Assembly: GCA_028820935.1 (NCBI GenBank)
Contig: JAPPHZ010000026.1
Coordinates: 1 to 64,000 of the forward strand
Length of the DNA: 64,000 nt
Source: a bacterium
Lineage (GTDB): Bacteria > Actinomycetota > Acidimicrobiia > Spongiisociales > Spongiisociaceae
Direction: 5' to 3'
Of this stretch, positions 1 to 64,000 are shown piece by piece. Both the position numbers and the translations under genes were made by a program. The number at the start of each line of letters is the position of its first letter. The stretch's first letter is position 1. Under the pieces are notes generated by a model that was given only the letters and a program-made list of their open reading frames with translations, did no database searches and was not told the origin of the DNA.

Positions 1-776
1 GTCTGGCGCTCGTAGCAGAACGTGTCCATGTCCCGGACGATCGGGTAGCCGATCTCGCTGTTCGTGGCCGACAGGATCTCGAGCGGGCCGACGTCGATCA
101 TCTGGTGGACGGCGGGAGTCAGGGGGATGGAGGCGCCCGCCATCCGTGCCAGGCGGGGAGACCAGACGCCACACGCGATCACCACGTACTCGCAGGCGAT
201 CCTTCCCTTGTTGGTGACCACCGCGCTGATCCGGCCCCGATCCGTCTCGATGTCCAGGACCTCGGTCACGGGATGTACCGACAGGGCGCCCAGTTGCTGG
301 GCGTACTCCCGCATGAGGGTTCCTGCCCGCAACGAGTCCACCACGGACACGGAGGGCGAGAACCAGCCACCCAGGACCACGTCGACGTCGATGAAAGGTA
401 CGAGCTCCTCGATCTCCTCCCGGGTCACCAGCCGGCTGTCGATGTCCCAGGACTTGGCCGAGGTCATGCGGCGGTTCAGTTCGTGCAAGCGGGCTTCCGT
501 CCTGGCGACCTCCAGACCTCCCGAGGTGACACTCACACCCATCTCCTCGTACTGTTCCTGGCTGTCGAGGGTGAGGTGGGCCATCTCCTTGTTGTGGTCC
601 ACCGGGTAGATGAAGTTGGAGGCATGGCCGGTGGAACCTCCCGGGTTGGGGAGGGGGCCCTTGTCGAGCTGGACGATATCGCGCCAGCCGAGCGCGGCGA
701 GGTGCTTGACCACGGAGTTCCCGACGATTCCGGCGCCGATCACTACCACCTGGGCACTGGACGGGAAGTCGCTCAT
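1..776 (-). CDS. FAD-dependent oxidoreductase, dimethylglycine/sarcosine dehydrogenase-like (partial, 3' end outside window)
   Basis: I translated this frame directly from the minus strand. It starts at ATG 774-776 and stays open to the window edge, giving about 258 residues. The N-terminus carries a Rossmann dinucleotide motif, VVVIGAGIVGNS, at residues 8-19, then a substrate-domain region typical of the DAO superfamily (STGHASN, residues 45-51). This is the N-terminal half of DMGDH/SARDH-type enzymes, which oxidatively demethylate N-methylated glycines and often pass formaldehyde to THF through a C-terminal GcvT domain. That domain, if present, lies beyond the edge. The gene is a second paralogue of the flavoprotein at 2282-4738 and has its own promoter region containing a tandem operator (810-844). 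The exact substrate is not determinable. Confidence 0.85.
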   Translation of the reverse strand, partial: MSDFPSSAQVVVIGAGIVGNSVVKHLAALGWRDIVQLDKGPLPNPGGSTGHASNFIYPVDHNKEMAHLTLDSQEQYEEMGVSVTSGGLEVARTEARLHELNRRMTSAKSWDIDSRLVTREEIEELVPFIDVDVVLGGWFSPSVSVVDSLRAGTLMREYAQQLGALSVHPVTEVLDIETDRGRISAVVTNKGRIACEYVVIACGVWSPRLARMAGASIPLTPAVHQMIDVGPLEILSATNSEIGYPIVRDMDTFCYERQ

Positions 777-809
777 TTCGTGCCTCCTCTGCCTTCCCCG
801 GCCCTTCCG

Positions 810-844
810 GTTCCACGATGCGGAACCTTCTTACGATACGGAAC
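810..844 (-). promoter_or_regulatory. Tandem 17-bp operator upstream of the left-edge flavoprotein gene
   Basis: Read on the minus strand, two 17-bp sites lie 18 bp apart: GTTCCGTATCGTAAGAA (844-828) and GTTCCGCATCGTGGAAC (826-810). The second is nearly palindromic, with GTTCC and GGAAC arms. A -10-like TAGAAT (851-846) ends two bases before the first site. The same arrangement occurs in front of the corrinoid operon at 6926-6966. The position over the likely transcription start suggests repression, but this is inferred and the regulator is unknown. Confidence 0.55.
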
Positions 845-950
845 GATTCTATCTATCCGGCGCGGGCTTTGCTCATCCGATCAGGAGGGTGAGCAGCGGT
901 CGGGACCGCACCCGGAGGCGGCCCGGGACGGGAGGCTTCGCACTCGGGAG

Positions 951-2285
951 TCATCCGGAGCTCCCGGTTCCCGGCACGGCCCTGCCTTGGCCGGCAGCCG
1001 GTTCACGGCAGGCGCGGTCCAGGGCCTGGGCGGTCGTCTCGAAGTGGTCATCCGAGTGGGCCGGGCTGACGAAGCGTCGCAGTCCGGGTATCACGTTGAT
1101 CCCGTTGGCGAGCAGCGCCCGGTCGAGTCGGAGGTTGGCGGCCTGGTCGGAGGCCAGCAGGTCGGCGTAGCGTTCCGGTTGTCGGTCGATGTGGAGGATC
1201 TGCCAGAGGGAGCCGGCTGTCGCCACCAGGGCCGGGCGGCCGTGTTCGGCGAGCACCTGGGTCAGCCGGCTTGACAGGCGCCGGGTCCGATCCGCCAGGT
1301 CTTCGTAGAAGCCCGGTCGGCGGAGTACTTCGAGGGTGGCCAGCCCGGCCGCCGCCGCCAGGGGATTGCCGTGGAAGGTCCCCGACGTGTACACGTAGCG
1401 AGGAGTCCCCTTGAGGCGGGGGTTGGTCCGGTCAACCACGTCCGCCCGGCCGGCAACGCATGACAGCGTCCCGCCTCCTCCGATGATCTTGCCGAAAGCC
1501 GCCAGGTCGGGCGTCACGCCGAAGTAGCCCTGCGCGCCGCCGTAGGACAGGCGGAAGCCGGTTACCACCTCGTCGAAGATCAGCAGCAGCCCGTGGCGGT
1601 CACAGAAGCTCCGCAGCCCTTCGAGAAACCCGGGCAGGGGCCGGATGATGCGCTGGACCGGCTCGGCGATGATCCCCGCGACCCGGTCCGCTACCGGGGT
1701 GACCAGCCGATCGAGAGCCTCCAGGTCGTTGTACGGGACCACCATCACGGTATCCCTTACCGCACCCGGGGTTCCGGCGGTGAACGGTTTGCCGGTCGGG
1801 TAGTCGGCCGCGGTCGGGGCGGCGACCGCGATACCCGCGTAGTCGTGGTTGCCGTGGAACCCGCCCTCGAATTTGACGATCAGGTCGCGGCCGGTGACAG
1901 CCCTGGCCATCCGCAGCGAGTAGGCCGTGGCCTCCGAGCCGGTGGTGGCGAAGACTATGCGCTCGGCGCACGGAATCGCGTCCACCAGTTGAGCGGCCAG
2001 TTCGATCGCCACGTCGGTCAGGGCTCCGTACTGGTGCATGGTCCGACCGGCCTGGCTGACGACGGCATCCACCACGGCAGGATGCTGGTGCCCCAGGATG
2101 AGCGCCCCCGCGCCCATCACGTAGTCCAGGTAGCGGTTGCCGTCCGTGTCGGTTATGTGGGCGCCCGACGCGGACGCCACGGTGAAACGAGGCCCCACCA
2201 CGTTCGCATTGGCACCCAGCGCTCCGCCGGGCAGGAGCGCCTCGGCGCGGGCCGGGTCGGTCGCGGGTCGGTCCCGGGGATTCAT
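951..2285 (-). CDS. Class III aminotransferase (glutamate-1-semialdehyde aminomutase-like)
   Basis: This is a PLP enzyme of about 444 residues. I chose ATG 2285 because it overlaps the stop of the upstream flavoprotein by an ATGA junction, whereas the frame could open further to 2549. It carries family landmarks: a DTDGNRYLDYVMG segment near residue 45, the PLP-Asp motif IFDEVVTGFR, and AFGKIIGGG with the Schiff-base lysine. The sequence resembles glutamate-1-semialdehyde aminomutases, but the context (translationally coupled to a DMGDH-like enzyme, beside Rieske and corrinoid demethylation genes) points to catabolism of an amino or betaine compound, not haem synthesis. The substrate is unknown. 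Confidence 0.85.
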   Translation of the reverse strand: MNPRDRPATDPARAEALLPGGALGANANVVGPRFTVASASGAHITDTDGNRYLDYVMGAGALILGHQHPAVVDAVVSQAGRTMHQYGALTDVAIELAAQLVDAIPCAERIVFATTGSEATAYSLRMARAVTGRDLIVKFEGGFHGNHDYAGIAVAAPTAADYPTGKPFTAGTPGAVRDTVMVVPYNDLEALDRLVTPVADRVAGIIAEPVQRIIRPLPGFLEGLRSFCDRHGLLLIFDEVVTGFRLSYGGAQGYFGVTPDLAAFGKIIGGGGTLSCVAGRADVVDRTNPRLKGTPRYVYTSGTFHGNPLAAAAGLATLEVLRRPGFYEDLADRTRRLSSRLTQVLAEHGRPALVATAGSLWQILHIDRQPERYADLLASDQAANLRLDRALLANGINVIPGLRRFVSPAHSDDHFETTAQALDRACREPAAGQGRAVPGTGSSG

Positions 2286-4738
2286 CGGCGAGGCCTGACC
2301 GCGTCCGGATCCCAGACAGGACCGGGCAGGACGCTCGCCGGAGTCGGGGTGCCCAGCACCAGCACCTCGAGGTCGGTTCCCGGAACGTCGAGCCCGGGAT
2401 CCACGTACGCCCAGGCCAGGCTGCGGCCCGTGGTGTGTCCGTAGCCGGTGGTGGTCACCACCCCGACCCTCCGGTTCCTCATGAAGACGCCCTCCCCGCC
2501 GAGCGGATCCGCATCCGTTACGTCCACGTCCAGCAAAGCTAGCTTCCATCGCGGGCTGCGTATGTTGGCGGCCAAGGCCTCATGACCGACGTAGCCCCGC
2601 TTGGCGGGATCGACGAACCTCATCAGCCCGGCCTCGTAGGCGGTCACCTCCTGGGTCATGTCGCCCGAGACCCGGTAGGCCTTCTCCATGCGCATGGAGT
2701 TGAGGGCCAGGGATCCGAACGCCCCCAAGCCGTGGCCCGCGCCTGACCGGGTCACCGCGTCGAACGCGACCGGCAGGTCCTCCATCGCCACATGGAGTTC
2801 CCATCCGAGTTCCCCTGTGAAGGACAACCGGAGCGCGAGGGCCCGTGCCCCGGCGATCTCCATGGAGCGCGCCGACAGCCACCCCCCGCCGGCGTTGGAA
2901 AGGTCGGCATTGGTGAGCGGTTGCAGCACATCGCGACTGCGGGGTCCTGCCACTCCCAGCACGCCCAGTTCGCGGGAGCGGTTGGTGATGCGCACTCGTT
3001 CCGGTCCACGGGGTCCGAGCCCGCGTCCCCGCCTGCCGTCGAGAACGTGGGAGCCCATCCAGTCGAGGAACCGGAGTTCGCCGGCTGCGGCGCCCACCAG
3101 GTAGAAGCGATCATCGGCGAGGCGGGCAGCGGTGAACTCGGCCTCGACCATCCCGTGTTCGGTGAGCATGTACACCAGGCCGATCCGGCCCAGCTCAGGC
3201 AGGTGGCCTGGCGTGAGGCGGTCCAGGAATGCGGCCGAATCCGCGCCCGATACCTCGAACTTGGAGAAAGCAGTCAGGTCGGCCACTCCGGCCCGTTCCC
3301 TCACCGCCTTCACCTCCGCGGCAACCGGCCCGAACCAACGAGCCCTCCGGAAGGAGTGATGATGCCGGGCCGGGGATCCTTCGGGGGAGAACCACCGGGG
3401 CCGTTCCCACCCGAAGACCTCCTCGAACACGGCGCCCCGCCGAGCCATCCTGTCATGCACGGTGGAGGTCTGGTGCGGGCGTCCGGCGGGGCGGTCGAGG
3501 TCGGGAAACGGAACCTCGTGGCGCAGCAGGTAGTCCTCGTGGGCTTTGGTCCGGTTGTAGGCCGGCGTGGCGAAGAGGCCGAACCGGGAGGGCTCGAAGG
3601 CGCGCAGGTTGATGGTGGGGGCGCCCCGCACCATCCAGGTGGCGAGTTGGCGGGTAGCGCCCGGACCCCACGAGATGCCGACCTGCACCCCGGTGCAGTA
3701 CCAGTAGTTGGTGAGGCCCGGTGCGGGGCCGATCAGCATGTTGCCGTCGGGCGGATGGGTGATCGCTCCGTGGACCTCCTTCACGATCCCGGCGTCCGCC
3801 AGGACCGGTACCCGCTCGAAGGCGGCCTCGAGCCAGGGCGCCACCCGGTCGTAGTCGGGAGGGAACAGGTGATGGTCCGCCTCCCAGGGAGTGCCGTCCT
3901 CCCACACCGAGCGCGGATCCGCCTTCTCGTAGATACCGATGAGGCCGGCCCGCCTCTCCATCCTGATGTATCCCGACACGTGGGTGTCCTCGCGCAGGAC
4001 CGGCAGTTCCTCGTCCAGGTCGGCGAAGGCCGGCACCTCCTCGGTCACGAAGTACTGGTGGGTCATGGGGATGACCGGCAGGTCTACGGCCGGCCCGGCC
4101 CAGGCCGCCACCTGGCGCGCGTACGTGCCGGCGGCGTTGACCACCTGGTCGCACACATACGATCCGACCTCGGTGTCCACCCTCCAGCGGCCGTCCGGCA
4201 GGGCCACCGTGCCGGTAACCCTGGTGTTACGCCTGATGGTGGCTCCTCTCTGCCGGGCTCCCTCTGCGAAAGCGAACACGGCGCCGGCGGGATCGACATG
4301 ACCGTCATCCGGTGTATGGAGGGCCCCGAGCACGCCGTCGAGATTGCAGAAGGGATGGAGTTCGGCGATCCGTTCCGGGTCGATCAACTCCATGCGGTTT
4401 CCCACCCCACGGCCCACCGAGACCGTGTAGCGCAACCAGTCCAGTTCATCTTCCCGGACAGCGAGCCGCAGCGATCCGGGCTGGTGCCAGCTGACCGGCC
4501 GGCCGGTCTCCGCCTCCAGACCGGCGTACTTGCGGGTTCCGTACCCGGTCATCCATGCCAAGCCGTAACTGGAGGTCGAATGGGTGATCTGGCCGGCGGC
4601 GTGCCACGTGGATCCGGAGGCCAGTTCGCCCTTCTCGAGCAGCAGGCAGTCGTTCCAACCCTCGACGGCCAGGTGGTAGAGGAGCGATGTGCCCATGATC
4701 CCCCCTCCGATAATGATGGCCCGGGCGTCAGAGTTCAC
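2282..4738 (-). CDS. Dimethylglycine/sarcosine dehydrogenase-like flavoprotein with GcvT domain
   Basis: The product is about 818 residues, the usual size for the DMGDH family. An N-terminal FAD domain has IIIGGGIMGTS at residues 8-18 and a covalent-flavin-type region with STWHAAGQ. A linking FAO_M segment follows, then GCV_T and GCV_T C-terminal barrels from about residue 430 to 810. The FAD half oxidises an N-methyl group; the GcvT half binds THF and captures the one-carbon unit as methylene-THF. I chose GTG 4738 because the next residues lead straight into the FAD motif; the frame is open upstream to 5134, but that stretch lacks protein-like character and overlaps the divergent regulator gene. 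It is the first gene of a two-gene operon with the aminotransferase. Confidence 0.88.
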   Translation of the reverse strand: MNSDARAIIIGGGIMGTSLLYHLAVEGWNDCLLLEKGELASGSTWHAAGQITHSTSSYGLAWMTGYGTRKYAGLEAETGRPVSWHQPGSLRLAVREDELDWLRYTVSVGRGVGNRMELIDPERIAELHPFCNLDGVLGALHTPDDGHVDPAGAVFAFAEGARQRGATIRRNTRVTGTVALPDGRWRVDTEVGSYVCDQVVNAAGTYARQVAAWAGPAVDLPVIPMTHQYFVTEEVPAFADLDEELPVLREDTHVSGYIRMERRAGLIGIYEKADPRSVWEDGTPWEADHHLFPPDYDRVAPWLEAAFERVPVLADAGIVKEVHGAITHPPDGNMLIGPAPGLTNYWYCTGVQVGISWGPGATRQLATWMVRGAPTINLRAFEPSRFGLFATPAYNRTKAHEDYLLRHEVPFPDLDRPAGRPHQTSTVHDRMARRGAVFEEVFGWERPRWFSPEGSPARHHHSFRRARWFGPVAAEVKAVRERAGVADLTAFSKFEVSGADSAAFLDRLTPGHLPELGRIGLVYMLTEHGMVEAEFTAARLADDRFYLVGAAAGELRFLDWMGSHVLDGRRGRGLGPRGPERVRITNRSRELGVLGVAGPRSRDVLQPLTNADLSNAGGGWLSARSMEIAGARALALRLSFTGELGWELHVAMEDLPVAFDAVTRSGAGHGLGAFGSLALNSMRMEKAYRVSGDMTQEVTAYEAGLMRFVDPAKRGYVGHEALAANIRSPRWKLALLDVDVTDADPLGGEGVFMRNRRVGVVTTTGYGHTTGRSLAWAYVDPGLDVPGTDLEVLVLGTPTPASVLPGPVWDPDAVRPRR

Positions 4739-4824
4739 GCATGGCCCCGACGAGGAGCGGTCGCACCGGGACAGGTATGCGGGAGGGGGGAACACCGCGG
4801 GTGAGAACGTGCCGTGAGGCTCCG

Positions 4825-4876
4825 GTCTGGTACGCTTGTATGAGAGAAGATCATGAACCGTACAACTGTACCAGAC
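4825..4876. promoter_or_regulatory. Long inverted repeat spanning the RpiR gene start (candidate operator)
   Basis: The arm GTCTGGTACGCTTGTA (4825-4840) is mirrored by TACAACTGTACCAGAC (4861-4876): 16-bp arms with only the two bases before the terminal block differing. The 20-bp spacer contains the ATG (4853) of the RpiR gene. The right arm itself holds a small palindrome, GTACAACTGTAC. The repeat sits in the divergent gap between the flavoprotein operon and the regulator, so it could be the RpiR operator controlling both; a role in mRNA folding over the start is the alternative. Confidence 0.55.
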
Positions 4877-5764
4877 ACGGCCGCCGGGCTCGACCCGTTG
4901 CTCGAGCATATGAGCGCGGCGATCGGGGACATGGCTCCACAGGTCCGCAAGGCGACTGCCTTCGTGCTCGACCATCCCGACGAGGTCGGGTTTGCCACGG
5001 TGCGGGAGCTGGCGGAACTGGCCGAGGTGCATCCCAACACCCTGGTGCGCATGGCGCGCGTGGTGGGATTCGAGGGCTTCGACGACTTCCGCGAGCGTTT
5101 CCGCAACGAGTTGAGGAGCCGCAGCCCGTTTCACGCCCGGGCCATGTCGCTGCAGTTGATGTCGTCGGGCGAGAGGCTCCCGGCCCTGTATGGGGAGATA
5201 GCCGCGGTCACGCTACGGAACCTGGAGCGGATGTTCACCGGCACCTCTGCTGCGGAGATGCAGGCGATCGCCGACCACATCGTCAGTTCCCGGCGTACTT
5301 ACGTCATCGGTGTGGGCGCCAACTACGCCCTGGCCCACAACTTCGCCTACCTGGCCGGGATGGCCCTGGACAACGTGGTGGCGGTTCCGGGTGGCGGGAA
5401 CGTGCCGATGGACGGCATCGTCAAAGCGGGGCATGCAGACGTGGTGATCGCCATGACCTTCGCCCCCTACCGGGTGGAAGTGGTGGAGGCGACCGGCGCC
5501 GCCCGGCGGCAGGGCGCCCGGGTGGTTGCGATCACGGACAGCCACGGCTCTCCCATCGCGGTGGGCGCCGACCATCTGATCCTCGCTCCGAGCGACACAC
5601 CGCAGTTCTTCCCCTCCACCCTGGCGGCGGCCGCCGCCCTCGAGACGCTGGTGTCGTTCATCGTGGCCGACGCCCCACCGGACGTGGTGGCGGCCGTAGA
5701 CCTCATGCATCAACGCCGATACGATCTCGGTGTCTACTGGAAGCCGGACCGTGGGAACCACTGA
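4853..5764 (+). CDS. MurR/RpiR-family transcriptional regulator
   Basis: The product is a 303-residue protein with the standard two-domain layout. An N-terminal HTH_6 domain covers about residues 10-85 (helices around FATVRELAELAEVHPNTLVRMARVVGF). A C-terminal SIS sugar-isomerase-type domain covers about residues 115-260 (YVIGVGANYALAHNFAYL, VVIAMTFAPYRVEVVEA). In this family the SIS domain binds a phosphosugar or other small effector. The gene diverges from the flavoprotein-aminotransferase operon and overlaps the Rieske gene, so it probably controls demethylation genes. The effector is unknown; a non-sugar ligand is possible given the neighbours. Confidence 0.9.
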   Translation: MNRTTVPDTAAGLDPLLEHMSAAIGDMAPQVRKATAFVLDHPDEVGFATVRELAELAEVHPNTLVRMARVVGFEGFDDFRERFRNELRSRSPFHARAMSLQLMSSGERLPALYGEIAAVTLRNLERMFTGTSAAEMQAIADHIVSSRRTYVIGVGANYALAHNFAYLAGMALDNVVAVPGGGNVPMDGIVKAGHADVVIAMTFAPYRVEVVEATGAARRQGARVVAITDSHGSPIAVGADHLILAPSDTPQFFPSTLAAAAALETLVSFIVADAPPDVVAAVDLMHQRRYDLGVYWKPDRGNH

Positions 5765-6851
5765 GAGCTCCGCCTACACCCGACCCCAGCGGGTCATGGA
5801 TCCGTCCGTGTACCTGGATGAGGACCTGTTCGACCGCGAGCAGCGCAGCCTGCTGTCGTCCACCTGGCAGTATGCCTGCCATAGGTCGGAGCTCGGCAGG
5901 CCGGGGAGCTACATCACGTTCGAGGTCGCCGGGGAGCCGCTCTTCACGGTCAGCGACCGCGAGGGGGCGATCCGCACCTTCTACAACGTCTGCATGCACC
6001 GCGGCCATCGCCTGGTACAGGGCAGCGGCGTCCGCCCGAAGCTGGTCTGCCCCTATCACGCGTGGACCTACCGCTTGGACGGGCGCCTCGACCATGCCCC
6101 CCACGCCGAAGGACGTCCCGGATTCGATCCGGATGGAATATGCCTGACCGAGGTTGCGACGGAGGACCTGTGGGGCTTCCTCTTCGTGAACCTGGACGGC
6201 GATGCGCCTCCCATGGAGGCCCTCTATCCCGGCGTTCGAGAGGCGATCCGCGAGTTCCTTCCCTCCATCGGACGGATGAGGCCGATCGAGCGCCGCTGGT
6301 TCACCGCCGAGTCGAACTGGAAGGTGGCGATCGAGAACTACAACGAGTGCTACCACTGCCGGACCGCGCATCCATCCTTCTCCAGGGGAGTGGTCCTCCC
6401 GAAGACCTACACGATCCGGCCTGTCGGACAATCCCTCCAGCACCGCGCCGAGAGTTCTCCCGAGCAGTATTACGAGATCGACCACGAGGCCTCGCCCCAC
6501 GCCGCCGACTACCGCGCCTTCTACCTGTGGCCGCTCTTCTCCTTCCAGATCTACCCGGGCCCGGTTCTCAATACCTTCTGCTGGCGGCCCGAGTCGGTGG
6601 ATCGGACTCCCTTCTTCCGCGAGTGGTTCAGCCTTGACGGCGAGGACTCACCAACCGTCCGGCAGGTGGCTGACGAGGACGCCCGCACGACGGTGGCGGA
6701 GGACCTGGCCCTGATGCGGTCGGTGCAGGGTGGTCTTTCGAGCCGGGGTTATCGCCCCGGACCGCTGGTCATCGATCCCGAGATGGGACTCAACAGCGAG
6801 CACACCGTGGCCGCGATCAAGGCCTGGTACATGGAGGCCATGGGTAGTTAG
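5730..6851 (+). CDS. Rieske non-haem iron oxygenase alpha subunit (betaine demethylase-like)
   Basis: The 373-residue protein has a Rieske [2Fe-2S] motif C88-x-H90...C107-x2-H110 (CMHRGH, CPYHAW) and a mononuclear-iron site in ENYNECYHCRTAHP with H209 and H214. This is the layout of the GbcA / stachydrine demethylase / carnitine monooxygenase branch of ring-hydroxylating oxygenases, which remove methyl groups from quaternary amines with O2 and release formaldehyde. The start at 5730 overlaps the regulator by 35 bp; GTG 5751 is an alternative. No ferredoxin reductase partner (GbcB type) is visible in the window. The amine specificity is inferred from neighbouring DMGDH-like and corrinoid genes. 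Confidence 0.87.
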   Translation: MSTGSRTVGTTESSAYTRPQRVMDPSVYLDEDLFDREQRSLLSSTWQYACHRSELGRPGSYITFEVAGEPLFTVSDREGAIRTFYNVCMHRGHRLVQGSGVRPKLVCPYHAWTYRLDGRLDHAPHAEGRPGFDPDGICLTEVATEDLWGFLFVNLDGDAPPMEALYPGVREAIREFLPSIGRMRPIERRWFTAESNWKVAIENYNECYHCRTAHPSFSRGVVLPKTYTIRPVGQSLQHRAESSPEQYYEIDHEASPHAADYRAFYLWPLFSFQIYPGPVLNTFCWRPESVDRTPFFREWFSLDGEDSPTVRQVADEDARTTVAEDLALMRSVQGGLSSRGYRPGPLVIDPEMGLNSEHTVAAIKAWYMEAMGS

Positions 6852-6925
6852 TTGTAAGTTTTTCGTCGAAGTGGCCGGTGGTACAGAAACCAGGACTATG
6901 TAGCTTGCCGACCTCGATTTTCGGG

Positions 6926-6966
6926 TATGCTGTTCCACGATGTAGGACTGTTCCGCATCATGGGAC
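6926..6966 (+). promoter_or_regulatory. Promoter and tandem operator of the corrinoid methyltransferase operon
   Basis: A -10-like TATGCT (6926-6931) is followed directly by GTTCCACGATGTAGGAC (6932-6948) and GTTCCGCATCATGGGAC (6950-6966), again two 17-bp sites with an 18-bp period. The second site matches the one at 826-810 (minus strand) at 15 of 17 positions. The corrinoid protein start codon is 49 bp downstream. A TTGCCG at 6905-6910 could be the -35, though the 15-bp spacing is short. Confidence 0.55.
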
Positions 6967-7014
6967 AAACACCTGTCGGCTCCCGTTGTCGGGGGAGGGG
7001 TTTTACCTGCTCTC

Positions 7015-7722
7015 ATGGACATGTTCGACGAAGATCTCGACCTCCGCACGCTTCCCGACGACGAGCTCGTCGAGCAGATGCATGACGATCTCTATGACGG
7101 CCTCGCCGAGGAGATCTACGACGGAACCCGGATTCTCCTGGAGCGAGGCTGGTCCGCACCGGAGGTCCTGAACGATGCTCTGGTCGAGGGGATGCGCATC
7201 GTCGGTATCGACTTCCGGGACGGCATCCTGTTCGTCCCCGAGGTGTTGATGGCGGCCAACGCCATGAAGGCCGGGATGGCCGTGTTGAGGCCCCTCCTGG
7301 CGGAGACCGGCGCCGAGACGGTCGGGAAGGTGGTCATCGGGACGGTCAAAGGGGACATCCACGACATCGGCAAGAACCTGGTGGCCATGATGATGGAGGG
7401 CGCCGGGTTCGAGGTCATCGACCTGGGCATCAACACCGACGTGGATGAGTTCATCGACGCCATACTGGAGCACCAGCCCGACATCCTCGGCATGTCGGCC
7501 TTGCTCACCACCACCATGCCCTACATGAAGGTGGTGATCGACACCCTGTCCAACCGCGGCATGCGGGAGGACTACATCGTCATGGTGGGTGGCGCTCCCC
7601 TCAACGAGGAGTTCGGCCTGGCCGTGGGCGCCGACGCCTACTGCCGGGACGCCGCGGTGGCCGCCGAGACCGCCAAGGACCTGGTGGCAAGGAAGCGGAT
7701 CCTCATGAGCGAGCAGGTCTGA
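7015..7722 (+). CDS. Corrinoid (B12-binding) methyl-carrier protein, MtbC/MttC family
   Basis: The 235-residue protein has the helical cap domain of methionine-synthase-type B12 proteins (residues 15-100) and a Rossmann-like cobalamin domain (about 105-225). The cobalt-ligand motif is GDIHDIGKN with H116. Downstream, SALLTTTMPYMK and VMVGGAPLNEEF match the dimethylbenzimidazole-tail binding loops. It should shuttle a methyl group from MttB (11761) to the MtrH-like enzyme (8777). It opens the operon, 49 bp after the tandem operator. Confidence 0.93.
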   Translation: MDMFDEDLDLRTLPDDELVEQMHDDLYDGLAEEIYDGTRILLERGWSAPEVLNDALVEGMRIVGIDFRDGILFVPEVLMAANAMKAGMAVLRPLLAETGAETVGKVVIGTVKGDIHDIGKNLVAMMMEGAGFEVIDLGINTDVDEFIDAILEHQPDILGMSALLTTTMPYMKVVIDTLSNRGMREDYIVMVGGAPLNEEFGLAVGADAYCRDAAVAAETAKDLVARKRILMSEQV

Positions 7723-7723
7723 A

Positions 7724-8392
7724 TTGGTGGCCCGCCACCGGATCTCGAACGGGACCGGGCCGGGAGCGCGCGAACCGATCCGGCCGCCCCGGTTGCTGGT
7801 ACTGGCCTGCGGGGCGCTCGCCTCGGAGATCCTCTACTCCATCAGGCTCAACGGCTGGGACCATGTGTCGCTCGCCTGCCTACCGGCCCGCCTCCACAAC
7901 ACGCCCGACCAGATCGTGCCGGAGTTGGAGGCCCGTCTGCGCTCGGATGCGGCTCGATACGACCGCGTGCTGATCGGATACGCCGACTGCGGAACCGGAG
8001 GCCATCTGGATGCGCTCCTGGAGAAGTGGGAGAACGTGGAGCGCCTCCCCGGCGCCCACTGCTACGAGTTCTATGCCACCTCGCCCGTGTTCCACGATCT
8101 TCACGCAGCGGAGTTGGGCACCTTCTACCTGACCGACTTCCTGACCAGGCACTTCGATCGCCTCGTGTGGCAGTTCCTGGGGCTCGACCGCTACCCGCAG
8201 CTTCGCGACATGTACTTCGGGAACTACCGCAAGCTGGTGTACCTGGCCCAGTTCGACCGTCCGGAACTGCGCACGAAGGCCGAGGAGGCCGCCCGCAGGC
8301 TGGGGCTCGAGTACCAGCACCAGCCGGTGGGATTGGGCGAGCTGGCAACGAGTCTGGAGACCTTCGTCTCCTGGCCCGCCGCTTTGTCATGA
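7724..8392 (+). CDS. DUF1638 domain protein
   Basis: The 222-residue protein starts at TTG 7724 or GTG 7727, one or a few bases after the corrinoid gene stop, which implies translational coupling. The DUF1638 core has VLACGALASEIL near residue 30, YADCGTGGHLDALL near residue 85 and a Tyr/Phe-rich stretch (HCYEFYATSPVF). The biochemical role is unknown; the family is known mainly from its neighbourhood with corrinoid methyltransferases. The conserved cysteines would suit a metal- or cofactor-handling accessory, but that is inference. Confidence 0.85.
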   Translation: MVARHRISNGTGPGAREPIRPPRLLVLACGALASEILYSIRLNGWDHVSLACLPARLHNTPDQIVPELEARLRSDAARYDRVLIGYADCGTGGHLDALLEKWENVERLPGAHCYEFYATSPVFHDLHAAELGTFYLTDFLTRHFDRLVWQFLGLDRYPQLRDMYFGNYRKLVYLAQFDRPELRTKAEEAARRLGLEYQHQPVGLGELATSLETFVSWPAALS

Positions 8393-8420
8393 TGGCGCAT
8401 CGCGCCGGCCGGAGCCGGTC

Positions 8421-8780
8421 ATGACCAGCCGCCGGGGTGTCTCCCGAAACCAGCGTTCCCGGTCCGAGCTGACCGTCATCTACTGGCGTGACATCCCGGC
8501 CCAGGTCACGGCCCGGTCAGGCCGGAACAAGATGGCGGTCGAGCTACCGCCCCGGTTCCAGAGGGCGATCGACCGGGCCGCGATGGTGGCCGGGAAGAAG
8601 ACCTACGACCAGTACATCGAGGAGTGGCGCCGTACCTCGGAGCCCTGCGGGCAGGAGGTCGAGGCCGAGGCCAAAGCCGCCGCCGCCCGGATCGAGAGGG
8701 AATACACGAAGGACCGCGTCCGGCGCATCGCGTCCAACGGCGGCCTGGAGGAGACCCTGCCCGCCGGAGAGCCGGCATGA
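8421..8780 (+). CDS. 'Virulence factor' domain protein (corrinoid-operon accessory)
   Basis: The product is a small 119-residue protein of the family misleadingly named 'virulence factor', with the opening TVIYWRDIPAQV and the segment KMAVELPPRFQRAIDRAAM. It has no obvious catalytic motif; the C-terminal half is charged and probably helical. The N-terminal 15 residues are Arg/Ser-rich. Its stop overlaps the next start by ATGA, so it is coupled to the MtrH-like gene. Its conservation beside MtrH/MttB/DUF1638 suggests an accessory role in methyl transfer. Confidence 0.75.
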   Translation: MTSRRGVSRNQRSRSELTVIYWRDIPAQVTARSGRNKMAVELPPRFQRAIDRAAMVAGKKTYDQYIEEWRRTSEPCGQEVEAEAKAAAARIEREYTKDRVRRIASNGGLEETLPAGEPA

Positions 8781-9685
8781 TCCGTACCGTGGTCAGCTCA
8801 GCCACCCGCGAGGTGGTCATCGGCCCGGACCGGCCCTTCGTGGTGATCGGGGAGCGGATCAACCCCACCGGCCGCAAACTGCTGGCCGCCGAGATGAAGG
8901 TGGGGGACTACAGCCGGGTTGAGGCTGACGCCCTGGCGCAAGTGGCGGCCGGGGCCCACATGCTGGATGTCAACGCAGGTATTCCGCTCGCGGACGAGCC
9001 CGCCATCCTCGCCGAAGCGATCCAGCTGGTCCAGTCGCTGGTCGATGTCCCCATCTCCATCGATTCATCCATCGTGGAGGCGCTCGAAGCCGGTCTGTCC
9101 GTCTACGAGGGTAAGGCCCTGGTCAACTCGGTCACCGGAGAGGAGGAGCGTCTCGAGCGGGTCCTGCCCCTAGTGGCCGAGTACGGGGCGGCAGTGGTGG
9201 CCATCTCGAACGACGAGACCGGCATCTCCGAGGATCCGGAGGTGCGCTTCCAGGTGGCGGCCAAGATCGTGGACCGGGCCGCCCGTTTCGGGATCCCGCC
9301 CGAGGACGTGGTGGTGGATCCGCTCGTGATGCCGGTGGGCGCGCTCCGGTACGCGGGTAAGCAGGTGTTCGACATCCTGCATCGGCTCCGGGACGAGCTG
9401 GGGGTCAACTCCACCTGCGGGGCGTCCAACATCAGCTTCGGTCTGCCAAACCGGCACGGCATCAACAGCGCCTTCCTGACCATGGCCATCGCCAACGGCC
9501 TCACCTCGGCCATCACCAACCCCCTCGAGCCGGACATATCGCAGGCCGTAAAGGCGGCGGACGTGCTCATGGGAAACGACCGGGACTGCGCCAGGTGGAT
9601 CCGGGCCTTCCGGCAACCCTCCGACGGAGGTCGCACCCGCGCCCGCCGGCGCAGCGGTCGGCGCCGTCCCGCCCCCACTCCATAG
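8777..9685 (+). CDS. Methyltetrahydrofolate:corrinoid methyltransferase (MtrH/MetH pterin-binding family)
   Basis: The product is about 302 residues. I chose ATG 8777 because it forms an ATGA overlap with the upstream stop and is followed by the family start; the frame is open to 8624. The TIM-barrel pterin-binding signatures are visible: VIGERINPTGRK near residue 22, AHMLDVNAG near 55, SIDSSIVEALEAGL near 95 and NSTCGASNISFGLPNR near 210. It should transfer methyl between the Co of the corrinoid protein and THF, linking demethylation to the folate pool. The last 17 residues are an Arg/Pro-rich tail (RTRARRRSGRRRPAP) that the fold does not explain. Confidence 0.9.
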   Translation: MIRTVVSSATREVVIGPDRPFVVIGERINPTGRKLLAAEMKVGDYSRVEADALAQVAAGAHMLDVNAGIPLADEPAILAEAIQLVQSLVDVPISIDSSIVEALEAGLSVYEGKALVNSVTGEEERLERVLPLVAEYGAAVVAISNDETGISEDPEVRFQVAAKIVDRAARFGIPPEDVVVDPLVMPVGALRYAGKQVFDILHRLRDELGVNSTCGASNISFGLPNRHGINSAFLTMAIANGLTSAITNPLEPDISQAVKAADVLMGNDRDCARWIRAFRQPSDGGRTRARRRSGRRRPAPTP

Positions 9686-9694
9686 GTCCGATCC

Positions 9695-11764
9695 ATGGCT
9701 GCCGGGACCGTACAGGTGGTGTTCACTCCCTCCGGAAGGCGGGGCAAGGTCGAGCCGGGTACCACGGTGCTGGATGCAGCCCGCGGTCTCGGGGTCGATG
9801 TGGACTCCGTGTGCGGCGGGCGCGGGCTGTGCGGGCGCTGCCAGGTGACTCTGGGCAGCTCCGCCGCCGAGGGCATAGACTCCGGCGGTCACCGGCTCTC
9901 CCTTCCCGAGGCCCAGGAACTGGGTTACCGGGGTCGCCGCCCGCTCCGCGCCGGTCACCGCCTGGCCTGCGCGGCCCGTCTCCAGGACGACGCGGTCATC
10001 GACGTCCCCCCCTACAGCCAGGTGCGCCGCCAGGTGGTGCGCAAGCGGGCGGAGGTGGTCGACATCCCGGTGGATCCGGTGGTGCGCCTTCACTATCTGG
10101 AGGTGGAGCCTCCCGACATGCACCGCCAGGCATCCGACCTATCCAGGGTGCTCGATGCGCTGGAGCGGCAGTGGGGTATCGCCGGGGTGGAGGTCGATCA
10201 TCATGTGCTCCAGGTGCTGCAAGAGGTCCTGCGGGCCGGCCAATGGGCGGTGACGGTGGCCGTTCACGATGGGGACACCATCACGGGAGTGTGGCCCGGT
10301 TTCCATGACGGGCCGCTCGGAGTGGCGTTTGATGTCGGCTCCACGACGGTTGCCGGTCATCTGTGCGACCTCTCCACCGGCGCGGTGCTGGCCTCCTCGG
10401 GCGTGATGAACCCCCAGATCCGGTACGGCGAGGACCTGATGAGCCGCGTCTCCTACGTGATGATGAACGAGGGGGGCCAGGAAGTTCTCACCTCGGCGAT
10501 CCGCTCGGCCCTCGATGAGATGGTCGGAGACCTGGTCGAGCAGGTGGGCAAGCCCCGGGACTCGGTGCTGGAGGTGGCGCTGGTAGGCAACCCGATCATG
10601 CATCACCTGGTCCTCGGCCTCAGCCCCTACCACCTGGGCGTGGCGCCGTTCGCCCTGGCCACCGACGGGGCGGTCCGCATCACCGCATCGACGATCGGTA
10701 TGGAGGCCCATCCGGGCGCCAGGCTCTACGTGCTGCCGTGCGTGGCGGGCCATGTCGGAGCCGATGCGGCGGGAGCCATCCTGTCCGAGGGTCCCCACCG
10801 GAGCCGGGCGATCCAGCTGCTCGTGGATGTGGGTACCAATGCGGAGATCGTTCTGGGTAGCGCCGGTCGGTTGCTGGCGGCCTCCAGCCCGACCGGACCA
10901 GCCTTCGAAGGTGCCGAGATCAGCTCCGGCCAGCGGGCCGCGCCGGGCGCCATCGAACGGGTGCGGATCGATCGCAGGACGCTCGAGCCCCGCTTCATGG
11001 TGATCGGCGTGGACATGTGGTCGGACCAGGAGGGTTTCGAGGATGCGGTAGCAGAGACCGGCGTGATCGGCATCTGCGGATCGGGCATCATCGAGGCGGT
11101 GGCCGAGTTGGTGCTCACCGGGGTGGTGTCGACCGAAGGCCTCATCCAGGATGGCGGCCGCACCGGGCGGGTCGTAGCTGACGGACGGTCGGCGGCCTAC
11201 CTGCTGTACGAGGGGCCGGAGGAGCGGGGTAGCTGCATAATGATCACCCAGAACGACGTAAGGGCCATCCAGTTGGCCAAAGCAGCCCTGCAGGCCGGTG
11301 TCCGGCTCCTGATGGACCGCTTGGAAGTGGACCGGGTGGACGAGATCAGGCTGGCCGGTGCCTTCGGCAGCCACATCGATCCCATTTACGCCATGGTGCT
11401 GGGGATGATCCCCGACTGCGATCCTGATCGGGTTTCAGCGGCGGGCAACGCGGCCGGAACCGGGGCGATGATGGCGTTGCTGAGCGGATCCGCCCGGGAC
11501 GAGATCGAAGCTCTGGTGGGCGAGGTCGAGAAGATCGAGACGGCGGTGGCGGCCGGGTTTCAGCGGCACTTCGTGGAGGCCATGGGGATACCCCACGCCA
11601 CCGTCGCATACGACCATCTCGCCCGTAAGGTGGACCTGTCAGGCATCGTGTCGTCCGGGCCGGCTTCCGGCGGCCGCCGTCGCAGGAGTCGCAGGAGAGC
11701 GAGCGGGGCCGCCGCCCGGCGGTCCGAAGCCTTGGTCGGATGGCGTGGAGAGGAGGAGGGATGA
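9695..11764 (+). CDS. ASKHA-domain [2Fe-2S] ferredoxin, corrinoid-protein reactivase (RamA-like, DUF4445)
   Basis: The 689-residue protein begins with a plant-type [2Fe-2S] domain (C40, C46, C49 and C92; VCGGRGLCGRCQV), followed by a linker and a large ASKHA domain. Nucleotide-binding elements include VAFDVGSTTVAGHL near residue 210, LLVDVGTNAEIVLG near 370 and GICGSGIIEAVAEL near 450. Such proteins use ATP to reduce inactive Co(II) corrinoid to Co(I). The C-terminus has an unusual Arg/Ala-rich extension (from about residue 655, GGRRRRSRRRASG). The gene overlaps MttB by ATGA. Confidence 0.9.
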   Translation: MAAGTVQVVFTPSGRRGKVEPGTTVLDAARGLGVDVDSVCGGRGLCGRCQVTLGSSAAEGIDSGGHRLSLPEAQELGYRGRRPLRAGHRLACAARLQDDAVIDVPPYSQVRRQVVRKRAEVVDIPVDPVVRLHYLEVEPPDMHRQASDLSRVLDALERQWGIAGVEVDHHVLQVLQEVLRAGQWAVTVAVHDGDTITGVWPGFHDGPLGVAFDVGSTTVAGHLCDLSTGAVLASSGVMNPQIRYGEDLMSRVSYVMMNEGGQEVLTSAIRSALDEMVGDLVEQVGKPRDSVLEVALVGNPIMHHLVLGLSPYHLGVAPFALATDGAVRITASTIGMEAHPGARLYVLPCVAGHVGADAAGAILSEGPHRSRAIQLLVDVGTNAEIVLGSAGRLLAASSPTGPAFEGAEISSGQRAAPGAIERVRIDRRTLEPRFMVIGVDMWSDQEGFEDAVAETGVIGICGSGIIEAVAELVLTGVVSTEGLIQDGGRTGRVVADGRSAAYLLYEGPEERGSCIMITQNDVRAIQLAKAALQAGVRLLMDRLEVDRVDEIRLAGAFGSHIDPIYAMVLGMIPDCDPDRVSAAGNAAGTGAMMALLSGSARDEIEALVGEVEKIETAVAAGFQRHFVEAMGIPHATVAYDHLARKVDLSGIVSSGPASGGRRRRSRRRASGAAARRSEALVGWRGEEEG

Positions 11765-13299
11765 GCGCCCGCAGGAGAAGGAGAGGAGGCGGTAGGGAGG
11801 CGCGCCAGGCCATGCGAACCGCCCGGGTCATCGACCAGCAACCGTTCCTCACCCGCGCCGTGGGCCGCACCGAGGTGCTTTCCGAGGAGGGGATGGAGCT
11901 CATCGAGCACAATGCCGACACGCTCCTCGAGGAGGTCGGGATCGAGATCATGAACTTCCCCGAGGCCCTCTCGATCTACGCCGGAGCGGGCGCCGACGTG
12001 GAGGGTACGAGGGTCCGCTTCCCGCGGGGCATGTGCCGGGAGATCATCACCCGCTCCGCGCCCGCCTCGTTCGTCCAGCACGCCCGTAACCCGGACCGGT
12101 CGGTCACCATCGGGGATCCCCACATCGTGTTCGCTCCCGCGTACGGCTCCCCCTTCGTCCGGGATGCCGACGCCGGTCGTCGCTACGCCACCATCGAGGA
12201 CTTCAGGAACTTCGCCAAGCTCGTCCACATGAGCCCGGCCCTCCATCACGGTGGCGGAACCCTCTGCGAGCCGGTCGACCTGCCGGTCAACAAGCGCCAC
12301 TTCGACATGGTCTACTCCCACGTCGTGTGCCACGACAAGCCCTTCATGTCCTCGGTGACCAAGCCCGAGAGGGCCCAGGACTCGGTCGATATCTGCAAGA
12401 TCGTCTTCGGGGAGGACTTCGTTCGCGACAACACAGTGCTGATGGGTCTGTGCAACGCCAACTCCCCCCTGACATGGGACTACGCCATGCTCGGGTCGGC
12501 CAAGGTCCTCGCGGAGAACAACCAGTGCGCTCTCATCACCCCGTTCATCATCGCCGGCGCGATGGCTCCGGTAACGGTGGCCGCGGCGGCGACCCAGACC
12601 CTGGCGGAGGCTCTGGCCGGCATAGCCTTCACCCAACTGGTCCGGCCCGGGGCACCCGTCATCTTCGGCTCCTTCGCCGCCTCCATGTCGATGCAGAGCG
12701 GGGCCCCCACCTTCGGAACCCCGGAGCCGGCCCTGGTGCTCTACGCGGTCGGCCAGCTCGCCTCGAGGCTCGGGGTTCCGTTCCGGTCTGGCGGCAACCT
12801 GACCGCCTCGAAGATCCCCGACGCCCAGGCCGCCTACGAGAGCGCCACGACCTTCCTGCCCGCGCTGGCTGCCGGCGTCAACTTCGTTCTCCACACGGCC
12901 GGGTGGCTCGAGGGCGGCCTGACCATGGGGTACGAGAAGTTCGTCCTCGACGCCGACCAGGCGTCGATGATGGCGCGCCTCGTGGGCGGGGTGGACCTGA
13001 CCGAGAACGGCCAGGCGATGGAACCGCTCCTGACCAACGGTCCCGGCCAGCACCATCTCGGCACCGCCCACACGATGGCCAACTTCGAGGACGCCTTCTG
13101 GGTGTCGGACCAGTCCGATGTCGACAGCTTCGAGCAGTGGGAGCTGAACGGGTCGCTGGACTCGGTGAGCAGGGCCAACGCCGAGTGGAAACGCATGCTG
13201 GCGGAGTACGAGCAGCCGCCCCTGGATGAAGCCGTTCACGAGGAGTTGACCGAATGGATCGCAGCGCGCAAAGCCTCCTTCCCGGACTCGGACGTCTGA
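11761..13299 (+). CDS. MttB-family methylamine:corrinoid methyltransferase, non-pyrrolysine type
   Basis: The product is about 512 residues, starting at ATG 11761 in the ATGA junction. MttB-family landmarks include a helical start (EEGMELIEHNADTLLEEVGI), LHHGGGTLCEPVDLPVNKRHFDM, and barrel strands through LITPFIIAGAMAPVTVAAA and VIFGSFAASMSMQSGAPTFG. The frame has no internal amber codon, so this is the non-pyrrolysine branch, whose characterised members act on glycine betaine, proline betaine or carnitine. It would methylate the corrinoid protein at 7015. The start MSARRRRRGGGREAR is an Arg-rich extension ahead of the conserved part. Substrate choice remains open. Confidence 0.92.
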   Translation: MSARRRRRGGGREARQAMRTARVIDQQPFLTRAVGRTEVLSEEGMELIEHNADTLLEEVGIEIMNFPEALSIYAGAGADVEGTRVRFPRGMCREIITRSAPASFVQHARNPDRSVTIGDPHIVFAPAYGSPFVRDADAGRRYATIEDFRNFAKLVHMSPALHHGGGTLCEPVDLPVNKRHFDMVYSHVVCHDKPFMSSVTKPERAQDSVDICKIVFGEDFVRDNTVLMGLCNANSPLTWDYAMLGSAKVLAENNQCALITPFIIAGAMAPVTVAAAATQTLAEALAGIAFTQLVRPGAPVIFGSFAASMSMQSGAPTFGTPEPALVLYAVGQLASRLGVPFRSGGNLTASKIPDAQAAYESATTFLPALAAGVNFVLHTAGWLEGGLTMGYEKFVLDADQASMMARLVGGVDLTENGQAMEPLLTNGPGQHHLGTAHTMANFEDAFWVSDQSDVDSFEQWELNGSLDSVSRANAEWKRMLAEYEQPPLDEAVHEELTEWIAARKASFPDSDV

Positions 13300-13300
13300 G

Positions 13301-14152
13301 ATGACAGGTCCTTCCGGACTCGATCGCGCCGGGAGGGCGGCGGTGAGGCGCATCCTCGAACACCCTAAGTTCGAGGTTCTCCCTCTCAAGAACGTGCTCG
13401 ATCAGGTGCGGTGGCTGCCGGAAGGCGCCCTGGTGTCCATAACCGCCTCTCCCACCAAGACGCTCGAGGACACGATGGACGTGGCCGCCGAACTCTGCCT
13501 GAGGGGCTTCCAGGTCGTACCTCACCTGTCGGCGCGCATGACCCACGACAAGATGCATCTCGCCGCCCTGCTGGGACGCATGGAGGAGTTGGAGATCTCC
13601 AGGGTGTTCGTGGTCGGTGGGGACGCTCCGCAGCGAGGGATCTTCCCCGACGCCTACTCCCTGCTCCTGGCCATGGACGACCTGGGCCACCACCTCACCG
13701 AGATCGGGGTGACCTCCTACCCCGAGGGACATGCGGTGATCCCGGACGACAAGCTGTGGCAGGCTCTTCACGACAAGCAGCCGTTCGCGGCCTACCTGAC
13801 CACCCAGATGTGTTTCGATCCCGAGGCCATCGGTGACTTCGTCTCCGGTTGCCGGGCGGACGGCATCGCTCTCCCCGTCCGGATCGGGATCCCGGGGGTC
13901 GCCGACCGGCTGAAGCTCATCCAGATCTCGACCCGGATCGGGGTGGGCCAGTCCGTGCGTTTCCTCTCCAAGCACCGGGGTTTGGTGACCAAGTTCATCA
14001 AACCCGGTGGGTACGCACCGGACGACCTTCTCGAAGGGCTCGCTCCGCTGGCCGACGATCCCGCAGCTGCCATCGTGGGGGTGCACATCTACACCTTCAA
14101 CCAGTGTGAGACCACCGAGCGCTGGCGGCAGGAGTACCTGGCCACCCTCTAG
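13301..14152 (+). CDS. metF: Methylenetetrahydrofolate reductase
   Basis: The 283-residue TIM-barrel flavoprotein has VSITASPTKTLEDTMDVAAEL near residue 45, VVPHLSARM near 75 and RVFVVGGDAPQRGIF near 100, all typical of the MTHFR family; C-terminal GVHIYTFNQCETTERW matches the family end. It starts one base after MttB. Here it probably runs in the oxidative direction, turning methyl-THF from the corrinoid system into methylene-THF for oxidation or assimilation. A purely biosynthetic methionine role is less likely given its place in the operon. Confidence 0.9.
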   Translation: MTGPSGLDRAGRAAVRRILEHPKFEVLPLKNVLDQVRWLPEGALVSITASPTKTLEDTMDVAAELCLRGFQVVPHLSARMTHDKMHLAALLGRMEELEISRVFVVGGDAPQRGIFPDAYSLLLAMDDLGHHLTEIGVTSYPEGHAVIPDDKLWQALHDKQPFAAYLTTQMCFDPEAIGDFVSGCRADGIALPVRIGIPGVADRLKLIQISTRIGVGQSVRFLSKHRGLVTKFIKPGGYAPDDLLEGLAPLADDPAAAIVGVHIYTFNQCETTERWRQEYLATL

Positions 14153-14194
14153 AGTATCCAGGTGGCCCCCGCCGCCAGCCAGAGGCTTCGACAC

Positions 14195-15982
14195 GTGACC
14201 CCTCCGAAAGTTCCCGGCCCGCCGCCCGATCCTGCATTGGCGGGTGTGAGCGCCCGGTTCGACGACTTCCGTGGGGAGTTGGTCCCGCTCCGGCTGGTCG
14301 ACCCGTACCGGGTCTGGGTCGCCCACAACCTCGACGATGTCCCGGAAGTGATTCGCCGGGCGGAGTCCGAGGTGCGGGCCGGCAGTTGGGTGGCCGGGTT
14401 CGTCTCCTACGAGGCCGCCCCCGCCTTCGATGGCCGGCTGGCGGTCCGGCCGCAGCCCTCCGGCCTGCCGCTGGCCTGGTTCGCGGGGTTCCGCGGCGCG
14501 GTGTCCGAGCCGACAGGACCGGGCGGCGAGTACCGGATCGGGCCGTGGCGACCCGAAATCTCGGACGCCCGCTACGGCCGCGACGTGGACACCATACGGG
14601 AGTTCATCAGGGTCGGCGACACCTACCAGACCAACTACACCTTCCGCCTGCGAGGACGGGTCGGCGGGGACCTCCGGTCGCTCTACACCGACCTGCTGGG
14701 CGCCCAGGGGGGCGGTTATCACGCATTCCTGGAGACCGGCCGCCACACACTGGTCTCCGCCTCCCCGGAGCTGTTCTTCCGCTGGGACGGCCGGCGTATC
14801 GAGAGCCGGCCCATGAAGGGCACCATGGCCCGGGGCCGCTGGGAACAGGAGGATTCCCGGTTCCGCGAGCGGTTGCTCTCCTCGGGCAAGGACCGGGCCG
14901 AGAACGTGATGATCGTGGACCTGCTGCGCAACGACCTGGGCCGGGTGGCCCGGTTCGGCAGCGTCCAGGTGGAGCGCCTGTTCGAGGTCGAGCGGCTGGA
15001 GACGGTCTGGCAGATGACCTCGACGGTGGTGGCCGAGACCCGACCCGAGGTGGGCCTGTTCGACATACTCACAGCCATGTTCCCGTGCGGATCGGTGACC
15101 GGAGCTCCGAAGGTCAGGACGATGGAGATCATCGAGTCCTTGGAAGCCTCCCCCCGGGGCGTCTACTGCGGCGCCATAGGGTTGCTGGCGCCGCCCGGAT
15201 CGGGCCGGTCGAGGGCCGAGTTCTCGGTGGCCATCCGGACGCTCGTCGCGGACACGCGCAGCGGCGAGGCCGAGTACGGCGTGGGCGGGGGAGTGGTGTA
15301 CGAGTCGACCGCGGCCCGGGAGTACGAGGAGGCGATGGTCAAGGCGCGGGTCCTGTCGCGTCGCAGGACGCCGGTGACCCTGCTCGAGACGATGCGGTGG
15401 GAGCCCGGCCGGGGAATCTGGTTGCGGGACCGCCATCTGAACCGGCTCCGCTCCTCTGCCCGCTACCTGGGTGTGACCCTCCGTGAGGTGGCGATCGCCG
15501 ATCTCCTCGAAGGTCTGTCAGGCGACGAGCCGCTCCGGGTCCGCCTGCTGGTTTCGGAGGACGGGTCCGCTTCGATCGAGACGTCGCCCTTCGCTCCGGG
15601 CCCGCTGGTGGTGGGGTTGGCCGTCGATGATCACCCGATCGACCGGAGCGACCACCTGCGCTACCACAAGACGACCCGGCGGGAAGCCTACGAGCAGGCC
15701 GCGGCCCGGCACCCGGCCGCAGACGATGTGGTGCTCGTGAACGAGACGGGGGAGGTGGTCGAGACCACCATCGCCAATCTGGCGGTGCGAATGGGCGACG
15801 CATGGGTCACCCCGCCGATCGGCTCGGGCTGCCTGCCGGGCACCTACCGGGAGGAACTCATAGATCGCGGGACCCTGAGCGAGCGACCGGTATCGGTGGC
15901 CGACCTGATGGCGGCCGACGAGGTGGCCGTGGTCAACTCGGTTCGCGGATGGCGAACCGCGAAGATCGTTGAGGGTCTGTAA
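14195..15982 (+). CDS. pabBC: Bifunctional aminodeoxychorismate synthase component I / 4-amino-4-deoxychorismate lyase (PabB-PabC fusion)
   Basis: The product is about 595 residues. The N-terminal chorismate-binding domain (about 1-390) has QTNYTFRLR, SRPMKGTMARG, NVMIVDLLRNDLGRV and PCGSVTGAPKVRTMEII. The C-terminal PLP lyase domain (about 395-595) has WLRDRHLNRLRSSARYLG, lysine in YHKTTRR and NETGEVVETTIANLAVR. Together they make 4-aminobenzoate for folate. I prefer GTG 14195, preceded by AGAGG; GTG 14162 is possible. It follows metF by at most 42 bp on the same strand, so PABA supply appears tied to the THF-consuming methyl pathway. No PabA amidotransferase is visible. Confidence 0.9.
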   Translation: MTPPKVPGPPPDPALAGVSARFDDFRGELVPLRLVDPYRVWVAHNLDDVPEVIRRAESEVRAGSWVAGFVSYEAAPAFDGRLAVRPQPSGLPLAWFAGFRGAVSEPTGPGGEYRIGPWRPEISDARYGRDVDTIREFIRVGDTYQTNYTFRLRGRVGGDLRSLYTDLLGAQGGGYHAFLETGRHTLVSASPELFFRWDGRRIESRPMKGTMARGRWEQEDSRFRERLLSSGKDRAENVMIVDLLRNDLGRVARFGSVQVERLFEVERLETVWQMTSTVVAETRPEVGLFDILTAMFPCGSVTGAPKVRTMEIIESLEASPRGVYCGAIGLLAPPGSGRSRAEFSVAIRTLVADTRSGEAEYGVGGGVVYESTAAREYEEAMVKARVLSRRRTPVTLLETMRWEPGRGIWLRDRHLNRLRSSARYLGVTLREVAIADLLEGLSGDEPLRVRLLVSEDGSASIETSPFAPGPLVVGLAVDDHPIDRSDHLRYHKTTRREAYEQAAARHPAADDVVLVNETGEVVETTIANLAVRMGDAWVTPPIGSGCLPGTYREELIDRGTLSERPVSVADLMAADEVAVVNSVRGWRTAKIVEGL

Positions 15983-15991
15983 TCGACCGAT

Positions 15992-16687
15992 CTACGGCCA
16001 GCTACCGATCCAAAGACCGACCGGTGCCGCGATAGCGCCGAATACGAGCAGTACCGAACCCAGACACCCCGCCCGTGTCGATTGGGCGCCGCGCCGGGAG
16101 GACCTACTGGCGAGCCCGCGGCTCGGCGGTTCGATCGGGTTCTCGGACAGGTGCTCGCGTAGCACCTCGGCGGTCCTGCTCTCGAGCTCGAGGCGCTCGG
16201 CGACGACCTTCTCTGCCTGGGCGCGCAGGGCGTCCAACTCCTCGCGTTGCGCAGCATCGAGCCACCGCATCTCCACCTTGGCGATCTCGCTGAGAGCGGT
16301 GCCTGTGTCGAATAGGACCAGGGCCTCCGAGGCGACCTTCATGTGCCGCTCGGCGGCAGCCCGGAACCGCTTCCTCCTGCGCAGGGCCCCGTCGAGATGC
16401 AGTTGGGCGCCCCGGCGTAACTCCTGTGACAGCAGGGCCAATAGCAGCTCTGTTTCGGGGTCCTTCGCCAGCCCTAACAAGCCCTCGTAGTGGTCGGCCC
16501 GGGCCATCGACTGGATCCGCGCCGCCAGGTGCTCCGCCCTGGTGACAGCCTCCTGCCGCCGGGCCTTGACGAGGCGGCGGAGCCGCTCACGGTCTCCCTC
16601 CGCCGCCCGGCCGGCCCGGGCCAGGGCGGCGCGGAAGTCCATCCGCGCCAGTGCCTCTTCGATGGATCGCTCGTCCGGTGGTGGCAT
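15992..16687 (-). CDS. Hypothetical protein with charged helical body and C-terminal membrane anchor
   Basis: The product is about 231 residues from ATG 16687; the open frame extends upstream to 16993, but that part runs over the divergent PEBP gene. The first 180 residues are rich in Arg, Glu and Ala, predicted helical or coiled-coil. A single hydrophobic segment (LGSVLLVFGAIAAPVGLWIG) ends the protein, suggesting a tail-anchored membrane protein facing the cytoplasm. I do not recognise a family. It is convergent with pabBC with a 9-bp gap. Confidence 0.6.
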   Translation of the reverse strand: MPPPDERSIEEALARMDFRAALARAGRAAEGDRERLRRLVKARRQEAVTRAEHLAARIQSMARADHYEGLLGLAKDPETELLLALLSQELRRGAQLHLDGALRRRKRFRAAAERHMKVASEALVLFDTGTALSEIAKVEMRWLDAAQREELDALRAQAEKVVAERLELESRTAEVLREHLSENPIEPPSRGLASRSSRRGAQSTRAGCLGSVLLVFGAIAAPVGLWIGSWP

Positions 16688-16789
16688 ACCGGCGAAAGGG
16701 TACCGATTTCCCCGCCGGCCTGCCCCGAGGCCATGGCGGGCACCGGTGGGGTAGTCTCGACCGAGCGGCTCATCGGAAGGAGATACGAC

Positions 16790-17287
16790 ATGGCGTTGCA
16801 GATCACCTCCACCGACTTCGACGACGGCGACTATCTGGGACCGGATCACATCCTCGCGGAGGAGTACGGGTTCGGGTGCGCCGGAGGCAACCGGTCGCCG
16901 CAGCTCTCCTGGTCGGGAGCTCCGGAAGGAACCGCCAGCTACGCCCTCACCTGCTACGACCCGGATGCGCCGACCGGTTCGGGTTTCTGGCACTGGGTTG
17001 TGGTCAACATTCCTGCTGGCGTGACCGAACTGGCAGCGGGCGCAGGTGACGGGTCCGGAATCCCCGCCGGCGCCCTACAGACCCGGACCGATTTCGGCAA
17101 GCCCGGGTACGGCGGCCCGTGCCCTCCCGAGGGCGACCACCCCCATCGCTACCTCTTCACCGTCCACGCGGTGGGCGTGGAGGAGCTACCCGTCGATGCC
17201 GATACCATGCCGGCGGTGGTCGGGTTCATGTTGAACTTCAACACGCTCGAGAAGGCCGGCCTGATGGGGCTCTACAAGCGGCGCTAG
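16790..17287 (+). CDS. YbhB/YbcL family Raf kinase inhibitor-like (PEBP) protein
   Basis: The 165-residue protein starts at ATG 16790 with a good GGAAGGAG ribosome site just upstream. The PEBP signatures are present: ALTCYDPDAPTGSGFWHWVVVNIP near residue 55, and GKPGYGGPCPPEGDHPHRY near residue 105. The family binds phospholipid or other anions in a small pocket; the bacterial role is poorly defined. The gene stands alone between a divergent hypothetical gene and the permease. Confidence 0.88.
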   Translation: MALQITSTDFDDGDYLGPDHILAEEYGFGCAGGNRSPQLSWSGAPEGTASYALTCYDPDAPTGSGFWHWVVVNIPAGVTELAAGAGDGSGIPAGALQTRTDFGKPGYGGPCPPEGDHPHRYLFTVHAVGVEELPVDADTMPAVVGFMLNFNTLEKAGLMGLYKRR

Positions 17288-17338
17288 GCGGCCGTCCCGG
17301 CAGATCCGGGTAGCAGAGAGGCGCACCATGGCGGCCTC

Positions 17339-18256
17339 GTGGCGGGGAGTCCCACCATCCACCCGCTGATCCGTGACGCCCTTGTTCTGTTCGCCGAGCT
17401 CTTCCTGCTGTTCGTGGGGGTCAGCTTCGGGCTGAACCTCCTGCGGCGCCGGGTCGGCGACGAGCGCTTCCGGACGCTCATGGGCGCCTCGCCGGTCGGG
17501 GCCGCCCTACGGGGGATCGGGGTCGGTTTCATCACCCCCTTCTGCACCTATTCGGCCATCCCGGTGCTGGTCTCCCTCCGGCGGGCCGGCGTGAGCCCGG
17601 CCGGATACGCGGCGTTCATCGTGGCGGCGCCGGTCCTCGACCCGATCCTGTTCGGAGCGCTGGTGATCATCGTGGGCCTGCCGGCCGCGATCATCTACCT
17701 GGTAGTGGTGTTCGCGGCGTCGATCGGTCTGGCGCTCCTGGCCGAACGGGTCGATCTCGACCGTTTCATGAAGCCCTTGACCCCGGTGGATGTGGATGGA
17801 GGTCCCGATCCGGACATCGAAACCGGCCCGTGGCGCGGGTTTAGGAGGGAGTGGCGTCCCGCCATGCTGTCGGCTCGGGCGTTGCTCCGCACCATGCTTC
17901 CCCTGCTGGCGCTGGGCGTCCTGATCGGCCTGGCGATCGCCGCCTTCCTGCCCGCCGAGACGGTGGCCCGCGTGCCGGTCCTGTCGGGGGATGCGGCCAT
18001 CCCCGCCGCGGCGGCGGTCGGGACGGTCTTCTACATCAACACCGAGTTGTTCGTGCCGATCGCCGACGGTCTCAGGGCGGCGGGGATCGGCATCGGCGCG
18101 GTGGTGGCGCTCACCATCGCCGGTGCAGGGGCCAACGTCCCCGAATTCGTCATGCTGGCCCGGCTGACCAGCCGCAAGGTGCTGGCGGTGTTCGGAGGCT
18201 ACGTCTTCGTGGTCGCCCTGGCCGCCGGCCTCCTGGTCGAGCTAACGGTCGCCTAG
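17339..18256 (+). CDS. Permease of the UPF0718/DUF318 (ArsP-like) family
   Basis: The 305-residue membrane protein, starting at GTG 17339, has about eight hydrophobic segments in two halves separated by a charged loop near residues 140-180. It carries the family signature FITPFCTYSAIPVLVSL near residue 62 and the C-terminal repeat GAGANVPEFVMLARL. Some relatives export trivalent organoarsenicals; most have unknown cargo. No arsenic gene is adjacent, so the substrate is not assigned. Confidence 0.8.
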   Translation: MAGSPTIHPLIRDALVLFAELFLLFVGVSFGLNLLRRRVGDERFRTLMGASPVGAALRGIGVGFITPFCTYSAIPVLVSLRRAGVSPAGYAAFIVAAPVLDPILFGALVIIVGLPAAIIYLVVVFAASIGLALLAERVDLDRFMKPLTPVDVDGGPDPDIETGPWRGFRREWRPAMLSARALLRTMLPLLALGVLIGLAIAAFLPAETVARVPVLSGDAAIPAAAAVGTVFYINTELFVPIADGLRAAGIGIGAVVALTIAGAGANVPEFVMLARLTSRKVLAVFGGYVFVVALAAGLLVELTVA

Positions 18257-18298
18257 AGGTGTTGCAGCGCGAGACCCTGGCGAGGTAGTCGTCCTCAG

Positions 18299-18712
18299 TC
18301 AGATTTCGATGACATCCAATAGGTGCTCAAGGCCGACGAAATCTCCGATGTTCCTGGTGTACAGGGGTAGTTCCTCCGCGAGTGCGGTTGCGGCGATCAG
18401 TAGGTCGACCATTCGGGCGCCTCTGGCCTTCCTGCCACTTGCGGTCACGGCGGCGAAAACGCGACCGTAGGCGCGGGCGCAGGTTACGCCGAAGGGGACC
18501 GGGTTGAAGGCGGCTTCGGCTCGTTGGAGGTGTTCTTGGCGCCGAGCGCGCTCGTACGGATCCTGAGCGGCATGCGGGCCGGCGGCGAGTTCAGCGAGCG
18601 TGATGGCGCTGATGGCCACCTCAACCGGCAGCTTGGTCGGATCTACGGTGCCGACATCGATCAGAACTGAGGTATCCAGTAGACCTCTTGAAGGCTTGGT
18701 CGGCTCAGGCAA
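18299..18712 (-). CDS. PIN-domain toxin (VapC-like)
   Basis: The 137-residue PIN-domain protein has the acidic active-site pattern: LLDTSVLID with D13 near the N-terminus, ITLAELAAG, ARMVDLLIAATAL and C-terminal YTRNIGDF. It overlaps the upstream antitoxin gene by 8 bp, the normal antitoxin-toxin order. VapC toxins are Mg-dependent RNases that cleave tRNA or rRNA loops; the target of this one is unknown. Confidence 0.9.
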   Translation of the reverse strand: MPEPTKPSRGLLDTSVLIDVGTVDPTKLPVEVAISAITLAELAAGPHAAQDPYERARRQEHLQRAEAAFNPVPFGVTCARAYGRVFAAVTASGRKARGARMVDLLIAATALAEELPLYTRNIGDFVGLEHLLDVIEI

Positions 18713-18959
18713 GAGGTGTCGGGTCTTGGTCGGCTATAGCATCGAGGTCAGCGCGCCATCTCTCGTAGTCGATGTCGGGTGCGGTACGGAAGAACCCCAC
18801 CGCCTCGGCGGCAGGAATGAACCGGCGGCGGCTCAGGGGTGTGAGTTCTCCGATAGGCGTACCGTTGCTGGTAACGACAAAGCTCTTGCCTGCTCTCAAC
18901 TCGCGCATGACCTTCCCGCTGTTGTTGCGTAGCTCTCGCTGGCTAATGTCTTGATCCAT
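18705..18959 (-). CDS. Phd/YefM-type antitoxin of the VapBC-like pair
   Basis: The product is 84 residues from ATG 18959. The N-terminal DNA-binding part (SQRELRNNSGKVMRELRAGKSFVVTSNGTPIGEL) is the Phd/YefM fold; the acidic C-terminus (DIDYERWRADLDAIADQD) should wrap the toxin. The frame continues upstream to 19151, but that would run through the alr end and the palindromic operator, so I rejected the longer start. Autoregulation through the palindrome at 18969-18985 is likely. Confidence 0.88.
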   Translation of the reverse strand: MDQDISQRELRNNSGKVMRELRAGKSFVVTSNGTPIGELTPLSRRRFIPAAEAVGFFRTAPDIDYERWRADLDAIADQDPTPLA

Positions 18960-18968
18960 ATTGGGACT

Positions 18969-18985
18969 GTAGCACGTCGTGCTAC
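18969..18985. promoter_or_regulatory. Perfect palindrome upstream of the toxin-antitoxin operon
   Basis: GTAGCACGTCGTGCTAC has 8-bp perfect arms around one central base and lies 10 bp upstream of the antitoxin start, as expected for a TA autoregulatory operator. Its upstream edge overlaps the stop codon of alr (18982-18984). Confidence 0.65.
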
Positions 18986-20187
18986 GGTAGGTGGCCGTAT
19001 TGCCACTCCGGCGGGGCCCTAACTGTGAGATCGTTTTGTTGGGCACCTCCCCGGTAGCGGCGGGGGACCCGGCTGCTGATGCCGGTGAGGATCTCGTAGG
19101 GGATGGTCTCGGCCCAGGCCGCCAACTCGTTAGCCGTGATCCTCTCGTCACCCTGGGCGCCGATGATCACCACCTCATCGCCGACGCGGACGTCGGTATC
19201 GGGTCCGGCGTCGACCATGAACTGGTCCATGCATACCCGGCCCACCACGGGGTGGCGCCGGCCCCTGATCAGCACCTCCCCCCGGTTGGACAGGAGCCGG
19301 GGGTAGCCGTCCCCGTATCCCATCGGGACGACCACGATGCGGGTGTCGCGGTCGGGGGTCCAGGTTGCCCCGTAGCTGACCGGGCTACCGGAGGGGAGGG
19401 GCTTCGAGAGCACCACTGTCGACCTCCACGTGAGGGCCGGCTCGGTCCCGACCGTCCTGGGGATGGTGTCGGTCGGGTAGACCCCGTACAGCATGAGGCC
19501 GGGCCGCACCAGGTCGAGGTAGGAGCCGGGGTGCTGGAGGACGGCGCCCGAGTTGGCCAGGTGGAGGGTAGGGGTGGGGAGGCCCCGGTCACCGAAGCAC
19601 GAGACCACCCGGCGGAAGGTGGCCATCTGGTCGACGGTCTGGGCGGGATCCGGCTCGTCGGCGGTTGCGAAGTGGCTGTAGACGGCCTCGACGTCAACAT
19701 GCGGACTGCGGTGCAGGGCATCCAGCAACTCGGGGGCGCCTTCGGGTCGCACCCCCATCCGGCCCATCCCGGTGTCCACCTTGGCATGGACCCTGGCAAC
19801 CGTCCCCAGGCGGTCGGCGGCCTCCTCGATCGCTCCCACTGCCTGTATCGAGGAGACGGTCATGGTGAGGCCGTAGTGGAGGAAATCGGGAATCTGGGGG
19901 ATGTCGAGTCCCCCCATCACGAGGATGGGACACACGCTTCCGGCCTCCCGAAGCTTCGCCCCTTCCTCGAGGAACGCCACCGCCAGCCCGGTCGGTCCGC
20001 AGTTCTCGAACAACCGGGCTACCTCCACCAGGCCGTGGCCGTAGGCGCCGGCCTTCACCACCGGCAACATCCCGGCCGGAGTTACTGCTCGCTCGACAGC
20101 CCGGTAGTTGGCCGTAAGCTGGTCGAGATCGATCTCCACATGGGTTGGGCGGGGCACCCGCGGGGCTGCGGTGGGATCGAGGATCAT
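18982..20187 (-). CDS. alr: Alanine racemase
   Basis: The product is a 401-residue fold-type III PLP enzyme. The PLP lysine K45 lies in VVKAGAYGHG, where the usual motif is KANAYGHG, so the Asn after Lys-Ala is replaced by Gly. Other landmarks are KVDTGMGRMGV, YSHFATAD, LMLYGVYP, VSYGATWTP near residue 265, MGYGDGYPR and GRVCMDQFMVD. It interconverts L- and D-alanine for peptidoglycan. The last 20 or so residues after VPRRYRG (AQQNDLTVRAPPEWQYGHLP) extend past the usual family end and run into the toxin-antitoxin operator. Confidence 0.93.
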   Translation of the reverse strand: MILDPTAAPRVPRPTHVEIDLDQLTANYRAVERAVTPAGMLPVVKAGAYGHGLVEVARLFENCGPTGLAVAFLEEGAKLREAGSVCPILVMGGLDIPQIPDFLHYGLTMTVSSIQAVGAIEEAADRLGTVARVHAKVDTGMGRMGVRPEGAPELLDALHRSPHVDVEAVYSHFATADEPDPAQTVDQMATFRRVVSCFGDRGLPTPTLHLANSGAVLQHPGSYLDLVRPGLMLYGVYPTDTIPRTVGTEPALTWRSTVVLSKPLPSGSPVSYGATWTPDRDTRIVVVPMGYGDGYPRLLSNRGEVLIRGRRHPVVGRVCMDQFMVDAGPDTDVRVGDEVVIIGAQGDERITANELAAWAETIPYEILTGISSRVPRRYRGGAQQNDLTVRAPPEWQYGHLP

Positions 20188-20225
20188 TCGGTCAGGAGGT
20201 TACAGGTGGGAGGTCCGGCGACAAG

Positions 20226-21365
20226 ATGAGCACGGTCGATGGGCCAGACGGGGGACGGCCCCGGTTCTTCGATACCCGAACGGCCTACATGATGTTCATC
20301 ACCACGACAACGGAGAAGGCGGAGGTGGCGGCTCGGATCGCTCGGGAAGCTCGCCTGGTGGCTCCTGGGCCCGATGCCTTTCGTCTGTTCGACGCCGGTC
20401 TGGGAGACGCCACGGTGCTGGTCGAGGTGATGCGGAGCCTCCACGCGCTCCGCCCTCACGTCCCGTGGCTGGTGGTCGGCAAGGAGATAAGCATCGAGGA
20501 TGTCCGCATCGCCCTGGACCGGCTGCCCGACCGTTTCCACGAACACCCCGAGATGGTGTTCGTGGCGACCAACATGACCTACGGCGAGGCTACCAACCTC
20601 CGGCCGGGACCCGGGAAGGGTGAGATGGCATGGCGGAGCACCGCCCTGGAGGGGGCGACCACCGTGGGCTTCGCCCAGCAGATACGCAGCCTCCACGACA
20701 CCCTGGCCGAGGATTGGCAGGTGACCACCAGCCCCAGGACGGGCAACCCGGTCTACGTCCGCCCCGCGGTCCACGTGATCTATCGAAAGGATCGGGAGTT
20801 CATCCTTCGCCGGGTGCTTCCTGATCCGAGTACCTACCGGGCGGCCTTCGACCTCGTCATCGCCTCCCAGCCCTACCGGGCACGAACTCCGGCGGAGCAC
20901 AAGGTTCGCACCGTGATCGTCCCCCTGGCCCGGGCGCTGGCTCGCGGTGGCCGGCTGCTGGGCATCCACGCCTACGGCCACGATCCCGGCATGGAGATCA
21001 TCCACACCCTGTGGCCGGACGAGGATCCGTTCCGCACGGACCGCCGGGCCCTGCTGGCCGAGGCCGCCCGGCAGCTGTCGAGCCCGGCCGATCGAGACCT
21101 GGTGATGGAGGAGTGGGAGGACTCGGAGTCGATCTTCCGCTACGAGATGCGGACCATGCCGGTCGAGGCCAAGGAACACATCGGGACGTCCGCGATCCTG
21201 GCGGCCTGGAACGCCGCCGCCTATGTGGCCCAGATCGACGAGGAACGGATGGAGGAGGCGGTGGCGTTCGGCGCCTACCACGACGGCACCAGGTCGGTGC
21301 TCCAGCGCTACGGCCGGGTGTGGTTCAACAACGAGAGCTTCGTGATCCGCCGGGAGCCGGCATGA
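20226..21365 (+). CDS. Uncharacterised protein with a SAM-methyltransferase-like N-terminal fold
   Basis: The product is about 379 residues from ATG 20226. The segment FRLFDAGLGDATVLVEVMRSL near residue 60 resembles the glycine-rich SAM-binding loop of class I methyltransferases, and FDLVIASQPY near 220 resembles the post-strand-4 motif. No substrate domain is recognisable. The gene diverges from alr with a 38-bp gap and is followed 13 bp later by the P1 peptidase gene. A catalytic assignment beyond 'possible methyltransferase' is not supported. Confidence 0.6.
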   Translation: MSTVDGPDGGRPRFFDTRTAYMMFITTTTEKAEVAARIAREARLVAPGPDAFRLFDAGLGDATVLVEVMRSLHALRPHVPWLVVGKEISIEDVRIALDRLPDRFHEHPEMVFVATNMTYGEATNLRPGPGKGEMAWRSTALEGATTVGFAQQIRSLHDTLAEDWQVTTSPRTGNPVYVRPAVHVIYRKDREFILRRVLPDPSTYRAAFDLVIASQPYRARTPAEHKVRTVIVPLARALARGGRLLGIHAYGHDPGMEIIHTLWPDEDPFRTDRRALLAEAARQLSSPADRDLVMEEWEDSESIFRYEMRTMPVEAKEHIGTSAILAAWNAAAYVAQIDEERMEEAVAFGAYHDGTRSVLQRYGRVWFNNESFVIRREPA

Positions 21366-21378
21366 AGGGCGGTGCGCC

Positions 21379-22290
21379 GTGAACGAGACCATAACCGCGG
21401 TGCCCGGGGTGGAAGTCGGGCACTGGACATCGGAGGAGCACCGTACCGGGGTCACCGTGCTGGTGTTCCCCGAGCCCAACGTGGCGGCGACGGAGATCAG
21501 GGGAGCGGCGCCCGGAAGCCGCGAGACGGCCTTGCTCGGCCCCGGGATGCGGGTCCAGCAGATACAGGCGTTGGTGCTCACCGGAGGGTCCGCCTTCGGG
21601 CTGGCGGCGGTGGATGGGGTGGTCCGGGAGTTGGCCGGCGACGGCCGGGGGCATCCCACCCGCAACGGCCCGGTTCCCATCGTCCCCGCGGCGGTCATCT
21701 ACGACCTCGATCGACCGTCCGGCTTCCACCCCGGAGGGCCGGAAGGAGCACTCGCCTACCGGAGTCGCTCGCCGGTGCCCGTGCCTCAGGGACGGATCGG
21801 GGCCGGTCGGGGCGCGACCACCTCGCAATGGCGGGGCCCGGCCGCCGTCCGGCCCTCCGGGCTCGGATCCGCCCGGGTCGAGGTCGGCGCCGTGACGGTC
21901 GGCGTGCTGGCGGTGGTCAACGCGGTGGGCGATGTCTTCACCCTCGAAGGGGATTCGCTCACCGGCGGCGAGCTGGTTCCCGGCCCGGCCGCCTCCGCCG
22001 TCACACCCCATGCCAATACCACCCTGGTCGCCGTGGCCACCGATGCCCGCCTGGAGCGGAACGACCTCTTCCGGCTGTGCGTGCGGTCCCAGGATGCGGT
22101 GGCGGCCTGTATCCGGCCGGCCCATACCAGATATGATGGCGACTCGGCGTTCGCGGTGTCCTGTGGAGAGTTGATGGGAGATCCAGATGCGTTGGGCGAG
22201 GCCGCCTTTGTCGCCACCGGACGGGCTATCGCCGCGGCGGTGACCAGCACCCGTCCGTGCGATCCTGACCGGACGGAAACCGGACCATGA
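21379..22290 (+). CDS. P1-family peptidase (DmpA-like aminopeptidase/esterase)
   Basis: The 303-residue protein has family features: an opening VPGVEVGHWTSEEHRTGVTV, LTGGSAFGLAAVDGVVREL near residue 70 and GRGATTSQW. The autoprocessing/nucleophile region is HANTTLVAVATDA near residue 214, where the first Thr after Asn is the probable N-terminal nucleophile of the beta chain. Members are Ntn hydrolases with L-aminopeptidase/D-esterase or beta-peptidyl activity. It overlaps the glycosylase gene by 4 bp. Confidence 0.85.
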   Translation: MNETITAVPGVEVGHWTSEEHRTGVTVLVFPEPNVAATEIRGAAPGSRETALLGPGMRVQQIQALVLTGGSAFGLAAVDGVVRELAGDGRGHPTRNGPVPIVPAAVIYDLDRPSGFHPGGPEGALAYRSRSPVPVPQGRIGAGRGATTSQWRGPAAVRPSGLGSARVEVGAVTVGVLAVVNAVGDVFTLEGDSLTGGELVPGPAASAVTPHANTTLVAVATDARLERNDLFRLCVRSQDAVAACIRPAHTRYDGDSAFAVSCGELMGDPDALGEAAFVATGRAIAAAVTSTRPCDPDRTETGP

Positions 22291-22931
22291 CCCCTGTTGA
22301 GATTCGGGAGCGGCTGGGCGAACTGGCCGGACGGGCGGCCACCTGCACGGCCTGCCGCCTTCACGAACGACGCACGCAGGCCGTCTTCGCCGACGGTTCG
22401 CCCGAGGCGGACATCATGTTCATCGGCGAGGGTCCCGGCTACAACGAGGACAAGGAAGGCCTGCCGTTCGTGGGCAAGGCGGGCATGCTGTTGAATCGGC
22501 TTCTCGGTGAGGTGGGTCTGGATCGGAGCGAGGTGTACATCGCCAACGTGGTGAAGTGCCGGCCTCCGAACAACCGGGATCCCCGCCCGGACGAGATAGA
22601 GGCATGCAAGCACTTCCTGGTGGACCAACTCCGGCTGGTGGACCCGGCCGTGGTCATGACGATGGGCAACTTCTCGACCAAGCTCCTCCTCAAGACATCG
22701 GTGGGTATCACCCGCACCCGAGGCCAGGTGTACCCGTGGTGGGGGCGGGTGGTGATCCCGACCTTCCACCCGGCGGCTGCCCTGCGGAGCGGTCCCGCCA
22801 TGGAGGCGACTATCAAGGCCGATCTGGAGATGGCGGTGCGAACAGCCCGGGAGCGGTTGGCGGATCCGGATGCGCAGGCCGGCGCGCCGGAGGCTCCCGA
22901 CTCCTACGAACAGCTCGGCCTGTTCGGATGA
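22287..22931 (+). CDS. Family 4 uracil-DNA glycosylase (Fe-S)
   Basis: The 214-residue protein has a CTACRL cysteine pair near residue 17, NVVKCRPPNNRDP near 87 and ACKHFL near 105, supplying the four cysteines of the 4Fe-4S cluster. The active-site motif is FIGEGPGYNEDKEGLPFVGKAG near 45 and the HPAAALR motif is near 155. It removes uracil from DNA in base excision repair. The gene is coupled to the P1 peptidase before it and tsaE after it by 4-bp overlaps. Confidence 0.92.
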   Translation: MTPVEIRERLGELAGRAATCTACRLHERRTQAVFADGSPEADIMFIGEGPGYNEDKEGLPFVGKAGMLLNRLLGEVGLDRSEVYIANVVKCRPPNNRDPRPDEIEACKHFLVDQLRLVDPAVVMTMGNFSTKLLLKTSVGITRTRGQVYPWWGRVVIPTFHPAAALRSGPAMEATIKADLEMAVRTARERLADPDAQAGAPEAPDSYEQLGLFG

Positions 22932-23407
22932 TCGTTGTCGAAGCGCAAACCCCGAGCGACACTCGCCGGATCGGCCGGGCCCTGGCAGGGTTGGTGCAAC
23001 CGGGCGACATCATCCTGCTCTCCGGATCCCTGGGGGCCGGCAAGACCGTCCTGGCCGCGGGCATCGGCGAGGGCATCGGCGTGGCGGAGCCGCTCACGTC
23101 GCCGAGCTTCGTGCTGGCCCGTCACTACCGCGACGGGTTCATGCCGCTGCTCCACGCCGATGTCTACCGGATCGGATCATCCGGTGAATTCGAGGACCTC
23201 GACCTGATCGAAGCGGCTAGTGACGGCGTGCTGCTCATCGAGTGGGGCGACGTGGTGGCCGGTCGCCTGCCCGACACGTGCCTGTCCGTGGAGATCGAGG
23301 GTACCGGTGACGGCACCCGGACGATCCGGCTCTGCCCCTCGGAGCCTTGGACCGGCCGCCCGCTCGAACCCGCCATGCAGGAAGCGGCGCGAGGCGTGCG
23401 AAGGTGA
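22928..23407 (+). CDS. tsaE: tRNA t6A biosynthesis ATPase TsaE
   Basis: The 159-residue P-loop protein has Walker A GSLGAGKT near residue 36, SPSFVLARHY near 60, a DVYRIG switch and LIEWGDVV near 103. TsaE is the ATPase that drives turnover of the TsaB-TsaD complex making threonylcarbamoyl-adenosine at tRNA position 37. I chose ATG 22928 because it overlaps the glycosylase stop. The order tsaE-tsaB-rimI-tsaD is the conserved actinobacterial arrangement. Confidence 0.93.
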   Translation: MIVVEAQTPSDTRRIGRALAGLVQPGDIILLSGSLGAGKTVLAAGIGEGIGVAEPLTSPSFVLARHYRDGFMPLLHADVYRIGSSGEFEDLDLIEAASDGVLLIEWGDVVAGRLPDTCLSVEIEGTGDGTRTIRLCPSEPWTGRPLEPAMQEAARGVRR

Positions 23408-24108
23408 GGATCCTCGGAATCGACACCGCCACGGGGGCTTCGTCGGTGGCGCTCCTGGAGTCGAGGCGCCTGGTGGCCTCCGCCGGACGCTCGGGGAGCC
23501 GGGACCACGATGCCTTCCTCATCCCGGCCATCGACTTCTGCTTCGCCCAGGCCGGGTGGCGTCCCGAGGAGCTGGATGCCGTTGTGGTCGATGTGGGGCC
23601 GGGCCTGTTCACCGGTGTCCGGGTCGGCATCGCCACCGCGCAGGGTCTGGCCACGATGCTGGGCGTGCCGATCATGGGCGCCTCCTCGCTGGATGCGCTG
23701 GCTCTCCGCGCCACCACCGGGCACAGGTACATCTGGGCGGTGGTGGACGTTCGCCGCGGCGAGGTGGCGGTGGCCGGTTACCAGCCGGTTCCCGGCGGCG
23801 CCGCGCTGGACGCACCCGCCGAGTTGGTCGGTTACCAGCAGTTCCGTGGGATCCTCGAGTCCGATGCCAGGGAGATCCTGGTGGTGGGCGATTGGGAGGC
23901 TCTCCCGCTCTCGGTCTTGCGCGGACTGCGAGGAGTCCGTACCGGCATGCCCCGCTACCCGTCGGCGGACGCCCTGGCCGAGATGGTGGTCTCCAAGGCG
24001 GAGCGGGGGGATTTCGGCCATCCTCGAGAGGTGCGACCCTTCTACATGCGGGAGCCGGACGTCACCCTCGGCTCGGTACACCGCCGGGAGGCGGGCCTGT
24101 GGTCCTGA
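23404..24108 (+). CDS. tsaB: tRNA t6A biosynthesis scaffold TsaB
   Basis: The product is about 234 residues from GTG 23404, which overlaps the tsaE stop (GTGA). It is an ASKHA-fold pseudo-enzyme with ILGIDTATGASSVALLES at the start and VVDVGPGLFTGVRVGIATAQGLA near residue 64. It dimerises with TsaD in the threonylcarbamoyl transferase. It overlaps the rimI gene by 10 bp. Confidence 0.92.
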   Translation: MRILGIDTATGASSVALLESRRLVASAGRSGSRDHDAFLIPAIDFCFAQAGWRPEELDAVVVDVGPGLFTGVRVGIATAQGLATMLGVPIMGASSLDALALRATTGHRYIWAVVDVRRGEVAVAGYQPVPGGAALDAPAELVGYQQFRGILESDAREILVVGDWEALPLSVLRGLRGVRTGMPRYPSADALAEMVVSKAERGDFGHPREVRPFYMREPDVTLGSVHRREAGLWS

Positions 24109-24599
24109 ACGGCGGGCTGGTGGTCCGGGATCTGCTCACAGAGGACTTGGATCAGATCCTCGAACTCGAGGCCGCCACCTTCCGGATGCCGTGGTCCCGC
24201 GAGGTGTTCGAGGCGGAACTGGACGCTCCGGGACGGTCGTACCTGGTGGCGGACTACCAGGAGCAGGTGGTCGGTTACGGCGGTCTCATGCTGGTGGAAC
24301 TCGACGCCCACATAAACACGCTGGCCGCGCGGCGCCCGGCGCCGGTGCCTGCCGTGGGAACCCGTCTCATGCTGGCGCTGGTGCACATCGGGTTGGCGGG
24401 TGGTGCCGAGCACCTGACCCTGGAGGTCCGGGCCTCCAACCGGCGCGCCCAGGAGTTCTACCGGAAATTCGGCATGGCTCCGGTCGGGGTGCGAAAGCAC
24501 TACTACCGGGACGAGGATGCCCTGATCATGTGGGCGCACGACATCACCGGCGCCGGGTACCGGGAACGGCTCCGGCTGATCGAGGAGGCCCTGCCTTGA
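24099..24599 (+). CDS. rimI: Ribosomal protein S18 alanine N-acetyltransferase-like GNAT
   Basis: The product is about 166 residues from GTG 24099, the start that gives a normal RimI N-terminus and a short overlap with tsaB. GNAT features are LVADYQEQVVGYGGLMLV, a large variable loop, and LTLEVRASNRRAQEFYRKFGMAPVGVRKHYY, the RimI-type acetyl-CoA and substrate region. The loop near residues 70-85 (AARRPAPVPAVGTRLM) replaces the canonical Q/RxxGxG/A pyrophosphate motif with a poorer match, so catalytic strength is uncertain. Confidence 0.85.
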   Translation: MVLNGGLVVRDLLTEDLDQILELEAATFRMPWSREVFEAELDAPGRSYLVADYQEQVVGYGGLMLVELDAHINTLAARRPAPVPAVGTRLMLALVHIGLAGGAEHLTLEVRASNRRAQEFYRKFGMAPVGVRKHYYRDEDALIMWAHDITGAGYRERLRLIEEALP

Positions 24600-25600
24600 G
24601 CGGGCCGCTGGTGCTGGCGTTCGAGACCTCGTGCGACGAGACGGCGGTGGCGGTCACCGACGGCCGGCGGGTGCTGTCCAACGTGCTCTCGTCGCAGGTG
24701 GACATGCACGCCCGGTTCGGGGGAGTGGTGCCCGAGGTGGCTGCCCGCGCCCATGTCGAAGCGATCCGCTCCCTCACGCACCGGGCGTTGCGGGAAGCCG
24801 GGGTACACCCCGACTCGCTGGACGGCATAGCCGCCACCAGGGGGCCGGGCCTGGTCGGATCGCTGCTGGTGGGCTTCTCGTTCGCCAAGGCCATGGCGTG
24901 GAGCCGCGGCCTTCCGTTCCTCGGCGTGGACCACATGGAGGGACACCTGTTCGCGCCCCGCCTGGACTTCGACGATTTCCGGCCTCCCGGCGTGGTGCTG
25001 CTGGCCTCGGGAGGCCACAGCCAAGTGGTCCTGGTCAACGGGTGGGGGGACTACCGCGTCCTCGGCCAGACCATCGACGACGCGGCCGGCGAAGCATTCG
25101 ACAAGCTGGCCCGCTTCATGGGACTGGGCTTTCCGGGCGGGCCGGCCATCGACGCTCTCTCGGAGACGGGAGATCCCGACCGGATCAGGTTCCCGCGGGC
25201 GCTGGCCGACCGCCGCTACGACTTCTCCTTCTCCGGCCTCAAGACGTCCGTCGTGACCACCCTGGAGAAGGCGCGGGCATCCGGGACGCTGCCCTCCCGG
25301 GAGGACGCAGCCGCGTCGATCCAGGAGGCGATCGTCGATGTGCTGGTGCAGAAGACGATGAACGCGGTCGAGGACCATCGGGTCGAGGTCGTCGGTGGCG
25401 GGGGCGGCGTGGTGGCCAACCGGCGTCTCAGAGCGCGGCTCGGGGAGGAGGCCGCCCGCAGGGGCGTGGGGCTGTTCCTGCCCAGGCCGATCATGTGTAC
25501 CGACAACGGCGCCATGATCGGCGCGGCGGCGGCCTTCCGGCTGGAGCGGGGCGAGCGGACCGAGTGGCGGGCCGGGGTCGATTCCTCGATGAGGCTGTGA
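24596..25600 (+). CDS. tsaD: tRNA N6-adenosine threonylcarbamoyltransferase TsaD
   Basis: The product is about 334 residues from TTG 24596, which overlaps the rimI stop (TTGA). Landmarks are LAFETSCDETAVAV, FGGVVPEVAARAH, the metal-binding HMEGH near residue 115, LLASGGHSQVVLV, DDAAGEAFDKLAR, GGGGGVVANRRLR and CTDNGAMIGAAA. It transfers threonylcarbamoyl from TC-AMP to A37 of ANN-decoding tRNAs. In actinobacteria it normally sits next to groES; here about 9 kb separate them. Confidence 0.95.
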   Translation: MSGPLVLAFETSCDETAVAVTDGRRVLSNVLSSQVDMHARFGGVVPEVAARAHVEAIRSLTHRALREAGVHPDSLDGIAATRGPGLVGSLLVGFSFAKAMAWSRGLPFLGVDHMEGHLFAPRLDFDDFRPPGVVLLASGGHSQVVLVNGWGDYRVLGQTIDDAAGEAFDKLARFMGLGFPGGPAIDALSETGDPDRIRFPRALADRRYDFSFSGLKTSVVTTLEKARASGTLPSREDAAASIQEAIVDVLVQKTMNAVEDHRVEVVGGGGGVVANRRLRARLGEEAARRGVGLFLPRPIMCTDNGAMIGAAAAFRLERGERTEWRAGVDSSMRL

Positions 25601-25687
25601 GTCGGTAAGAGGGCGCCTTAACAAGCCGCTCGGGACCTGCGGGGGATGATGTCTGCGGGTGAGTGAGCGGAAGCGGGTGCGGTTCAG

Positions 25688-26419
25688 CTACCGATCGTCG
25701 ACCAAGGCATCCCAGGCTATGTCGATCATCCGACCCACTGCGTCCCGGACCACGTCCCGGTGGGGGTTGTAGTAGTCCGTGTTCTCGTTCTTCTTCTGCG
25801 CCAGCGGCTCGCCGTCTACCGCCAGGATGGCGCCCGCCTGCCTCCCCGCCAGTCCGGCCAGCACGAACAGCGCCGCGGCCTCCATCTCCACCGCCTTCAC
25901 GCCGGTCTTCTGCCACAAGGCCACCGGGGAGCCCAGAATGTCGTGGGTGAAGAAAGCGGAAGTGGTCAGTGTCACTCCCTCGTGGATGTTCTCGGCGCCC
26001 TCGGCGGCGCGCCGCAGCGCCATCACCACGTCGACGGAAGCCAGAGCGGGATAGCCGTCGGGCACTATCTGGGGGGTGTAGCCCTCGTTGCGCACCGCTC
26101 CGGTTGAGATCACCAGGTGGCCGTCCATCACGTCGTCCTGCATGCCTCCGCAGGTCCCCGCCCGGATCACACGCTGCACGCCGGCCAGAAACAGCTCCTC
26201 GAAGCACACCGCGGCACCCGCCGCCCCCACCCCGTGAGAGGACACTCCCACCCGCGTTCCCCGATGGTGGCCCACCAGGGTGACGTATTCCCGGAAACGA
26301 CCTATCTCGGCGGCGCCCTCGAGCCGCGAGGCCGCCCGCAGGGCGCGGTCGGGATCGCCGACCACCAGCATCCGCTCCGGCACGTCATCGGATTCAACGC
26401 AAAGGATGGGGAGGAACAT
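25688..26419 (-). CDS. Nucleoside phosphorylase (uridine/purine phosphorylase family)
   Basis: The 243-residue protein of the NP-I family has the phosphate loop MLVVGDPDRA near residue 18, RAGTCGGMQ near 86, EGYTPQIVPDGYPA, and the ribose/base motif KAVEMEAAALFVLAGL near 172. It cleaves a nucleoside with phosphate; I cannot assign uridine versus purine. It is convergent with tsaD and directly follows a broken dehydrogenase remnant on the same strand. Confidence 0.85.
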   Translation of the reverse strand: MFLPILCVESDDVPERMLVVGDPDRALRAASRLEGAAEIGRFREYVTLVGHHRGTRVGVSSHGVGAAGAAVCFEELFLAGVQRVIRAGTCGGMQDDVMDGHLVISTGAVRNEGYTPQIVPDGYPALASVDVVMALRRAAEGAENIHEGVTLTTSAFFTHDILGSPVALWQKTGVKAVEMEAAALFVLAGLAGRQAGAILAVDGEPLAQKKNENTDYYNPHRDVVRDAVGRMIDIAWDALVDDR

Positions 26420-26422
26420 GTC

Positions 26423-26640
26423 TCAAAAGACCCTTTCGTCTCCGCCGTCGACGGGAATCTGCGCTGTGGTGCCCACCGAGAACCTCCCACTGACCAGTTG
26501 GGCAATCGCGGCAGCCACGTGGCCGTAGGTGACCTCCGTTCCCAAGAGGTTCCGCCGCTTGTACGACTGTACATCCATGTTGTAATTGTGCCGCCCGCTC
26601 GGCGATCAACTTCTCGCCCCGGGCAGCTAAGACGGAGGTC
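26423..26640 (-). pseudogene. C-terminal remnant of a short-chain dehydrogenase (bifunctional aldolase/dehydrogenase type), frameshifted
   Basis: Read on the minus strand, 26578-26423 encodes 51 residues that form a typical SDR C-terminus: YKRRNLLGTEVTYGHVAAA, then TTAQIPVDGGDERVF and stop. Upstream, a different frame reads EKLIAERAAQ; deleting one T in CAATTACAACATG would join the two as AAQYNMDVQSYKRRNLL. I infer a single-base frameshift plus loss of the whole N-terminus, cut off next to the ABC transporter stop at 26658. RhaD-type aldolase/dehydrogenases end this way, but the parent is uncertain. The reading was made by eye. Confidence 0.6.
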
Positions 26641-26657
26641 GCGTCGGATCTGCGTGT

Positions 26658-28469
26658 CTACTGGGTGGAGACACGGTGGGCCGCCTCGGTCTGAGCGGCG
26701 ATCAGCGGGCTGTAGACGCGTCCGTGAGCAAGGAGGTCGTCATGGGTGCCCTGTTCCACTACTCGCCCCTCCTCGAGGACGACGATCCGGTCGGCGCTGC
26801 GAATAGTCGACAGCCGGTGAGCAATGACGAGGGTCGCCCGTCCCTGCCGGACAGCATGGAGCGCCAGGTTGAGTTCTTGCTCGTTGCGAGTGTCGAGGCT
26901 CGACACAGCCTCGTCGAGCACGAGCACCGGTGAGTCCTTCAGCAGAGCGCGGGCGATCGCGATCCGCTGGCGCTGGCCACCGGACATCTGGACGCCGCGC
27001 TCTCCTGCGGCGGTGTCGTAGCCGCGGGGCATTTCGGTGATGAACTCGTGCGCCAGGGCCGTCCGTGCCGCGTTCTCGATCTCGGCGTCGGTGGCGTCGG
27101 GGCGAGCCATGCGAATGTTCTCGCGGAGGCTGGTATTGAAGAGGTAGATGTCCTGGGGCACCCACGCGATGATCTCTCGAAGGAAGCGCTGGGGCAGCAG
27201 GCGCACGTCGTGTCCCCCGATGGCAATGGTCCCGGCGTCAGCGTCCCAGAATCGCATGAGCAGGCTCGCGCAGGTGGTCTTCCCTGCCCCGGAGTGACCG
27301 ACGAGCGCCACGGTCTCCCCGGGCGCAATCTCGAACGAGACATCTCGGAGCGCGTGATCCGCGGCGCCGGGGTAGCCGAACGTCACTCCCGTGAAAGTGA
27401 CTCGGGGCTCAACCTCGGAATCCGGCGGAGCGGCCCCCGGCGTGTCTGTAACGGGCGCCGGTTCGCGCAACAGGTGGAAGGCGCGTTCGGCTGAAGCGAA
27501 GACGATCCCGAGGCTCTGGGCCACGTTCGCGACGGCGAGAATCGGGATGAAGACGAAGATGGCGAGCGTGATCACCACGGGGTAGTAGGCAGGATCGAGG
27601 TCACCACGGGAAACCTGGTTTGCTGCCACCGCAACGACGCTCAGCATGCCGCAACTCATGAACGTCACCACGGCGCCCTGCTCGATCCCCGCCCGCATTC
27701 CATAGACCAGCTGCGAACGGACGAGCCGGTTGCTGTGGGACTCGAGGTTGGCGAGGAACCTCCGCTGGGAGCCGAAGGCCACCAGTTCGCGCAGGCCCTG
27801 CACGCCGTCCACGACCTCCGCGTTCAGATTGCCGAGGTCGGCCCTCAGCGCGTCGCCCTGCCTGGCGGCCCGACGGCGCAGCACGAGTGGCGCGCCCGCC
27901 ACCAGGACAGCGAAGGGCAGAGGCACGAGCGCAAGGGTCCAGTGCATCACTCCGAGGGTGGCGAAGGCCAGGAGCGGAACCACGACGGCCACGACGAACG
28001 TTCCTACGGTGTGGGCATAGAACCACTCAGCGGTCTCGATGTCGGCCATGGCCGCAGACGCCACGTCGCCGGACCGCCGCCGGATCAGGTACCCGGGGGC
28101 GAGCCGTTCGAGCGCGTCGTAGAGGTGGCCGCGGAGTTCGGCGAGGATCCGGTAGGCCAGATCATGTGCTATCCACATCTCGGCCCAGGCCATCACGGCC
28201 CGAAGGATGACGGCGGCCCCCAGGGCAATCGCAGGCGTGCCAAGGTCGGCGACGGTCGCGCCAACAGCGACCTGGCCGACCATGTAGGCGCCGAGCGCCG
28301 CGGATGCAATCGTGGCGCCCTGGTTCAACACGCCCGTCACGATTGCGAGCGCCATGAGGCCGTAGTAACCCCGGATCATCCAGAGGAGTTGCCAGAATCC
28401 GGACGAGAATCGGGTTGCCTTCCGTCCGCCCTGCGCGGGCGCGGTCCTCGGGTCGGCCATCGTGGTCAT
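26658..28469 (-). CDS. ABC transporter, fused permease-ATPase (IrtB-like half of a heterodimer)
   Basis: The 603-residue exporter-fold half-transporter has six membrane segments (about residues 25-330) and a C-terminal ATPase. Walker A is VGHSGAGKTT, the signature MSGGQRQRIAIARALL, Walker B LVLDEAVSSLD and the H-loop IAHRLSTI. It overlaps its partner by 4 bp. Beside a siderophore importer and a Fur-like box it resembles mycobacterial IrtAB, exporter-fold proteins that import ferric siderophores, but no siderophore-reductase domain is fused. A drug or peptide exporter is the alternative. Confidence 0.85.
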   Translation of the reverse strand: MTTMADPRTAPAQGGRKATRFSSGFWQLLWMIRGYYGLMALAIVTGVLNQGATIASAALGAYMVGQVAVGATVADLGTPAIALGAAVILRAVMAWAEMWIAHDLAYRILAELRGHLYDALERLAPGYLIRRRSGDVASAAMADIETAEWFYAHTVGTFVVAVVVPLLAFATLGVMHWTLALVPLPFAVLVAGAPLVLRRRAARQGDALRADLGNLNAEVVDGVQGLRELVAFGSQRRFLANLESHSNRLVRSQLVYGMRAGIEQGAVVTFMSCGMLSVVAVAANQVSRGDLDPAYYPVVITLAIFVFIPILAVANVAQSLGIVFASAERAFHLLREPAPVTDTPGAAPPDSEVEPRVTFTGVTFGYPGAADHALRDVSFEIAPGETVALVGHSGAGKTTCASLLMRFWDADAGTIAIGGHDVRLLPQRFLREIIAWVPQDIYLFNTSLRENIRMARPDATDAEIENAARTALAHEFITEMPRGYDTAAGERGVQMSGGQRQRIAIARALLKDSPVLVLDEAVSSLDTRNEQELNLALHAVRQGRATLVIAHRLSTIRSADRIVVLEEGRVVEQGTHDDLLAHGRVYSPLIAAQTEAAHRVSTQ

Positions 28470-30202
28470 GAGGCGCCTTCCCGCTGTGCGCGAACCAATT
28501 CCGCGTAGTGGCCACCGCGCAACAGGAGATCCTCGTGCCGACCCGACTCCGCGACCCGTCCGTTGTCGAGCGCCACGATGCGGTCCGCGTTGACGACTGC
28601 CGAGAGGCGATGGGCGATGATGATGGTGGTCCGCCCTCGCGTGAGAAGGCCGAGTGCCTCCCGGATCGCCGCCTCGTTGGCGCTGTCGAGGTTCGAAGTA
28701 GCCTCGTCAAGGATAAGCACCGGCGCATCCTTCAGGAGCGCGCGGGCGATGGCGATGCGCTGGCGTTCACCGCCCGACAGCTTCGCGCCGCGCTCGCCCA
28801 CGACGGTGTCGTAGCCGTTCGGAAGCGACTGGATGAACGCGTGGATGTTCGCCTTCCCGGCGGCATCCCGGATTGCCTCCGGTGTGGCGTCGGCCCGGCC
28901 GATCCGGAGGTTGTCCTCGATGGTCCCGTGGAAGAGGTACGTATCCTGGGAGACGTAGCCTATGGACCGCCGCAGGTCGTCCAGGGGGATGTGGCGGAAG
29001 TCGGTTTCGCCGAATGTCAGCCGGCCCTCCTGCGGATCGAAGAACCGGAGCAGGAGTGAAGCCACCGTGGTCTTGCCCGCGCCGGAGCTGCCGACGATCG
29101 CGACGGTCTCGCCCTCGCGAATCTTCAGAGAAACATCCTCCACGGCCGGACGGGCATCACTCGAGTAGCGAAACGTGACGTCGTGGAGGGCGATCGTTCC
29201 GCCGGGTGATGTGGCGACGCCGGTCCTTCCGGCGGTCGCGTCACGAACCCCGGGTTCCGTATCGAGCAGTTCGAATATGCCCGTCGAAGCCGAAATGCCC
29301 ATGTAGCCGGCATGCCAGTAGGCATCCAGTTCGACGAGGGGTCGAAAGCACTCGGCCGAGAGGAAGAGGATGACCAGCAGCGCGGCGATGCCCAGTTCGC
29401 CGGAAGCCACCTCGAAGCTTCCTATGCCGACGGCGAGCGCCACGCCCGAGCTCATCGCGAACCCGACCAGTCCGTTCCGGATCATCGAGATCGAGAGCTG
29501 CGCCATGGTGGCTCGGTAGAGCGCCTGGCTCGCAGCGCGGAGCTGTTCTCCTCGCCGCTCGCTCGCGTTCAGCGCCTTCAGCGTGACCATCCCCTGCATG
29601 GAGTCGACAAACTGGGCATCCAGCGACGAATACGCGGCCCAATGCCGCTGGCCGTACTCGCCCAGGATGCGGTCCCAGATCCGGGGGATGAGCGGCACGG
29701 CCAGCGCGAAGGCCAGGACGACAACGCCGATCAGTGGATCGAGAGACAGGATGACCACGACGATGCAGATCGGAACGACGACCGACACCACCGCATGGGG
29801 CAGGTAGTAGCCGACATACGACTCGAGTGCCTCGACGCCATCGACCAGCGTCGCTTGCACCTTGCCCGTTTCCGTGTGTTCCAGGTAACCGGGACCAAGC
29901 AGGAGCAACTGAGCGAACAGCCGGAGGCGCAGCTTGGTCTTGACAACGGCTGAGACCTTCTTCGCCAGGACTTCGCGGGCGAATATCAGTGCGGCGCGAA
30001 GCAGGGCCAGGCCGGCGACCGCCCCGACGAATCCAGCGATCGCAGCCCAGCCGCCGCCATTGAGGATTCGCCGCACTACGAGCGCGATGAGCACCCCCTG
30101 GGCAACCCAGGTCGCGGAGACGGCGAGGCCAAGCGCAATGGAGAGGCCCAGGAGCGGACGAACGCCAACAGTCAGCCCCACGATTCGTCGGTGAATCATC
30201 AT
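28466..30202 (-). CDS. ABC transporter, fused permease-ATPase (IrtA-like half, no reductase domain)
   Basis: The 578-residue partner half-transporter has transmembrane residues from about 15 to 310 and a C-terminal ATPase with VGSSGAGKTT, LSGGERQRIAIARALL, LILDEATSNLD and IAHRLSAV. Both halves keep the catalytic Glu after Walker B (DEA) and the H-loop His, so both sites look competent. The start lies 43 bp from the Fur-like box on the divergent side, which suggests iron repression. It lacks the N-terminal FAD siderophore-interaction domain of true IrtA. Confidence 0.85.
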   Translation of the reverse strand: MMIHRRIVGLTVGVRPLLGLSIALGLAVSATWVAQGVLIALVVRRILNGGGWAAIAGFVGAVAGLALLRAALIFAREVLAKKVSAVVKTKLRLRLFAQLLLLGPGYLEHTETGKVQATLVDGVEALESYVGYYLPHAVVSVVVPICIVVVILSLDPLIGVVVLAFALAVPLIPRIWDRILGEYGQRHWAAYSSLDAQFVDSMQGMVTLKALNASERRGEQLRAASQALYRATMAQLSISMIRNGLVGFAMSSGVALAVGIGSFEVASGELGIAALLVILFLSAECFRPLVELDAYWHAGYMGISASTGIFELLDTEPGVRDATAGRTGVATSPGGTIALHDVTFRYSSDARPAVEDVSLKIREGETVAIVGSSGAGKTTVASLLLRFFDPQEGRLTFGETDFRHIPLDDLRRSIGYVSQDTYLFHGTIEDNLRIGRADATPEAIRDAAGKANIHAFIQSLPNGYDTVVGERGAKLSGGERQRIAIARALLKDAPVLILDEATSNLDSANEAAIREALGLLTRGRTTIIIAHRLSAVVNADRIVALDNGRVAESGRHEDLLLRGGHYAELVRAQREGAS

Positions 30203-30250
30203 GTGTGGTTTCGCGCCTCCGCCGCCCGCATGGGCGCGGGCCTGTATTGA

Positions 30251-30271
30251 TAATGAGAATCAGTCTCATTA
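30251..30271. promoter_or_regulatory. Fur-like iron box between divergent iron-transport operons
   Basis: TAATGAGA (30251-30258) and TCTCATTA (30264-30271) form perfect 8-bp arms around ATCAG. Reading GATAATGAGAATCAGTCTC from 30249 matches the classical 19-bp Fur consensus at most positions and does not match the IdeR/DtxR box well. It is 43-64 bp from both start codons, so a single regulator could control both operons under low iron. Confidence 0.65.
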
Positions 30272-30314
30272 GTCTAATCGGGAGAAGGAGAAACCCCGGA
30301 GAAGGAGAGTCGGA

Positions 30315-31526
30315 ATGTCGCGTGTCCAGGTACCCAAGGCCAGACCCGGTCGGATAGCCCGGACCGCCGCCGCGATGCTGGCGCTGGTGTTGGTAGCAGC
30401 GGCATGTGGCGGAGACGAAGCGAGCGACGACACGGTGGCCACCACCGTGATGGCCGAGGCCACAACCACCACCTCGGCCACAACCACCACCTCCGCACCC
30501 CCGACAACCGACGACCACGACCACGACGACGAAGACGACCACCACGAGCACGAGGACGACGAGGACGAGCACGAAGACGACCACCACGAGCACGAGGACG
30601 ACGAGCACGAACACGAGGACGACGAGCACGAGCACGAGGATGACGAGGACGATGCCGCGGCTCCGCCCAGCGTCGAGGACGCTACAGGTGAGATGGTCAC
30701 GCTGGACGCGCCGGCGGTCCGGGTTGTCTGCCTCACGGGGCTCTGCGTGGACACGATGTTCGTGCTAGGTGTCAAGCCCGTGGCTGCGAATGACTTGCTC
30801 CACCGGGATCCGGCCTACTGGGGACCGGACGAGAACGAAATCGGACCCGTCAGCGGCTCGTTCTTCGAGCCAAGCCTGGAAGACATCGCTGCGGCGAGCC
30901 CCGACATAGTCATCGGGCTCGGCGGCGTTCACGACGGCCTGCGCGCCGCCCTCGAGAGCATCGCACCGCTGTTCATCGTCAACCCGATCGGCGTCGAGGG
31001 CATGCTCGAGCATGTCGTCGAGATCGGAATCCTTCTCGGAATGGAGCACGAGGCCGAGGACGCGGTGGCAGCATTCGAGTCCCGGCTCGAGCAGTATGTT
31101 GCGGGAGTCACCACCAAGAGGTCCGTCATGGTCGTGTACGGGTCCGACGTGAACATCGGAGCCGACACGGTGTGCACGCCGGCCGTGGATGCGCTGGCTC
31201 ATGCAGCGGTCTACGCACCCGAGTTCTCCGGCTGTGATGTCCACCAGCCGTTCCCGAGCTTCTCTGTGGAGCAGCTGCTGGGTATCGATCCCGACGTCAT
31301 CTTCGTCCAGACGTACGGATTCGGGCCTACACCCCCGGAACCGGTGTCCGAGCAGCTCGTTGACCATGTGATCTGGAGAGAGCTCGTAGCGGTCCAGAAC
31401 GGCGAGGTACACGAGGTGGACTTCTTTATCTGGGGCACATCCCGTGGCATTAACGGCACCAACTTCGTGCTCGACGAGGCGATGCCGAAGATCTACCCGG
31501 AGGACTTCCCGGCTCCTCAGCCTTGA
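30315..31526 (+). CDS. Iron-siderophore-type ABC substrate-binding lipoprotein with His/Asp/Glu-rich tract
   Basis: The product is a 403-residue lipoprotein: hydrophobic signal with lipobox LVAAAC, modified C31, then a Thr-rich linker. Residues 66-113 are a low-complexity tract made almost only of Asp, His and Glu (DHDHDDEDDHHEHE repeated). The rest (about 118-400) is a type III binding-protein fold (VVCLTGLCVDTMFVLGV, SPDIVIGLGG, DPDVIFVQTYGFG). It should capture ferric siderophore or another chelate for the downstream FecCD-type permeases. The acidic-His tract could bind metal directly. The last base pairs overlap the permease start. Confidence 0.85.
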   Translation: MSRVQVPKARPGRIARTAAAMLALVLVAAACGGDEASDDTVATTVMAEATTTTSATTTTSAPPTTDDHDHDDEDDHHEHEDDEDEHEDDHHEHEDDEHEHEDDEHEHEDDEDDAAAPPSVEDATGEMVTLDAPAVRVVCLTGLCVDTMFVLGVKPVAANDLLHRDPAYWGPDENEIGPVSGSFFEPSLEDIAAASPDIVIGLGGVHDGLRAALESIAPLFIVNPIGVEGMLEHVVEIGILLGMEHEAEDAVAAFESRLEQYVAGVTTKRSVMVVYGSDVNIGADTVCTPAVDALAHAAVYAPEFSGCDVHQPFPSFSVEQLLGIDPDVIFVQTYGFGPTPPEPVSEQLVDHVIWRELVAVQNGEVHEVDFFIWGTSRGINGTNFVLDEAMPKIYPEDFPAPQP

Positions 31527-32563
31527 GCGCACCCCCGGGCGCGGCGGCGGGTCCGGGCTGGTCCTGGACCCGGGTGATCGTCGCCGGAGCGATCCTCGCG
31601 GCGCTCGCCGTCCTCGCCGTAGTCCACCTGAGCATGGTTGAGCCGAGGGTGGCGCCCGGGCAACTTCCCGGCATCCTGCTGGGCGAATCCGGCGGCCGGA
31701 TCGAACGGCTCGTGGTCCGCGAGTTGGGGCTGCCCAGGTTGATCCTGGCGCTGCTCGCCGGCGCGGCGCTCGGGCTCTCCGGGGCAATCCTTCAGGTCGT
31801 TCTCAGGAACCCGCTGGCCTCGCCGGGGCTGCTCGGCGTGTCGGCCGGAGCATCACTGGCAATGGCAATCATCCTGTTGCTGAACGCACCGGTCTTGTTC
31901 GCGCTTCATCCGATCGTGGCTCTCGCCGGGGGACTCGGCGGCGGCCTGATCGTCCTCGCGGCCTCACGGGGGGCGCGAACGCCGATTGAAGCCGCGCTGA
32001 CCGGCGTCGCGGTTGCGGCGCTCCTCCATGGGATCATCCTGGCGATAATCGGCCTCGCCGCCTCATCCGGCGCGGTGCGGGTCTTCTTCCTTTTCACGGT
32101 CGGCAACCTCTCGGGTAGGACATGGGATCATGTCCGGCTCGTGTGGCCGTGGCTGCTTGCGGGGATTCCCGTAGCCTTCCTCCTCGCTCGAGGCGCCAAC
32201 GTGCTCCAGTTGGACGAGGATGTCACCTCGTCCCTGGGGATGCAGGCAAGGCGCATGCGCGGCGTCTTCGTCGCACTGGCCGCGCTGCTCGTCGGGAGCA
32301 TCGTGGCGGTCGCCGGGCCCATCGCCTGGGTCGGGCTTCTGACGCCGCACATCGCTCGGCTGATAGTCATCCGGCCGGATGCGAGGCTCCTCTTTCCGGT
32401 GGCCACAGTGATCGGAGCCCTCCTGTTGCTGGCGTCCGACGTACTTGCCAAGGTCGTCATCTATCCGGGCGAGATTCCCGTAGGGCTGTGCACGACCCTC
32501 CTGGCCGCCCCGATGATCCTCGTGCTTCTCCGCCGCAAGAGCCTGGGACTGAACCGCTCGTGA
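31523..32563 (+). CDS. FecCD-family ABC permease
   Basis: The 346-residue membrane protein starts at TTG 31523, overlapping the lipoprotein stop. It has about ten hydrophobic segments and FecCD signatures: LPRLILALLAGAALGLSGAILQ near residue 75, NPLASPGLLGVSAGAS, and VAGPIAWVGLLTPHIARL near 265. It forms the import channel with the next permease. Adjacent genes give the complete FecBCDE set. Confidence 0.93.
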   Translation: MSAPPGAAAGPGWSWTRVIVAGAILAALAVLAVVHLSMVEPRVAPGQLPGILLGESGGRIERLVVRELGLPRLILALLAGAALGLSGAILQVVLRNPLASPGLLGVSAGASLAMAIILLLNAPVLFALHPIVALAGGLGGGLIVLAASRGARTPIEAALTGVAVAALLHGIILAIIGLAASSGAVRVFFLFTVGNLSGRTWDHVRLVWPWLLAGIPVAFLLARGANVLQLDEDVTSSLGMQARRMRGVFVALAALLVGSIVAVAGPIAWVGLLTPHIARLIVIRPDARLLFPVATVIGALLLLASDVLAKVVIYPGEIPVGLCTTLLAAPMILVLLRRKSLGLNRS

Positions 32564-33585
32564 CATCGGCGCGTTCGTTTGCGGCCCTCGTGCTGGTGGC
32601 AGGCATGGCGGCTGTCACCCTCTTCATCCTCCACCTCGGACTGGGCACCGTCTGGATCCCACCGGATCGTGTCATCGGGGCCCTGGTGGACGGATTCGCG
32701 GACCCCACGGACCGGACGATCGTCTGGGACCTGCGGATGCCTCGCGCGATCCTCGGGCTCCTGGTGGGTTGCATGCTGGGCCTCTCGGGGGCGTTGCTGC
32801 AGGTCGTCATGCGCAATCGCCTCGCCGAGCCCGGGCTCACCGGCGTCTCAACGGGAGGGATCCTCCTTGCGGTCCTATTCCTCGCGGGCACGTGGGGCCT
32901 GCCTCAACCCGGCCGGTTGCTTCCGTTCGTCGTGCTCCTGGGCGCCCTGGCGGGGGGAATACTGGTGCTCTTCGTGAGTTCGGCGCGCGGAGGCATCGAT
33001 CCCTTACGACTGATCCTCACGGCGGTAATCGTCAACGCGATCCTCGGGTCGCTGACCGCGATCGTCATGCTGCGCTCCAATTATGCCCTCGGGAACATCC
33101 TCTCCTGGCTCATCGGGTCGTTGCATGGCCGCGTGTGGGATGACGTCTGGCTTGCCCTGCCGTGGGCCGCTGTCGGTGTCGCAGCGGGATTGCTGGCCGC
33201 CCGCGCCGCCAACCTTCTCCAGCTTGACGACGAATCAGGGCGCGCTCTCGGTCTCCCCTTGCAACCTGCCCGAGTTGTCCTATTCGGGCTGGCCGCGGTC
33301 TTGGCCGCCGGGGCCGTGAGTGTCTCCGGGGCTATCGCATTCGTCGGCCTGATGGCGCCGAACGCCGCCCGGGCCGTCGTCGGCGCAGACGCGCGCCGTG
33401 TCCTGCCCTTGGCCGCCCTCATCGGCTGCGTCCTCCTGCTGGCCGCCGACCTCGTTGCCCAATCGTTCTCCATCAAGCCGCCGATTCCCTCCTCGGCGTA
33501 CCGTGTGGGCCTTCCCGTCGGGGCCGTCCTGGCCGTATTCGGGGCGCCACTGCTCATCTTTCTCATCCGGCGGAGCACCAGATGA
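32560..33585 (+). CDS. FecCD-family ABC permease
   Basis: The product is about 341 residues from GTG 32560, which overlaps the previous stop (GTGA); the frame is open upstream to 32122, but that part lies wholly within the first permease gene. Signatures are RMPRAILGLLVGCMLGLSGALLQ near residue 60, LAEPGLTGVSTGG and VSGAIAFVGLMAPNAAR. It pairs with the upstream permease as a heterodimeric iron-chelate channel. Confidence 0.92.
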   Translation: MTSARSFAALVLVAGMAAVTLFILHLGLGTVWIPPDRVIGALVDGFADPTDRTIVWDLRMPRAILGLLVGCMLGLSGALLQVVMRNRLAEPGLTGVSTGGILLAVLFLAGTWGLPQPGRLLPFVVLLGALAGGILVLFVSSARGGIDPLRLILTAVIVNAILGSLTAIVMLRSNYALGNILSWLIGSLHGRVWDDVWLALPWAAVGVAAGLLAARAANLLQLDDESGRALGLPLQPARVVLFGLAAVLAAGAVSVSGAIAFVGLMAPNAARAVVGADARRVLPLAALIGCVLLLAADLVAQSFSIKPPIPSSAYRVGLPVGAVLAVFGAPLLIFLIRRSTR

Positions 33586-34373
33586 ACGAGGTCGAACCGA
33601 TCAGGCTGGCACAGGTCAGCGCCGGCTACGGGAAGCGGGTGGTGCTCGATGGCCTCGACCTGGGGCTACGGCATGGCACGATCACTGCGATCGTCGGGCC
33701 GAACGGGTCGGGGAAGTCCACGGTGATCCGGGCGATGGCCCGGCTGCTTCCGGCGCGGAGCGGCGTCGTACTCCTCGACGGGCAGGACATCCGGAGCTTC
33801 GGATCTCGCGGTATCGCCCGCCTCGTATCCGTCCTTCCCCAATCTCCATCGAGTCCGCCGGGTCTGACCGTTCGCGAGCTCGTCGAGTTGGGCCGCTTCC
33901 CCCATACCGGGCTGTTCGGACGGCTCGGCGCCGAGGGCACACTGGCCGTGGAGTCCGCGCTCACGCTCACGGGTTTGACCGATTTCGCCGAGCGTCCCTT
34001 GGACGAACTCTCCGGGGGCGAACGCCAGCGCGCATGGATCGCGCTCGCCCTCGCTCAAGGCGCCGGCACCCTACTTCTGGACGAGCCGACCACGTTTCTC
34101 GACGTCCGGCACCAGTTCGAGGTTCTCGACCTCGTTGAGTCCCTCTGCGCGAGCGGCGGCATGACGGTCGTGATGGTGCTCCACGATCTCGTGCATGCGG
34201 CGAACTACGCGGACCGTGTCGTCGTGGTGGACGAAGGCCGGATCGTGGCGGACGGTGCGCCCTCCGTAGTGCTAACCGTCGAGCTGATGCGGACGGTGTT
34301 CGGCGTGGCAGCCAAGGTCTTCACCGATCCCGAGTCCGGTCGGATGATCTGCCTGCCGATCGGCCCCGGCTGA
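33582..34373 (+). CDS. FecE-type ABC transporter ATP-binding protein
   Basis: The 263-residue ATPase has Walker A VGPNGSGKST near residue 38, signature LSGGERQRAWIALAL near 143, Walker B TLLLDEPTTFLD and H-loop VLHDLVHAANYADR. It is coupled by ATGA to the second permease. It completes an import system of binding lipoprotein, two permeases and ATPase. Confidence 0.93.
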   Translation: MNEVEPIRLAQVSAGYGKRVVLDGLDLGLRHGTITAIVGPNGSGKSTVIRAMARLLPARSGVVLLDGQDIRSFGSRGIARLVSVLPQSPSSPPGLTVRELVELGRFPHTGLFGRLGAEGTLAVESALTLTGLTDFAERPLDELSGGERQRAWIALALAQGAGTLLLDEPTTFLDVRHQFEVLDLVESLCASGGMTVVMVLHDLVHAANYADRVVVVDEGRIVADGAPSVVLTVELMRTVFGVAAKVFTDPESGRMICLPIGPG

Positions 34374-34513
34374 GGTTGATCTCCGTGCGGCCACGCCGCA
34401 TCATAGACTCTGCACTCACCAGCGACCCAGCCACCCGATCCTTCCGCCCGGCGCGGCTGATCCGGGCACTCGCCACTCACCACCGCCGCGTTGGCAGAGC
34501 AGCACTTCCCCGT

Positions 34514-34540
34514 TTAGCACTCCGCCCCAAGGGCTGCTAA
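34514..34540 (+). promoter_or_regulatory. CIRCE element (HrcA operator) upstream of groES
   Basis: TTAGCACTC (34514-34522), nine spacer bases, then GGCTGCTAA (34532-34540). The left arm matches the CIRCE consensus exactly; the right arm differs from GAGTGCTAA at two positions. It lies about 100 bp before groES, as expected for HrcA-controlled heat-shock transcription. hrcA itself is not in the window. Confidence 0.85.
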
Positions 34541-34642
34541 CCTCTGGCAATCGTAAGGAGAGATTGCCAACAGGTCCGCCTTTCTCGGCCGGCCGGTTGG
34601 CATCTCGCACGTAACGCCACCTTTATTCAAGGAGGACTTCGG

Positions 34643-34933
34643 ATGAATCTGAAGCCACTCGGCGACCGCGTGATCGTCTCGCCCAACGAGGATGACGAGC
34701 AGCGCACGGCGTCGGGACTGGTAATCCCCGACACGGCCAAGGAGAAGCCGGTGACCGGCACCGTCCTGGCCGTCGGCCCCGGCGATCTGAACGATGACGG
34801 CGACCGTATTCCCGTGGATGTTGCCCCGGGCGACACGGTCGTCTACTCGAAGTACGCCGGAACCGAACTGAAGTACGAAGGCGAGGAGTACCTGATTCTC
34901 GCGTCCCGCGACCTGCTGGCCATCGTCGGCTGA
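34643..34933 (+). CDS. groES: Co-chaperonin GroES
   Basis: The 96-residue, full-length Cpn10 has [19 protein letters not shown] at the start, the mobile-loop region [16 protein letters not shown], and [13 protein letters not shown] near the end. It caps GroEL. A strong AAGGAGG site precedes the ATG, and a CIRCE element lies upstream. groEL follows after 39 bp. Confidence 0.97.
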
Positions 34934-34939
34934 CGGTAG

Positions 34940-36607
<1,668 letters not shown>

Positions 36608-36636
36608 TCCCGCTCCGACCACCGGACAAGACATCG

Positions 36637-36666
36637 AACGACCCGCCCTCCAACGGGCGGGTCGTT
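36637..36666 (+). terminator. Hairpin terminator after groEL
   Basis: AACGACCCGCCC (36637-36648) and GGGCGGGTCGTT (36655-36666) form a perfect 12-bp stem with a 6-base loop, 29 bp after the groEL stop. The following run is TTCCGCG, so the U-tract is poor; such L-shaped terminators are common in high-GC actinobacteria. Confidence 0.8.
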
Positions 36667-36757
36667 CCGCGTCCCGGGGACCTGGAAGCAGTTGCTCGAG
36701 CAGTCGCCGGAGCCGGAAAGAAAGGTTTATGGGGTGCCGGCAGGTATCATCCGGGGC

Positions 36758-37744
36758 ATGACCGACACCCTCACGACCCAATCCATCCCGCAGGTCGAAC
36801 TAGCCTTCAAGCCCACGCCCCTCCACTACTTCCCGCGCTTGCGAGAGGCCTGGGGAGGCCCCCACATCTGGGTGAAGCGTGACGACCTGACCGGCTTCGG
36901 CCTGTCGGGAAACAAGGTGCGCAAGCTGGAGTTCCACATGGCTGCGGCCATGGAGTCCGGCTGCGACACGGTGATCACCTGCGGCGCCTACCAGTCCAAC
37001 CATTGCCGGGCCACCGCCCTGGCCGGCGCCCGGTTCGGGCTCGATATCCGCCTGGTGCTCCGCACCCCGGATGGGAACGAGCCGAATGTCTCGGTGGCCA
37101 ACCTGCGGATCGACACCCTCGCCGGCGCCGAGATCAGCTACATCTCCGAGGCGCAATGGCCCGACCGCGACGAGATCATGGCTGCGGACGCGGCCAGACT
37201 GGCCGAGCAGGGCCACAAGTCGTGGGTGATTCCCCAGGGCGCATCCGACAAGCTGGGGATGTGGGGGATGTCGTTGGGCTTCCGCGAGTTCGTCGGTCAG
37301 ATCCCCGACGTGATCGGCGCCGACGTGGCGGCGGTGTGCCACACCGGATCCTCGGGTGGCACCACTTCCGGCTTCGGCTGGGGCGCCGACCGCACCGGTT
37401 TCGAGAGTCCGGTCGTGGCCCTATGCATCTCGGAGCCGGCCGAGAACCTGATCGAGCGGGTGGACCGGATCTGGAAGGCCGGGGTGGAGACCTTTGGGGG
37501 CGACATGCCGCAGCCGGACCTCCAGTACATCGACGACTACCTCTGCGGCGGCTACGGCAAGGTGAACGAAGAACTGGTGGAGACCATGGTGGAGGCCACC
37601 CGGCTGACCGGCCTGCTGTTCGACACCACCTACACCGGCAAGGCCATGTACGGGCTGAAGAACGAGATCCGCAAGGGCCGGTTCGGTCCCGACGACCACA
37701 TCGTCTTCTGGCACACCGGAGGAGGCTTCGGCGCCGTCAACTGA
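36758..37744 (+). CDS. PLP-dependent D-cysteine desulfhydrase / L-cysteate sulfo-lyase-like enzyme
   Basis: The product is about 328 residues from ATG 36758 (the frame opens at 36692 without a better start). Fold-type II PLP enzyme of the ACC-deaminase/DcyD family: VKRDDLTGFGLSGNKVRKLEF with the PLP lysine near residue 51, CGAYQSNHCRATALA near 78 and the phosphate loop TGSSGGTTSGFG near 195. The family removes H2S from D-cysteine or sulfite from L-cysteate; the two are not separable by eye. A TPP enzyme gene lies convergent next door. Confidence 0.85.
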   Translation: MTDTLTTQSIPQVELAFKPTPLHYFPRLREAWGGPHIWVKRDDLTGFGLSGNKVRKLEFHMAAAMESGCDTVITCGAYQSNHCRATALAGARFGLDIRLVLRTPDGNEPNVSVANLRIDTLAGAEISYISEAQWPDRDEIMAADAARLAEQGHKSWVIPQGASDKLGMWGMSLGFREFVGQIPDVIGADVAAVCHTGSSGGTTSGFGWGADRTGFESPVVALCISEPAENLIERVDRIWKAGVETFGGDMPQPDLQYIDDYLCGGYGKVNEELVETMVEATRLTGLLFDTTYTGKAMYGLKNEIRKGRFGPDDHIVFWHTGGGFGAVN

Positions 37745-37834
37745 TCGGTTGGTTTCCGGCCGGCTCCCCCGGATACTCGGGCGCGGCGTGCGGCCGAGAG
37801 CTTCGTCCCCGGTCGCGCCGGCAGGGGACTCCGG

Positions 37835-39529
37835 TCAGGTGGTACGCACGTCGAGCAGGGCTTGCCTGCCTTTGCTCACCTGCCGCAGAGCACGTTCCAA
37901 GGCGCCTTGGAGTTCGGCGGGATCGTCCACGCCTTCCGCGTACGCGCCGCATGCGGAGGCCACCTCTGCGAAGGCGGGTGATGGGCTGAGATCGGTGAGT
38001 GGATAGTTACCGGAAGACTCGGCCCAGCCACCTGGAGCGATCCTCTGGACCGCAGTGCGCACCGCCTTCCAGCTGCTGTTGTTGAACACGACCACCAGGA
38101 GCGCGAGCCCGAGTTGCTCGGCCGTCAGGTGGCAGGCGAGAGGGTTGCTGAAGATGTAGGCGCCGTCGCCGAGCGCGCATACGACAGTGCGGTCCGGCTC
38201 GCCGAGTTTGACTCCCAGTGCGGCGCCGAAGCCCCAGCCCAGCCCCGAGACCGACGAGGGACCGTAGTAGCCGCCCGGGCGGTCCAGCCTGAGTTGGTCC
38301 GAATGCGCGTCGTACTCGTTGACGACGATTCCATCCGGGGCAAGAGCGTCTCCGATGCGGCGGGAGAGGAATGCCGGATCGATGGGCCGGGCCGAACTCG
38401 CGGCCTTGGCCCGATGCCTCGCGTCCGCGCGTGATCCTTCGTGTTGCGCAGCCAGCCGGCTCAGCCTGGGTTGCAGGGAACTACCGGCGATCCTGCTCTT
38501 CACGGCGGCCGTCAGCCCATCGAGCGTCTGGGATGGACATCCGCCGAGGGCGATATGGATCGGGAAGTTCCACATCGGATAGTCGCGGCGAATCGGATCG
38601 AGGCCGATATGCACCACCGGCACATCAGGGGCGGGCTCGTCCTGCGGGAACCAGGGAACGTCCGCTTCCACGACGATCAGCAGATCGGCATCCTCGATCA
38701 ACGGGGCCGCGTCGAATCCCAGATGTTGCGGATGCGAGGACGGAAAGGACATACGCTCGCGGAAGACTTCGACGACACCTGCTCCGGCAGCTTCGGCGAA
38801 CTCGACGAGCGCGGCCACGGCTCTCGAGTCCCGTCCCAGTGAATTGGTGATGACCAGCAGGTTTCCGGATCCCGCTACGAGATCGGCGACGCGGGCGATC
38901 GCGGACTGCTCTGCCGCGGTGGTAGAGGCTGGGTCGGAGCGAGGTGGCCGCGAGTCAACTGCAGGGGCCGCACGTGCGGCGAGCAGTTCCCGCGGAAGGG
39001 ACAGGTAGACAGGGCCGGCCGGATCGGCGGTGGCCACTGCGAGTGCCCGGTCGACCACATCGTTCACCTGGCGCGGGTAGCGCAACTCGTAGTCCCAGCG
39101 CGTGTACTCACGTACCATGGACGCCTGGTCGAAGCTCTCCTGGGCCCAATGGATGTACATGTCGCGCGATCCTGGGCTCCCATCGGCGAGGACCGGGGTT
39201 CTGCCCGCCATGACCAGCATCGGAATCCGCTGCCGGGATGCGTTCATGATCCCCGAGGCGGCATTGGCCGTTCCGACGCTCACATGGAGGAAGACTGCAG
39301 ACGGCACGCCGGTCGCCATCGCGTGTCCATGTGCCATGCTGACCGCTGCCATCTCGTGGGCAACGGTGACGGGTTGCGGCACGGGTCCGATGCGCTCCGC
39401 ATCGAAGTGGGCGTAGGCTTCGATTAGCGGTGCGGCATCGGTTCCCGCGTTGGCGAACAGATACGGCACGCCTGCCTTTCCGAGCCGGAGTAGCAGGGCT
39501 TCAGCGACAGTGAGGCTTGATCCGCTCAT
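37835..39529 (-). CDS. Thiamine-pyrophosphate-dependent enzyme (acetolactate synthase-like)
   Basis: The 564-residue protein has the three-domain TPP layout. The N-terminal PYR domain has YLFANAGTDAAPLIEAY and the activating Glu in VAHEMAAVSMAHG near residue 58; a central domain follows; the C-terminal PP domain has GDGAYIFSNPLACHLTAEQ and VVVFNNSSW as the Mg-diphosphate motif. It could be a decarboxylase or carboligase of a 2-oxo acid; no specificity motif stands out. The neighbouring cysteate/cysteine lyase-like gene raises an organosulfur role as a hypothesis. Confidence 0.8.
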   Translation of the reverse strand: MSGSSLTVAEALLLRLGKAGVPYLFANAGTDAAPLIEAYAHFDAERIGPVPQPVTVAHEMAAVSMAHGHAMATGVPSAVFLHVSVGTANAASGIMNASRQRIPMLVMAGRTPVLADGSPGSRDMYIHWAQESFDQASMVREYTRWDYELRYPRQVNDVVDRALAVATADPAGPVYLSLPRELLAARAAPAVDSRPPRSDPASTTAAEQSAIARVADLVAGSGNLLVITNSLGRDSRAVAALVEFAEAAGAGVVEVFRERMSFPSSHPQHLGFDAAPLIEDADLLIVVEADVPWFPQDEPAPDVPVVHIGLDPIRRDYPMWNFPIHIALGGCPSQTLDGLTAAVKSRIAGSSLQPRLSRLAAQHEGSRADARHRAKAASSARPIDPAFLSRRIGDALAPDGIVVNEYDAHSDQLRLDRPGGYYGPSSVSGLGWGFGAALGVKLGEPDRTVVCALGDGAYIFSNPLACHLTAEQLGLALLVVVFNNSSWKAVRTAVQRIAPGGWAESSGNYPLTDLSPSPAFAEVASACGAYAEGVDDPAELQGALERALRQVSKGRQALLDVRTT

Positions 39530-39702
39530 CCCGGCCCTCCCGCTCGAGGTCGACTGGCGCGAAGTATTACCGGCGCAGGCCGGACTCGCCAGCTGTCCCG
39601 GACGCTAAGGACCACCAAGCCTTACCGGTGTTCCCGCGGTCGCTTCTTGTTCCGGAGGTCGTTTGTCGGAATCGGATCCCCCGCGAGGCGCCCGTCCGGA
39701 AC

Positions 39703-40002
39703 CTAGGCGTCGGTGACGACCTGGTCTTCCTCCGGTTGCTCGGGAGGGGTTGCGGTCACCGTTTCGTCTGCCGGGGTGGCGGTCGCGGACTCAGGCTCGG
39801 GCGTCCCCCCGTCGAGGCCGAGGTTCACCCTCGCCTCTGCCGTGAAGTAAGTTTTCGGAGAATCCGGGTTGGAGGGCTCCGGCGCCAGTTCGGGCTCCCT
39901 CGGTTCGCGGCTCATGGTCACGGTCACGATCCGGTTCTGGAGCAACCAGCCCACGGCGCCGATTCCTCCGATGAAAGCGAACAGTTTCAGCAGCCTCTTC
40001 AT
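39703..40002 (-). CDS. Small single-pass membrane protein of unknown function
   Basis: The 99-residue protein has one N-terminal hydrophobic segment (LLKLFAFIGGIGAVGWLLQN), then a long acidic, Pro/Thr/Glu-rich tail (EPELAPEPSNPDSP, ATATPADETVTATPPEQPEEDQ). This looks like a membrane-anchored disordered tail. No family recognised. It stands alone with 170-bp gaps on both sides. Confidence 0.5.
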   Translation of the reverse strand: MKRLLKLFAFIGGIGAVGWLLQNRIVTVTMSREPREPELAPEPSNPDSPKTYFTAEARVNLGLDGGTPEPESATATPADETVTATPPEQPEEDQVVTDA

Positions 40003-40170
40003 GGTGATTGGCCCGTCTCTTCTCGGTTGTCATCCACCGGTCCCGGAGCCACCTCCGATGGCGAGGACCCTTCATCCCCCATGGTACTCGGCCCCGGAAC
40101 GCATCGGAACGGGGCACACGGCCTGCGGTAGCCTCGCCGGACAGAGCGGTGTGTCCGGAAGGAAGTTGCC

Positions 40171-41190
40171 TTGAAGATCGACTACTACCTGGAGGACGGC
40201 GCGCTCGGCGTTGTTGCGGAGCGGGCGGTTCGCGCCCGCGCCCTCGGCTTTGACGGGATCTTCACGGCCGACACGGCCCATGACCCGTTCCTGCGGGTGA
40301 TGGCCGCCGCGTGCGCCGCCCCGGATGTCGAGGTCGGTACCTCTGTGGCTGTGGCCTTCGCCCGGTCGCCGATGGTGGTTGCCCAGACTGCCTGGGATCT
40401 GGCCTCCTTCACCGGGGGCCGGTTCCGGCTGGGCCTGGGAACCCAGGTGAAGCCCCACATCGAGCGGCGATTCTCGATGTCCTGGAGCCGGCCGGCGGGG
40501 CGGATGGCCGAGTTCGTCGGCGCCCTGAGGGCCATCTGGGACACCTGGCAGAACGGAACCCGCCTCCGCTTTCGCGGTGAGCATTACTCGTTCACCCTCA
40601 TGACTCCCTTCTTCGATCCGGGACCGATCGCCCATCCGGACGTGCCTATCCACATAGCCGGCGTCGGCCCCCTCATGTCCCGGCTGGCGGGAGAGATGTG
40701 CGACGGCTACCACGTCCATCCTTTCCACACGGTCCGGTACCTGCGAGAGGTCACCCTTCCGGCCATGCGCGCCGGCGCCGATGCGGCAGGTCGCTCGCTC
40801 GATCGGGTGGAGATGGCGTCGTCGGTGATGGTGGTCACCGGCCGAGACGAGAGCCAGATCGAGGAGTCCCGGCGCGACGTCAGGCGACAGATCGCCTTCT
40901 ACGCTTCCACGCCGGCCTATCGCCGGGTTCTCGATGCCCATGGCTGGGACTTCGGCCCGGCGCTCGCCGCGCTGGCGAGGAGGGGTCGGTGGGAGAGGAT
41001 GGCCGATCTGATACCCGATGAGGTGGTAGCGGAGGTGGCGGTGGAGGCGCCGGTGGACAGGCTCGGGTCGGCCATCAGAGCTCGCTACGAGGGGGTGCTG
41101 GACCGGGTGGGCTGCTATTCGGTCGGAGGGGCGCAGCCTTCTCTTACCGACGAGGAGTGGGGCACGATCCTGGCCCAGGTCCGGGACTGA
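40171..41190 (+). CDS. LLM-class F420-dependent oxidoreductase
   Basis: The 339-residue TIM-barrel protein of the luciferase-like superfamily has LGFDGIFTADTAHDPFLRV near residue 25, VGTSVAVAFARSPMVVAQTAWDLA near 52, SFTGGRFRLGLGTQVKPHIERRF near 82 and IHIAGVGPLMSRLAGE near 158. It resembles the TIGR03617-type subfamily of F420-dependent enzymes; substrate unknown. The start is TTG 40171 with a GGAAGGAAG ribosome site upstream. Confidence 0.85.
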   Translation: MKIDYYLEDGALGVVAERAVRARALGFDGIFTADTAHDPFLRVMAAACAAPDVEVGTSVAVAFARSPMVVAQTAWDLASFTGGRFRLGLGTQVKPHIERRFSMSWSRPAGRMAEFVGALRAIWDTWQNGTRLRFRGEHYSFTLMTPFFDPGPIAHPDVPIHIAGVGPLMSRLAGEMCDGYHVHPFHTVRYLREVTLPAMRAGADAAGRSLDRVEMASSVMVVTGRDESQIEESRRDVRRQIAFYASTPAYRRVLDAHGWDFGPALAALARRGRWERMADLIPDEVVAEVAVEAPVDRLGSAIRARYEGVLDRVGCYSVGGAQPSLTDEEWGTILAQVRD

Positions 41191-41412
41191 AGCCGGGTAG
41201 GCGCCCCGCGACCTCAGCCGCTCAGGGCGAGGGCGGTCTCGACCCGCGGATCGGCCACCGCCTCCCTCAGACCGCCGGCTGAGACGGTGACCGCCGATAT
41301 GGGTCCCCAGTCCGGTTTCCAGCGGTCGTGGACGCCGATCCCGTCATGGGTCATAGCGCTCAGGTCAGGTGATCCTGTGGCTACCCTCCCGATCCGGAGA
41401 GGAGCGTGGGAC

Positions 41413-41913
41413 GTGTCGTCGCATCCGGTCAACCTGGAGGATGTCTTCCGCGACATCATGGCCAACTTCGCGGCCAGCGTGACGGTCGTGACCAGCTACT
41501 GGGACGAACGCCACCACGGGCTGACGGTGTCGGCGTTCACCTCCGTGTCTCTGGTTCCGCCCCTGGTGCTGATCTGCATCGACCACGCCTCGCACAGCAT
41601 CGAGGCCTTGCGGGCGGCCGGCGGGTTCACCGTCAACATGCTCCGGGAGGGCACCGCCGACGTCGCCCTGAGGTTCGCTTCGAAGGACCCCGACAAGTTC
41701 CGTGGCCTGCCGGTGCGGGCGCCCCGGTACGAGGCCGCAGGTCTGTCCCTGCCCTCGCACTCCTTCGCCTGCCTCGAATGCCGCACGGTCGAGTCGGCCG
41801 AGGCGGGGGATCACACCATCTTCATCGGCCAGGTGGAACACGCCGCCCGATACGACCCCGGTCGCCCGCTCCTCTACTGGCAGCGTGACTTCCGCCGCCT
41901 CGAGTCCAGCTAG
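41413..41913 (+). CDS. Flavin reductase domain protein (HpaC/RutF-like)
   Basis: The product is about 166 residues from GTG 41413; the frame opens at 41287 but conserved sequence begins at VNLEDVFRDIMANFAASVTVVTS. Other motifs are GLTVSAFTSVSLVPPLVLICIDHAS and GFTVNML, and C-terminal FIGQVEHA. It reduces FMN or FAD for a partner oxygenase. It follows the LLM oxidoreductase on the same strand after about 220 bp, so a monooxygenase pairing is possible but unproven. Confidence 0.85.
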   Translation: MSSHPVNLEDVFRDIMANFAASVTVVTSYWDERHHGLTVSAFTSVSLVPPLVLICIDHASHSIEALRAAGGFTVNMLREGTADVALRFASKDPDKFRGLPVRAPRYEAAGLSLPSHSFACLECRTVESAEAGDHTIFIGQVEHAARYDPGRPLLYWQRDFRRLESS

Positions 41914-41942
41914 TTACGAGGTTCCGGCGGACGGACCGCGGC

Positions 41943-42596
41943 CTATGGGCTTCCGAAGTCGTGGTCGATGAAAGCCTTCAGGGTGCCGCCGCTGATCTGG
42001 CCGTTGACCTGGCGAGTGATCAGGCCATCTGCTCCGATCAGGTAGGTGACCGGGAGCCCCATGAACGGGTAGTTGTCCGTGACGCTGCGGCTGTCATCGA
42101 TTCCCAACGGGTAGTACGCACCGACTTCGGCGGCGAAGTTCTCTGCGGGCCCGGGAGCATCCTCCACGGCGACGCCCAGGAACGCCACCTGCGGATTCTC
42201 CTCCGCCACCCGCGAGAACTCCGGTATCTCGATCCGGCAGGGGGCGCACCAGCTGGCCCACAGGTTGAGCACCAGGGGCCGCCCGTCAGCGGCTCGGTAC
42301 TCGGACATCACGAACCTGGACCCGTCGAACAGCGCCACGGACATGTCAGGGGCGGGTTCTCCGGCCAGAGGGCCCCTCGGGAATCCCGCCACATCGATCG
42401 AAAGGGATCCGGTACCTGTGGCATCGCCGGGTGGCGGGTCAGGGGTGCGGGTCAGCACCGCCGCCCCGGCGATGACGATGACCGCCATTGCGGTGGCGGC
42501 AAGCTTCCAGGCTACCGGCATCCGCCGCCGGCCTGCGTGCTCCGGGGGAGAGGCGGGCGCCGCGTCGGCAGGCGGTTGCTGGTTCGACTCGGCCAC
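41943..42596 (-). CDS. TlpA/ResA-like membrane-anchored thioredoxin
   Basis: The 217-residue protein has one membrane segment near residues 30-48 (WKLAATAMAVIVIAGAAVL) and an extracytoplasmic thioredoxin fold. The redox motif is LWASWCAPCRIEIPEF near residue 110, and the cis-Pro region is MGLPVTYLIGADG. It probably reduces disulfides outside the membrane, for example in cytochrome c maturation, though no such genes are adjacent. It is convergent with the flavin reductase. Confidence 0.88.
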   Translation of the reverse strand: MAESNQQPPADAAPASPPEHAGRRRMPVAWKLAATAMAVIVIAGAAVLTRTPDPPPGDATGTGSLSIDVAGFPRGPLAGEPAPDMSVALFDGSRFVMSEYRAADGRPLVLNLWASWCAPCRIEIPEFSRVAEENPQVAFLGVAVEDAPGPAENFAAEVGAYYPLGIDDSRSVTDNYPFMGLPVTYLIGADGLITRQVNGQISGGTLKAFIDHDFGSP

Positions 42597-42743
42597 GGCC
42601 GCAGGCTAGCTGTACTGGTCAGGTAGGTCATTGACACACGGTTTGGGGCGCTACCGACTGTTCCCAGACTGGAATGTCACGCTCTCGTGTCGGGATGGAG
42701 CGCCCCGACGGTTACTGCGGCCAAGCCTGCAGGCGAGGGATCC

Positions 42744-44327
42744 TCAGGCATCGTCCCGTTGGGCGCGGAATACCACGTCTTGGTCGTGGTGGTGATGGGT
42801 CGATGAGCCGGGCGGTCTCTCTCGGACCTCGCTGGTCACGACAGTCCAACCTGGTGTGGATCGGATGGCTGTCTCCACGTGGTCGACGCCGACGTATGAT
42901 GCCCGGTCCCATGCTGCGATGTGGCCATCGTCGCGTGTCGGAGCACCCGGGCGTGGGGCTGCGTGTCCGACCATCAGAAGGGTGCCGCCGGGAGCGACCG
43001 CGTTCATGATGTTCGCGATGGCGCGGTCGTCCCCTGTCCGGGGGATGGCGGAGTAGAACAGAGAGACCAGGTCGTAGGTGTCGTCGCCGAACGCGTGCCG
43101 GGCGTTGGCGTCGGCTGTCACGCATCGGATGTCCGCTCCCCGGGTGGTGGCCTTGGAGGCGAGGCGGTCGAGTCCGGCTTGGGCCACGTCGGTTGCGGTG
43201 ACGTCCCAGCCGCGCTCGGCCAGCCAGAGGGAGTCGCCTCCTTCGCCGGCTCCGAGATCTAGGACCCGTCCCGGTGTCATGCGTGCGATCTCGGCGACGA
43301 GGGTGCCGTTGGGTGCGCCGCTCCAGACCTCGTCTCCCGAGTAGCGAGCGTTCCACTCAGCTTCAGCAGGCGACCGGCGGCATGCCGTGGCCCGATCTCT
43401 CGTGGCGAGGTCGAGTGCCACCATGGCGCCGACGTAGCTGCCGTCCGCCGCGGCCGCGAGAACCTGTTGGCTCGGGTCGGTGAGGTTGCCGGCCGCGTAC
43501 AAGCCGTCGACAGACGTTTCGCCGGTCGGGTCCGTGGCGACGACGTCAGCCACTCCGATAGGGTGCGGCTCGGCCGTGAGCCCGAGCCCGCTGAATGGCT
43601 CGATACGGGGTCGCAGGTAGGTGGTCACCACCACCGCGTCGGCGGCGATGCGACGTCCATCGGTGAGCTCCACTGCCGCGATCGTCTCGTTCGGTCCATT
43701 GATGATTCGCCGAACGTTGCCGCGGAGAACATGGGTCCCGCCGACCTCGAACGCGGCCACCTCATCCGTGTCGACTTCGAAGTCGGCGGAGATCACCAGG
43801 GTGAATCGGTCGCTGAGATGGGCGAAGAGGCGCGCCGGGTGCAATCCGGCCGGGTGGGTGACGACCTGGACGAGTCCTTGCCCCCGGACCTCGTAGCCGT
43901 GGCAGAACGGGCAGTGAATGACCGTCTTGCCCCAGTGGCGGGCGATTCCCTCGATCGCCGGAAGCTCATCGGCCACGCCGGTCGCGGCGACGACCCGGCG
44001 GGCGCGGACCGTCACGCCACCGGCGTCGAGCCCGAACCCATCAGCGTCCCGGTCGACGGCGTCGACGCGGCCGGTGAGGATCTCGCCTCCATAGCGTCGG
44101 AGCTCAGCTCTGCCCGCGGCGATGAGCTCCGTGGGGGCTTCGCCGTCGTAGCCGAGGTATCCATGCAGATGGGCAGCCGGCGCGTTACGAGGTTCGCCGC
44201 TGTCGATGACGATCACCGACCGGCTCTGGCGTTGGATCTGCAACGCCGCAGCGAGCCCGGCAGCCGAACCGCCCACGACCGCGACATCGCAACGTCGAGT
44301 AATCGGGGAGTGCTGTTGTTCGCTCAT
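42744..44327 (-). CDS. Fusion of thioredoxin-reductase-like FAD oxidoreductase and class I SAM methyltransferase
   Basis: The 527-residue protein has two clear domains. Residues 10-315 form a TrxB-like FAD/NAD(P) oxidoreductase: VAVVGGSAAGLAAALQ near 15, a redox-active C139-P-F-C142 and DGLYAAGNLTDPSQQ near 275. Residues 325-527 form a SAM-dependent methyltransferase: VLDLGAGEGGDSLWLAERGWDVTATD near 350. The C-terminus has four consecutive His (THHHHDQD). Such fusions are known in actinobacteria but their substrate is not; a redox-linked methylation such as thiol or chalcogen detoxification is a guess. Confidence 0.85.
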   Translation of the reverse strand: MSEQQHSPITRRCDVAVVGGSAAGLAAALQIQRQSRSVIVIDSGEPRNAPAAHLHGYLGYDGEAPTELIAAGRAELRRYGGEILTGRVDAVDRDADGFGLDAGGVTVRARRVVAATGVADELPAIEGIARHWGKTVIHCPFCHGYEVRGQGLVQVVTHPAGLHPARLFAHLSDRFTLVISADFEVDTDEVAAFEVGGTHVLRGNVRRIINGPNETIAAVELTDGRRIAADAVVVTTYLRPRIEPFSGLGLTAEPHPIGVADVVATDPTGETSVDGLYAAGNLTDPSQQVLAAAADGSYVGAMVALDLATRDRATACRRSPAEAEWNARYSGDEVWSGAPNGTLVAEIARMTPGRVLDLGAGEGGDSLWLAERGWDVTATDVAQAGLDRLASKATTRGADIRCVTADANARHAFGDDTYDLVSLFYSAIPRTGDDRAIANIMNAVAPGGTLLMVGHAAPRPGAPTRDDGHIAAWDRASYVGVDHVETAIRSTPGWTVVTSEVRERPPGSSTHHHHDQDVVFRAQRDDA

Positions 44328-44642
44328 GACTCCAACCGTACGATGTCGATCGGTTCATTGCACGTTCTCTTGCCGAGTGGAGCGGGTGCGTCCGGGGCGA
44401 ACCCATCCTCACCCCAGAAGGGGGACGGGCATGGCCGACCACGCCCCGGAAGCCCGGGAGGTGGTGGCGGGGGCCGGGCCGCCGGGTCGGGCCCGGTTTC
44501 AGCGATTATCGCGTTCTTGCGACTCTTCCATGTCAGTAGCGTTGCCCGGGGCCGGCCGGATTCCAAGCATTTCTCCACAGGTTTGGTATGTCCTCACCCT
44601 CTCCTAGACTCCGTGCGCTATCTGACAAGAGGACGGGAGAAC
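44328..44642. other. Intergenic region without a supported gene
   Basis: The 315-bp gap between the divergent fusion gene and the VOC gene holds a repeat copy (44462-44531) and a GGGAGA ribosome-site sequence before 44643. An 84-codon frame on the minus strand here contains six consecutive prolines arising from the repeat; I do not consider it a gene. Confidence 0.5.
44462..44531. repeat. Dispersed hairpin repeat, copy A
   Basis: This segment and 48447-48516 align along about 70 bp at roughly 70% identity by eye: a GGYGGTGGCGGGGG block, a GC hairpin (GGGCCGCCGGGTCGGGCCC here) and GCGATTWTCGCG, ending in CTYCA. Both copies are intergenic in the same orientation. It may be a REP-like or small mobile repeat. 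Confidence 0.5.
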
Positions 44643-45428
44643 ATGCCGCGCAGGGACGGATTCATCCAGGGAGAGCCGTGCTGGGCAGATCTCAGCGCCG
44701 AGGACACCGAGGGCGCCAAGGCCTTCTACGGAGGACTGTTCGGCTGGACCTGGGAGGACCGGAGCATGCCGGACTCGGACATGACCTATTCGATGGCCCA
44801 GAAGGATGGTTGCAACGTGGCCGGCCTGGGACCGGCCCCGCCGGAGTTGCTGGCGATGGGGCTGCGGTCGGTATGGAACACCTACCTGGCGGTCGACTCG
44901 GCCGACGAGGCATACCGGAAGGCGATCGAAGCCGGCGGCAGGGGACTCGCCGAGCCGTTCGACGTCATGACCACGGGTCGGATGGCCTACATCATGGACA
45001 ACCAGGGTGCCGCCGTCGGTTTCTGGCAGGCGGGAGACCATACGGGCGCCCAGTTGATCAAGGAGCCCGGGACGATGAGTTGGAGCGAGCTCTACGTGCC
45101 GGACGTCGGCGCTGCGACCGGGTTTCTCGGCACCGTCCTCGGCCTGACCGCCGAGACCTCCGACATGGGTCCGATGTCCTATACGCTGCTCAAGGCCGGT
45201 GACGAGATCGTGGCCGGGGTGATGGAGCCTCCCGAGAACGTTCCTCCTTCGTGGAGCGTCTACTTCGGCGCCGCCGATATCAACGAGACCGCCGGCAGCG
45301 TGACCGGACTGGGCGGCCAAGTGATGAACGGGCCCTTCCCCACCCCGCTCGGGCAGATGATCGTGGCCGCGGATCCGGCCGGAGGCGTGTTCCTCGTCCA
45401 CGACTACTCCACCGCCGCCGATTGTTAG
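44643..45428 (+). CDS. Two-domain VOC (glyoxalase/bleomycin-resistance fold) protein
   Basis: The product is 261 residues from ATG 44643. Two tandem VOC modules are visible: residues about 8-125 (CWADLSAEDTEGAKAFYGGLFGW) and about 138-255 (SWSELYVPDVGAATGFLGTVLG). Modules of this 27-kDa antigen CFP30B type are common in actinobacteria and of unknown activity. Possible metal ligands are not complete in each half. It is convergent with acnA with a 10-bp gap. Confidence 0.85.
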   Translation: MPRRDGFIQGEPCWADLSAEDTEGAKAFYGGLFGWTWEDRSMPDSDMTYSMAQKDGCNVAGLGPAPPELLAMGLRSVWNTYLAVDSADEAYRKAIEAGGRGLAEPFDVMTTGRMAYIMDNQGAAVGFWQAGDHTGAQLIKEPGTMSWSELYVPDVGAATGFLGTVLGLTAETSDMGPMSYTLLKAGDEIVAGVMEPPENVPPSWSVYFGAADINETAGSVTGLGGQVMNGPFPTPLGQMIVAADPAGGVFLVHDYSTAADC

Positions 45429-45438
45429 AGCGACGGGG

Positions 45439-48126
45439 TCAATCTGTCGCGGCCATCTCCTTGAGGACGGTGTGGAGGATCCCGCCGTTGCGGTAGTAGT
45501 CGACTTCCACCGGGGTGTCGATCCGGGCCAGTGCCTGGAACGATGTCTCCGAACCGTCCTCCCGCCGGGCCGTCACCGTCAACATCTGCCTCGGCCTCAC
45601 GGAGTCGTCGACCTCGATGTCGTAGGTCTCGGACCCGTCTAGGCCCAGCGAACCGGCGCTGTCGCCCGGCATGAACTCGAGAGGCAGGATCCCCATTCCC
45701 ACCAGGTTGGACCGGTGGATCCGCTCGTAGCTCTCGGCTATGGCCGCCTTCACTCCCAGCAGGAACGGGCCTTTGGCGGCCCAGTCCCGGCTCGATCCCA
45801 TCCCGTAGTCGATCCCGGCGATCACGATGGTGGGAGTGCCGGCGGCCCGGTAGCTCAGCGAGGCCTCGAAGATGCTCTTGACCTGCCCGTCGGTGAAGTC
45901 GGTGGTCCAGCCCCCCTCCGTTCCCGGCGCCAGATGGTTCCGCACGCGAAGGTTGGCGAAGGTTCCCCTGGCCATGACCCGGTCGTTGCCCCGGCGGGAC
46001 CCGTAGCTGTTGAACATCAGGGTGGGCACGCCCGACTCGTGAAGGTACCTACCGGCCGGAGTGTCGGCCGGGATCGAGCCCGCCGGGGAGATATGGTCGG
46101 TGGTGACCGAGTCTCCCACCTTCACCAGCACCCGGGCTCCGCTGATGGGCGTGATGGTGTCGGTCTCCATCGTCAGACCGTCGAAGAACGGCGGGGCCTG
46201 GATGTAGGTGCTGTCCGGGTTCCATTGGAACAGGTTGGAGGCGTGGGTGGTGATCTCCTGCCATTCGGGGGACCCGTCGAACACGGTCGAGTACTGCCGG
46301 GTGAACTGATCGGAGGAGATGGACCCGCCCACGATGTCGGCGATCTCGGCCGGTGGGGGCCAGATGTCTCGAAGGTAGACGTCCTTGCCGGTGGGGTCCT
46401 TCCCGAGCGGTTCGGAGGTCAGGTCGATGTCGACTGTCCCGGCCAGGGCGTATGCCACGACCAGCGGCGGCGAAGCAAGGTAGTTGGCGCGGATGTGCGG
46501 GCTGATCCGCCCCTCGAAGTTGCGGTTGCCGGAGAGAACCGATGCGACCACCAGGTCGTGGCTGTCGATGGCATCGGCGATGGGGTCGGGGAGGGGGCCG
46601 GAGTTACCGATGCACGTGGTGCACCCGTAGCCGACGTTGTAGAAGCCGAGTGCCTCCAGGTCCTCGGTGAGGCCGGCCCGGTCGAGGTAGTCGGTCACCA
46701 CCCTGGAGCCGGGGGCCAGGGAGGTCTTGACCCAGGGCCGGCGGGTCAGGCCCAGCCGGCGGGCCTTGCGGGCCAGCAGACCGGCCCCGATCATGACCTC
46801 CGGATTGGACGTGTTGGTGCAGCTGGTTATGGCGGCGATGACCACCGACCCGTCCATCAGGTCGAAGTCCGCCCCGTCGCTCTCCACGCCCTCGGCGCCC
46901 TCGGGGTGACCGTGGCCGGCGAAGGTGGTCTCCAGATCGGCCGCCCACTGGTCCTTCATACCGCAGAGGGCGATGCGGTCCTGGGGCCGGCGCGGGCCGG
47001 CCAGAGAGGGCTCGATGGCGCCCATGTCGAGCTCGATCAGGGATGAATAGACGATGTCGTGGCTGTCGTCCCGCCACAGTCCCTGGAGGCGGGCGTACTG
47101 CTCGATGGTCTCGATCAGCTCGGGCGGGCGTCCGGTCAACTCCAGATAGGAGATGGTCTGCCGATCGACCGGGAAGAAGCCGCAGGTGGCGCCGTACTCG
47201 GGCGCCATGTTGGCGATCGTGGCCCGGTTGGCCAGCGGCATGGCATCGAGGCCCGGACCGTGGAACTCCACGAACCGTCCGACCACCCCGTGCTCACGGA
47301 GGATCTCGGTGACCCGCAGCACCAGGTCGGTGGCGGTCGCCCCTTCGGGCAGACGTCCGGTGAGCCGGACCCCGACCACCTCCGGAACCAGCATGAAGAT
47401 CGGCTGGCCGACCATGGCCGCTTCCGCCTCGATGCCGCCCACTCCCCATCCGAGGACGCCGAGGCCGTTGATCATCGTGGTGTGCGAGTCGGTCCCGACC
47501 AGCGAATCGGGATACAGGGCGGCGCCGTCGTCCCAGACGACCCGGGCCAGGTATTCGAGGTTGACCTGGTGGACGATGCCGGTGGCGGGCGGCACCACGC
47601 GGAAGTTGTCGAAGGCCGACTGCCCCCATTTGAGGAACTCGTAGCGTTCCCGGTTGCGCTCGAACTCACGCTGGGAGTTGATCTGCAGGGCGGTGCTGGA
47701 ATTGAACGTGTCGACCTGGATGGAGTGGTCGATCACCAGGTCGCAGGGAACCCTGGGGTTGACCTTGCGGGCGGCCGAGGGATTGCCGGTCATGCGGACG
47801 ATGGCGTCCCTCATGGCGGCCAGGTCGACGATGGCCGGGACTCCAGTGAAGTCCTGCAGCACCACGCGACCGGGGGAGAACGGGATCTCGGATTCGGGAA
47901 CCTTGGCGCCGTTGTAGGAGGCGAGCGTGACCACATCCTCCTCGGTGACCGTCCGGCCGTCGCAGTTGCGCAGCGCCGACTCGAGCAGGACCTTGATGGA
48001 GTAGGGCAGCGAGTGGATGTCGCCGTGGTCGCGGACCGCGTCGAGTCGGTGGACCGTCCGGGCGCCGAGCGGCGTCCGGATCGTGGCGGCGGCTTCGAAG
48101 GGGTTGGAGAAGGGGGTGTTGGTCAT
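45439..48126 (-). CDS. acnA: Aconitate hydratase A
   Basis: The product is 895 residues from ATG 48126; an upstream in-frame ATG at 48228 would add a low-quality extension. AcnA/IRP-type aconitase: [24 protein letters not shown] near residue 210, [11 protein letters not shown] near 435 and [12 protein letters not shown] near 500 supply the three 4Fe-4S cysteines, and a C-terminal swivel domain carries [21 protein letters not shown] and [11 protein letters not shown]. It catalyses citrate-isocitrate isomerisation in the TCA cycle. Confidence 0.96.
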
Positions 48127-48446
48127 GGGGGCACGGTCCGGGTTCTCTCGCTGTTGGTCCTGGCGGGCCGGGCGTTCACGCGAAACGCCCGGACACGCAT
48201 CGGATGATAATTGTCCGGGCCGGTTCAACCGGGCGCCACCGGCGCCCGATCAGAAATCGAGCGGACCGGCGGGCGCCTTGCGATGCGGGAGCACCCTAAA
48301 ACTGTCACACGGTGGCCGCATACTCGTGATTGCGACCAAGCACCTCGTACCGGCGGTCCGGGACGTCAGTCCGGCGGGACGGGGGACATACTCTCGGGAG
48401 AAGGTCCCAGGCGGGACATAGGCGAACGCGTCTCCCGAACCAAGGC

Positions 48447-48516
48447 GGCGGTGGCGGGGGTGGGGCCCAGCGGGCGAAGCCCGCCTGCTGCGATTTTCGC
48501 GAGTTTGGGTACTCCA
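48447..48516. repeat. Dispersed hairpin repeat, copy B
   Basis: This is the partner of 44462-44531. Its hairpin, GCGGGCGAAGCCCGC (48470-48484), is a perfect 6-bp stem with a GAA loop, followed by CTGCGATTTTCGCGAG. The hairpin sequence differs from copy A, but both copies keep a GC stem at this place. Confidence 0.5.
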
Positions 48517-48533
48517 GGACGTTCTTGAGGCAG

Positions 48534-48596
48534 AGGGCGTCATATATGACGCCCTGAACCTCAGGAACAGGACACCACATATGACGCCCTGAACCT
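48534..48596. repeat. 22-bp perfect palindrome with an 18-bp direct repeat
   Basis: 48534-48555 is a perfect palindrome: AGGGCGTCATA followed by its reverse complement. Its right half begins ATATGACGCCCTGAACCT (48544-48561), which recurs exactly at 48579-48596, a 35-bp period. The second copy lacks the left half of the palindrome. It could be a terminator, an operator for a dimeric regulator of mrp or acnA, or part of a mobile repeat. Confidence 0.6.
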
Positions 48597-48689
48597 GAGG
48601 TTGGACGCGCTGCGGGTCACCGGGGGGGCCTGGCTTCCCGCCATGTACGGGCCACTAACGTATGGAGCCGATTCCCGGCGGACCCACCT

Positions 48690-49781
48690 ATGACCGATTC
48701 CAAGACCGAGGCGCTTTCCTCGACCCTTGCCAGCACCATCGATCCCATCCTGCAGCGGCCCTTGGCCGAGTTGGGTTACGTAACCTCGGCCCGGACGAAG
48801 CGCCTGGGAGCGGCTGTGATAGATGTGCTCCTCCCCGTACCCGGCCCTCCGGGACATGCGCTGATCGAGACCGTCACGGCCGCGGCCCGATCCGTCCCAG
48901 GCGTGCGTTCGGTCCAGATCAAGCACGAGTTGATGACCGACGAGCAGCGGGACAACCTCATGGCCCGGGTGAGGGGAGAGAAGCGCGCCGTCGGCGGTCC
49001 CGGCTCCTCGACCTACGTGGTCGCGGTGTCGTCCGGAAAGGGCGGGGTGGGCAAGTCCTCCGTGACCACCAACCTGGCGGTGAGCCTGGCCGGCATGGGC
49101 CACACGGTCGGGGTGATCGACGCGGACGTTTGGGGATACTCGATCCCGAAGATGCTGGGCGCCGAGGGCGCACCGGCCGTGATCGCCGACTCCATCATCC
49201 CCCTCCGCGCTCATGGGGTGTCGGTCATCTCCATCGACTACTTCGTGCCGGATGGCCAAGCGGTGGTCTGGCGCGGGCCCATGCTCCACAAGGCGCTGGA
49301 GCAATTCCTGACCGACGTGTTCTGGGACGAACCCGAGTTCCTGCTCATCGACATGCCCCCGGGCACGGGCGACATCGCCATTTCGATATCCCAGTTCGTG
49401 CCCAGGGCACGGGTCCTCCTGGTGACCACGCCCCAGCCCACCGCCAGCCGGGTGGCATCGCGGGCGGCTCGAATGGCCGATCGGGTCGATCAGAAGGTCA
49501 TCGGGGTGGTCGAAAACATGAGTTGGTTCGTGGGCGATGACGGCAAGCACTACGAGATCTTCGGATCGGGCGGCGGCGCCGACCTGGCCGAGGCGACGGG
49601 TGTGGACCTCCTGGCGCAGATCCCGATCCTGGAGGCCATGCGATCGGGCGCCGACCGGGGCGACCCCGTCAAGGTGGCCGCGCCCGGCAGCGAGGCGGTG
49701 CATGCCTTCGATGACCTGGCCGCCCGCCTTGTCGCAACCCGACCCCGCATCAGGATGCATCCTGAGCTTCGGATCGGCTGA
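48690..49781 (+). CDS. Mrp/NBP35-family Fe-S cluster carrier ATPase
   Basis: The 363-residue protein has an N-terminal MIP18/DUF59 domain (about 8-95) and a P-loop domain: VAVSSGKGGVGKSSVTTNLAVSLA near residue 110, GVIDADVWGYSIPKML, LLIDMPPGTGDIAISI near 218 and VVENMSWF near 273. After ENMSWF most ApbC/Mrp proteins have a CxxC that holds a bridging cluster; here the segment is VGDDGKHYEIFGSGGG, with no cysteine. It may therefore act without the standard cluster-binding pair. Confidence 0.88.
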   Translation: MTDSKTEALSSTLASTIDPILQRPLAELGYVTSARTKRLGAAVIDVLLPVPGPPGHALIETVTAAARSVPGVRSVQIKHELMTDEQRDNLMARVRGEKRAVGGPGSSTYVVAVSSGKGGVGKSSVTTNLAVSLAGMGHTVGVIDADVWGYSIPKMLGAEGAPAVIADSIIPLRAHGVSVISIDYFVPDGQAVVWRGPMLHKALEQFLTDVFWDEPEFLLIDMPPGTGDIAISISQFVPRARVLLVTTPQPTASRVASRAARMADRVDQKVIGVVENMSWFVGDDGKHYEIFGSGGGADLAEATGVDLLAQIPILEAMRSGADRGDPVKVAAPGSEAVHAFDDLAARLVATRPRIRMHPELRIG

Positions 49782-49829
49782 CCCACACCAGCCCCTGTCT
49801 GGCGTGTACCGGTCCGCGACCGCTCCCTG

Positions 49830-50594
49830 CTAGAGCCAGATCAGGGTGACGAGCCCGATTCCCACGCAGTAGACGGCGAACGGCACGAGGCTTCGCCGGG
49901 CAAGGCGATCGATCAGGAACTTGATGGCCCAGTATCCGCACACGCCTGCCACCAGCGTCGCTACCAACAACTCGATCGACAGGGTCGAGGCCGAACCCAG
50001 GTCGATGAACTCACGCAGGCCGGCGCCGAGGATTGCCGGTATGGCGATGATGAAGCCGAACCGTCCGGACTCCTCGGGCGACACTCCCCGCAGTATGCCG
50101 GCGGTGATGACCATTCCCGACCGGGAGATTCCGGGTAACAGAGCCAGCGCCTGGCTCAGTCCGATCACGATGGCGTCCCCGGCGGTGAGGTCCTCGGCCT
50201 TCCCCGACCCACGGCCGGCGAGCCGGGTCAGGAACAGCACTGCACCGGTGGCCACCAACGCCACCCCCACGCCGGCAGCGGACTCCTGGAATCTTTCGAT
50301 GGTCGATGAGAACAGCAACCCGACGACCCCGGCCGGGACCGTCGCGACCACGACCATGGCCGCCATCCGTCGGGCGACCGGATCCCTCCCGAACCCGCCC
50401 ACCATCCAGGCGACGTCCCGGCGGTAATACGCGACCACGGCGGCGAGCGTTCCCAGATGGAGGATCGCCGACGTGGACAGATCGGGGGGCTCGAGCCCGA
50501 AGAGGTCGGGGATGATCCGTAGGTGCCCGCTCGACGAGACCGGCAGGAACTCGGTGATGCCCTGGACGAGTCCCCAGACCACGGCTTCCAGCAT
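49830..50594 (-). CDS. uppP: Undecaprenyl-diphosphatase UppP (BacA)
   Basis: The product is 254 residues from ATG 50594; the start at 50636 adds an unlikely leader. It is a multi-pass membrane protein with the two catalytic motifs EFLPVSSSGHL near residue 14 and LLPGISRSGM near 153. It dephosphorylates undecaprenyl diphosphate to recycle the peptidoglycan lipid carrier. It is convergent with mrp. Confidence 0.95.
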   Translation of the reverse strand: MLEAVVWGLVQGITEFLPVSSSGHLRIIPDLFGLEPPDLSTSAILHLGTLAAVVAYYRRDVAWMVGGFGRDPVARRMAAMVVVATVPAGVVGLLFSSTIERFQESAAGVGVALVATGAVLFLTRLAGRGSGKAEDLTAGDAIVIGLSQALALLPGISRSGMVITAGILRGVSPEESGRFGFIIAIPAILGAGLREFIDLGSASTLSIELLVATLVAGVCGYWAIKFLIDRLARRSLVPFAVYCVGIGLVTLIWL

Positions 50595-50689
50595 CCTCGC
50601 AGGGTACCCGGAAGATGTCGCGTGAACGGACACCACGCGTTCGAGGCCCGGGTCGTCAACCGGCGAGCTGCTGATTCGTTTGTCCGTAC

Positions 50690-51247
50690 CTAGAGGCTGG
50701 CGGCCGTCCGCTCGCGGCGGGCCTCGATCAGCACCGAGACACGGTCCTCGGCGATCGCTACCGCCGCCGTGGCCGCCCGGTCCGGCGGGAAGGCCACCGA
50801 ACCGACCAGACCGTCGCTCTGGTAGTCACCCGAACGGACGCTGGTCACCAGACCGCCGATCGGCGGCAGGGCCCGCTCGCCCGAAGGGGGGAGGATCACG
50901 AGTTGGACACTCATCCCGGCGGTGGTCTCGGCCGGCACCGCTACATCTAGAAGCCACCAACCGGGTGGAATCAGGATCGGAGCCTCGGTGGTGTCACCAG
51001 GCAGGAGGGGATGGCCGGCCGTCAGGTAGCGGTCGGCGAACCCGATGCCCAGGACCGGCTCGAGCACGCCGCCGGCCACGGTCCGCCACTCGAGGGCGCC
51101 TTCCACCGACTCCCCGCGGGCCACATCACGGGTGACATAGGGATGCCTGACGCTGGACGTGGGGCGTATCTCCACCCAGAGGCTGATGATGACCAACAGG
51201 CCGACGAGCGACCAGCGCAGGTACGGAGGACGGGTCAACCAGAGCAC
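50690..51247 (-). CDS. SAF-domain membrane-anchored protein of unknown function
   Basis: The 185-residue protein has an N-terminal membrane segment (LRWSLVGLLVIISLWVEI), then a SAF-like domain: VTRDVARGESVEG and HPLLPGDTTEAPILIPPGWWLLDVAVPA. In CpaB/RcpC-type proteins this domain is extracytoplasmic and linked to pilus assembly, but no pilus genes are adjacent. Role unknown. Confidence 0.65.
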   Translation of the reverse strand: MLWLTRPPYLRWSLVGLLVIISLWVEIRPTSSVRHPYVTRDVARGESVEGALEWRTVAGGVLEPVLGIGFADRYLTAGHPLLPGDTTEAPILIPPGWWLLDVAVPAETTAGMSVQLVILPPSGERALPPIGGLVTSVRSGDYQSDGLVGSVAFPPDRAATAAVAIAEDRVSVLIEARRERTAASL

Positions 51248-51319
51248 ATCACGGAACGTATCGCCGTTCCGGCATGGATTGAAGAGGCTTGTCGCCGGAC
51301 TCCGGGTGCCCCGCTTCCT

Positions 51320-51904
51320 CTAACCGAGGAGGTCGATGCGGAAGCGCCGCTCGGCGGCGACGATGGCGTCCTGGGAGTCCATGGAGAACCACGACCGGCC
51401 GTCCTCTCCCCAGGAGGACCAGACCTCTCGCCCCACCCGAGTCCAAGGTACCGACCGGAGCATCTGCTGTATCGACCCTCCCGAACGGAGGACCCGGGTG
51501 GCCTCGTCAAGGCAGTCCGGTGAGTATGCCGCGCAGGTCACCTGCGGCCGCTCGTCGACGCAGACGGCTGTCTCGTTGGAGGCGGCCCTTTCGGCCAGGC
51601 GGGCCAACGTCCCGGATCGCACCAGCGGTTGATCGACCGCCACCGCCACCACAGGGCTCTTGAACACTGCCAGCGCGGTCTGGAGCCCGCTAAGGGGCCC
51701 GGCGGGGCCTGGTTGCAGGTCGGGAATCGCCTCTAATCCCGCCACGCCCCGGCGGCGCCCCACCATCACCACCTGGTCGAATCCGGCCATCGCATCGGCC
51801 ACCCATCCGGCCATCGGGCGGCCGCCCACCTCGACCAGGGCCTTGTCGCTTCCCATGCGTCGCGACTCGCCGCCCGCCAGGATGATCCCGACCACACCCC
51901 TCAT
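51320..51904 (-). CDS. mobA: Molybdenum cofactor guanylyltransferase (MobA-like)
   Basis: The 194-residue nucleotidyltransferase has the start IILAGGESRRMGSDKALVEVGG, the classic MobA GTP-binding loop, DQPLV near residue 92 in the metal site and PGPAGPLSGLQTAL near 65. It links GMP to molybdopterin. moeA and moaC lie about 2-3 kb away, so Mo-cofactor genes cluster here. A MobA-related nucleotidyltransferase with another substrate is a weaker alternative. Confidence 0.85.
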   Translation of the reverse strand: MRGVVGIILAGGESRRMGSDKALVEVGGRPMAGWVADAMAGFDQVVMVGRRRGVAGLEAIPDLQPGPAGPLSGLQTALAVFKSPVVAVAVDQPLVRSGTLARLAERAASNETAVCVDERPQVTCAAYSPDCLDEATRVLRSGGSIQQMLRSVPWTRVGREVWSSWGEDGRSWFSMDSQDAIVAAERRFRIDLLG

Positions 51905-51947
51905 TCACATCACCGGTACCAGTTCGAGTAGCACCGGGCGGGCAGCA

Positions 51948-52256
51948 CTAGCCGTCGTTCTTGGCGCCTGCTTTGGCGGGTTCCTGCTTGGATGCGGCGC
52001 CGTTGGAGGAACTGTCGGGCTTCTTGTCCTTCTTGTCGCCGGACCGTTCCTTCTTGCCGGAGGTGGATGGCTTCGGACTGCGAGAGTCCGTGACGTAGAA
52101 ACCCGACCCCTTGAAGACCACCCCGGCGGGGAACAGCACCTTGCGCAGGGCAACCTCGCGGCACTCCGGGCAGGTATCGAGCGGATCCGCCGAGAAGCTC
52201 TGGAAGATCTCGAACCGGTGACCGCACTCCTTGCACTGATAGACGTACGTAGGCAT
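51948..52256 (-). CDS. FmdB-family zinc-ribbon protein
   Basis: The 102-residue protein opens with MPTYVYQCKECGHRFE and continues CPECREVALRKVLFPAGVVFKGSGFYVTDSR: two CxxC pairs forming a zinc ribbon and the family's GSGFY motif. The C-terminal 45 residues are a Lys/Ser/Ala-rich disordered tail. Its role is putative regulation; the family name comes from an amidase operon regulator. Confidence 0.9.
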   Translation of the reverse strand: MPTYVYQCKECGHRFEIFQSFSADPLDTCPECREVALRKVLFPAGVVFKGSGFYVTDSRSPKPSTSGKKERSGDKKDKKPDSSSNGAASKQEPAKAGAKNDG

Positions 52257-52351
52257 TCGCAGGTACTCCGGTCGGGACTGGGGAGCACGGCCCGCGACGA
52301 AGGGCCGTTCCGGGCGGGATCATACCAGCACCCTCCTAGACTCCACCGGAG

Positions 52352-52933
52352 ATGCTGATCGGTGCTATCGCCCTCTTCCTCGGAGCCTATTTGGTGGGTG
52401 GTATCAACATGGCGCTGGTCGTGTCCCGCGCCAGGGGAGTGGACATCCGGCAAGTGGGGAGCGGCAATCCGGGCGCGTCCAACGTGTTGCGTGCGCTCGG
52501 TAAGGCGCCGGCGGCCGCCGTATATCTGGTCGACCTGGCAAAGGGGTTCCTGCCCGCGCTGGTGGGGTCTCTCGCCTGGTCGCCCACCATCGGGACTGTG
52601 GCCGGCCTGGGGGCGGTAATCGGTCACTGCTACCCGATCTATTACCGGTTCCGGGGAGGGAAGGGCGTGGCGACGGCCGGGGGAGTGATGCTGGCCGTGT
52701 CGCCCCAGGTCATGGTCGCCATGGTGATCGTGTACGGGGCGGCGCTGGCGTTCTCGCGGATCTCGGCGGTCGGGTCCCTGGCGGCGGCGGTGGTCTCCAT
52801 CCCGGTCTTGCTGATTACCGGTGAGACAGGCGCGACCGTCGCCTGGTTCGCGCTGATGATGGCGCTGATCGTCTTCCGGCATCGCTCCAACCTGAGCCGT
52901 CTCCGCTCCGGCACCGAGAACCGGCTCGCCTGA
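52352..52933 (+). CDS. plsY: Glycerol-3-phosphate acyltransferase PlsY
   Basis: The 193-residue membrane protein has the three PlsY signatures: GVDIRQVGSGNPGASNVLR near residue 28, GHCYPIYYRFRGGKGVATAGG near 90 and HRSNLSRL near 172. It transfers acyl from acyl-phosphate to glycerol-3-phosphate, the first step of phospholipid synthesis. galU follows 22 bp later. Confidence 0.94.
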   Translation: MLIGAIALFLGAYLVGGINMALVVSRARGVDIRQVGSGNPGASNVLRALGKAPAAAVYLVDLAKGFLPALVGSLAWSPTIGTVAGLGAVIGHCYPIYYRFRGGKGVATAGGVMLAVSPQVMVAMVIVYGAALAFSRISAVGSLAAAVVSIPVLLITGETGATVAWFALMMALIVFRHRSNLSRLRSGTENRLA

Positions 52934-52955
52934 TGCGCCGAACGGTCTCGCCGCG

Positions 52956-53774
52956 ATGAGGGTGGACGTTGCGCTGGTCCCGGCCGCCGGCCGCGGTACG
53001 CGGATGCGGCCCGCCACCAACGCCATCCCCAAGGCCCTCCTGACGGTCGTGGATCGTCCCAGTGTCCAGTGGGTGGTCGAGGAGGCGGCCCGCGCCGGAG
53101 TCACGGAGGTGGTGGTGGTGGTCGATCCCGACGGGGGGGCGATGATCGAGCGACACTTCGAGGAGTCACGATTCCTGCCCGGCCTCTCCGGTATCAAGGT
53201 ACGAACTGTCACACAGGAGGAGGCAAGAGGGCTGGGCCATGCGGTGCTGGCCGGGCGGGAGGCCATCGGCCTTCGGCCCTTCTACGTGATGCTTGCCGAT
53301 GACCTGATCCGTCCCGGGGAAGACCTGCTCAGACCCCTGGCTAGAGCCGCCGACCCGGAGATCTCCGTCGTGTACGTCCGGAGGCTGCCCGATGGGATGC
53401 TGGGAGCGAAAGGAGTGGTCGTTCCCGGCTCCGGCGTGTCCGACTCGGTGATGGAGATCGGGGGGGCGGTGGAGAAACCGGGTGCGGCGCGGGCCCCCTC
53501 CAACTACGCCATACATGGCCGCTACGTGTTCATGCCCGAGGTGTTCGATCACCTGATGGGCGTCGCCCCGGGCTACGGCGGCGAGATACAACTCACCGAT
53601 GCGGTAGATTCTCTCGCCCGAGCAGGCCGGTGTCGGGCCTACGTGGCCGACGTGGAGCTGCTCGATGTCGGGAACCCGCTGGATTACCTGCGGGCGAACA
53701 CCGTCCTCGGTCTCGCCGACCCGGCCTACCGTGACGCTTACCGGTCCATAGTCGACGATCTTCTGGTGGAATGA
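52956..53774 (+). CDS. galU: UTP-glucose-1-phosphate uridylyltransferase
   Basis: The 272-residue nucleotidyltransferase has VPAAGRGTRMRPATNAIPKALL at the N-terminus, VMLADDLI near residue 110 and GGEIQLTDAVDSL near 208. It makes UDP-glucose. The galU-moeA order is the conserved actinobacterial block (Rv0993-Rv0994 type in mycobacteria). The start directly precedes the nucleotide loop, so no upstream extension is needed. Confidence 0.9.
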   Translation: MRVDVALVPAAGRGTRMRPATNAIPKALLTVVDRPSVQWVVEEAARAGVTEVVVVVDPDGGAMIERHFEESRFLPGLSGIKVRTVTQEEARGLGHAVLAGREAIGLRPFYVMLADDLIRPGEDLLRPLARAADPEISVVYVRRLPDGMLGAKGVVVPGSGVSDSVMEIGGAVEKPGAARAPSNYAIHGRYVFMPEVFDHLMGVAPGYGGEIQLTDAVDSLARAGRCRAYVADVELLDVGNPLDYLRANTVLGLADPAYRDAYRSIVDDLLVE

Positions 53775-53778
53775 CCCC

Positions 53779-55011
53779 ATGCGCTCCCTAGAGCAGGCCC
53801 AACGAGACGTGCTGGCTGCCGTTCAAACCCTTCCGGTGCTCCAACTTCCCGTGTGGGATGCCCTGGGGCTGGGCCTGGCCGGCCCGGTGGTGGCGCCCCA
53901 CGCCGTCCCACCCTTCACGAATTCGGCCATGGACGGGTACGCGGTGCTTGGCGCCGATGTGGAGGAGGGGCCGGTGACCCTGCGGCTTCTCGAGGACGTC
54001 CCGGCGGGCCATGTCGCGCATCAGGCCGTAAGCTCCGGTGCGGCCATCAAGATCATGACCGGCGCGCCCATGCCGGAGGGCGCTGACACGGTGGTCAAGG
54101 TCGAGGACACGGAGCCGCTGCCGGACGGAGTGCGGATCATGGCGGCCACGCCGACCGGCACAGCGGTGCGCCCCGCCGGGGGCGACCTGGCGGCCGGGGA
54201 TCCCGTGTTCGCGGCCGGTGAGCGGCTCACGCCCCCCCATCTGGCCGTGCTGGCGTCGCTGGGAGTTAACCCGAGAGTACATCGCCGGCCCAGGGTGGCG
54301 ATGCTGTCCACAGGCGACGAGGTTCTACCGCCGGAGACCGGGACCCTCGGTCCCGGTCAGATCCGGGACACCAACCGGCCGTTGCTGGCGGCCATGCTGG
54401 ACGAGTTGGGGGTCGAAGTCGTCGACCTGGGCATCGTGGGAGACGACGCCGAGGTGCTCCGCAACACCCTGGAGCGGGGCGCCGGTGAGGCCGACATGGT
54501 GCTGACGTCGGGTGGCGTTTCGATGGGCGAGTACGACCTCGTGAAGATCGTCCTCGGGGAGCTCGGCACCATCGACTTCTGGAAGGTGGCGATGCAGCCC
54601 GCCAAGCCCTTCGCCTTCGGCCACATCGAGGGGACGCCGCTGCTGGGCCTGCCCGGCAATCCGGTGTCGGTGATGGTGGCGTTCGAGCAGTTCGCCCGCC
54701 CGGCCCTCCTGCAAATGATGGGATGCCGGGCCGTCTTCCGGGCCCAGGCCGGGGCCCGGGCCGCCGAGACCTGGCGGACCGATCCGGCCAAGACGGTCTT
54801 CGCCCGGGTGGTCACCGAGGTCGAGGACGGGGTAACGCTGGTCCGGAGCAGCGGCGGGCAGTCGTCCAACGTCCTCTCCGCGCTGGCCCGGGCCGATGCC
54901 TTCGCGGTCATTCCCGTGGGCACCGGGATGGTGCAGCCCGCTGACCCGATCACCATCGAGCTGTTCCGGTCGCCTGAGGCTCGGACCGCATCGGAGGTTC
55001 TCGATGAATGA
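53779..55011 (+). CDS. moeA: Molybdopterin molybdenumtransferase MoeA
   Basis: The 410-residue protein starts four bases after galU. Motifs are FTNSAMDGYAV near residue 50, TGAPMPEGADTVVKVED near 94, LSTGDEVL, SGGVSMGEYDLVKIVL near 240 and LGLPGNPVSVMVAFEQF near 290. It inserts molybdate into adenylated molybdopterin. moaC overlaps its end by 8 bp. Confidence 0.94.
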   Translation: MRSLEQAQRDVLAAVQTLPVLQLPVWDALGLGLAGPVVAPHAVPPFTNSAMDGYAVLGADVEEGPVTLRLLEDVPAGHVAHQAVSSGAAIKIMTGAPMPEGADTVVKVEDTEPLPDGVRIMAATPTGTAVRPAGGDLAAGDPVFAAGERLTPPHLAVLASLGVNPRVHRRPRVAMLSTGDEVLPPETGTLGPGQIRDTNRPLLAAMLDELGVEVVDLGIVGDDAEVLRNTLERGAGEADMVLTSGGVSMGEYDLVKIVLGELGTIDFWKVAMQPAKPFAFGHIEGTPLLGLPGNPVSVMVAFEQFARPALLQMMGCRAVFRAQAGARAAETWRTDPAKTVFARVVTEVEDGVTLVRSSGGQSSNVLSALARADAFAVIPVGTGMVQPADPITIELFRSPEARTASEVLDE

Positions 55012-55492
55012 GGGAGGCCTGACCCATACCGACGCCCGGGGCCGGGTCAGGATGGTCGACGTGGGGGACAAGGCGGTTACCGACCGTCGGGCCACTGCGG
55101 AAGCCCGGGTGTCCATGTCCGGCGCCACGCTCGACCTGATCTTCGAGGGTGCTCTGCCCAAGGGCGACGCCATCGGCACCGCCCGCCTCGCAGGGATCAT
55201 GGGCGCCAAGAGGACCTCGGACCTCATCCCGCTGTGCCATCCGATCTCGCTGTCCGAGGTGGCGGTAGAGATTGACAGGGTCTCCTCGGCGGCCCGGATC
55301 CGGACGACGGTGCGCAACGCCGACCGTACCGGGGTGGAGATGGAGGCCATGACCGCGGCGGCCGTGGCCGCGCTGACCCTGTTCGACATGATCAAGGGGG
55401 TGGAGCGGGGTGCCCGGATCGAGAGCGTGCGTCTGCTGCACAAGGCAGGTGGACGCTCGGGGGAGTGGTCAGCCCCCGGGCTCGCCGGGTAG
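55004..55492 (+). CDS. moaC: Cyclic pyranopterin monophosphate synthase MoaC
   Basis: The product is about 162 residues from ATG 55004, 8 bp inside moeA. Motifs are RMVDVGDKAVTDRRATAEA near residue 15, KGDAIGTARLAGIMGAKRTSDLIPLCHPI near 50 and GVEMEAMTAAAVAALTLFDM near 110, the standard MoaC core. It carries out the second step of molybdopterin biosynthesis. Its place between moeA and a SepX-like gene is typical of actinobacteria. Confidence 0.95.
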   Translation: MNEGGLTHTDARGRVRMVDVGDKAVTDRRATAEARVSMSGATLDLIFEGALPKGDAIGTARLAGIMGAKRTSDLIPLCHPISLSEVAVEIDRVSSAARIRTTVRNADRTGVEMEAMTAAAVAALTLFDMIKGVERGARIESVRLLHKAGGRSGEWSAPGLAG

Positions 55493-55599
55493 TCCATCCC
55501 GTGCCGCCGGGGCGAACCCGGTTCCTGAAATCCTTGGCTTCGGCCGGGCTCGGGTATAAGCTGCCTTCCGGTTAGCGGATCCGGGAGACGGCCTCGGAT

Positions 55600-56070
55600 A
55601 TGCCTTGGGCTCTATTTCTAGCAGTCGCGGCTGTTTGGGCGATGTTCCTCATCCCGCGATGGTGGGCTGATCGTGCCAGCCAGAGTCCCAGTTCGGTCCG
55701 CCCGGACTTCAGACCCCTCCAGCGATCGAACTCCGAAGCCGGGTTCGGCCGATTGGTGGGGCGGGTTCTGGCCCCGTCGAGCGAGGAAGGCAACACCGGT
55801 TCCCATCGGGAAGCCGTGCTGACCCGCCGGCGCCGGGCGGCGGCGGTTCTCTTCGGCGCTGCCGTAGCCAGCCTCGCCGGCTGGTTCGTTCTCAATAGTC
55901 TGTGGATGCTCCTGATACACGCCATCGTGGATGCGGTATTTGTCTGGTACATCATGATGCTGCGCCGGATACGGGCATTTCGCGAAGATGTCAACGCTCT
56001 GTTCGCCGACCACGACTACGTTGCTCCCACCCGCGACCACTCGGCGATAAAGGTCGTGCAGCGCCGCTAG
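55600..56070 (+). CDS. Small membrane protein, candidate SepX/GlpR-like actinobacterial divisome factor
   Basis: The 156-residue protein has an N-terminal membrane segment (WALFLAVAAVWAMFLIPRWW), a long hydrophilic stretch (about 25-75), then two more hydrophobic segments (about 80-118). In actinobacteria a transmembrane protein of this layout, SepX/GlpR, lies just downstream of galU-moeA and interacts with division and growth proteins. I base the call on layout and synteny only, not on a sequence comparison. Confidence 0.5.
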   Translation: MPWALFLAVAAVWAMFLIPRWWADRASQSPSSVRPDFRPLQRSNSEAGFGRLVGRVLAPSSEEGNTGSHREAVLTRRRRAAAVLFGAAVASLAGWFVLNSLWMLLIHAIVDAVFVWYIMMLRRIRAFREDVNALFADHDYVAPTRDHSAIKVVQRR

Positions 56071-56140
56071 TGGCGTCTGGGGAAGGTCGATGGCCGCCGG
56101 AACACACCAACCCGTTTCTCGGGTAGACGACTAGATCCTG

Positions 56141-56779
56141 GTGAGCAAGCCGGACCTTTCCTCCATCGAGAAGGCGGCGCGAGCCGAGTTGGATCCCAAG
56201 TTCACGGCCCGGGAGGTGGCCATCTCCAACGGGCGGCGGGTCATCCGGTTCTCCGCCAAGGCGATCCGCGCCGGTCATCGGGGTGAGTTGGACGAAGCCG
56301 GAGTGATGCTGGCCGAGGCCGGCGAGTTGCTTGCCGAATCGACCGCCGCCATCGCAGATCATCCCGACATCAAGATCGGGATCCTCAACGACGCGGCCAA
56401 GGAGTACGCGGAGGCCCGTCTGTTCCTGGCCATGGCCCGGGGGGACGAACTTCCGGCGGCCTCGGAGCTGGGAACGCGGATGGGGCCCTATCTCAACGGC
56501 CTCGGTGAAGTCGTGGGTGAGTTGAGGCGCAGGCTCCTCGATCGACTGAGAGGGGACGACTTCGCCGAGGCGGAGCGGTTGCTGGAGATCATGGACGAGG
56601 TGGTGGACCTGCTGGCCTCGCTCGACTATCCCGACGGCATGACCGGCGGCCTGCGCCGTACTACCGACGTGGCCCGCAGCCTTACCGAACGGAGCCGGGC
56701 CGATCTGACCTCGGCCCTGGTCGCCGACCGCTTGCGCCAGGACATGGCCGCCTTCCGCGCCCGGCGAGAGTCCGATTGA
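56141..56779 (+). CDS. Translin-family protein
   Basis: The 212-residue all-helical protein has the C-terminal block LLASLDYPDGMTGGLRRTTDV followed by ARSLTERSRADL, which matches the translin/TRAX core (LxYPD, then the R-x-K/T-x-D-V-A-R helix). The middle (DAAKEYAEARLFLAMARG, YLNGLGEVVGELRRRLLDRL) fits the same helical bundle. Translins bind single-stranded nucleic acids, and TRAX subunits carry RNase activity; they are known from eukaryotes and archaea and rarely from bacteria. The function here is unknown. Confidence 0.7.
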   Translation: MSKPDLSSIEKAARAELDPKFTAREVAISNGRRVIRFSAKAIRAGHRGELDEAGVMLAEAGELLAESTAAIADHPDIKIGILNDAAKEYAEARLFLAMARGDELPAASELGTRMGPYLNGLGEVVGELRRRLLDRLRGDDFAEAERLLEIMDEVVDLLASLDYPDGMTGGLRRTTDVARSLTERSRADLTSALVADRLRQDMAAFRARRESD

Positions 56780-56837
56780 GCCCCTTTCCCGGTGGCGTTT
56801 CCCCGCCGGTAAGGCGGGTAGAATGGAGGCTCCTTCG

Positions 56838-56911
56838 GGGGCTGTAGCTCAGTTCGGCAGAGCACCTCGTTCGCAACGAGGGGGTCAGGGGTTCAAATCC
56901 CCTCAGCTCCA
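56838..56911 (+). tRNA. tRNA-Ala (anticodon CGC)
   Basis: The cloverleaf folds by hand: acceptor GGGGCTG with CAGCTCC, D-arm GCTC/GAGC, anticodon stem CCTCG/CGAGG with loop TTCGCAA (anticodon CGC, reading GCG alanine codons), T-arm AGGGG/CCCCT with TTCAAAT loop, discriminator A. No genomic CCA (the sequence continues CCG). An integrase gene starts 200 bp downstream, so its 3' end is the probable attachment site. Confidence 0.93.
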
Positions 56912-57020
56912 CCGTAAGACTCCAGGAGATACCAGAAAGACCCCTGACCAGGTGTTTCACAGTCCCGAGCCTTCCAAGCGGCCCTCACGGTCCTAGCGGA
57001 TTTGGTGGCTATCCCGCTCA

Positions 57021-57086
57021 AAAGTGACACTTGGAGTGACACTGACTAGAGTTGTCATGACCGGATCGCGGCCTCGGTGTCACTTT
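57021..57086. promoter_or_regulatory. Repeated sites upstream of the integrase gene
   Basis: AAAGTGACAC (57021-57030) is mirrored exactly by GTGTCACTTT (57077-57086), with a third partial copy AGTGACAC at 57035-57042 in the direct orientation. They lie between the tRNA end and the integrase start. Integrase arm-type binding sites or an operator for the AlpA-like protein both fit. Confidence 0.5.
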
Positions 57087-57114
57087 CCGGCAACGGCTAA
57101 AAGGGAAAGGCAAC

Positions 57115-58275
57115 ATGACCACCAGGTCGAGGAAAGGCGCTCCGCTCACTGCCGCGTTCGTGAAGGCGGTCCAGCGGCCGGGAGCATACGGTGACGGCTA
57201 CGGCGGGGGCGGGCTGGTACTCCGGGTGAAGCGGTCGAAGTACGGGCTGATCTCGAAGAATTGGGTTCAGCGAGTTCGTATCGGAGGGGTGGCTACCAAT
57301 ATCGGGATCGGAAGCTACCCGGCCACCAGTTTGCGGGAAGCTCGGGTGGCTGTCGAGCGCAACAATGGCGAGATCAAGGCGGGGCGTGATCCGCGATCCG
57401 CGAGCGGTGTAACTCTTGCGGAGGTCACCGAGGCCGTGATCGCCTTGCATCGTCCGACTTGGCGTAACGGTAAGACCGAGAGGCAATGGCGGTCCGCGTT
57501 CACAACTCATGTCTACCCACAGCTTGGGGATAGGGCTGTGGGGGTGATCACGACCGGTGATCTGGTGCGGGTGGTCGGGCCTCTGGTTCATTCCAAGCCG
57601 GCCACCTCTGATCTTCTGAGGATGCGGCTGGGCATGGTGTTCGAGTGGGCGAAGGCCGAGGGGCTGAGGGCTGATAATCCGGCCGGATCGGCGTTGGCGG
57701 CGGTACTTCCTCGACCCAAGGCGCGCACCACTCATCACCGAGCACTCCCGCACCGGGAACTGGCCGCGGCGCTTGCCAAGGTTGAGGCATCGAGGGCGGC
57801 GGTGGCTACCAAGCTGGCAGCTCGGTTCTTGGCTCTGACGGCTACAAGAACGTCCGAGGTCCGGTTGGCGGCGTGGTCGGAGATCGAGGGCGATACGTGG
57901 ACGATTCCCGGCGAGCGGATGAAGTCAGGCCGCGAGCATCGGGTACCGCTCTCTGAGGCCGCGCTGGACGTGCTGGCAGAGGCTCGAGAGCGGTGGGGCG
58001 GTAGCGGCCTTGTGTTCGTGGGACGTGGTGGGCAACCTCTCGGTCACGCCAGCATTGGGACGCTGTTCAGTCGCCTTGAGTTGGGTACCTCTCCGCACGG
58101 GATGAGGTCGAGCTTCCGTAACTGGTGCTCGGAGACCGGGGTGGATCGACAGGTGGCTGAGCGGGCGCTTGCTCATCAGGTCAGGAGCGCTACCGAGGCG
58201 GCATATAACCGCACTGACCTGTTCGAGCGGCGGCGCGAGGTCATGGAACGCTGGGGCGAGTACCTGGCTGGCTGA
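57115..58275 (+). CDS. Tyrosine integrase of the tRNA-Ala element
   Basis: The 386-residue tyrosine recombinase has an N-terminal arm-binding domain (about 1-95, with GGLVLRVKRS and IGIGSYPATSLREARV), a core-binding SAM-like domain (about 98-190) and a catalytic domain with R245 (TATRTSE), H328 and R331 (HGMRSSF), H354 and the nucleophile Y364. All five residues are present, so it should be active. It lies 200 bp past tRNA-Ala, the usual distance for tRNA-targeted elements. Confidence 0.94.
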   Translation: MTTRSRKGAPLTAAFVKAVQRPGAYGDGYGGGGLVLRVKRSKYGLISKNWVQRVRIGGVATNIGIGSYPATSLREARVAVERNNGEIKAGRDPRSASGVTLAEVTEAVIALHRPTWRNGKTERQWRSAFTTHVYPQLGDRAVGVITTGDLVRVVGPLVHSKPATSDLLRMRLGMVFEWAKAEGLRADNPAGSALAAVLPRPKARTTHHRALPHRELAAALAKVEASRAAVATKLAARFLALTATRTSEVRLAAWSEIEGDTWTIPGERMKSGREHRVPLSEAALDVLAEARERWGGSGLVFVGRGGQPLGHASIGTLFSRLELGTSPHGMRSSFRNWCSETGVDRQVAERALAHQVRSATEAAYNRTDLFERRREVMERWGEYLAG

Positions 58276-58297
58276 GCGGACTCTACGGACCACAAGG

Positions 58298-58326
58298 GAA
58301 TCCCCGGGCCAATTGCCCGGGGATTC
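58298..58326 (+). terminator. Hairpin terminator after the integrase gene
   Basis: GAATCCCCGGGC (58298-58309) pairs perfectly with GCCCGGGGATTC (58315-58326) around a CAATT loop, 22 bp after the integrase stop. The tail TCCGTCTC is only weakly T-rich. It should separate integrase transcription from the downstream genes. Confidence 0.75.
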
Positions 58327-58357
58327 TCCGTCTCAGGGGTGTATAGGTAGGTAGGCA

Positions 58358-58591
58358 GTGGAAAGGACGCTGAGAATGAGCCGAGAGTCGCTGAGGCAGG
58401 TGGAGGCCAAAGTCAAAGCCGGAGACGACAGGAAGGTCGCCATGCTGTATGTTGCAATCGACTGCGCGGCGGCCGGTGGAGATCGTCTGCGGCGTGCCGA
58501 GGTTGATACCGAGTGGGCGCAGCGCTACCTGAAGGAAGCGGAGCGCCAGCTTCGAGATGCGCTTGATCTGGTGTCCAGGTTGTGCCGGTGA
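58358..58591 (+). CDS. Small helical protein of the element, unknown function
   Basis: The 77-residue protein starts at GTG 58358, or ATG 58376 (MSRESLRQVEAKVKAG). It is charged and helical (EWAQRYLKEAERQLRDALDLV). It overlaps the AlpA-like gene by 10 bp, so the two are probably co-translated. No family recognised. Confidence 0.5.
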   Translation: MERTLRMSRESLRQVEAKVKAGDDRKVAMLYVAIDCAAAGGDRLRRAEVDTEWAQRYLKEAERQLRDALDLVSRLCR

Positions 58592-58776
58592 AGCGGATAC
58601 TGCGGATGGCTGATCTGGTCGAGATGCTGGGTATACCCAAGACCAGCCTACGGCGGCTGGTCGATGCGGGTTCGTTCCCCCAGCCGGTGAGGCTGGGGCC
58701 GCGGTTGATCGGGTGGCGGGCCTCCGAGGTCGAGGAATGGTTGGAGTCTCGGGAGCGGGTAGCGGTGCGGCCATGA
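58582..58776 (+). CDS. AlpA/excisionase-type HTH protein
   Basis: The 64-residue protein has KRILRMADLVEMLGIPKTSLRRLVDAGSFPQPVRLG followed by IGWRASEVEEWLESRE. This is the MerR-like winged helix of AlpA and phage excisionases, common in P4-like elements and phage-inducible islands. It could act as an excision directionality factor or transcription activator for the element. Confidence 0.85.
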   Translation: MPVKRILRMADLVEMLGIPKTSLRRLVDAGSFPQPVRLGPRLIGWRASEVEEWLESRERVAVRP

Positions 58777-59018
58777 TTCGACAGGATCGGCAGGTATCGG
58801 CACCCAGGGCGCTCGCTACGGCTCCGGATGCGTGCGGATTGCCTCCGAGGTCGGAAGGTGGGTGCGGGGGATGCCTCCCAGGTCGGAAGCGGTGGCTACG
58901 GGGCTCTGAGAGGCCGTTCCGCCTTCGAGCTACTATGACATGGTTGTCATGGCATGGTTCGGCTGGGTGAAGTCTTGGTCGGGTTGTGGCAAGGCACGTT
59001 GTGGCAAGGCGCAAGGGA

Positions 59019-59048
59019 GTGAGCCGGATTCTTCGGAGTCCGGCTCAC
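59019..59048. terminator. Stem-loop, 10-bp stem
   Basis: GTGAGCCGGA (59019-59028) pairs with TCCGGCTCAC (59039-59048) around a 10-base loop. It may be a terminator or RNA structure; the T-tract is weak. Confidence 0.5.
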
Positions 59049-59083
59049 TTCGCGCCAAGAAGTTTCGAGGTCTCGGGTGTATA

Positions 59084-59108
59084 GTTAGGGTGAGGTTGTC
59101 CCCCTAAC
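59084..59108. repeat. Inverted repeat GTTAGGG/CCCTAAC
   Basis: The 7-bp arms at 59084-59090 and 59102-59108 have an 11-base loop. This lies between two stronger hairpins; function unknown. Confidence 0.4.
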
Positions 59109-59133
59109 AATCTCGGAGCGGCCTAGGAAGTTA

Positions 59134-59161
59134 GAACCCCCGGTCACACTGCCGGGGGTTC
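59134..59161. terminator. Stem-loop GAACCCCCGG/CCGGGGGTTC
   Basis: A perfect 10-bp stem (59134-59143 with 59152-59161) with an 8-base loop, followed by TCCGCGTC. It is a good candidate rho-independent terminator for a short transcript from the tract. Confidence 0.6.
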
Positions 59162-59396
59162 TCCGCGTCCCGTGCTATGGTCTTGTCCGGGTGTCGGGAG
59201 TAGTGCCCCGGCAGGCAGACTTAGGGGACCTGCCCAGGCGATTGAGAAGTCTTCTCAGGAGCCTCCTTCTACCTCAGGCCGAGAGGGCTTGCATAGGGTC
59301 AGCCTATGCTCAAACCGACGGCTCACGGGGTAGGGGGGCAGGCTCTTGAGGAACGAGAGAGCCTGCAGCACTGGCCCGGGCTTATGGAGAATCGAT

Positions 59397-59572
59397 CAAT
59401 TCCCCAGTTCTATCCTGATTCTCAGGATAGGCAGAACAGGGGGGATCAAGGGGCCCGAGGATCAAACGCCGGAACTGGCGGAGAAACTGAGGGCAATTCC
59501 CCAGTTCTATCCTGAGGATGAATCGCACCTAATACCGATTCGAGAATCGCTATAACCTGCGTTCTATCCGGA
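59397..59572. repeat. Exact 22-bp direct repeats with a hairpin and a third partial copy
   Basis: A 22-bp sequence, CAATTCCCCAGTTC then TATCCTGA, occurs at 59397-59418 and exactly again at 59494-59515 (97-bp period). A third, shorter copy GTTCTATCCGGA is at 59561-59572. The first copy leads into a perfect 9-bp stem-loop (59410-59430: CTATCCTGA, TTC loop, TCAGGATAG). Both full copies encode IPQFYP, but in different frames, which argues for DNA or RNA function. Confidence 0.6.
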
Positions 59573-59600
59573 ACCGCACCGGCACTAGTCTTGATCCCGA

Positions 59601-60086
59601 ATGGATGAAGACCTGAGCCTGAGTGATCAGATAGCCGAGGTCGTCCGCAACATCAAGGCTATCGAGGCGGCTTTGGACAGGCGCGCCAAGGCCCTGGAGT
59701 TGGCCGAGCGCGAGCTCGAAGAACGCGAGAACGACTTGATCACGACTACTCGCGGCTTGGAGCGGTGGATGGCTCAGGCGATCAAGCGCAAGAACCCCTG
59801 CCCGGATTGTGGAGAGGTCGGCGGCCAGCGCATCAACGACAGGTGCAAGCGGTGTTATCAGCGCAGCTACGCCGCGAAGAAACGCGCCGAGAAAAAGAAA
59901 AAGCCCAAGACGGAACCTGTCAAGAAAAAGCCCAAGACGACACCGCAAGCTCAGAACGGCCGGAGCCAGAACCTACCTAGTCCGCGGGAGCGGGAGCGGT
60001 TGGCTGCTATGCGTACCCGTGAGCTAATAGCGGCGGGTAAAGACCGGGGGACTCGGCGGGCCGAGGGCATGGTGGACAATCGTTAG
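59601..60086 (+). CDS. Coiled-coil and zinc-ribbon protein of the element
   Basis: The 161-residue protein has an N-terminal coiled coil (about 10-55: VRNIKAIEAALDRRAKALELAERELEERE split across heptads), then a zinc ribbon with CPDCGEVGG near residue 73 and CKRCYQRSY near 90, then a Lys-rich basic tail (AEKKKKPKTEPVKKKPKT). This looks like a nucleic-acid-binding protein. It could be a regulator or small-terminase-like factor; nothing decides this. Confidence 0.65.
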   Translation: MDEDLSLSDQIAEVVRNIKAIEAALDRRAKALELAERELEERENDLITTTRGLERWMAQAIKRKNPCPDCGEVGGQRINDRCKRCYQRSYAAKKRAEKKKKPKTEPVKKKPKTTPQAQNGRSQNLPSPRERERLAAMRTRELIAAGKDRGTRRAEGMVDNR

Positions 60087-60373
60087 TCTGGTGGGTGTTG
60101 GTCAAGGGAGCGGCACTACATGAGCAGTTGATGCCTGGGTAGGTACTGATGCCGAGGCGCTTAGGTGCCGCTCTGCTTGCGGTCGGTGGTAAAGTGGTGG
60201 TGCGTACCTGTCTAGGCACATTCAGATACGCCTCCAGCCTGGCCGGATGATTCGTGATTGAACTCCTCGGCTCATCCGGCCCGGCCTCCTGTTTTTCTGC
60301 GCAATAAGTTGTGTTATTTCAATTATTAACCGGCGGCTATTCTGGTGGCTACATGGAGAGGGAGGCGGGGTCA
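60087..60373. other. Gap before the small acidic protein gene
   Basis: This stretch holds one terminator (60241-60296) and an AT-rich segment (about 60295-60335, GTTATTTCAATTATTAAC), which is notably less GC-rich than the surroundings and likely carries the promoter for the downstream genes. Confidence 0.4.
60241..60296 (+). terminator. Hairpin followed by a T-run
   Basis: GGCCGGATGA (60241-60250) pairs with TCATCCGGCC (60272-60281) around a 21-base loop; CGGCCTCCTGTTTTT follows. A terminator is likely, given the T-run at 60292-60296. Confidence 0.6.
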
Positions 60374-60586
60374 ATGGGTAAGTTCGAGGTGTTGGACGGT
60401 GGCGGCGATAGCCCGCCCGAGCCAGAAGCGGCCGAGTTCGTGATGGATGGCGATTGCCTTGTGGGTGTGCTGATCCCCCATGATGAAGCCGGTTGGATGG
60501 TGCTTGCTCCTGTCGGCCATAGTCTTGGCAAGGGAGAGGGCCGGGCTCGGCTCACCGAGTTGCGGAAGCGTTTTCTGGCCGGGTGA
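60374..60586 (+). CDS. Small acidic protein of the element, unknown function
   Basis: The product is about 70 residues from ATG 60374, preceded by GGAGGCGGGG at a good distance; ATG 60353 would add seven residues. The sequence has FEVLDGGGDSPPEPEAAEFVMDG, then LVGVLIPHDEAGWMVLAPVGH. No family recognised. It lies 70 bp before the terminase gene. Confidence 0.55.
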   Translation: MGKFEVLDGGGDSPPEPEAAEFVMDGDCLVGVLIPHDEAGWMVLAPVGHSLGKGEGRARLTELRKRFLAG

Positions 60587-60656
60587 TGATGGCACCGGCG
60601 GAAGGCAAAATCTAGGGGGGAGTCGTGTGGGGGAGTGACGGACTCCATGAAGGGCG

Positions 60657-62144
60657 ATGACGTTACGGCGTGAGCTTCTGTCATATCTTGGCGGCCTGGC
60701 GGTCTCTCAGGGCCGGTTCACGGGTGAGCCTCTCCAGGTCTTCCCGTGGGAGCGGCGCTTCGTGGGTGGTCTGTTGCGGCCGGGCGTTTTGTCGGCGGCG
60801 CTGACGGTGGCGAGAGGCAACGGCAAGACAACGATTCTCTCCGGCATTGCCTCGGCTACGTTGGACGGCCCGCTAGTGGTGCCGAGAGGCGAGACGGTCA
60901 TTGTTGCTTCCAGCTTCGAGCAGGCCCGGATCGCGTTCGAGCACGTCTTGGCCTTCATGGGTGATCAGCTCCGGGACAAGCGGCGGTGGAAGGTGTGGGA
61001 CACCGCCCAGCAGGCTCGGATCGAAGACCGCCGGACGGGTGCGCGGGTGCGGTGTATCGGGTCCGATCCGCGCCGGGCTCACGGCCTCGCTCCGACTCTG
61101 GTTCTGGCCGACGAACCCGCCCAGTGGCCTCCCGCGACGGGCGAGCGGATGGTGGCGGCTCTCCGCACCGCGGCGGGCAAGCAACCGCTATCGAGGTTCG
61201 TGGCGCTTGGCACCAAGCCGGACGATCCCGAGCACTGGTTCGCCCGGTTCCTAGATGGTGGGGCCGATTACGTCCAGGTGCATGCCGCCCGCAGAACAGA
61301 CCCACCCGGCTGGAAGCGGACGTGGCAGAAGGCCAATCCGAGCCTGCGTTACCTCCCAGACCTGGAGGCGGCGATACGGGCCGAGTACCGGGCGGCGCTT
61401 CGCGATCCGGCGCTCATGGCGAGCTTCGAGGCGTTGCGCTTGAACTGGGGAACGCCGGACACCGCCGCCGAGGTGCTGGTGAGTGCCGACCTATGGCGCC
61501 AGATCGAGGGAGACGCCGAGATGGCGGGCCCGTGTGTGTGGGGCGTTGACCTGGGCTCCTCCGAGGCTCAGTCGGCGGTTGCGGCGTACTGGCCGCGCAC
61601 CGGGGCGCTGGCGGTGGTAGCGGCCTTCCCGACTGTCCCGAGCCTGGAGGAGAGAGGGCGGCGTGACGGCGTGGGCGGTCTCTACCGCCAGTGCTGGCGG
61701 GAAGGTACGTTGCTGACCTTGGGGCGGCAGAGCTCCGACGTGGGGGCCCTGGTGGCTGAGGCCCTGCGGCGCTTCGGTCGGCCTCGGGTGGTGGTGGCGG
61801 ATCGGTGGCGGCGTGTTCAGCTCCTGGAGGCGTTGGAAGATGCCAAGGTACCGCGGGCCGAGGTGGTTACTCGCGGGATGGGCTTCAAGGACGGCGGGGA
61901 AGACGTCTCCCGGTTCGTGAGGGCCTGCGCTGACGGTCAGGTGGTGCCGTCACGGTCGCTTCTGATGCGGTCTGCCCTGTCGGTTGCCCGTACCCAGACG
62001 GATGCGGCGGGGAACCGGAAGATGACCAAGGCCAAGCGGCGGGCCCGTGACGATTGCGCGGTGGCGGCGGTGCTGGCGGTGGCAGAAGGGCGGCGGCGTG
62101 CGGCGGTGGCAGAGCCGCGGCCTCTGAGGTCGGCCGTTGTCTAG
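60657..62144 (+). CDS. Phage terminase large subunit
   Basis: The 495-residue protein has an ATPase domain with a Walker A-like ARGNGKTT (residues 52-59), Walker B LVLADE (148-153) and ALGTKPDDPEHWF as the coupling segment. The nuclease domain has acidic residues at VWGVDLGSSEAQSAVAAYW near 290, VVVADRWRR near 380 and DDCAVAAVLAVAEG near the end. It packages DNA through a portal. No small subunit is recognised upstream. The HNH gene overlaps its end. Confidence 0.88.
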   Translation: MTLRRELLSYLGGLAVSQGRFTGEPLQVFPWERRFVGGLLRPGVLSAALTVARGNGKTTILSGIASATLDGPLVVPRGETVIVASSFEQARIAFEHVLAFMGDQLRDKRRWKVWDTAQQARIEDRRTGARVRCIGSDPRRAHGLAPTLVLADEPAQWPPATGERMVAALRTAAGKQPLSRFVALGTKPDDPEHWFARFLDGGADYVQVHAARRTDPPGWKRTWQKANPSLRYLPDLEAAIRAEYRAALRDPALMASFEALRLNWGTPDTAAEVLVSADLWRQIEGDAEMAGPCVWGVDLGSSEAQSAVAAYWPRTGALAVVAAFPTVPSLEERGRRDGVGGLYRQCWREGTLLTLGRQSSDVGALVAEALRRFGRPRVVVADRWRRVQLLEALEDAKVPRAEVVTRGMGFKDGGEDVSRFVRACADGQVVPSRSLLMRSALSVARTQTDAAGNRKMTKAKRRARDDCAVAAVLAVAEGRRRAAVAEPRPLRSAVV

Positions 62145-62427
62145 GTCGCCGTCCGGGAGGTTGACCAAGACCCGGAGATGGCGGCGGTTGCGGCGCTTGG
62201 TGCTGGGTGAGGCCGGTTGGCGGTGTGAGGCGTGCGGGCGGTGGGCGAACGAAGTTGACCATATCCAACCCATCGGGGCCGGTGGCGAGCGGTGGGAGCG
62301 GGATAACCTTCAGGCGCTTTGCCGGTCGTGTCACATCGAAAAGACCCGAAAAGAGAACCGCAAAGCGTTATCCGCAGAGGCCGAAGCGTGGCGCGAGCTC
62401 GTGTCAGAACTCATGCCGAAAAAATAA
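62137..62427 (+). CDS. HNH endonuclease of the element
   Basis: The 96-residue HNH protein has C-x2-C (CEACGRWANEVDHIQPIGAG), the conserved N in ERWERDNLQALCRSCHIEKTR and a second CxxC. Small HNH proteins next to terminases support DNA cutting at cos ends. The start is TTG 62137 (8 bp inside the terminase gene) or a later alternative. Confidence 0.9.
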   Translation: MSRSPSGRLTKTRRWRRLRRLVLGEAGWRCEACGRWANEVDHIQPIGAGGERWERDNLQALCRSCHIEKTRKENRKALSAEAEAWRELVSELMPKK

Positions 62428-62543
62428 GGCCACAATTACTTACATTCTGTCATCATTTAAGAACGGACAAATAGGAGAAACTCATGATATCTTCTGTCGA
62501 TCAACTATGATCGGGTTGGATATATGACGGGAGGGAGTGGATT

Positions 62544-63782
62544 ATGACCCACCGGCAACGCCTCGAATTGGAGGCTTCGGAGTGTCGGCAGAAGATTCGG
62601 GAACTACTTGATGCCGGGGAGTTGTCGGATGAGCAGCGGCGGGAGTTGCAGACTCTCAGCACCCGTGCCCAGGAGATCGAACCGGAGTTGAGAGCGGCCA
62701 TCATCGCAGAGCCCGACCCGGTTACCGCACCCGCATCACCGAGCACTGAGGATCGGGAACGGCTCGAACTTCGGTCAAGGGCTTCTGTCGGTCGCTACCT
62801 TCTGGCCGCGATGCGCGGTCGGTCTGTGGACGGTGCCGAGCGGGAACTGGCCGAGGAGAACGGTCTGGATGACGGCCAGATACCTCTTGAGATGTGGGAG
62901 CCCGTAGAGACCCGGGCGGACGTGGTTACGGACGCGCCGGACACGGTGGGCGTGAACCTGGATCGCCTTCGCCCGGCCATCTTCGCTCCTTCGATTCTTC
63001 CCCGCCTCGGTGTGGAGATGCCGCGGGTCAAGACGGGAACCTATGCCTCGGGAACGATCACAACTTCGCTCACGGCCGGGGCGGAGGCAAGGGGCGGTGA
63101 GGCCGACGCGACCGAGGCTCAGTTCACGGTCACCTCGGTGACGCCCAAGCGGATCAGCGCACGGTTGGCTATCGCAATCGAAGACGTTGCCGCGGTCGGT
63201 CAAGCCAACTTCGAGTCGGTGCTTCGCGAAAACCTGAGCCTGGTGCTCTCCGATGAGTTGGACCGCCAGGGCCTGGTCGGCGCGGGTGCCAATAACGATC
63301 TGGTGGGCATCATTCAGCGGCTCACCGACGTTGCCGATCCGGGGGAGGCTGCCAACTTTGATGCCTTCGTGAGCGTGTTCGCGGGCTCGGTTGATGGCCT
63401 GTGGGCGTCAACTGTCAAGGATTTGGTGGCGGTTGTCGGGCCCGCAACCTATCAACGAAGCGCGAAGACCTTCCGAGACATAGATAACACCGACCTGGGC
63501 TCGATAGCGTTCAGCGACTACGCCTTGGCGCGTTACGGCGGTTGGTGGACGAACAAGCGGATGCCCGAGCCTGTTTCCACCGTCCAGAAGGGGATCATGC
63601 ACCGGCGGGGCAGGTCGGGAATGAGAACGGCGGTGTTGCCGCATTGGAACATGATCTCGATTGACGATATCTACACCGGATCGGCCAAGGGCGAGCGGTA
63701 CTTCACGATGCACGTTCTGTGCGGAGACGTGATCCTGGTTCAGCCCGGGGCCTATTCGGAGTTTCGTATCAAGGTCTCCTGA
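62544..63782 (+). CDS. HK97-fold major capsid protein
   Basis: The 412-residue protein has an N-terminal delta-type coiled coil (about 1-60: RQRLELEASECRQKIRELLD) that acts as internal scaffold, followed by a linker and the HK97 fold (about 130-412: PSILPRLGVEMPRVKTG, ISARLAIAIEDVAAVGQ, DRQGLVGAGANNDLVG). A prohead protease usually cleaves the delta domain; no separate protease gene is visible before it. A GGAGGGAG ribosome site precedes ATG 62544 and the upstream 116 bp are AT-rich. Confidence 0.88.
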   Translation: MTHRQRLELEASECRQKIRELLDAGELSDEQRRELQTLSTRAQEIEPELRAAIIAEPDPVTAPASPSTEDRERLELRSRASVGRYLLAAMRGRSVDGAERELAEENGLDDGQIPLEMWEPVETRADVVTDAPDTVGVNLDRLRPAIFAPSILPRLGVEMPRVKTGTYASGTITTSLTAGAEARGGEADATEAQFTVTSVTPKRISARLAIAIEDVAAVGQANFESVLRENLSLVLSDELDRQGLVGAGANNDLVGIIQRLTDVADPGEAANFDAFVSVFAGSVDGLWASTVKDLVAVVGPATYQRSAKTFRDIDNTDLGSIAFSDYALARYGGWWTNKRMPEPVSTVQKGIMHRRGRSGMRTAVLPHWNMISIDDIYTGSAKGERYFTMHVLCGDVILVQPGAYSEFRIKVS

Positions 63783-63789
63783 TCGGGAT

Positions 63790-64000
63790 ATGCCCACCGT
63801 GTCCAGTGTCCGGGTCTCCGATGTAGCCGTGGACGTGGGCACGGGCCTTCCCACCGGTTGTTACGTCGGCCAGGTACGGTCGGTGGACGTGGCGGTGCAG
63901 GCCCTGGTCTCCTACGGCTCAATCCCTCCCGCCGAGATCGAGGATTGGTTCGTGCTCTCCTACGGGGCCACCTTCGAGTTCCGGGCCGGTTCGGGTGCCG
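63790..64000 (+). CDS. Unknown element gene (partial, cut by window edge)
   Basis: ATG 63790 follows the capsid gene by 7 bp; the frame stays open for 70 codons to the edge. The visible part (VSSVRVSDVAVDVGTGLPTG, then VVSYGSIP-like text and EDWFVLSYGATFEFRAG) has beta-rich character and no recognised motif. A position after the capsid suggests a head-tail or structural gene. Confidence 0.6.
   Translation, partial: MPTVSSVRVSDVAVDVGTGLPTGCYVGQVRSVDVAVQALVSYGSIPPAEIEDWFVLSYGATFEFRAGSGA

Follow-up and report, generated by a model that had tools for sequence, protein, structure and literature searches.

The window analysed here, 64,000 nucleotides corresponding to C26 (JAPPHZ010000026.1):1-64000 of an Acidimicrobiia MAG (51 contigs, 97% complete), runs at its right end into what is, judging from gene content and order, very probably an integrated and complete phage satellite that forms its own capsids and belongs to a separate, cross-phylum lineage. 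Without an IS that interrupts it, the element measures 10,380 bp between 38-bp tRNA-Ala att repeats. It carries an integrase with direct-repeat att sites, an AlpA-type regulator, a packaging set (TerL and HNH) and a head set (capsid, maturation protease, portal and connectors). Pfam and PHROG scans of the 10.38 kb, which covered everything but the interior of the IS that the assembly has collapsed, found no tail or lysis gene. As the element lacks tail genes but has its own genes for building and filling heads, it most likely spreads on the borrowed tails of other viruses, which would extend head-building, tail-borrowing satellites to the Acidimicrobiia.

Boundaries and gene content

C26 extends to position 67066, about 3 kb beyond the window and in the same numbering (Table 1). 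The first-pass annotation had placed the tRNA-Ala, integrase, AlpA-like protein, TerL, HNH and capsid correctly, as ARAGORN, Pfam and PHROG confirm. It was also right that neither portal nor protease stands between TerL and capsid, but both are present 0.1-2.4 kb past the window on C26. Its reason for proposing a capsid-encoding, tail-borrowing satellite, the absence of these two genes, was therefore wrong, since both follow the capsid. The proposal itself holds on other grounds: the 10.38-kb element is complete, has a full head and packaging set without tail or lysis genes, and shows a head order like that of the capsid-forming satellites known as cf-PICIs.

Table 1. Features of the element and its integration site; coordinates without prefix lie wholly within the window
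Feature	Position	Strand	Evidence
tRNA-Ala (CGC), integration target; 3' end within attL	56838..56913	+	ARAGORN
attL core, 38 bp, GGGGTCAGGGGTTCAAATCCCCTCAGCTCCACCGTAAG; attR is an identical copy at G000:C38:308-345	56881..56918	+	
Two TGACAC repeats, 12 bp apart, near attL	57025..57042	+	
Tyrosine integrase (Arm-DNA-bind_3, Phage_int_M, Phage_integrase)	57115..58275	+	Pfam E 8e-18 (Arm-DNA-bind_3)
71-aa protein, no assigned function	58376..58591	+	
AlpA-like regulator/excisionase	58582..58776	+	PF05930 E 1.4e-15
161-aa protein, coiled-coil-like and zinc-finger-like stretches	59601..60086	+	Pfam/PHROG: no confident family
70-aa protein, no assigned function, ahead of TerL	60374..60586	+	
TerL	60657..62144	+	PF20441 2e-7, PF03354 1e-5, phrog_9 E 4e-57
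HNH endonuclease	62137..62427	+	phrog_144 2e-22
HK97-fold major capsid protein, N-terminal helical (delta/scaffold-like) domain	62544..63782	+	PF05065 6e-6
96-aa protein, no assigned function; window end cuts gene	C26:63790-64080	+	
S78 prohead protease	C26:64084-64992	+	PF04586 E 6e-9
Adaptor-like gene	C26:64983-65321	+	
Portal	C26:65321-66376	+	phrog_12 E 0.004; AlphaFold model
Putative stopper, 116 aa	C26:66373-66723	+	homology of position
Winged-helix gene, IS-split	C26:66789-67012	-	

The right end of the element was reached across a multicopy IS, of which C26:67013-67066 is one end. These last 54 bp of C26 recur at eight other contig edges (98-100% identity), and C38:1-55 is their imperfect inverted partner, giving 55-bp imperfect inverted repeats. 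The element resumes at C38:56, and 250 bp or so further on the 38-bp copy of the tRNA-Ala 3' end constitutes attR. A 4-bp target duplication, TCGA, is common to the C26 and C38 IS ends and fits this pair alone; for 6/9 of the IS left ends, some right end carries the same 4 duplicated bp (chance about 0.35; read by eye). Once the IS and one copy of TCGA are taken out, the winged-helix gene reads as one open frame. Three observations lead us to join C26 to C38: the shared duplication, the restored frame, and the vacant site seen in G005 and G008, two genomes of the same genus. In both, the tRNA-Ala site is uninterrupted and the left flank adjoins the dehydrogenase gene of the C38 right flank, which is independent evidence that C26 and C38 border one locus. 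The first-pass annotation had looked to the sequence past 64 kb and to a right att site for a decision, and had held that a 35-50 kb prophage with full tail and lysis modules would speak against a satellite; attR is there, no tail or lysis module precedes it, and the element ends at 10.38 kb. The TGACAC pair near attL recurs with identical spacing near attR (C38:244 and 256), so placed that the pairs are candidate integrase arm sites.

Two further observations concern the surroundings. A HicB-like/HicA toxin-antitoxin pair (G000:C38:389-895) lies between attR and the dehydrogenase gene and is probably a separate insertion, since G005 and G008 lack it at their empty site. The multicopy IS interrupts about 19 contig ends of the MAG.

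Within the element, the order is TerL-HNH-capsid-96-aa protein-protease-adaptor-portal-stopper. The capsid match to PF05065 exceeds the curated cut-off, and its AF2 model (pLDDT 71.6) finds PDB capsids with Foldseek at E 1e-12, its matches being HK97-fold capsids that include the cf-PICI EcCI2 capsid 9gyi and the capsid of a gene transfer agent (GTA). For the portal, the sequence match to phrog_12 is weak, but solved portals are found with its AlphaFold model (pLDDT 70.8), at 1.9e-8 for GTA and 8.5e-8 for HK97. About five small proteins are without assigned function. No TerS was matched by Pfam or PHROG in the element's ORFs, bar an HNH-domain overlap, and a small, divergent TerS can evade such profiles; the 161-aa protein is a possible but unproven candidate for a small terminase or replication factor. 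Neither was a primase or other replication gene recognisable in this copy by Pfam and PHROG, so that replication would need host or helper enzymes or an uncharacterised protein. PADLOC found no defence gene. Most close family members have a long protease of about 300 aa (L009:9084-9992 and relatives), and its extra C-terminal half, with a Cys-rich motif of its own, CTCQGGGC, is missing in L029.

Relatives across phyla

A second complete copy of about 10.4 kb is present in G005 (JAJEIM010000009.1), an Acidimicrobiia genome of the same genus, between dop and pup, a site that is empty in nine other genus members. MAGs of Gemmatimonadota, Alphaproteobacteria and Acidobacteriota contain homologous elements of about 10 kb; in collection scans, capsid relatives of 49-60% identity came from the first two groups and from Vicinamibacterales MAGs, and additional relatives from viral contigs. 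Across very similar plans in four phyla, head and packaging proteins are 60-69% identical, whereas the capsids of the window's element and of G005 share only 31-32% within one genus. This pattern is what would be expected if satellites cross phyla by way of many helper tails, and it bears on the limits of satellite host range.

Four relatives are complete copies of 9.7-10.7 kb between att repeats that match a tRNA end, at tRNA-SeC, -Lys, -Ser and -Lys. Others are circular, with terminal overlaps and the head set; they measure 9.4-10.4 kb, except that one with a Tn3-like transposon reaches 13.6 kb. Two of the circular relatives, L029 and L075, are without an integrase. The 13.6-kb circle, an IMG isolate record, carries its Tn3-like transposase and resolvase at L028:10010-13631. 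Primase- or AAA_25-type genes occur in relatives, with a replication module in L028, L029, L031, L032 and L035. A sister group of 179 loci has the same plan, and among the sister groups several relatives come from IMG isolate records. No tail module was found among the relatives' non-core proteins that were scanned, and head-tail connectors recur there; the single match of such a kind is a lone 162-aa protein of a Rhodospirillaceae relative (L034:3107-3592), which resembles PHROG tail fibre and endolysin families. At the sensitivity of tblastn, no known phage carries the capsid or portal of the window's element. The genes are intact and purifying selection acts on them: dN/dS against relatives is about 0.2-0.36, and about 0.26-0.35 for the head and packaging genes, rough values since dS is high.

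Gene order and descent compared with cf-PICIs and phages

cf-PICIs were described by Alqurainy et al. 2023, as summarised in PMC10690885, and their definition, together with mention of three capsid radiations, is found in PMC11389934 and PMC10690885. The definition as quoted in PMC10690885 does not include a replication module of their own, which is common in the reference loci seen here. These loci (L206, L217, L276) were found via the EcCI2 capsid 9gyi, itself reached through a made-up coiled-coil probe peptide; the scan used the matched 9gyi letters alone. Read from the loci, the enterobacterial order is int-alpA-primase-capsid-protease-portal-stopper-adaptor-HNH-TerS-TerL. The EDL933 thrW region was rejected as a cf-PICI reference, as it holds P2/P4 remnants. 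A 16.5-kb 'induced prophage', vB_KppS-Ant (LR881103.1), has the cf-PICI head order and one gene labelled 'tape measure'; it is probably a packaged cf-PICI.

The window's element shares with cf-PICIs its integrase, AlpA, capsid, protease, portal, connectors, HNH and TerL, the absence of tails and the capsid-protease-portal order. It differs in size (about 10.4 kb versus ~14-16 kb), in having TerL and HNH before the capsid rather than after the portal, in an adaptor that precedes rather than follows the portal, and in that cf-PICIs have TerS and primase, neither of which is recognisable in the window's copy. The capsid-protease-portal order is kept in 119/123 loci with all three genes, a count that describes the family and not all satellites, as loci were chosen by similarity; of the remaining four, one is probably a circular permutation and three are phage-like contigs. 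By contrast, the checked tailed phages that carry the full trio read portal-protease-capsid in 8/8 cases (HK97, Shpa, Rovert, Butters, phi-SsuHCJ3, phiC31, Klebsiella ST13-OXA48phi12.4 and Rhizobium RHph_X2_25). HK97-type siphophages such as HK97, phiC31 and Butters share with the element an HK97-fold capsid, S78 protease, HK97-type portal and TerL, but have these head genes in the opposite order and followed by tail genes, and the TerL of HK97 is only ~26% identical to the window's. The capsid-protease-portal order may be a quick sequence marker to tell head-building satellites from tailed prophages.

Descent from enterobacterial cf-PICIs is not supported by the trees. In the portal tree, the family of the window's element is one clade (support 100/98) adjoining the sister group, with enterobacterial cf-PICIs elsewhere; in the TerL tree, family and sister group stand together (97/100) and cf-PICIs lie among phages. 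The element is thus outside the EcCI2-type enterobacterial clade in both, while in function it is best read as cf-PICI-like by analogy. The two trees imply that head-only satellites of capsid-first order arose repeatedly or swapped genes with phages. Within the family, the window's TerL pairs with that of a Gemmatimonadota element (99/95) and its portal groups with the same element and L028 (96/89), whereas the G005 copy is not nearest in either tree, though from the same genus. The element is accordingly best read, from these comparisons, as belonging to a ~10-kb head-only lineage that appears to have moved between bacterial phyla. It may already be among the ~900 published cf-PICI elements. 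More tentatively, and with slightly less than even confidence, we propose a separate ~10-kb satellite radiation with an origin outside the known enterobacterial cf-PICIs. It would cross at least four phyla (Actinomycetota, Gemmatimonadota, Pseudomonadota and Acidobacteriota) with one conserved head and unrelated helper tails, perhaps within shared host-associated communities, and some members would be circular episomes. The MAG names of several relatives hint that their samples may come from marine sponges.

Other known systems resemble the element in part. The satellite plasmid cf-PISP TG54 of Vibrio crassostreae is a head-only episome, like the circular, integrase-less L029 and L075, but is reported in Vibrio alone and related to gammaproteobacterial cf-PICIs (PMC13230959), while the window's element is integrated. 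The Streptomyces phage satellites MulchRoom and MiniFlayer are likewise from Actinomycetota and have their own packaging and capsid genes, the tail of MulchRoom being inferred as helper-derived; set against the window's element by description, they differ in their linear genomes, ~1-kb terminal repeats, scaffolding protein and actinophage kin (PMC10690885). Charybdis elements (PMC12324425) were rejected as a match, being ~4.6 kb and without an HK97 capsid.

Alternative explanations and proposed life cycle

A decayed HK97-type prophage, immobile after losing its tail and lysis genes, would account for head genes of phage origin, for a regulator split by an IS and for the lack of a visible replication gene. 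We consider it improbable: the compact head-only plan recurs in the same order in more than 100 loci and in ~10-kb circular assemblies, the genes are intact and selected, capsid and portal are in no known phage by tblastn, and the capsid-first order is unlike that of all eight phages checked. Nor do tail and lysis modules follow downstream within a 30-50 kb element, as in a prophage. An autonomous, very small virus, in which a few uncharacterised genes give a minimal tail or tail-less entry, is very unlikely. Circular genomes of ~10 kb that encode the whole head set do exist and several proteins are without a known family, but these proteins are small and variable among relatives, neck and connector proteins are kept as if a tail must attach, and there is no lysis gene. 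A GTA packaging host DNA is hardly credible: the portal of the Rhodobacter GTA is the closest in PDB to a 14-sequence portal profile (6.6e-8) and its capsid is among the nearest folds, but the element is integrated and mobile, as its integrase, att repeats and empty sites and its relatives in other phyla show, whereas GTAs are inherited vertically as chromosomal clusters that include tail genes; the Rhodobacter GTA has such genes and is no mobile element with att sites.

For the capsid-forming satellite that we favour, the following cycle can be envisaged. Infection by a tailed helper phage would trigger AlpA-controlled excision and replication; the satellite would assemble a small head from its own capsid genes, and its own terminase would package its ~10-kb DNA. 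A helper tail would then be attached at the portal/stopper neck, and the satellite would leave the cell upon lysis by the helper. A helper prophage, which the first-pass annotation had suggested looking for, was sought in the same MAG with two families, PF04860 and PF10145, with 0 matches; helper phages need not be resident in a satellite's host.

This particular copy may be disabled, because the IS splits the winged-helix (HTH) gene, and decay of the window's single copy after IS insertion is possible. Two fragments related to the element's genes lie elsewhere. An integrase fragment related to the window's integrase, at a contig edge beside tRNA-Val (G000:C9:303-728), is possibly a second related element broken by assembly. 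In another genome of the same family, a related TerL fragment beside a transposase (G013:C249, L021:6376-7619) is a probable remnant.
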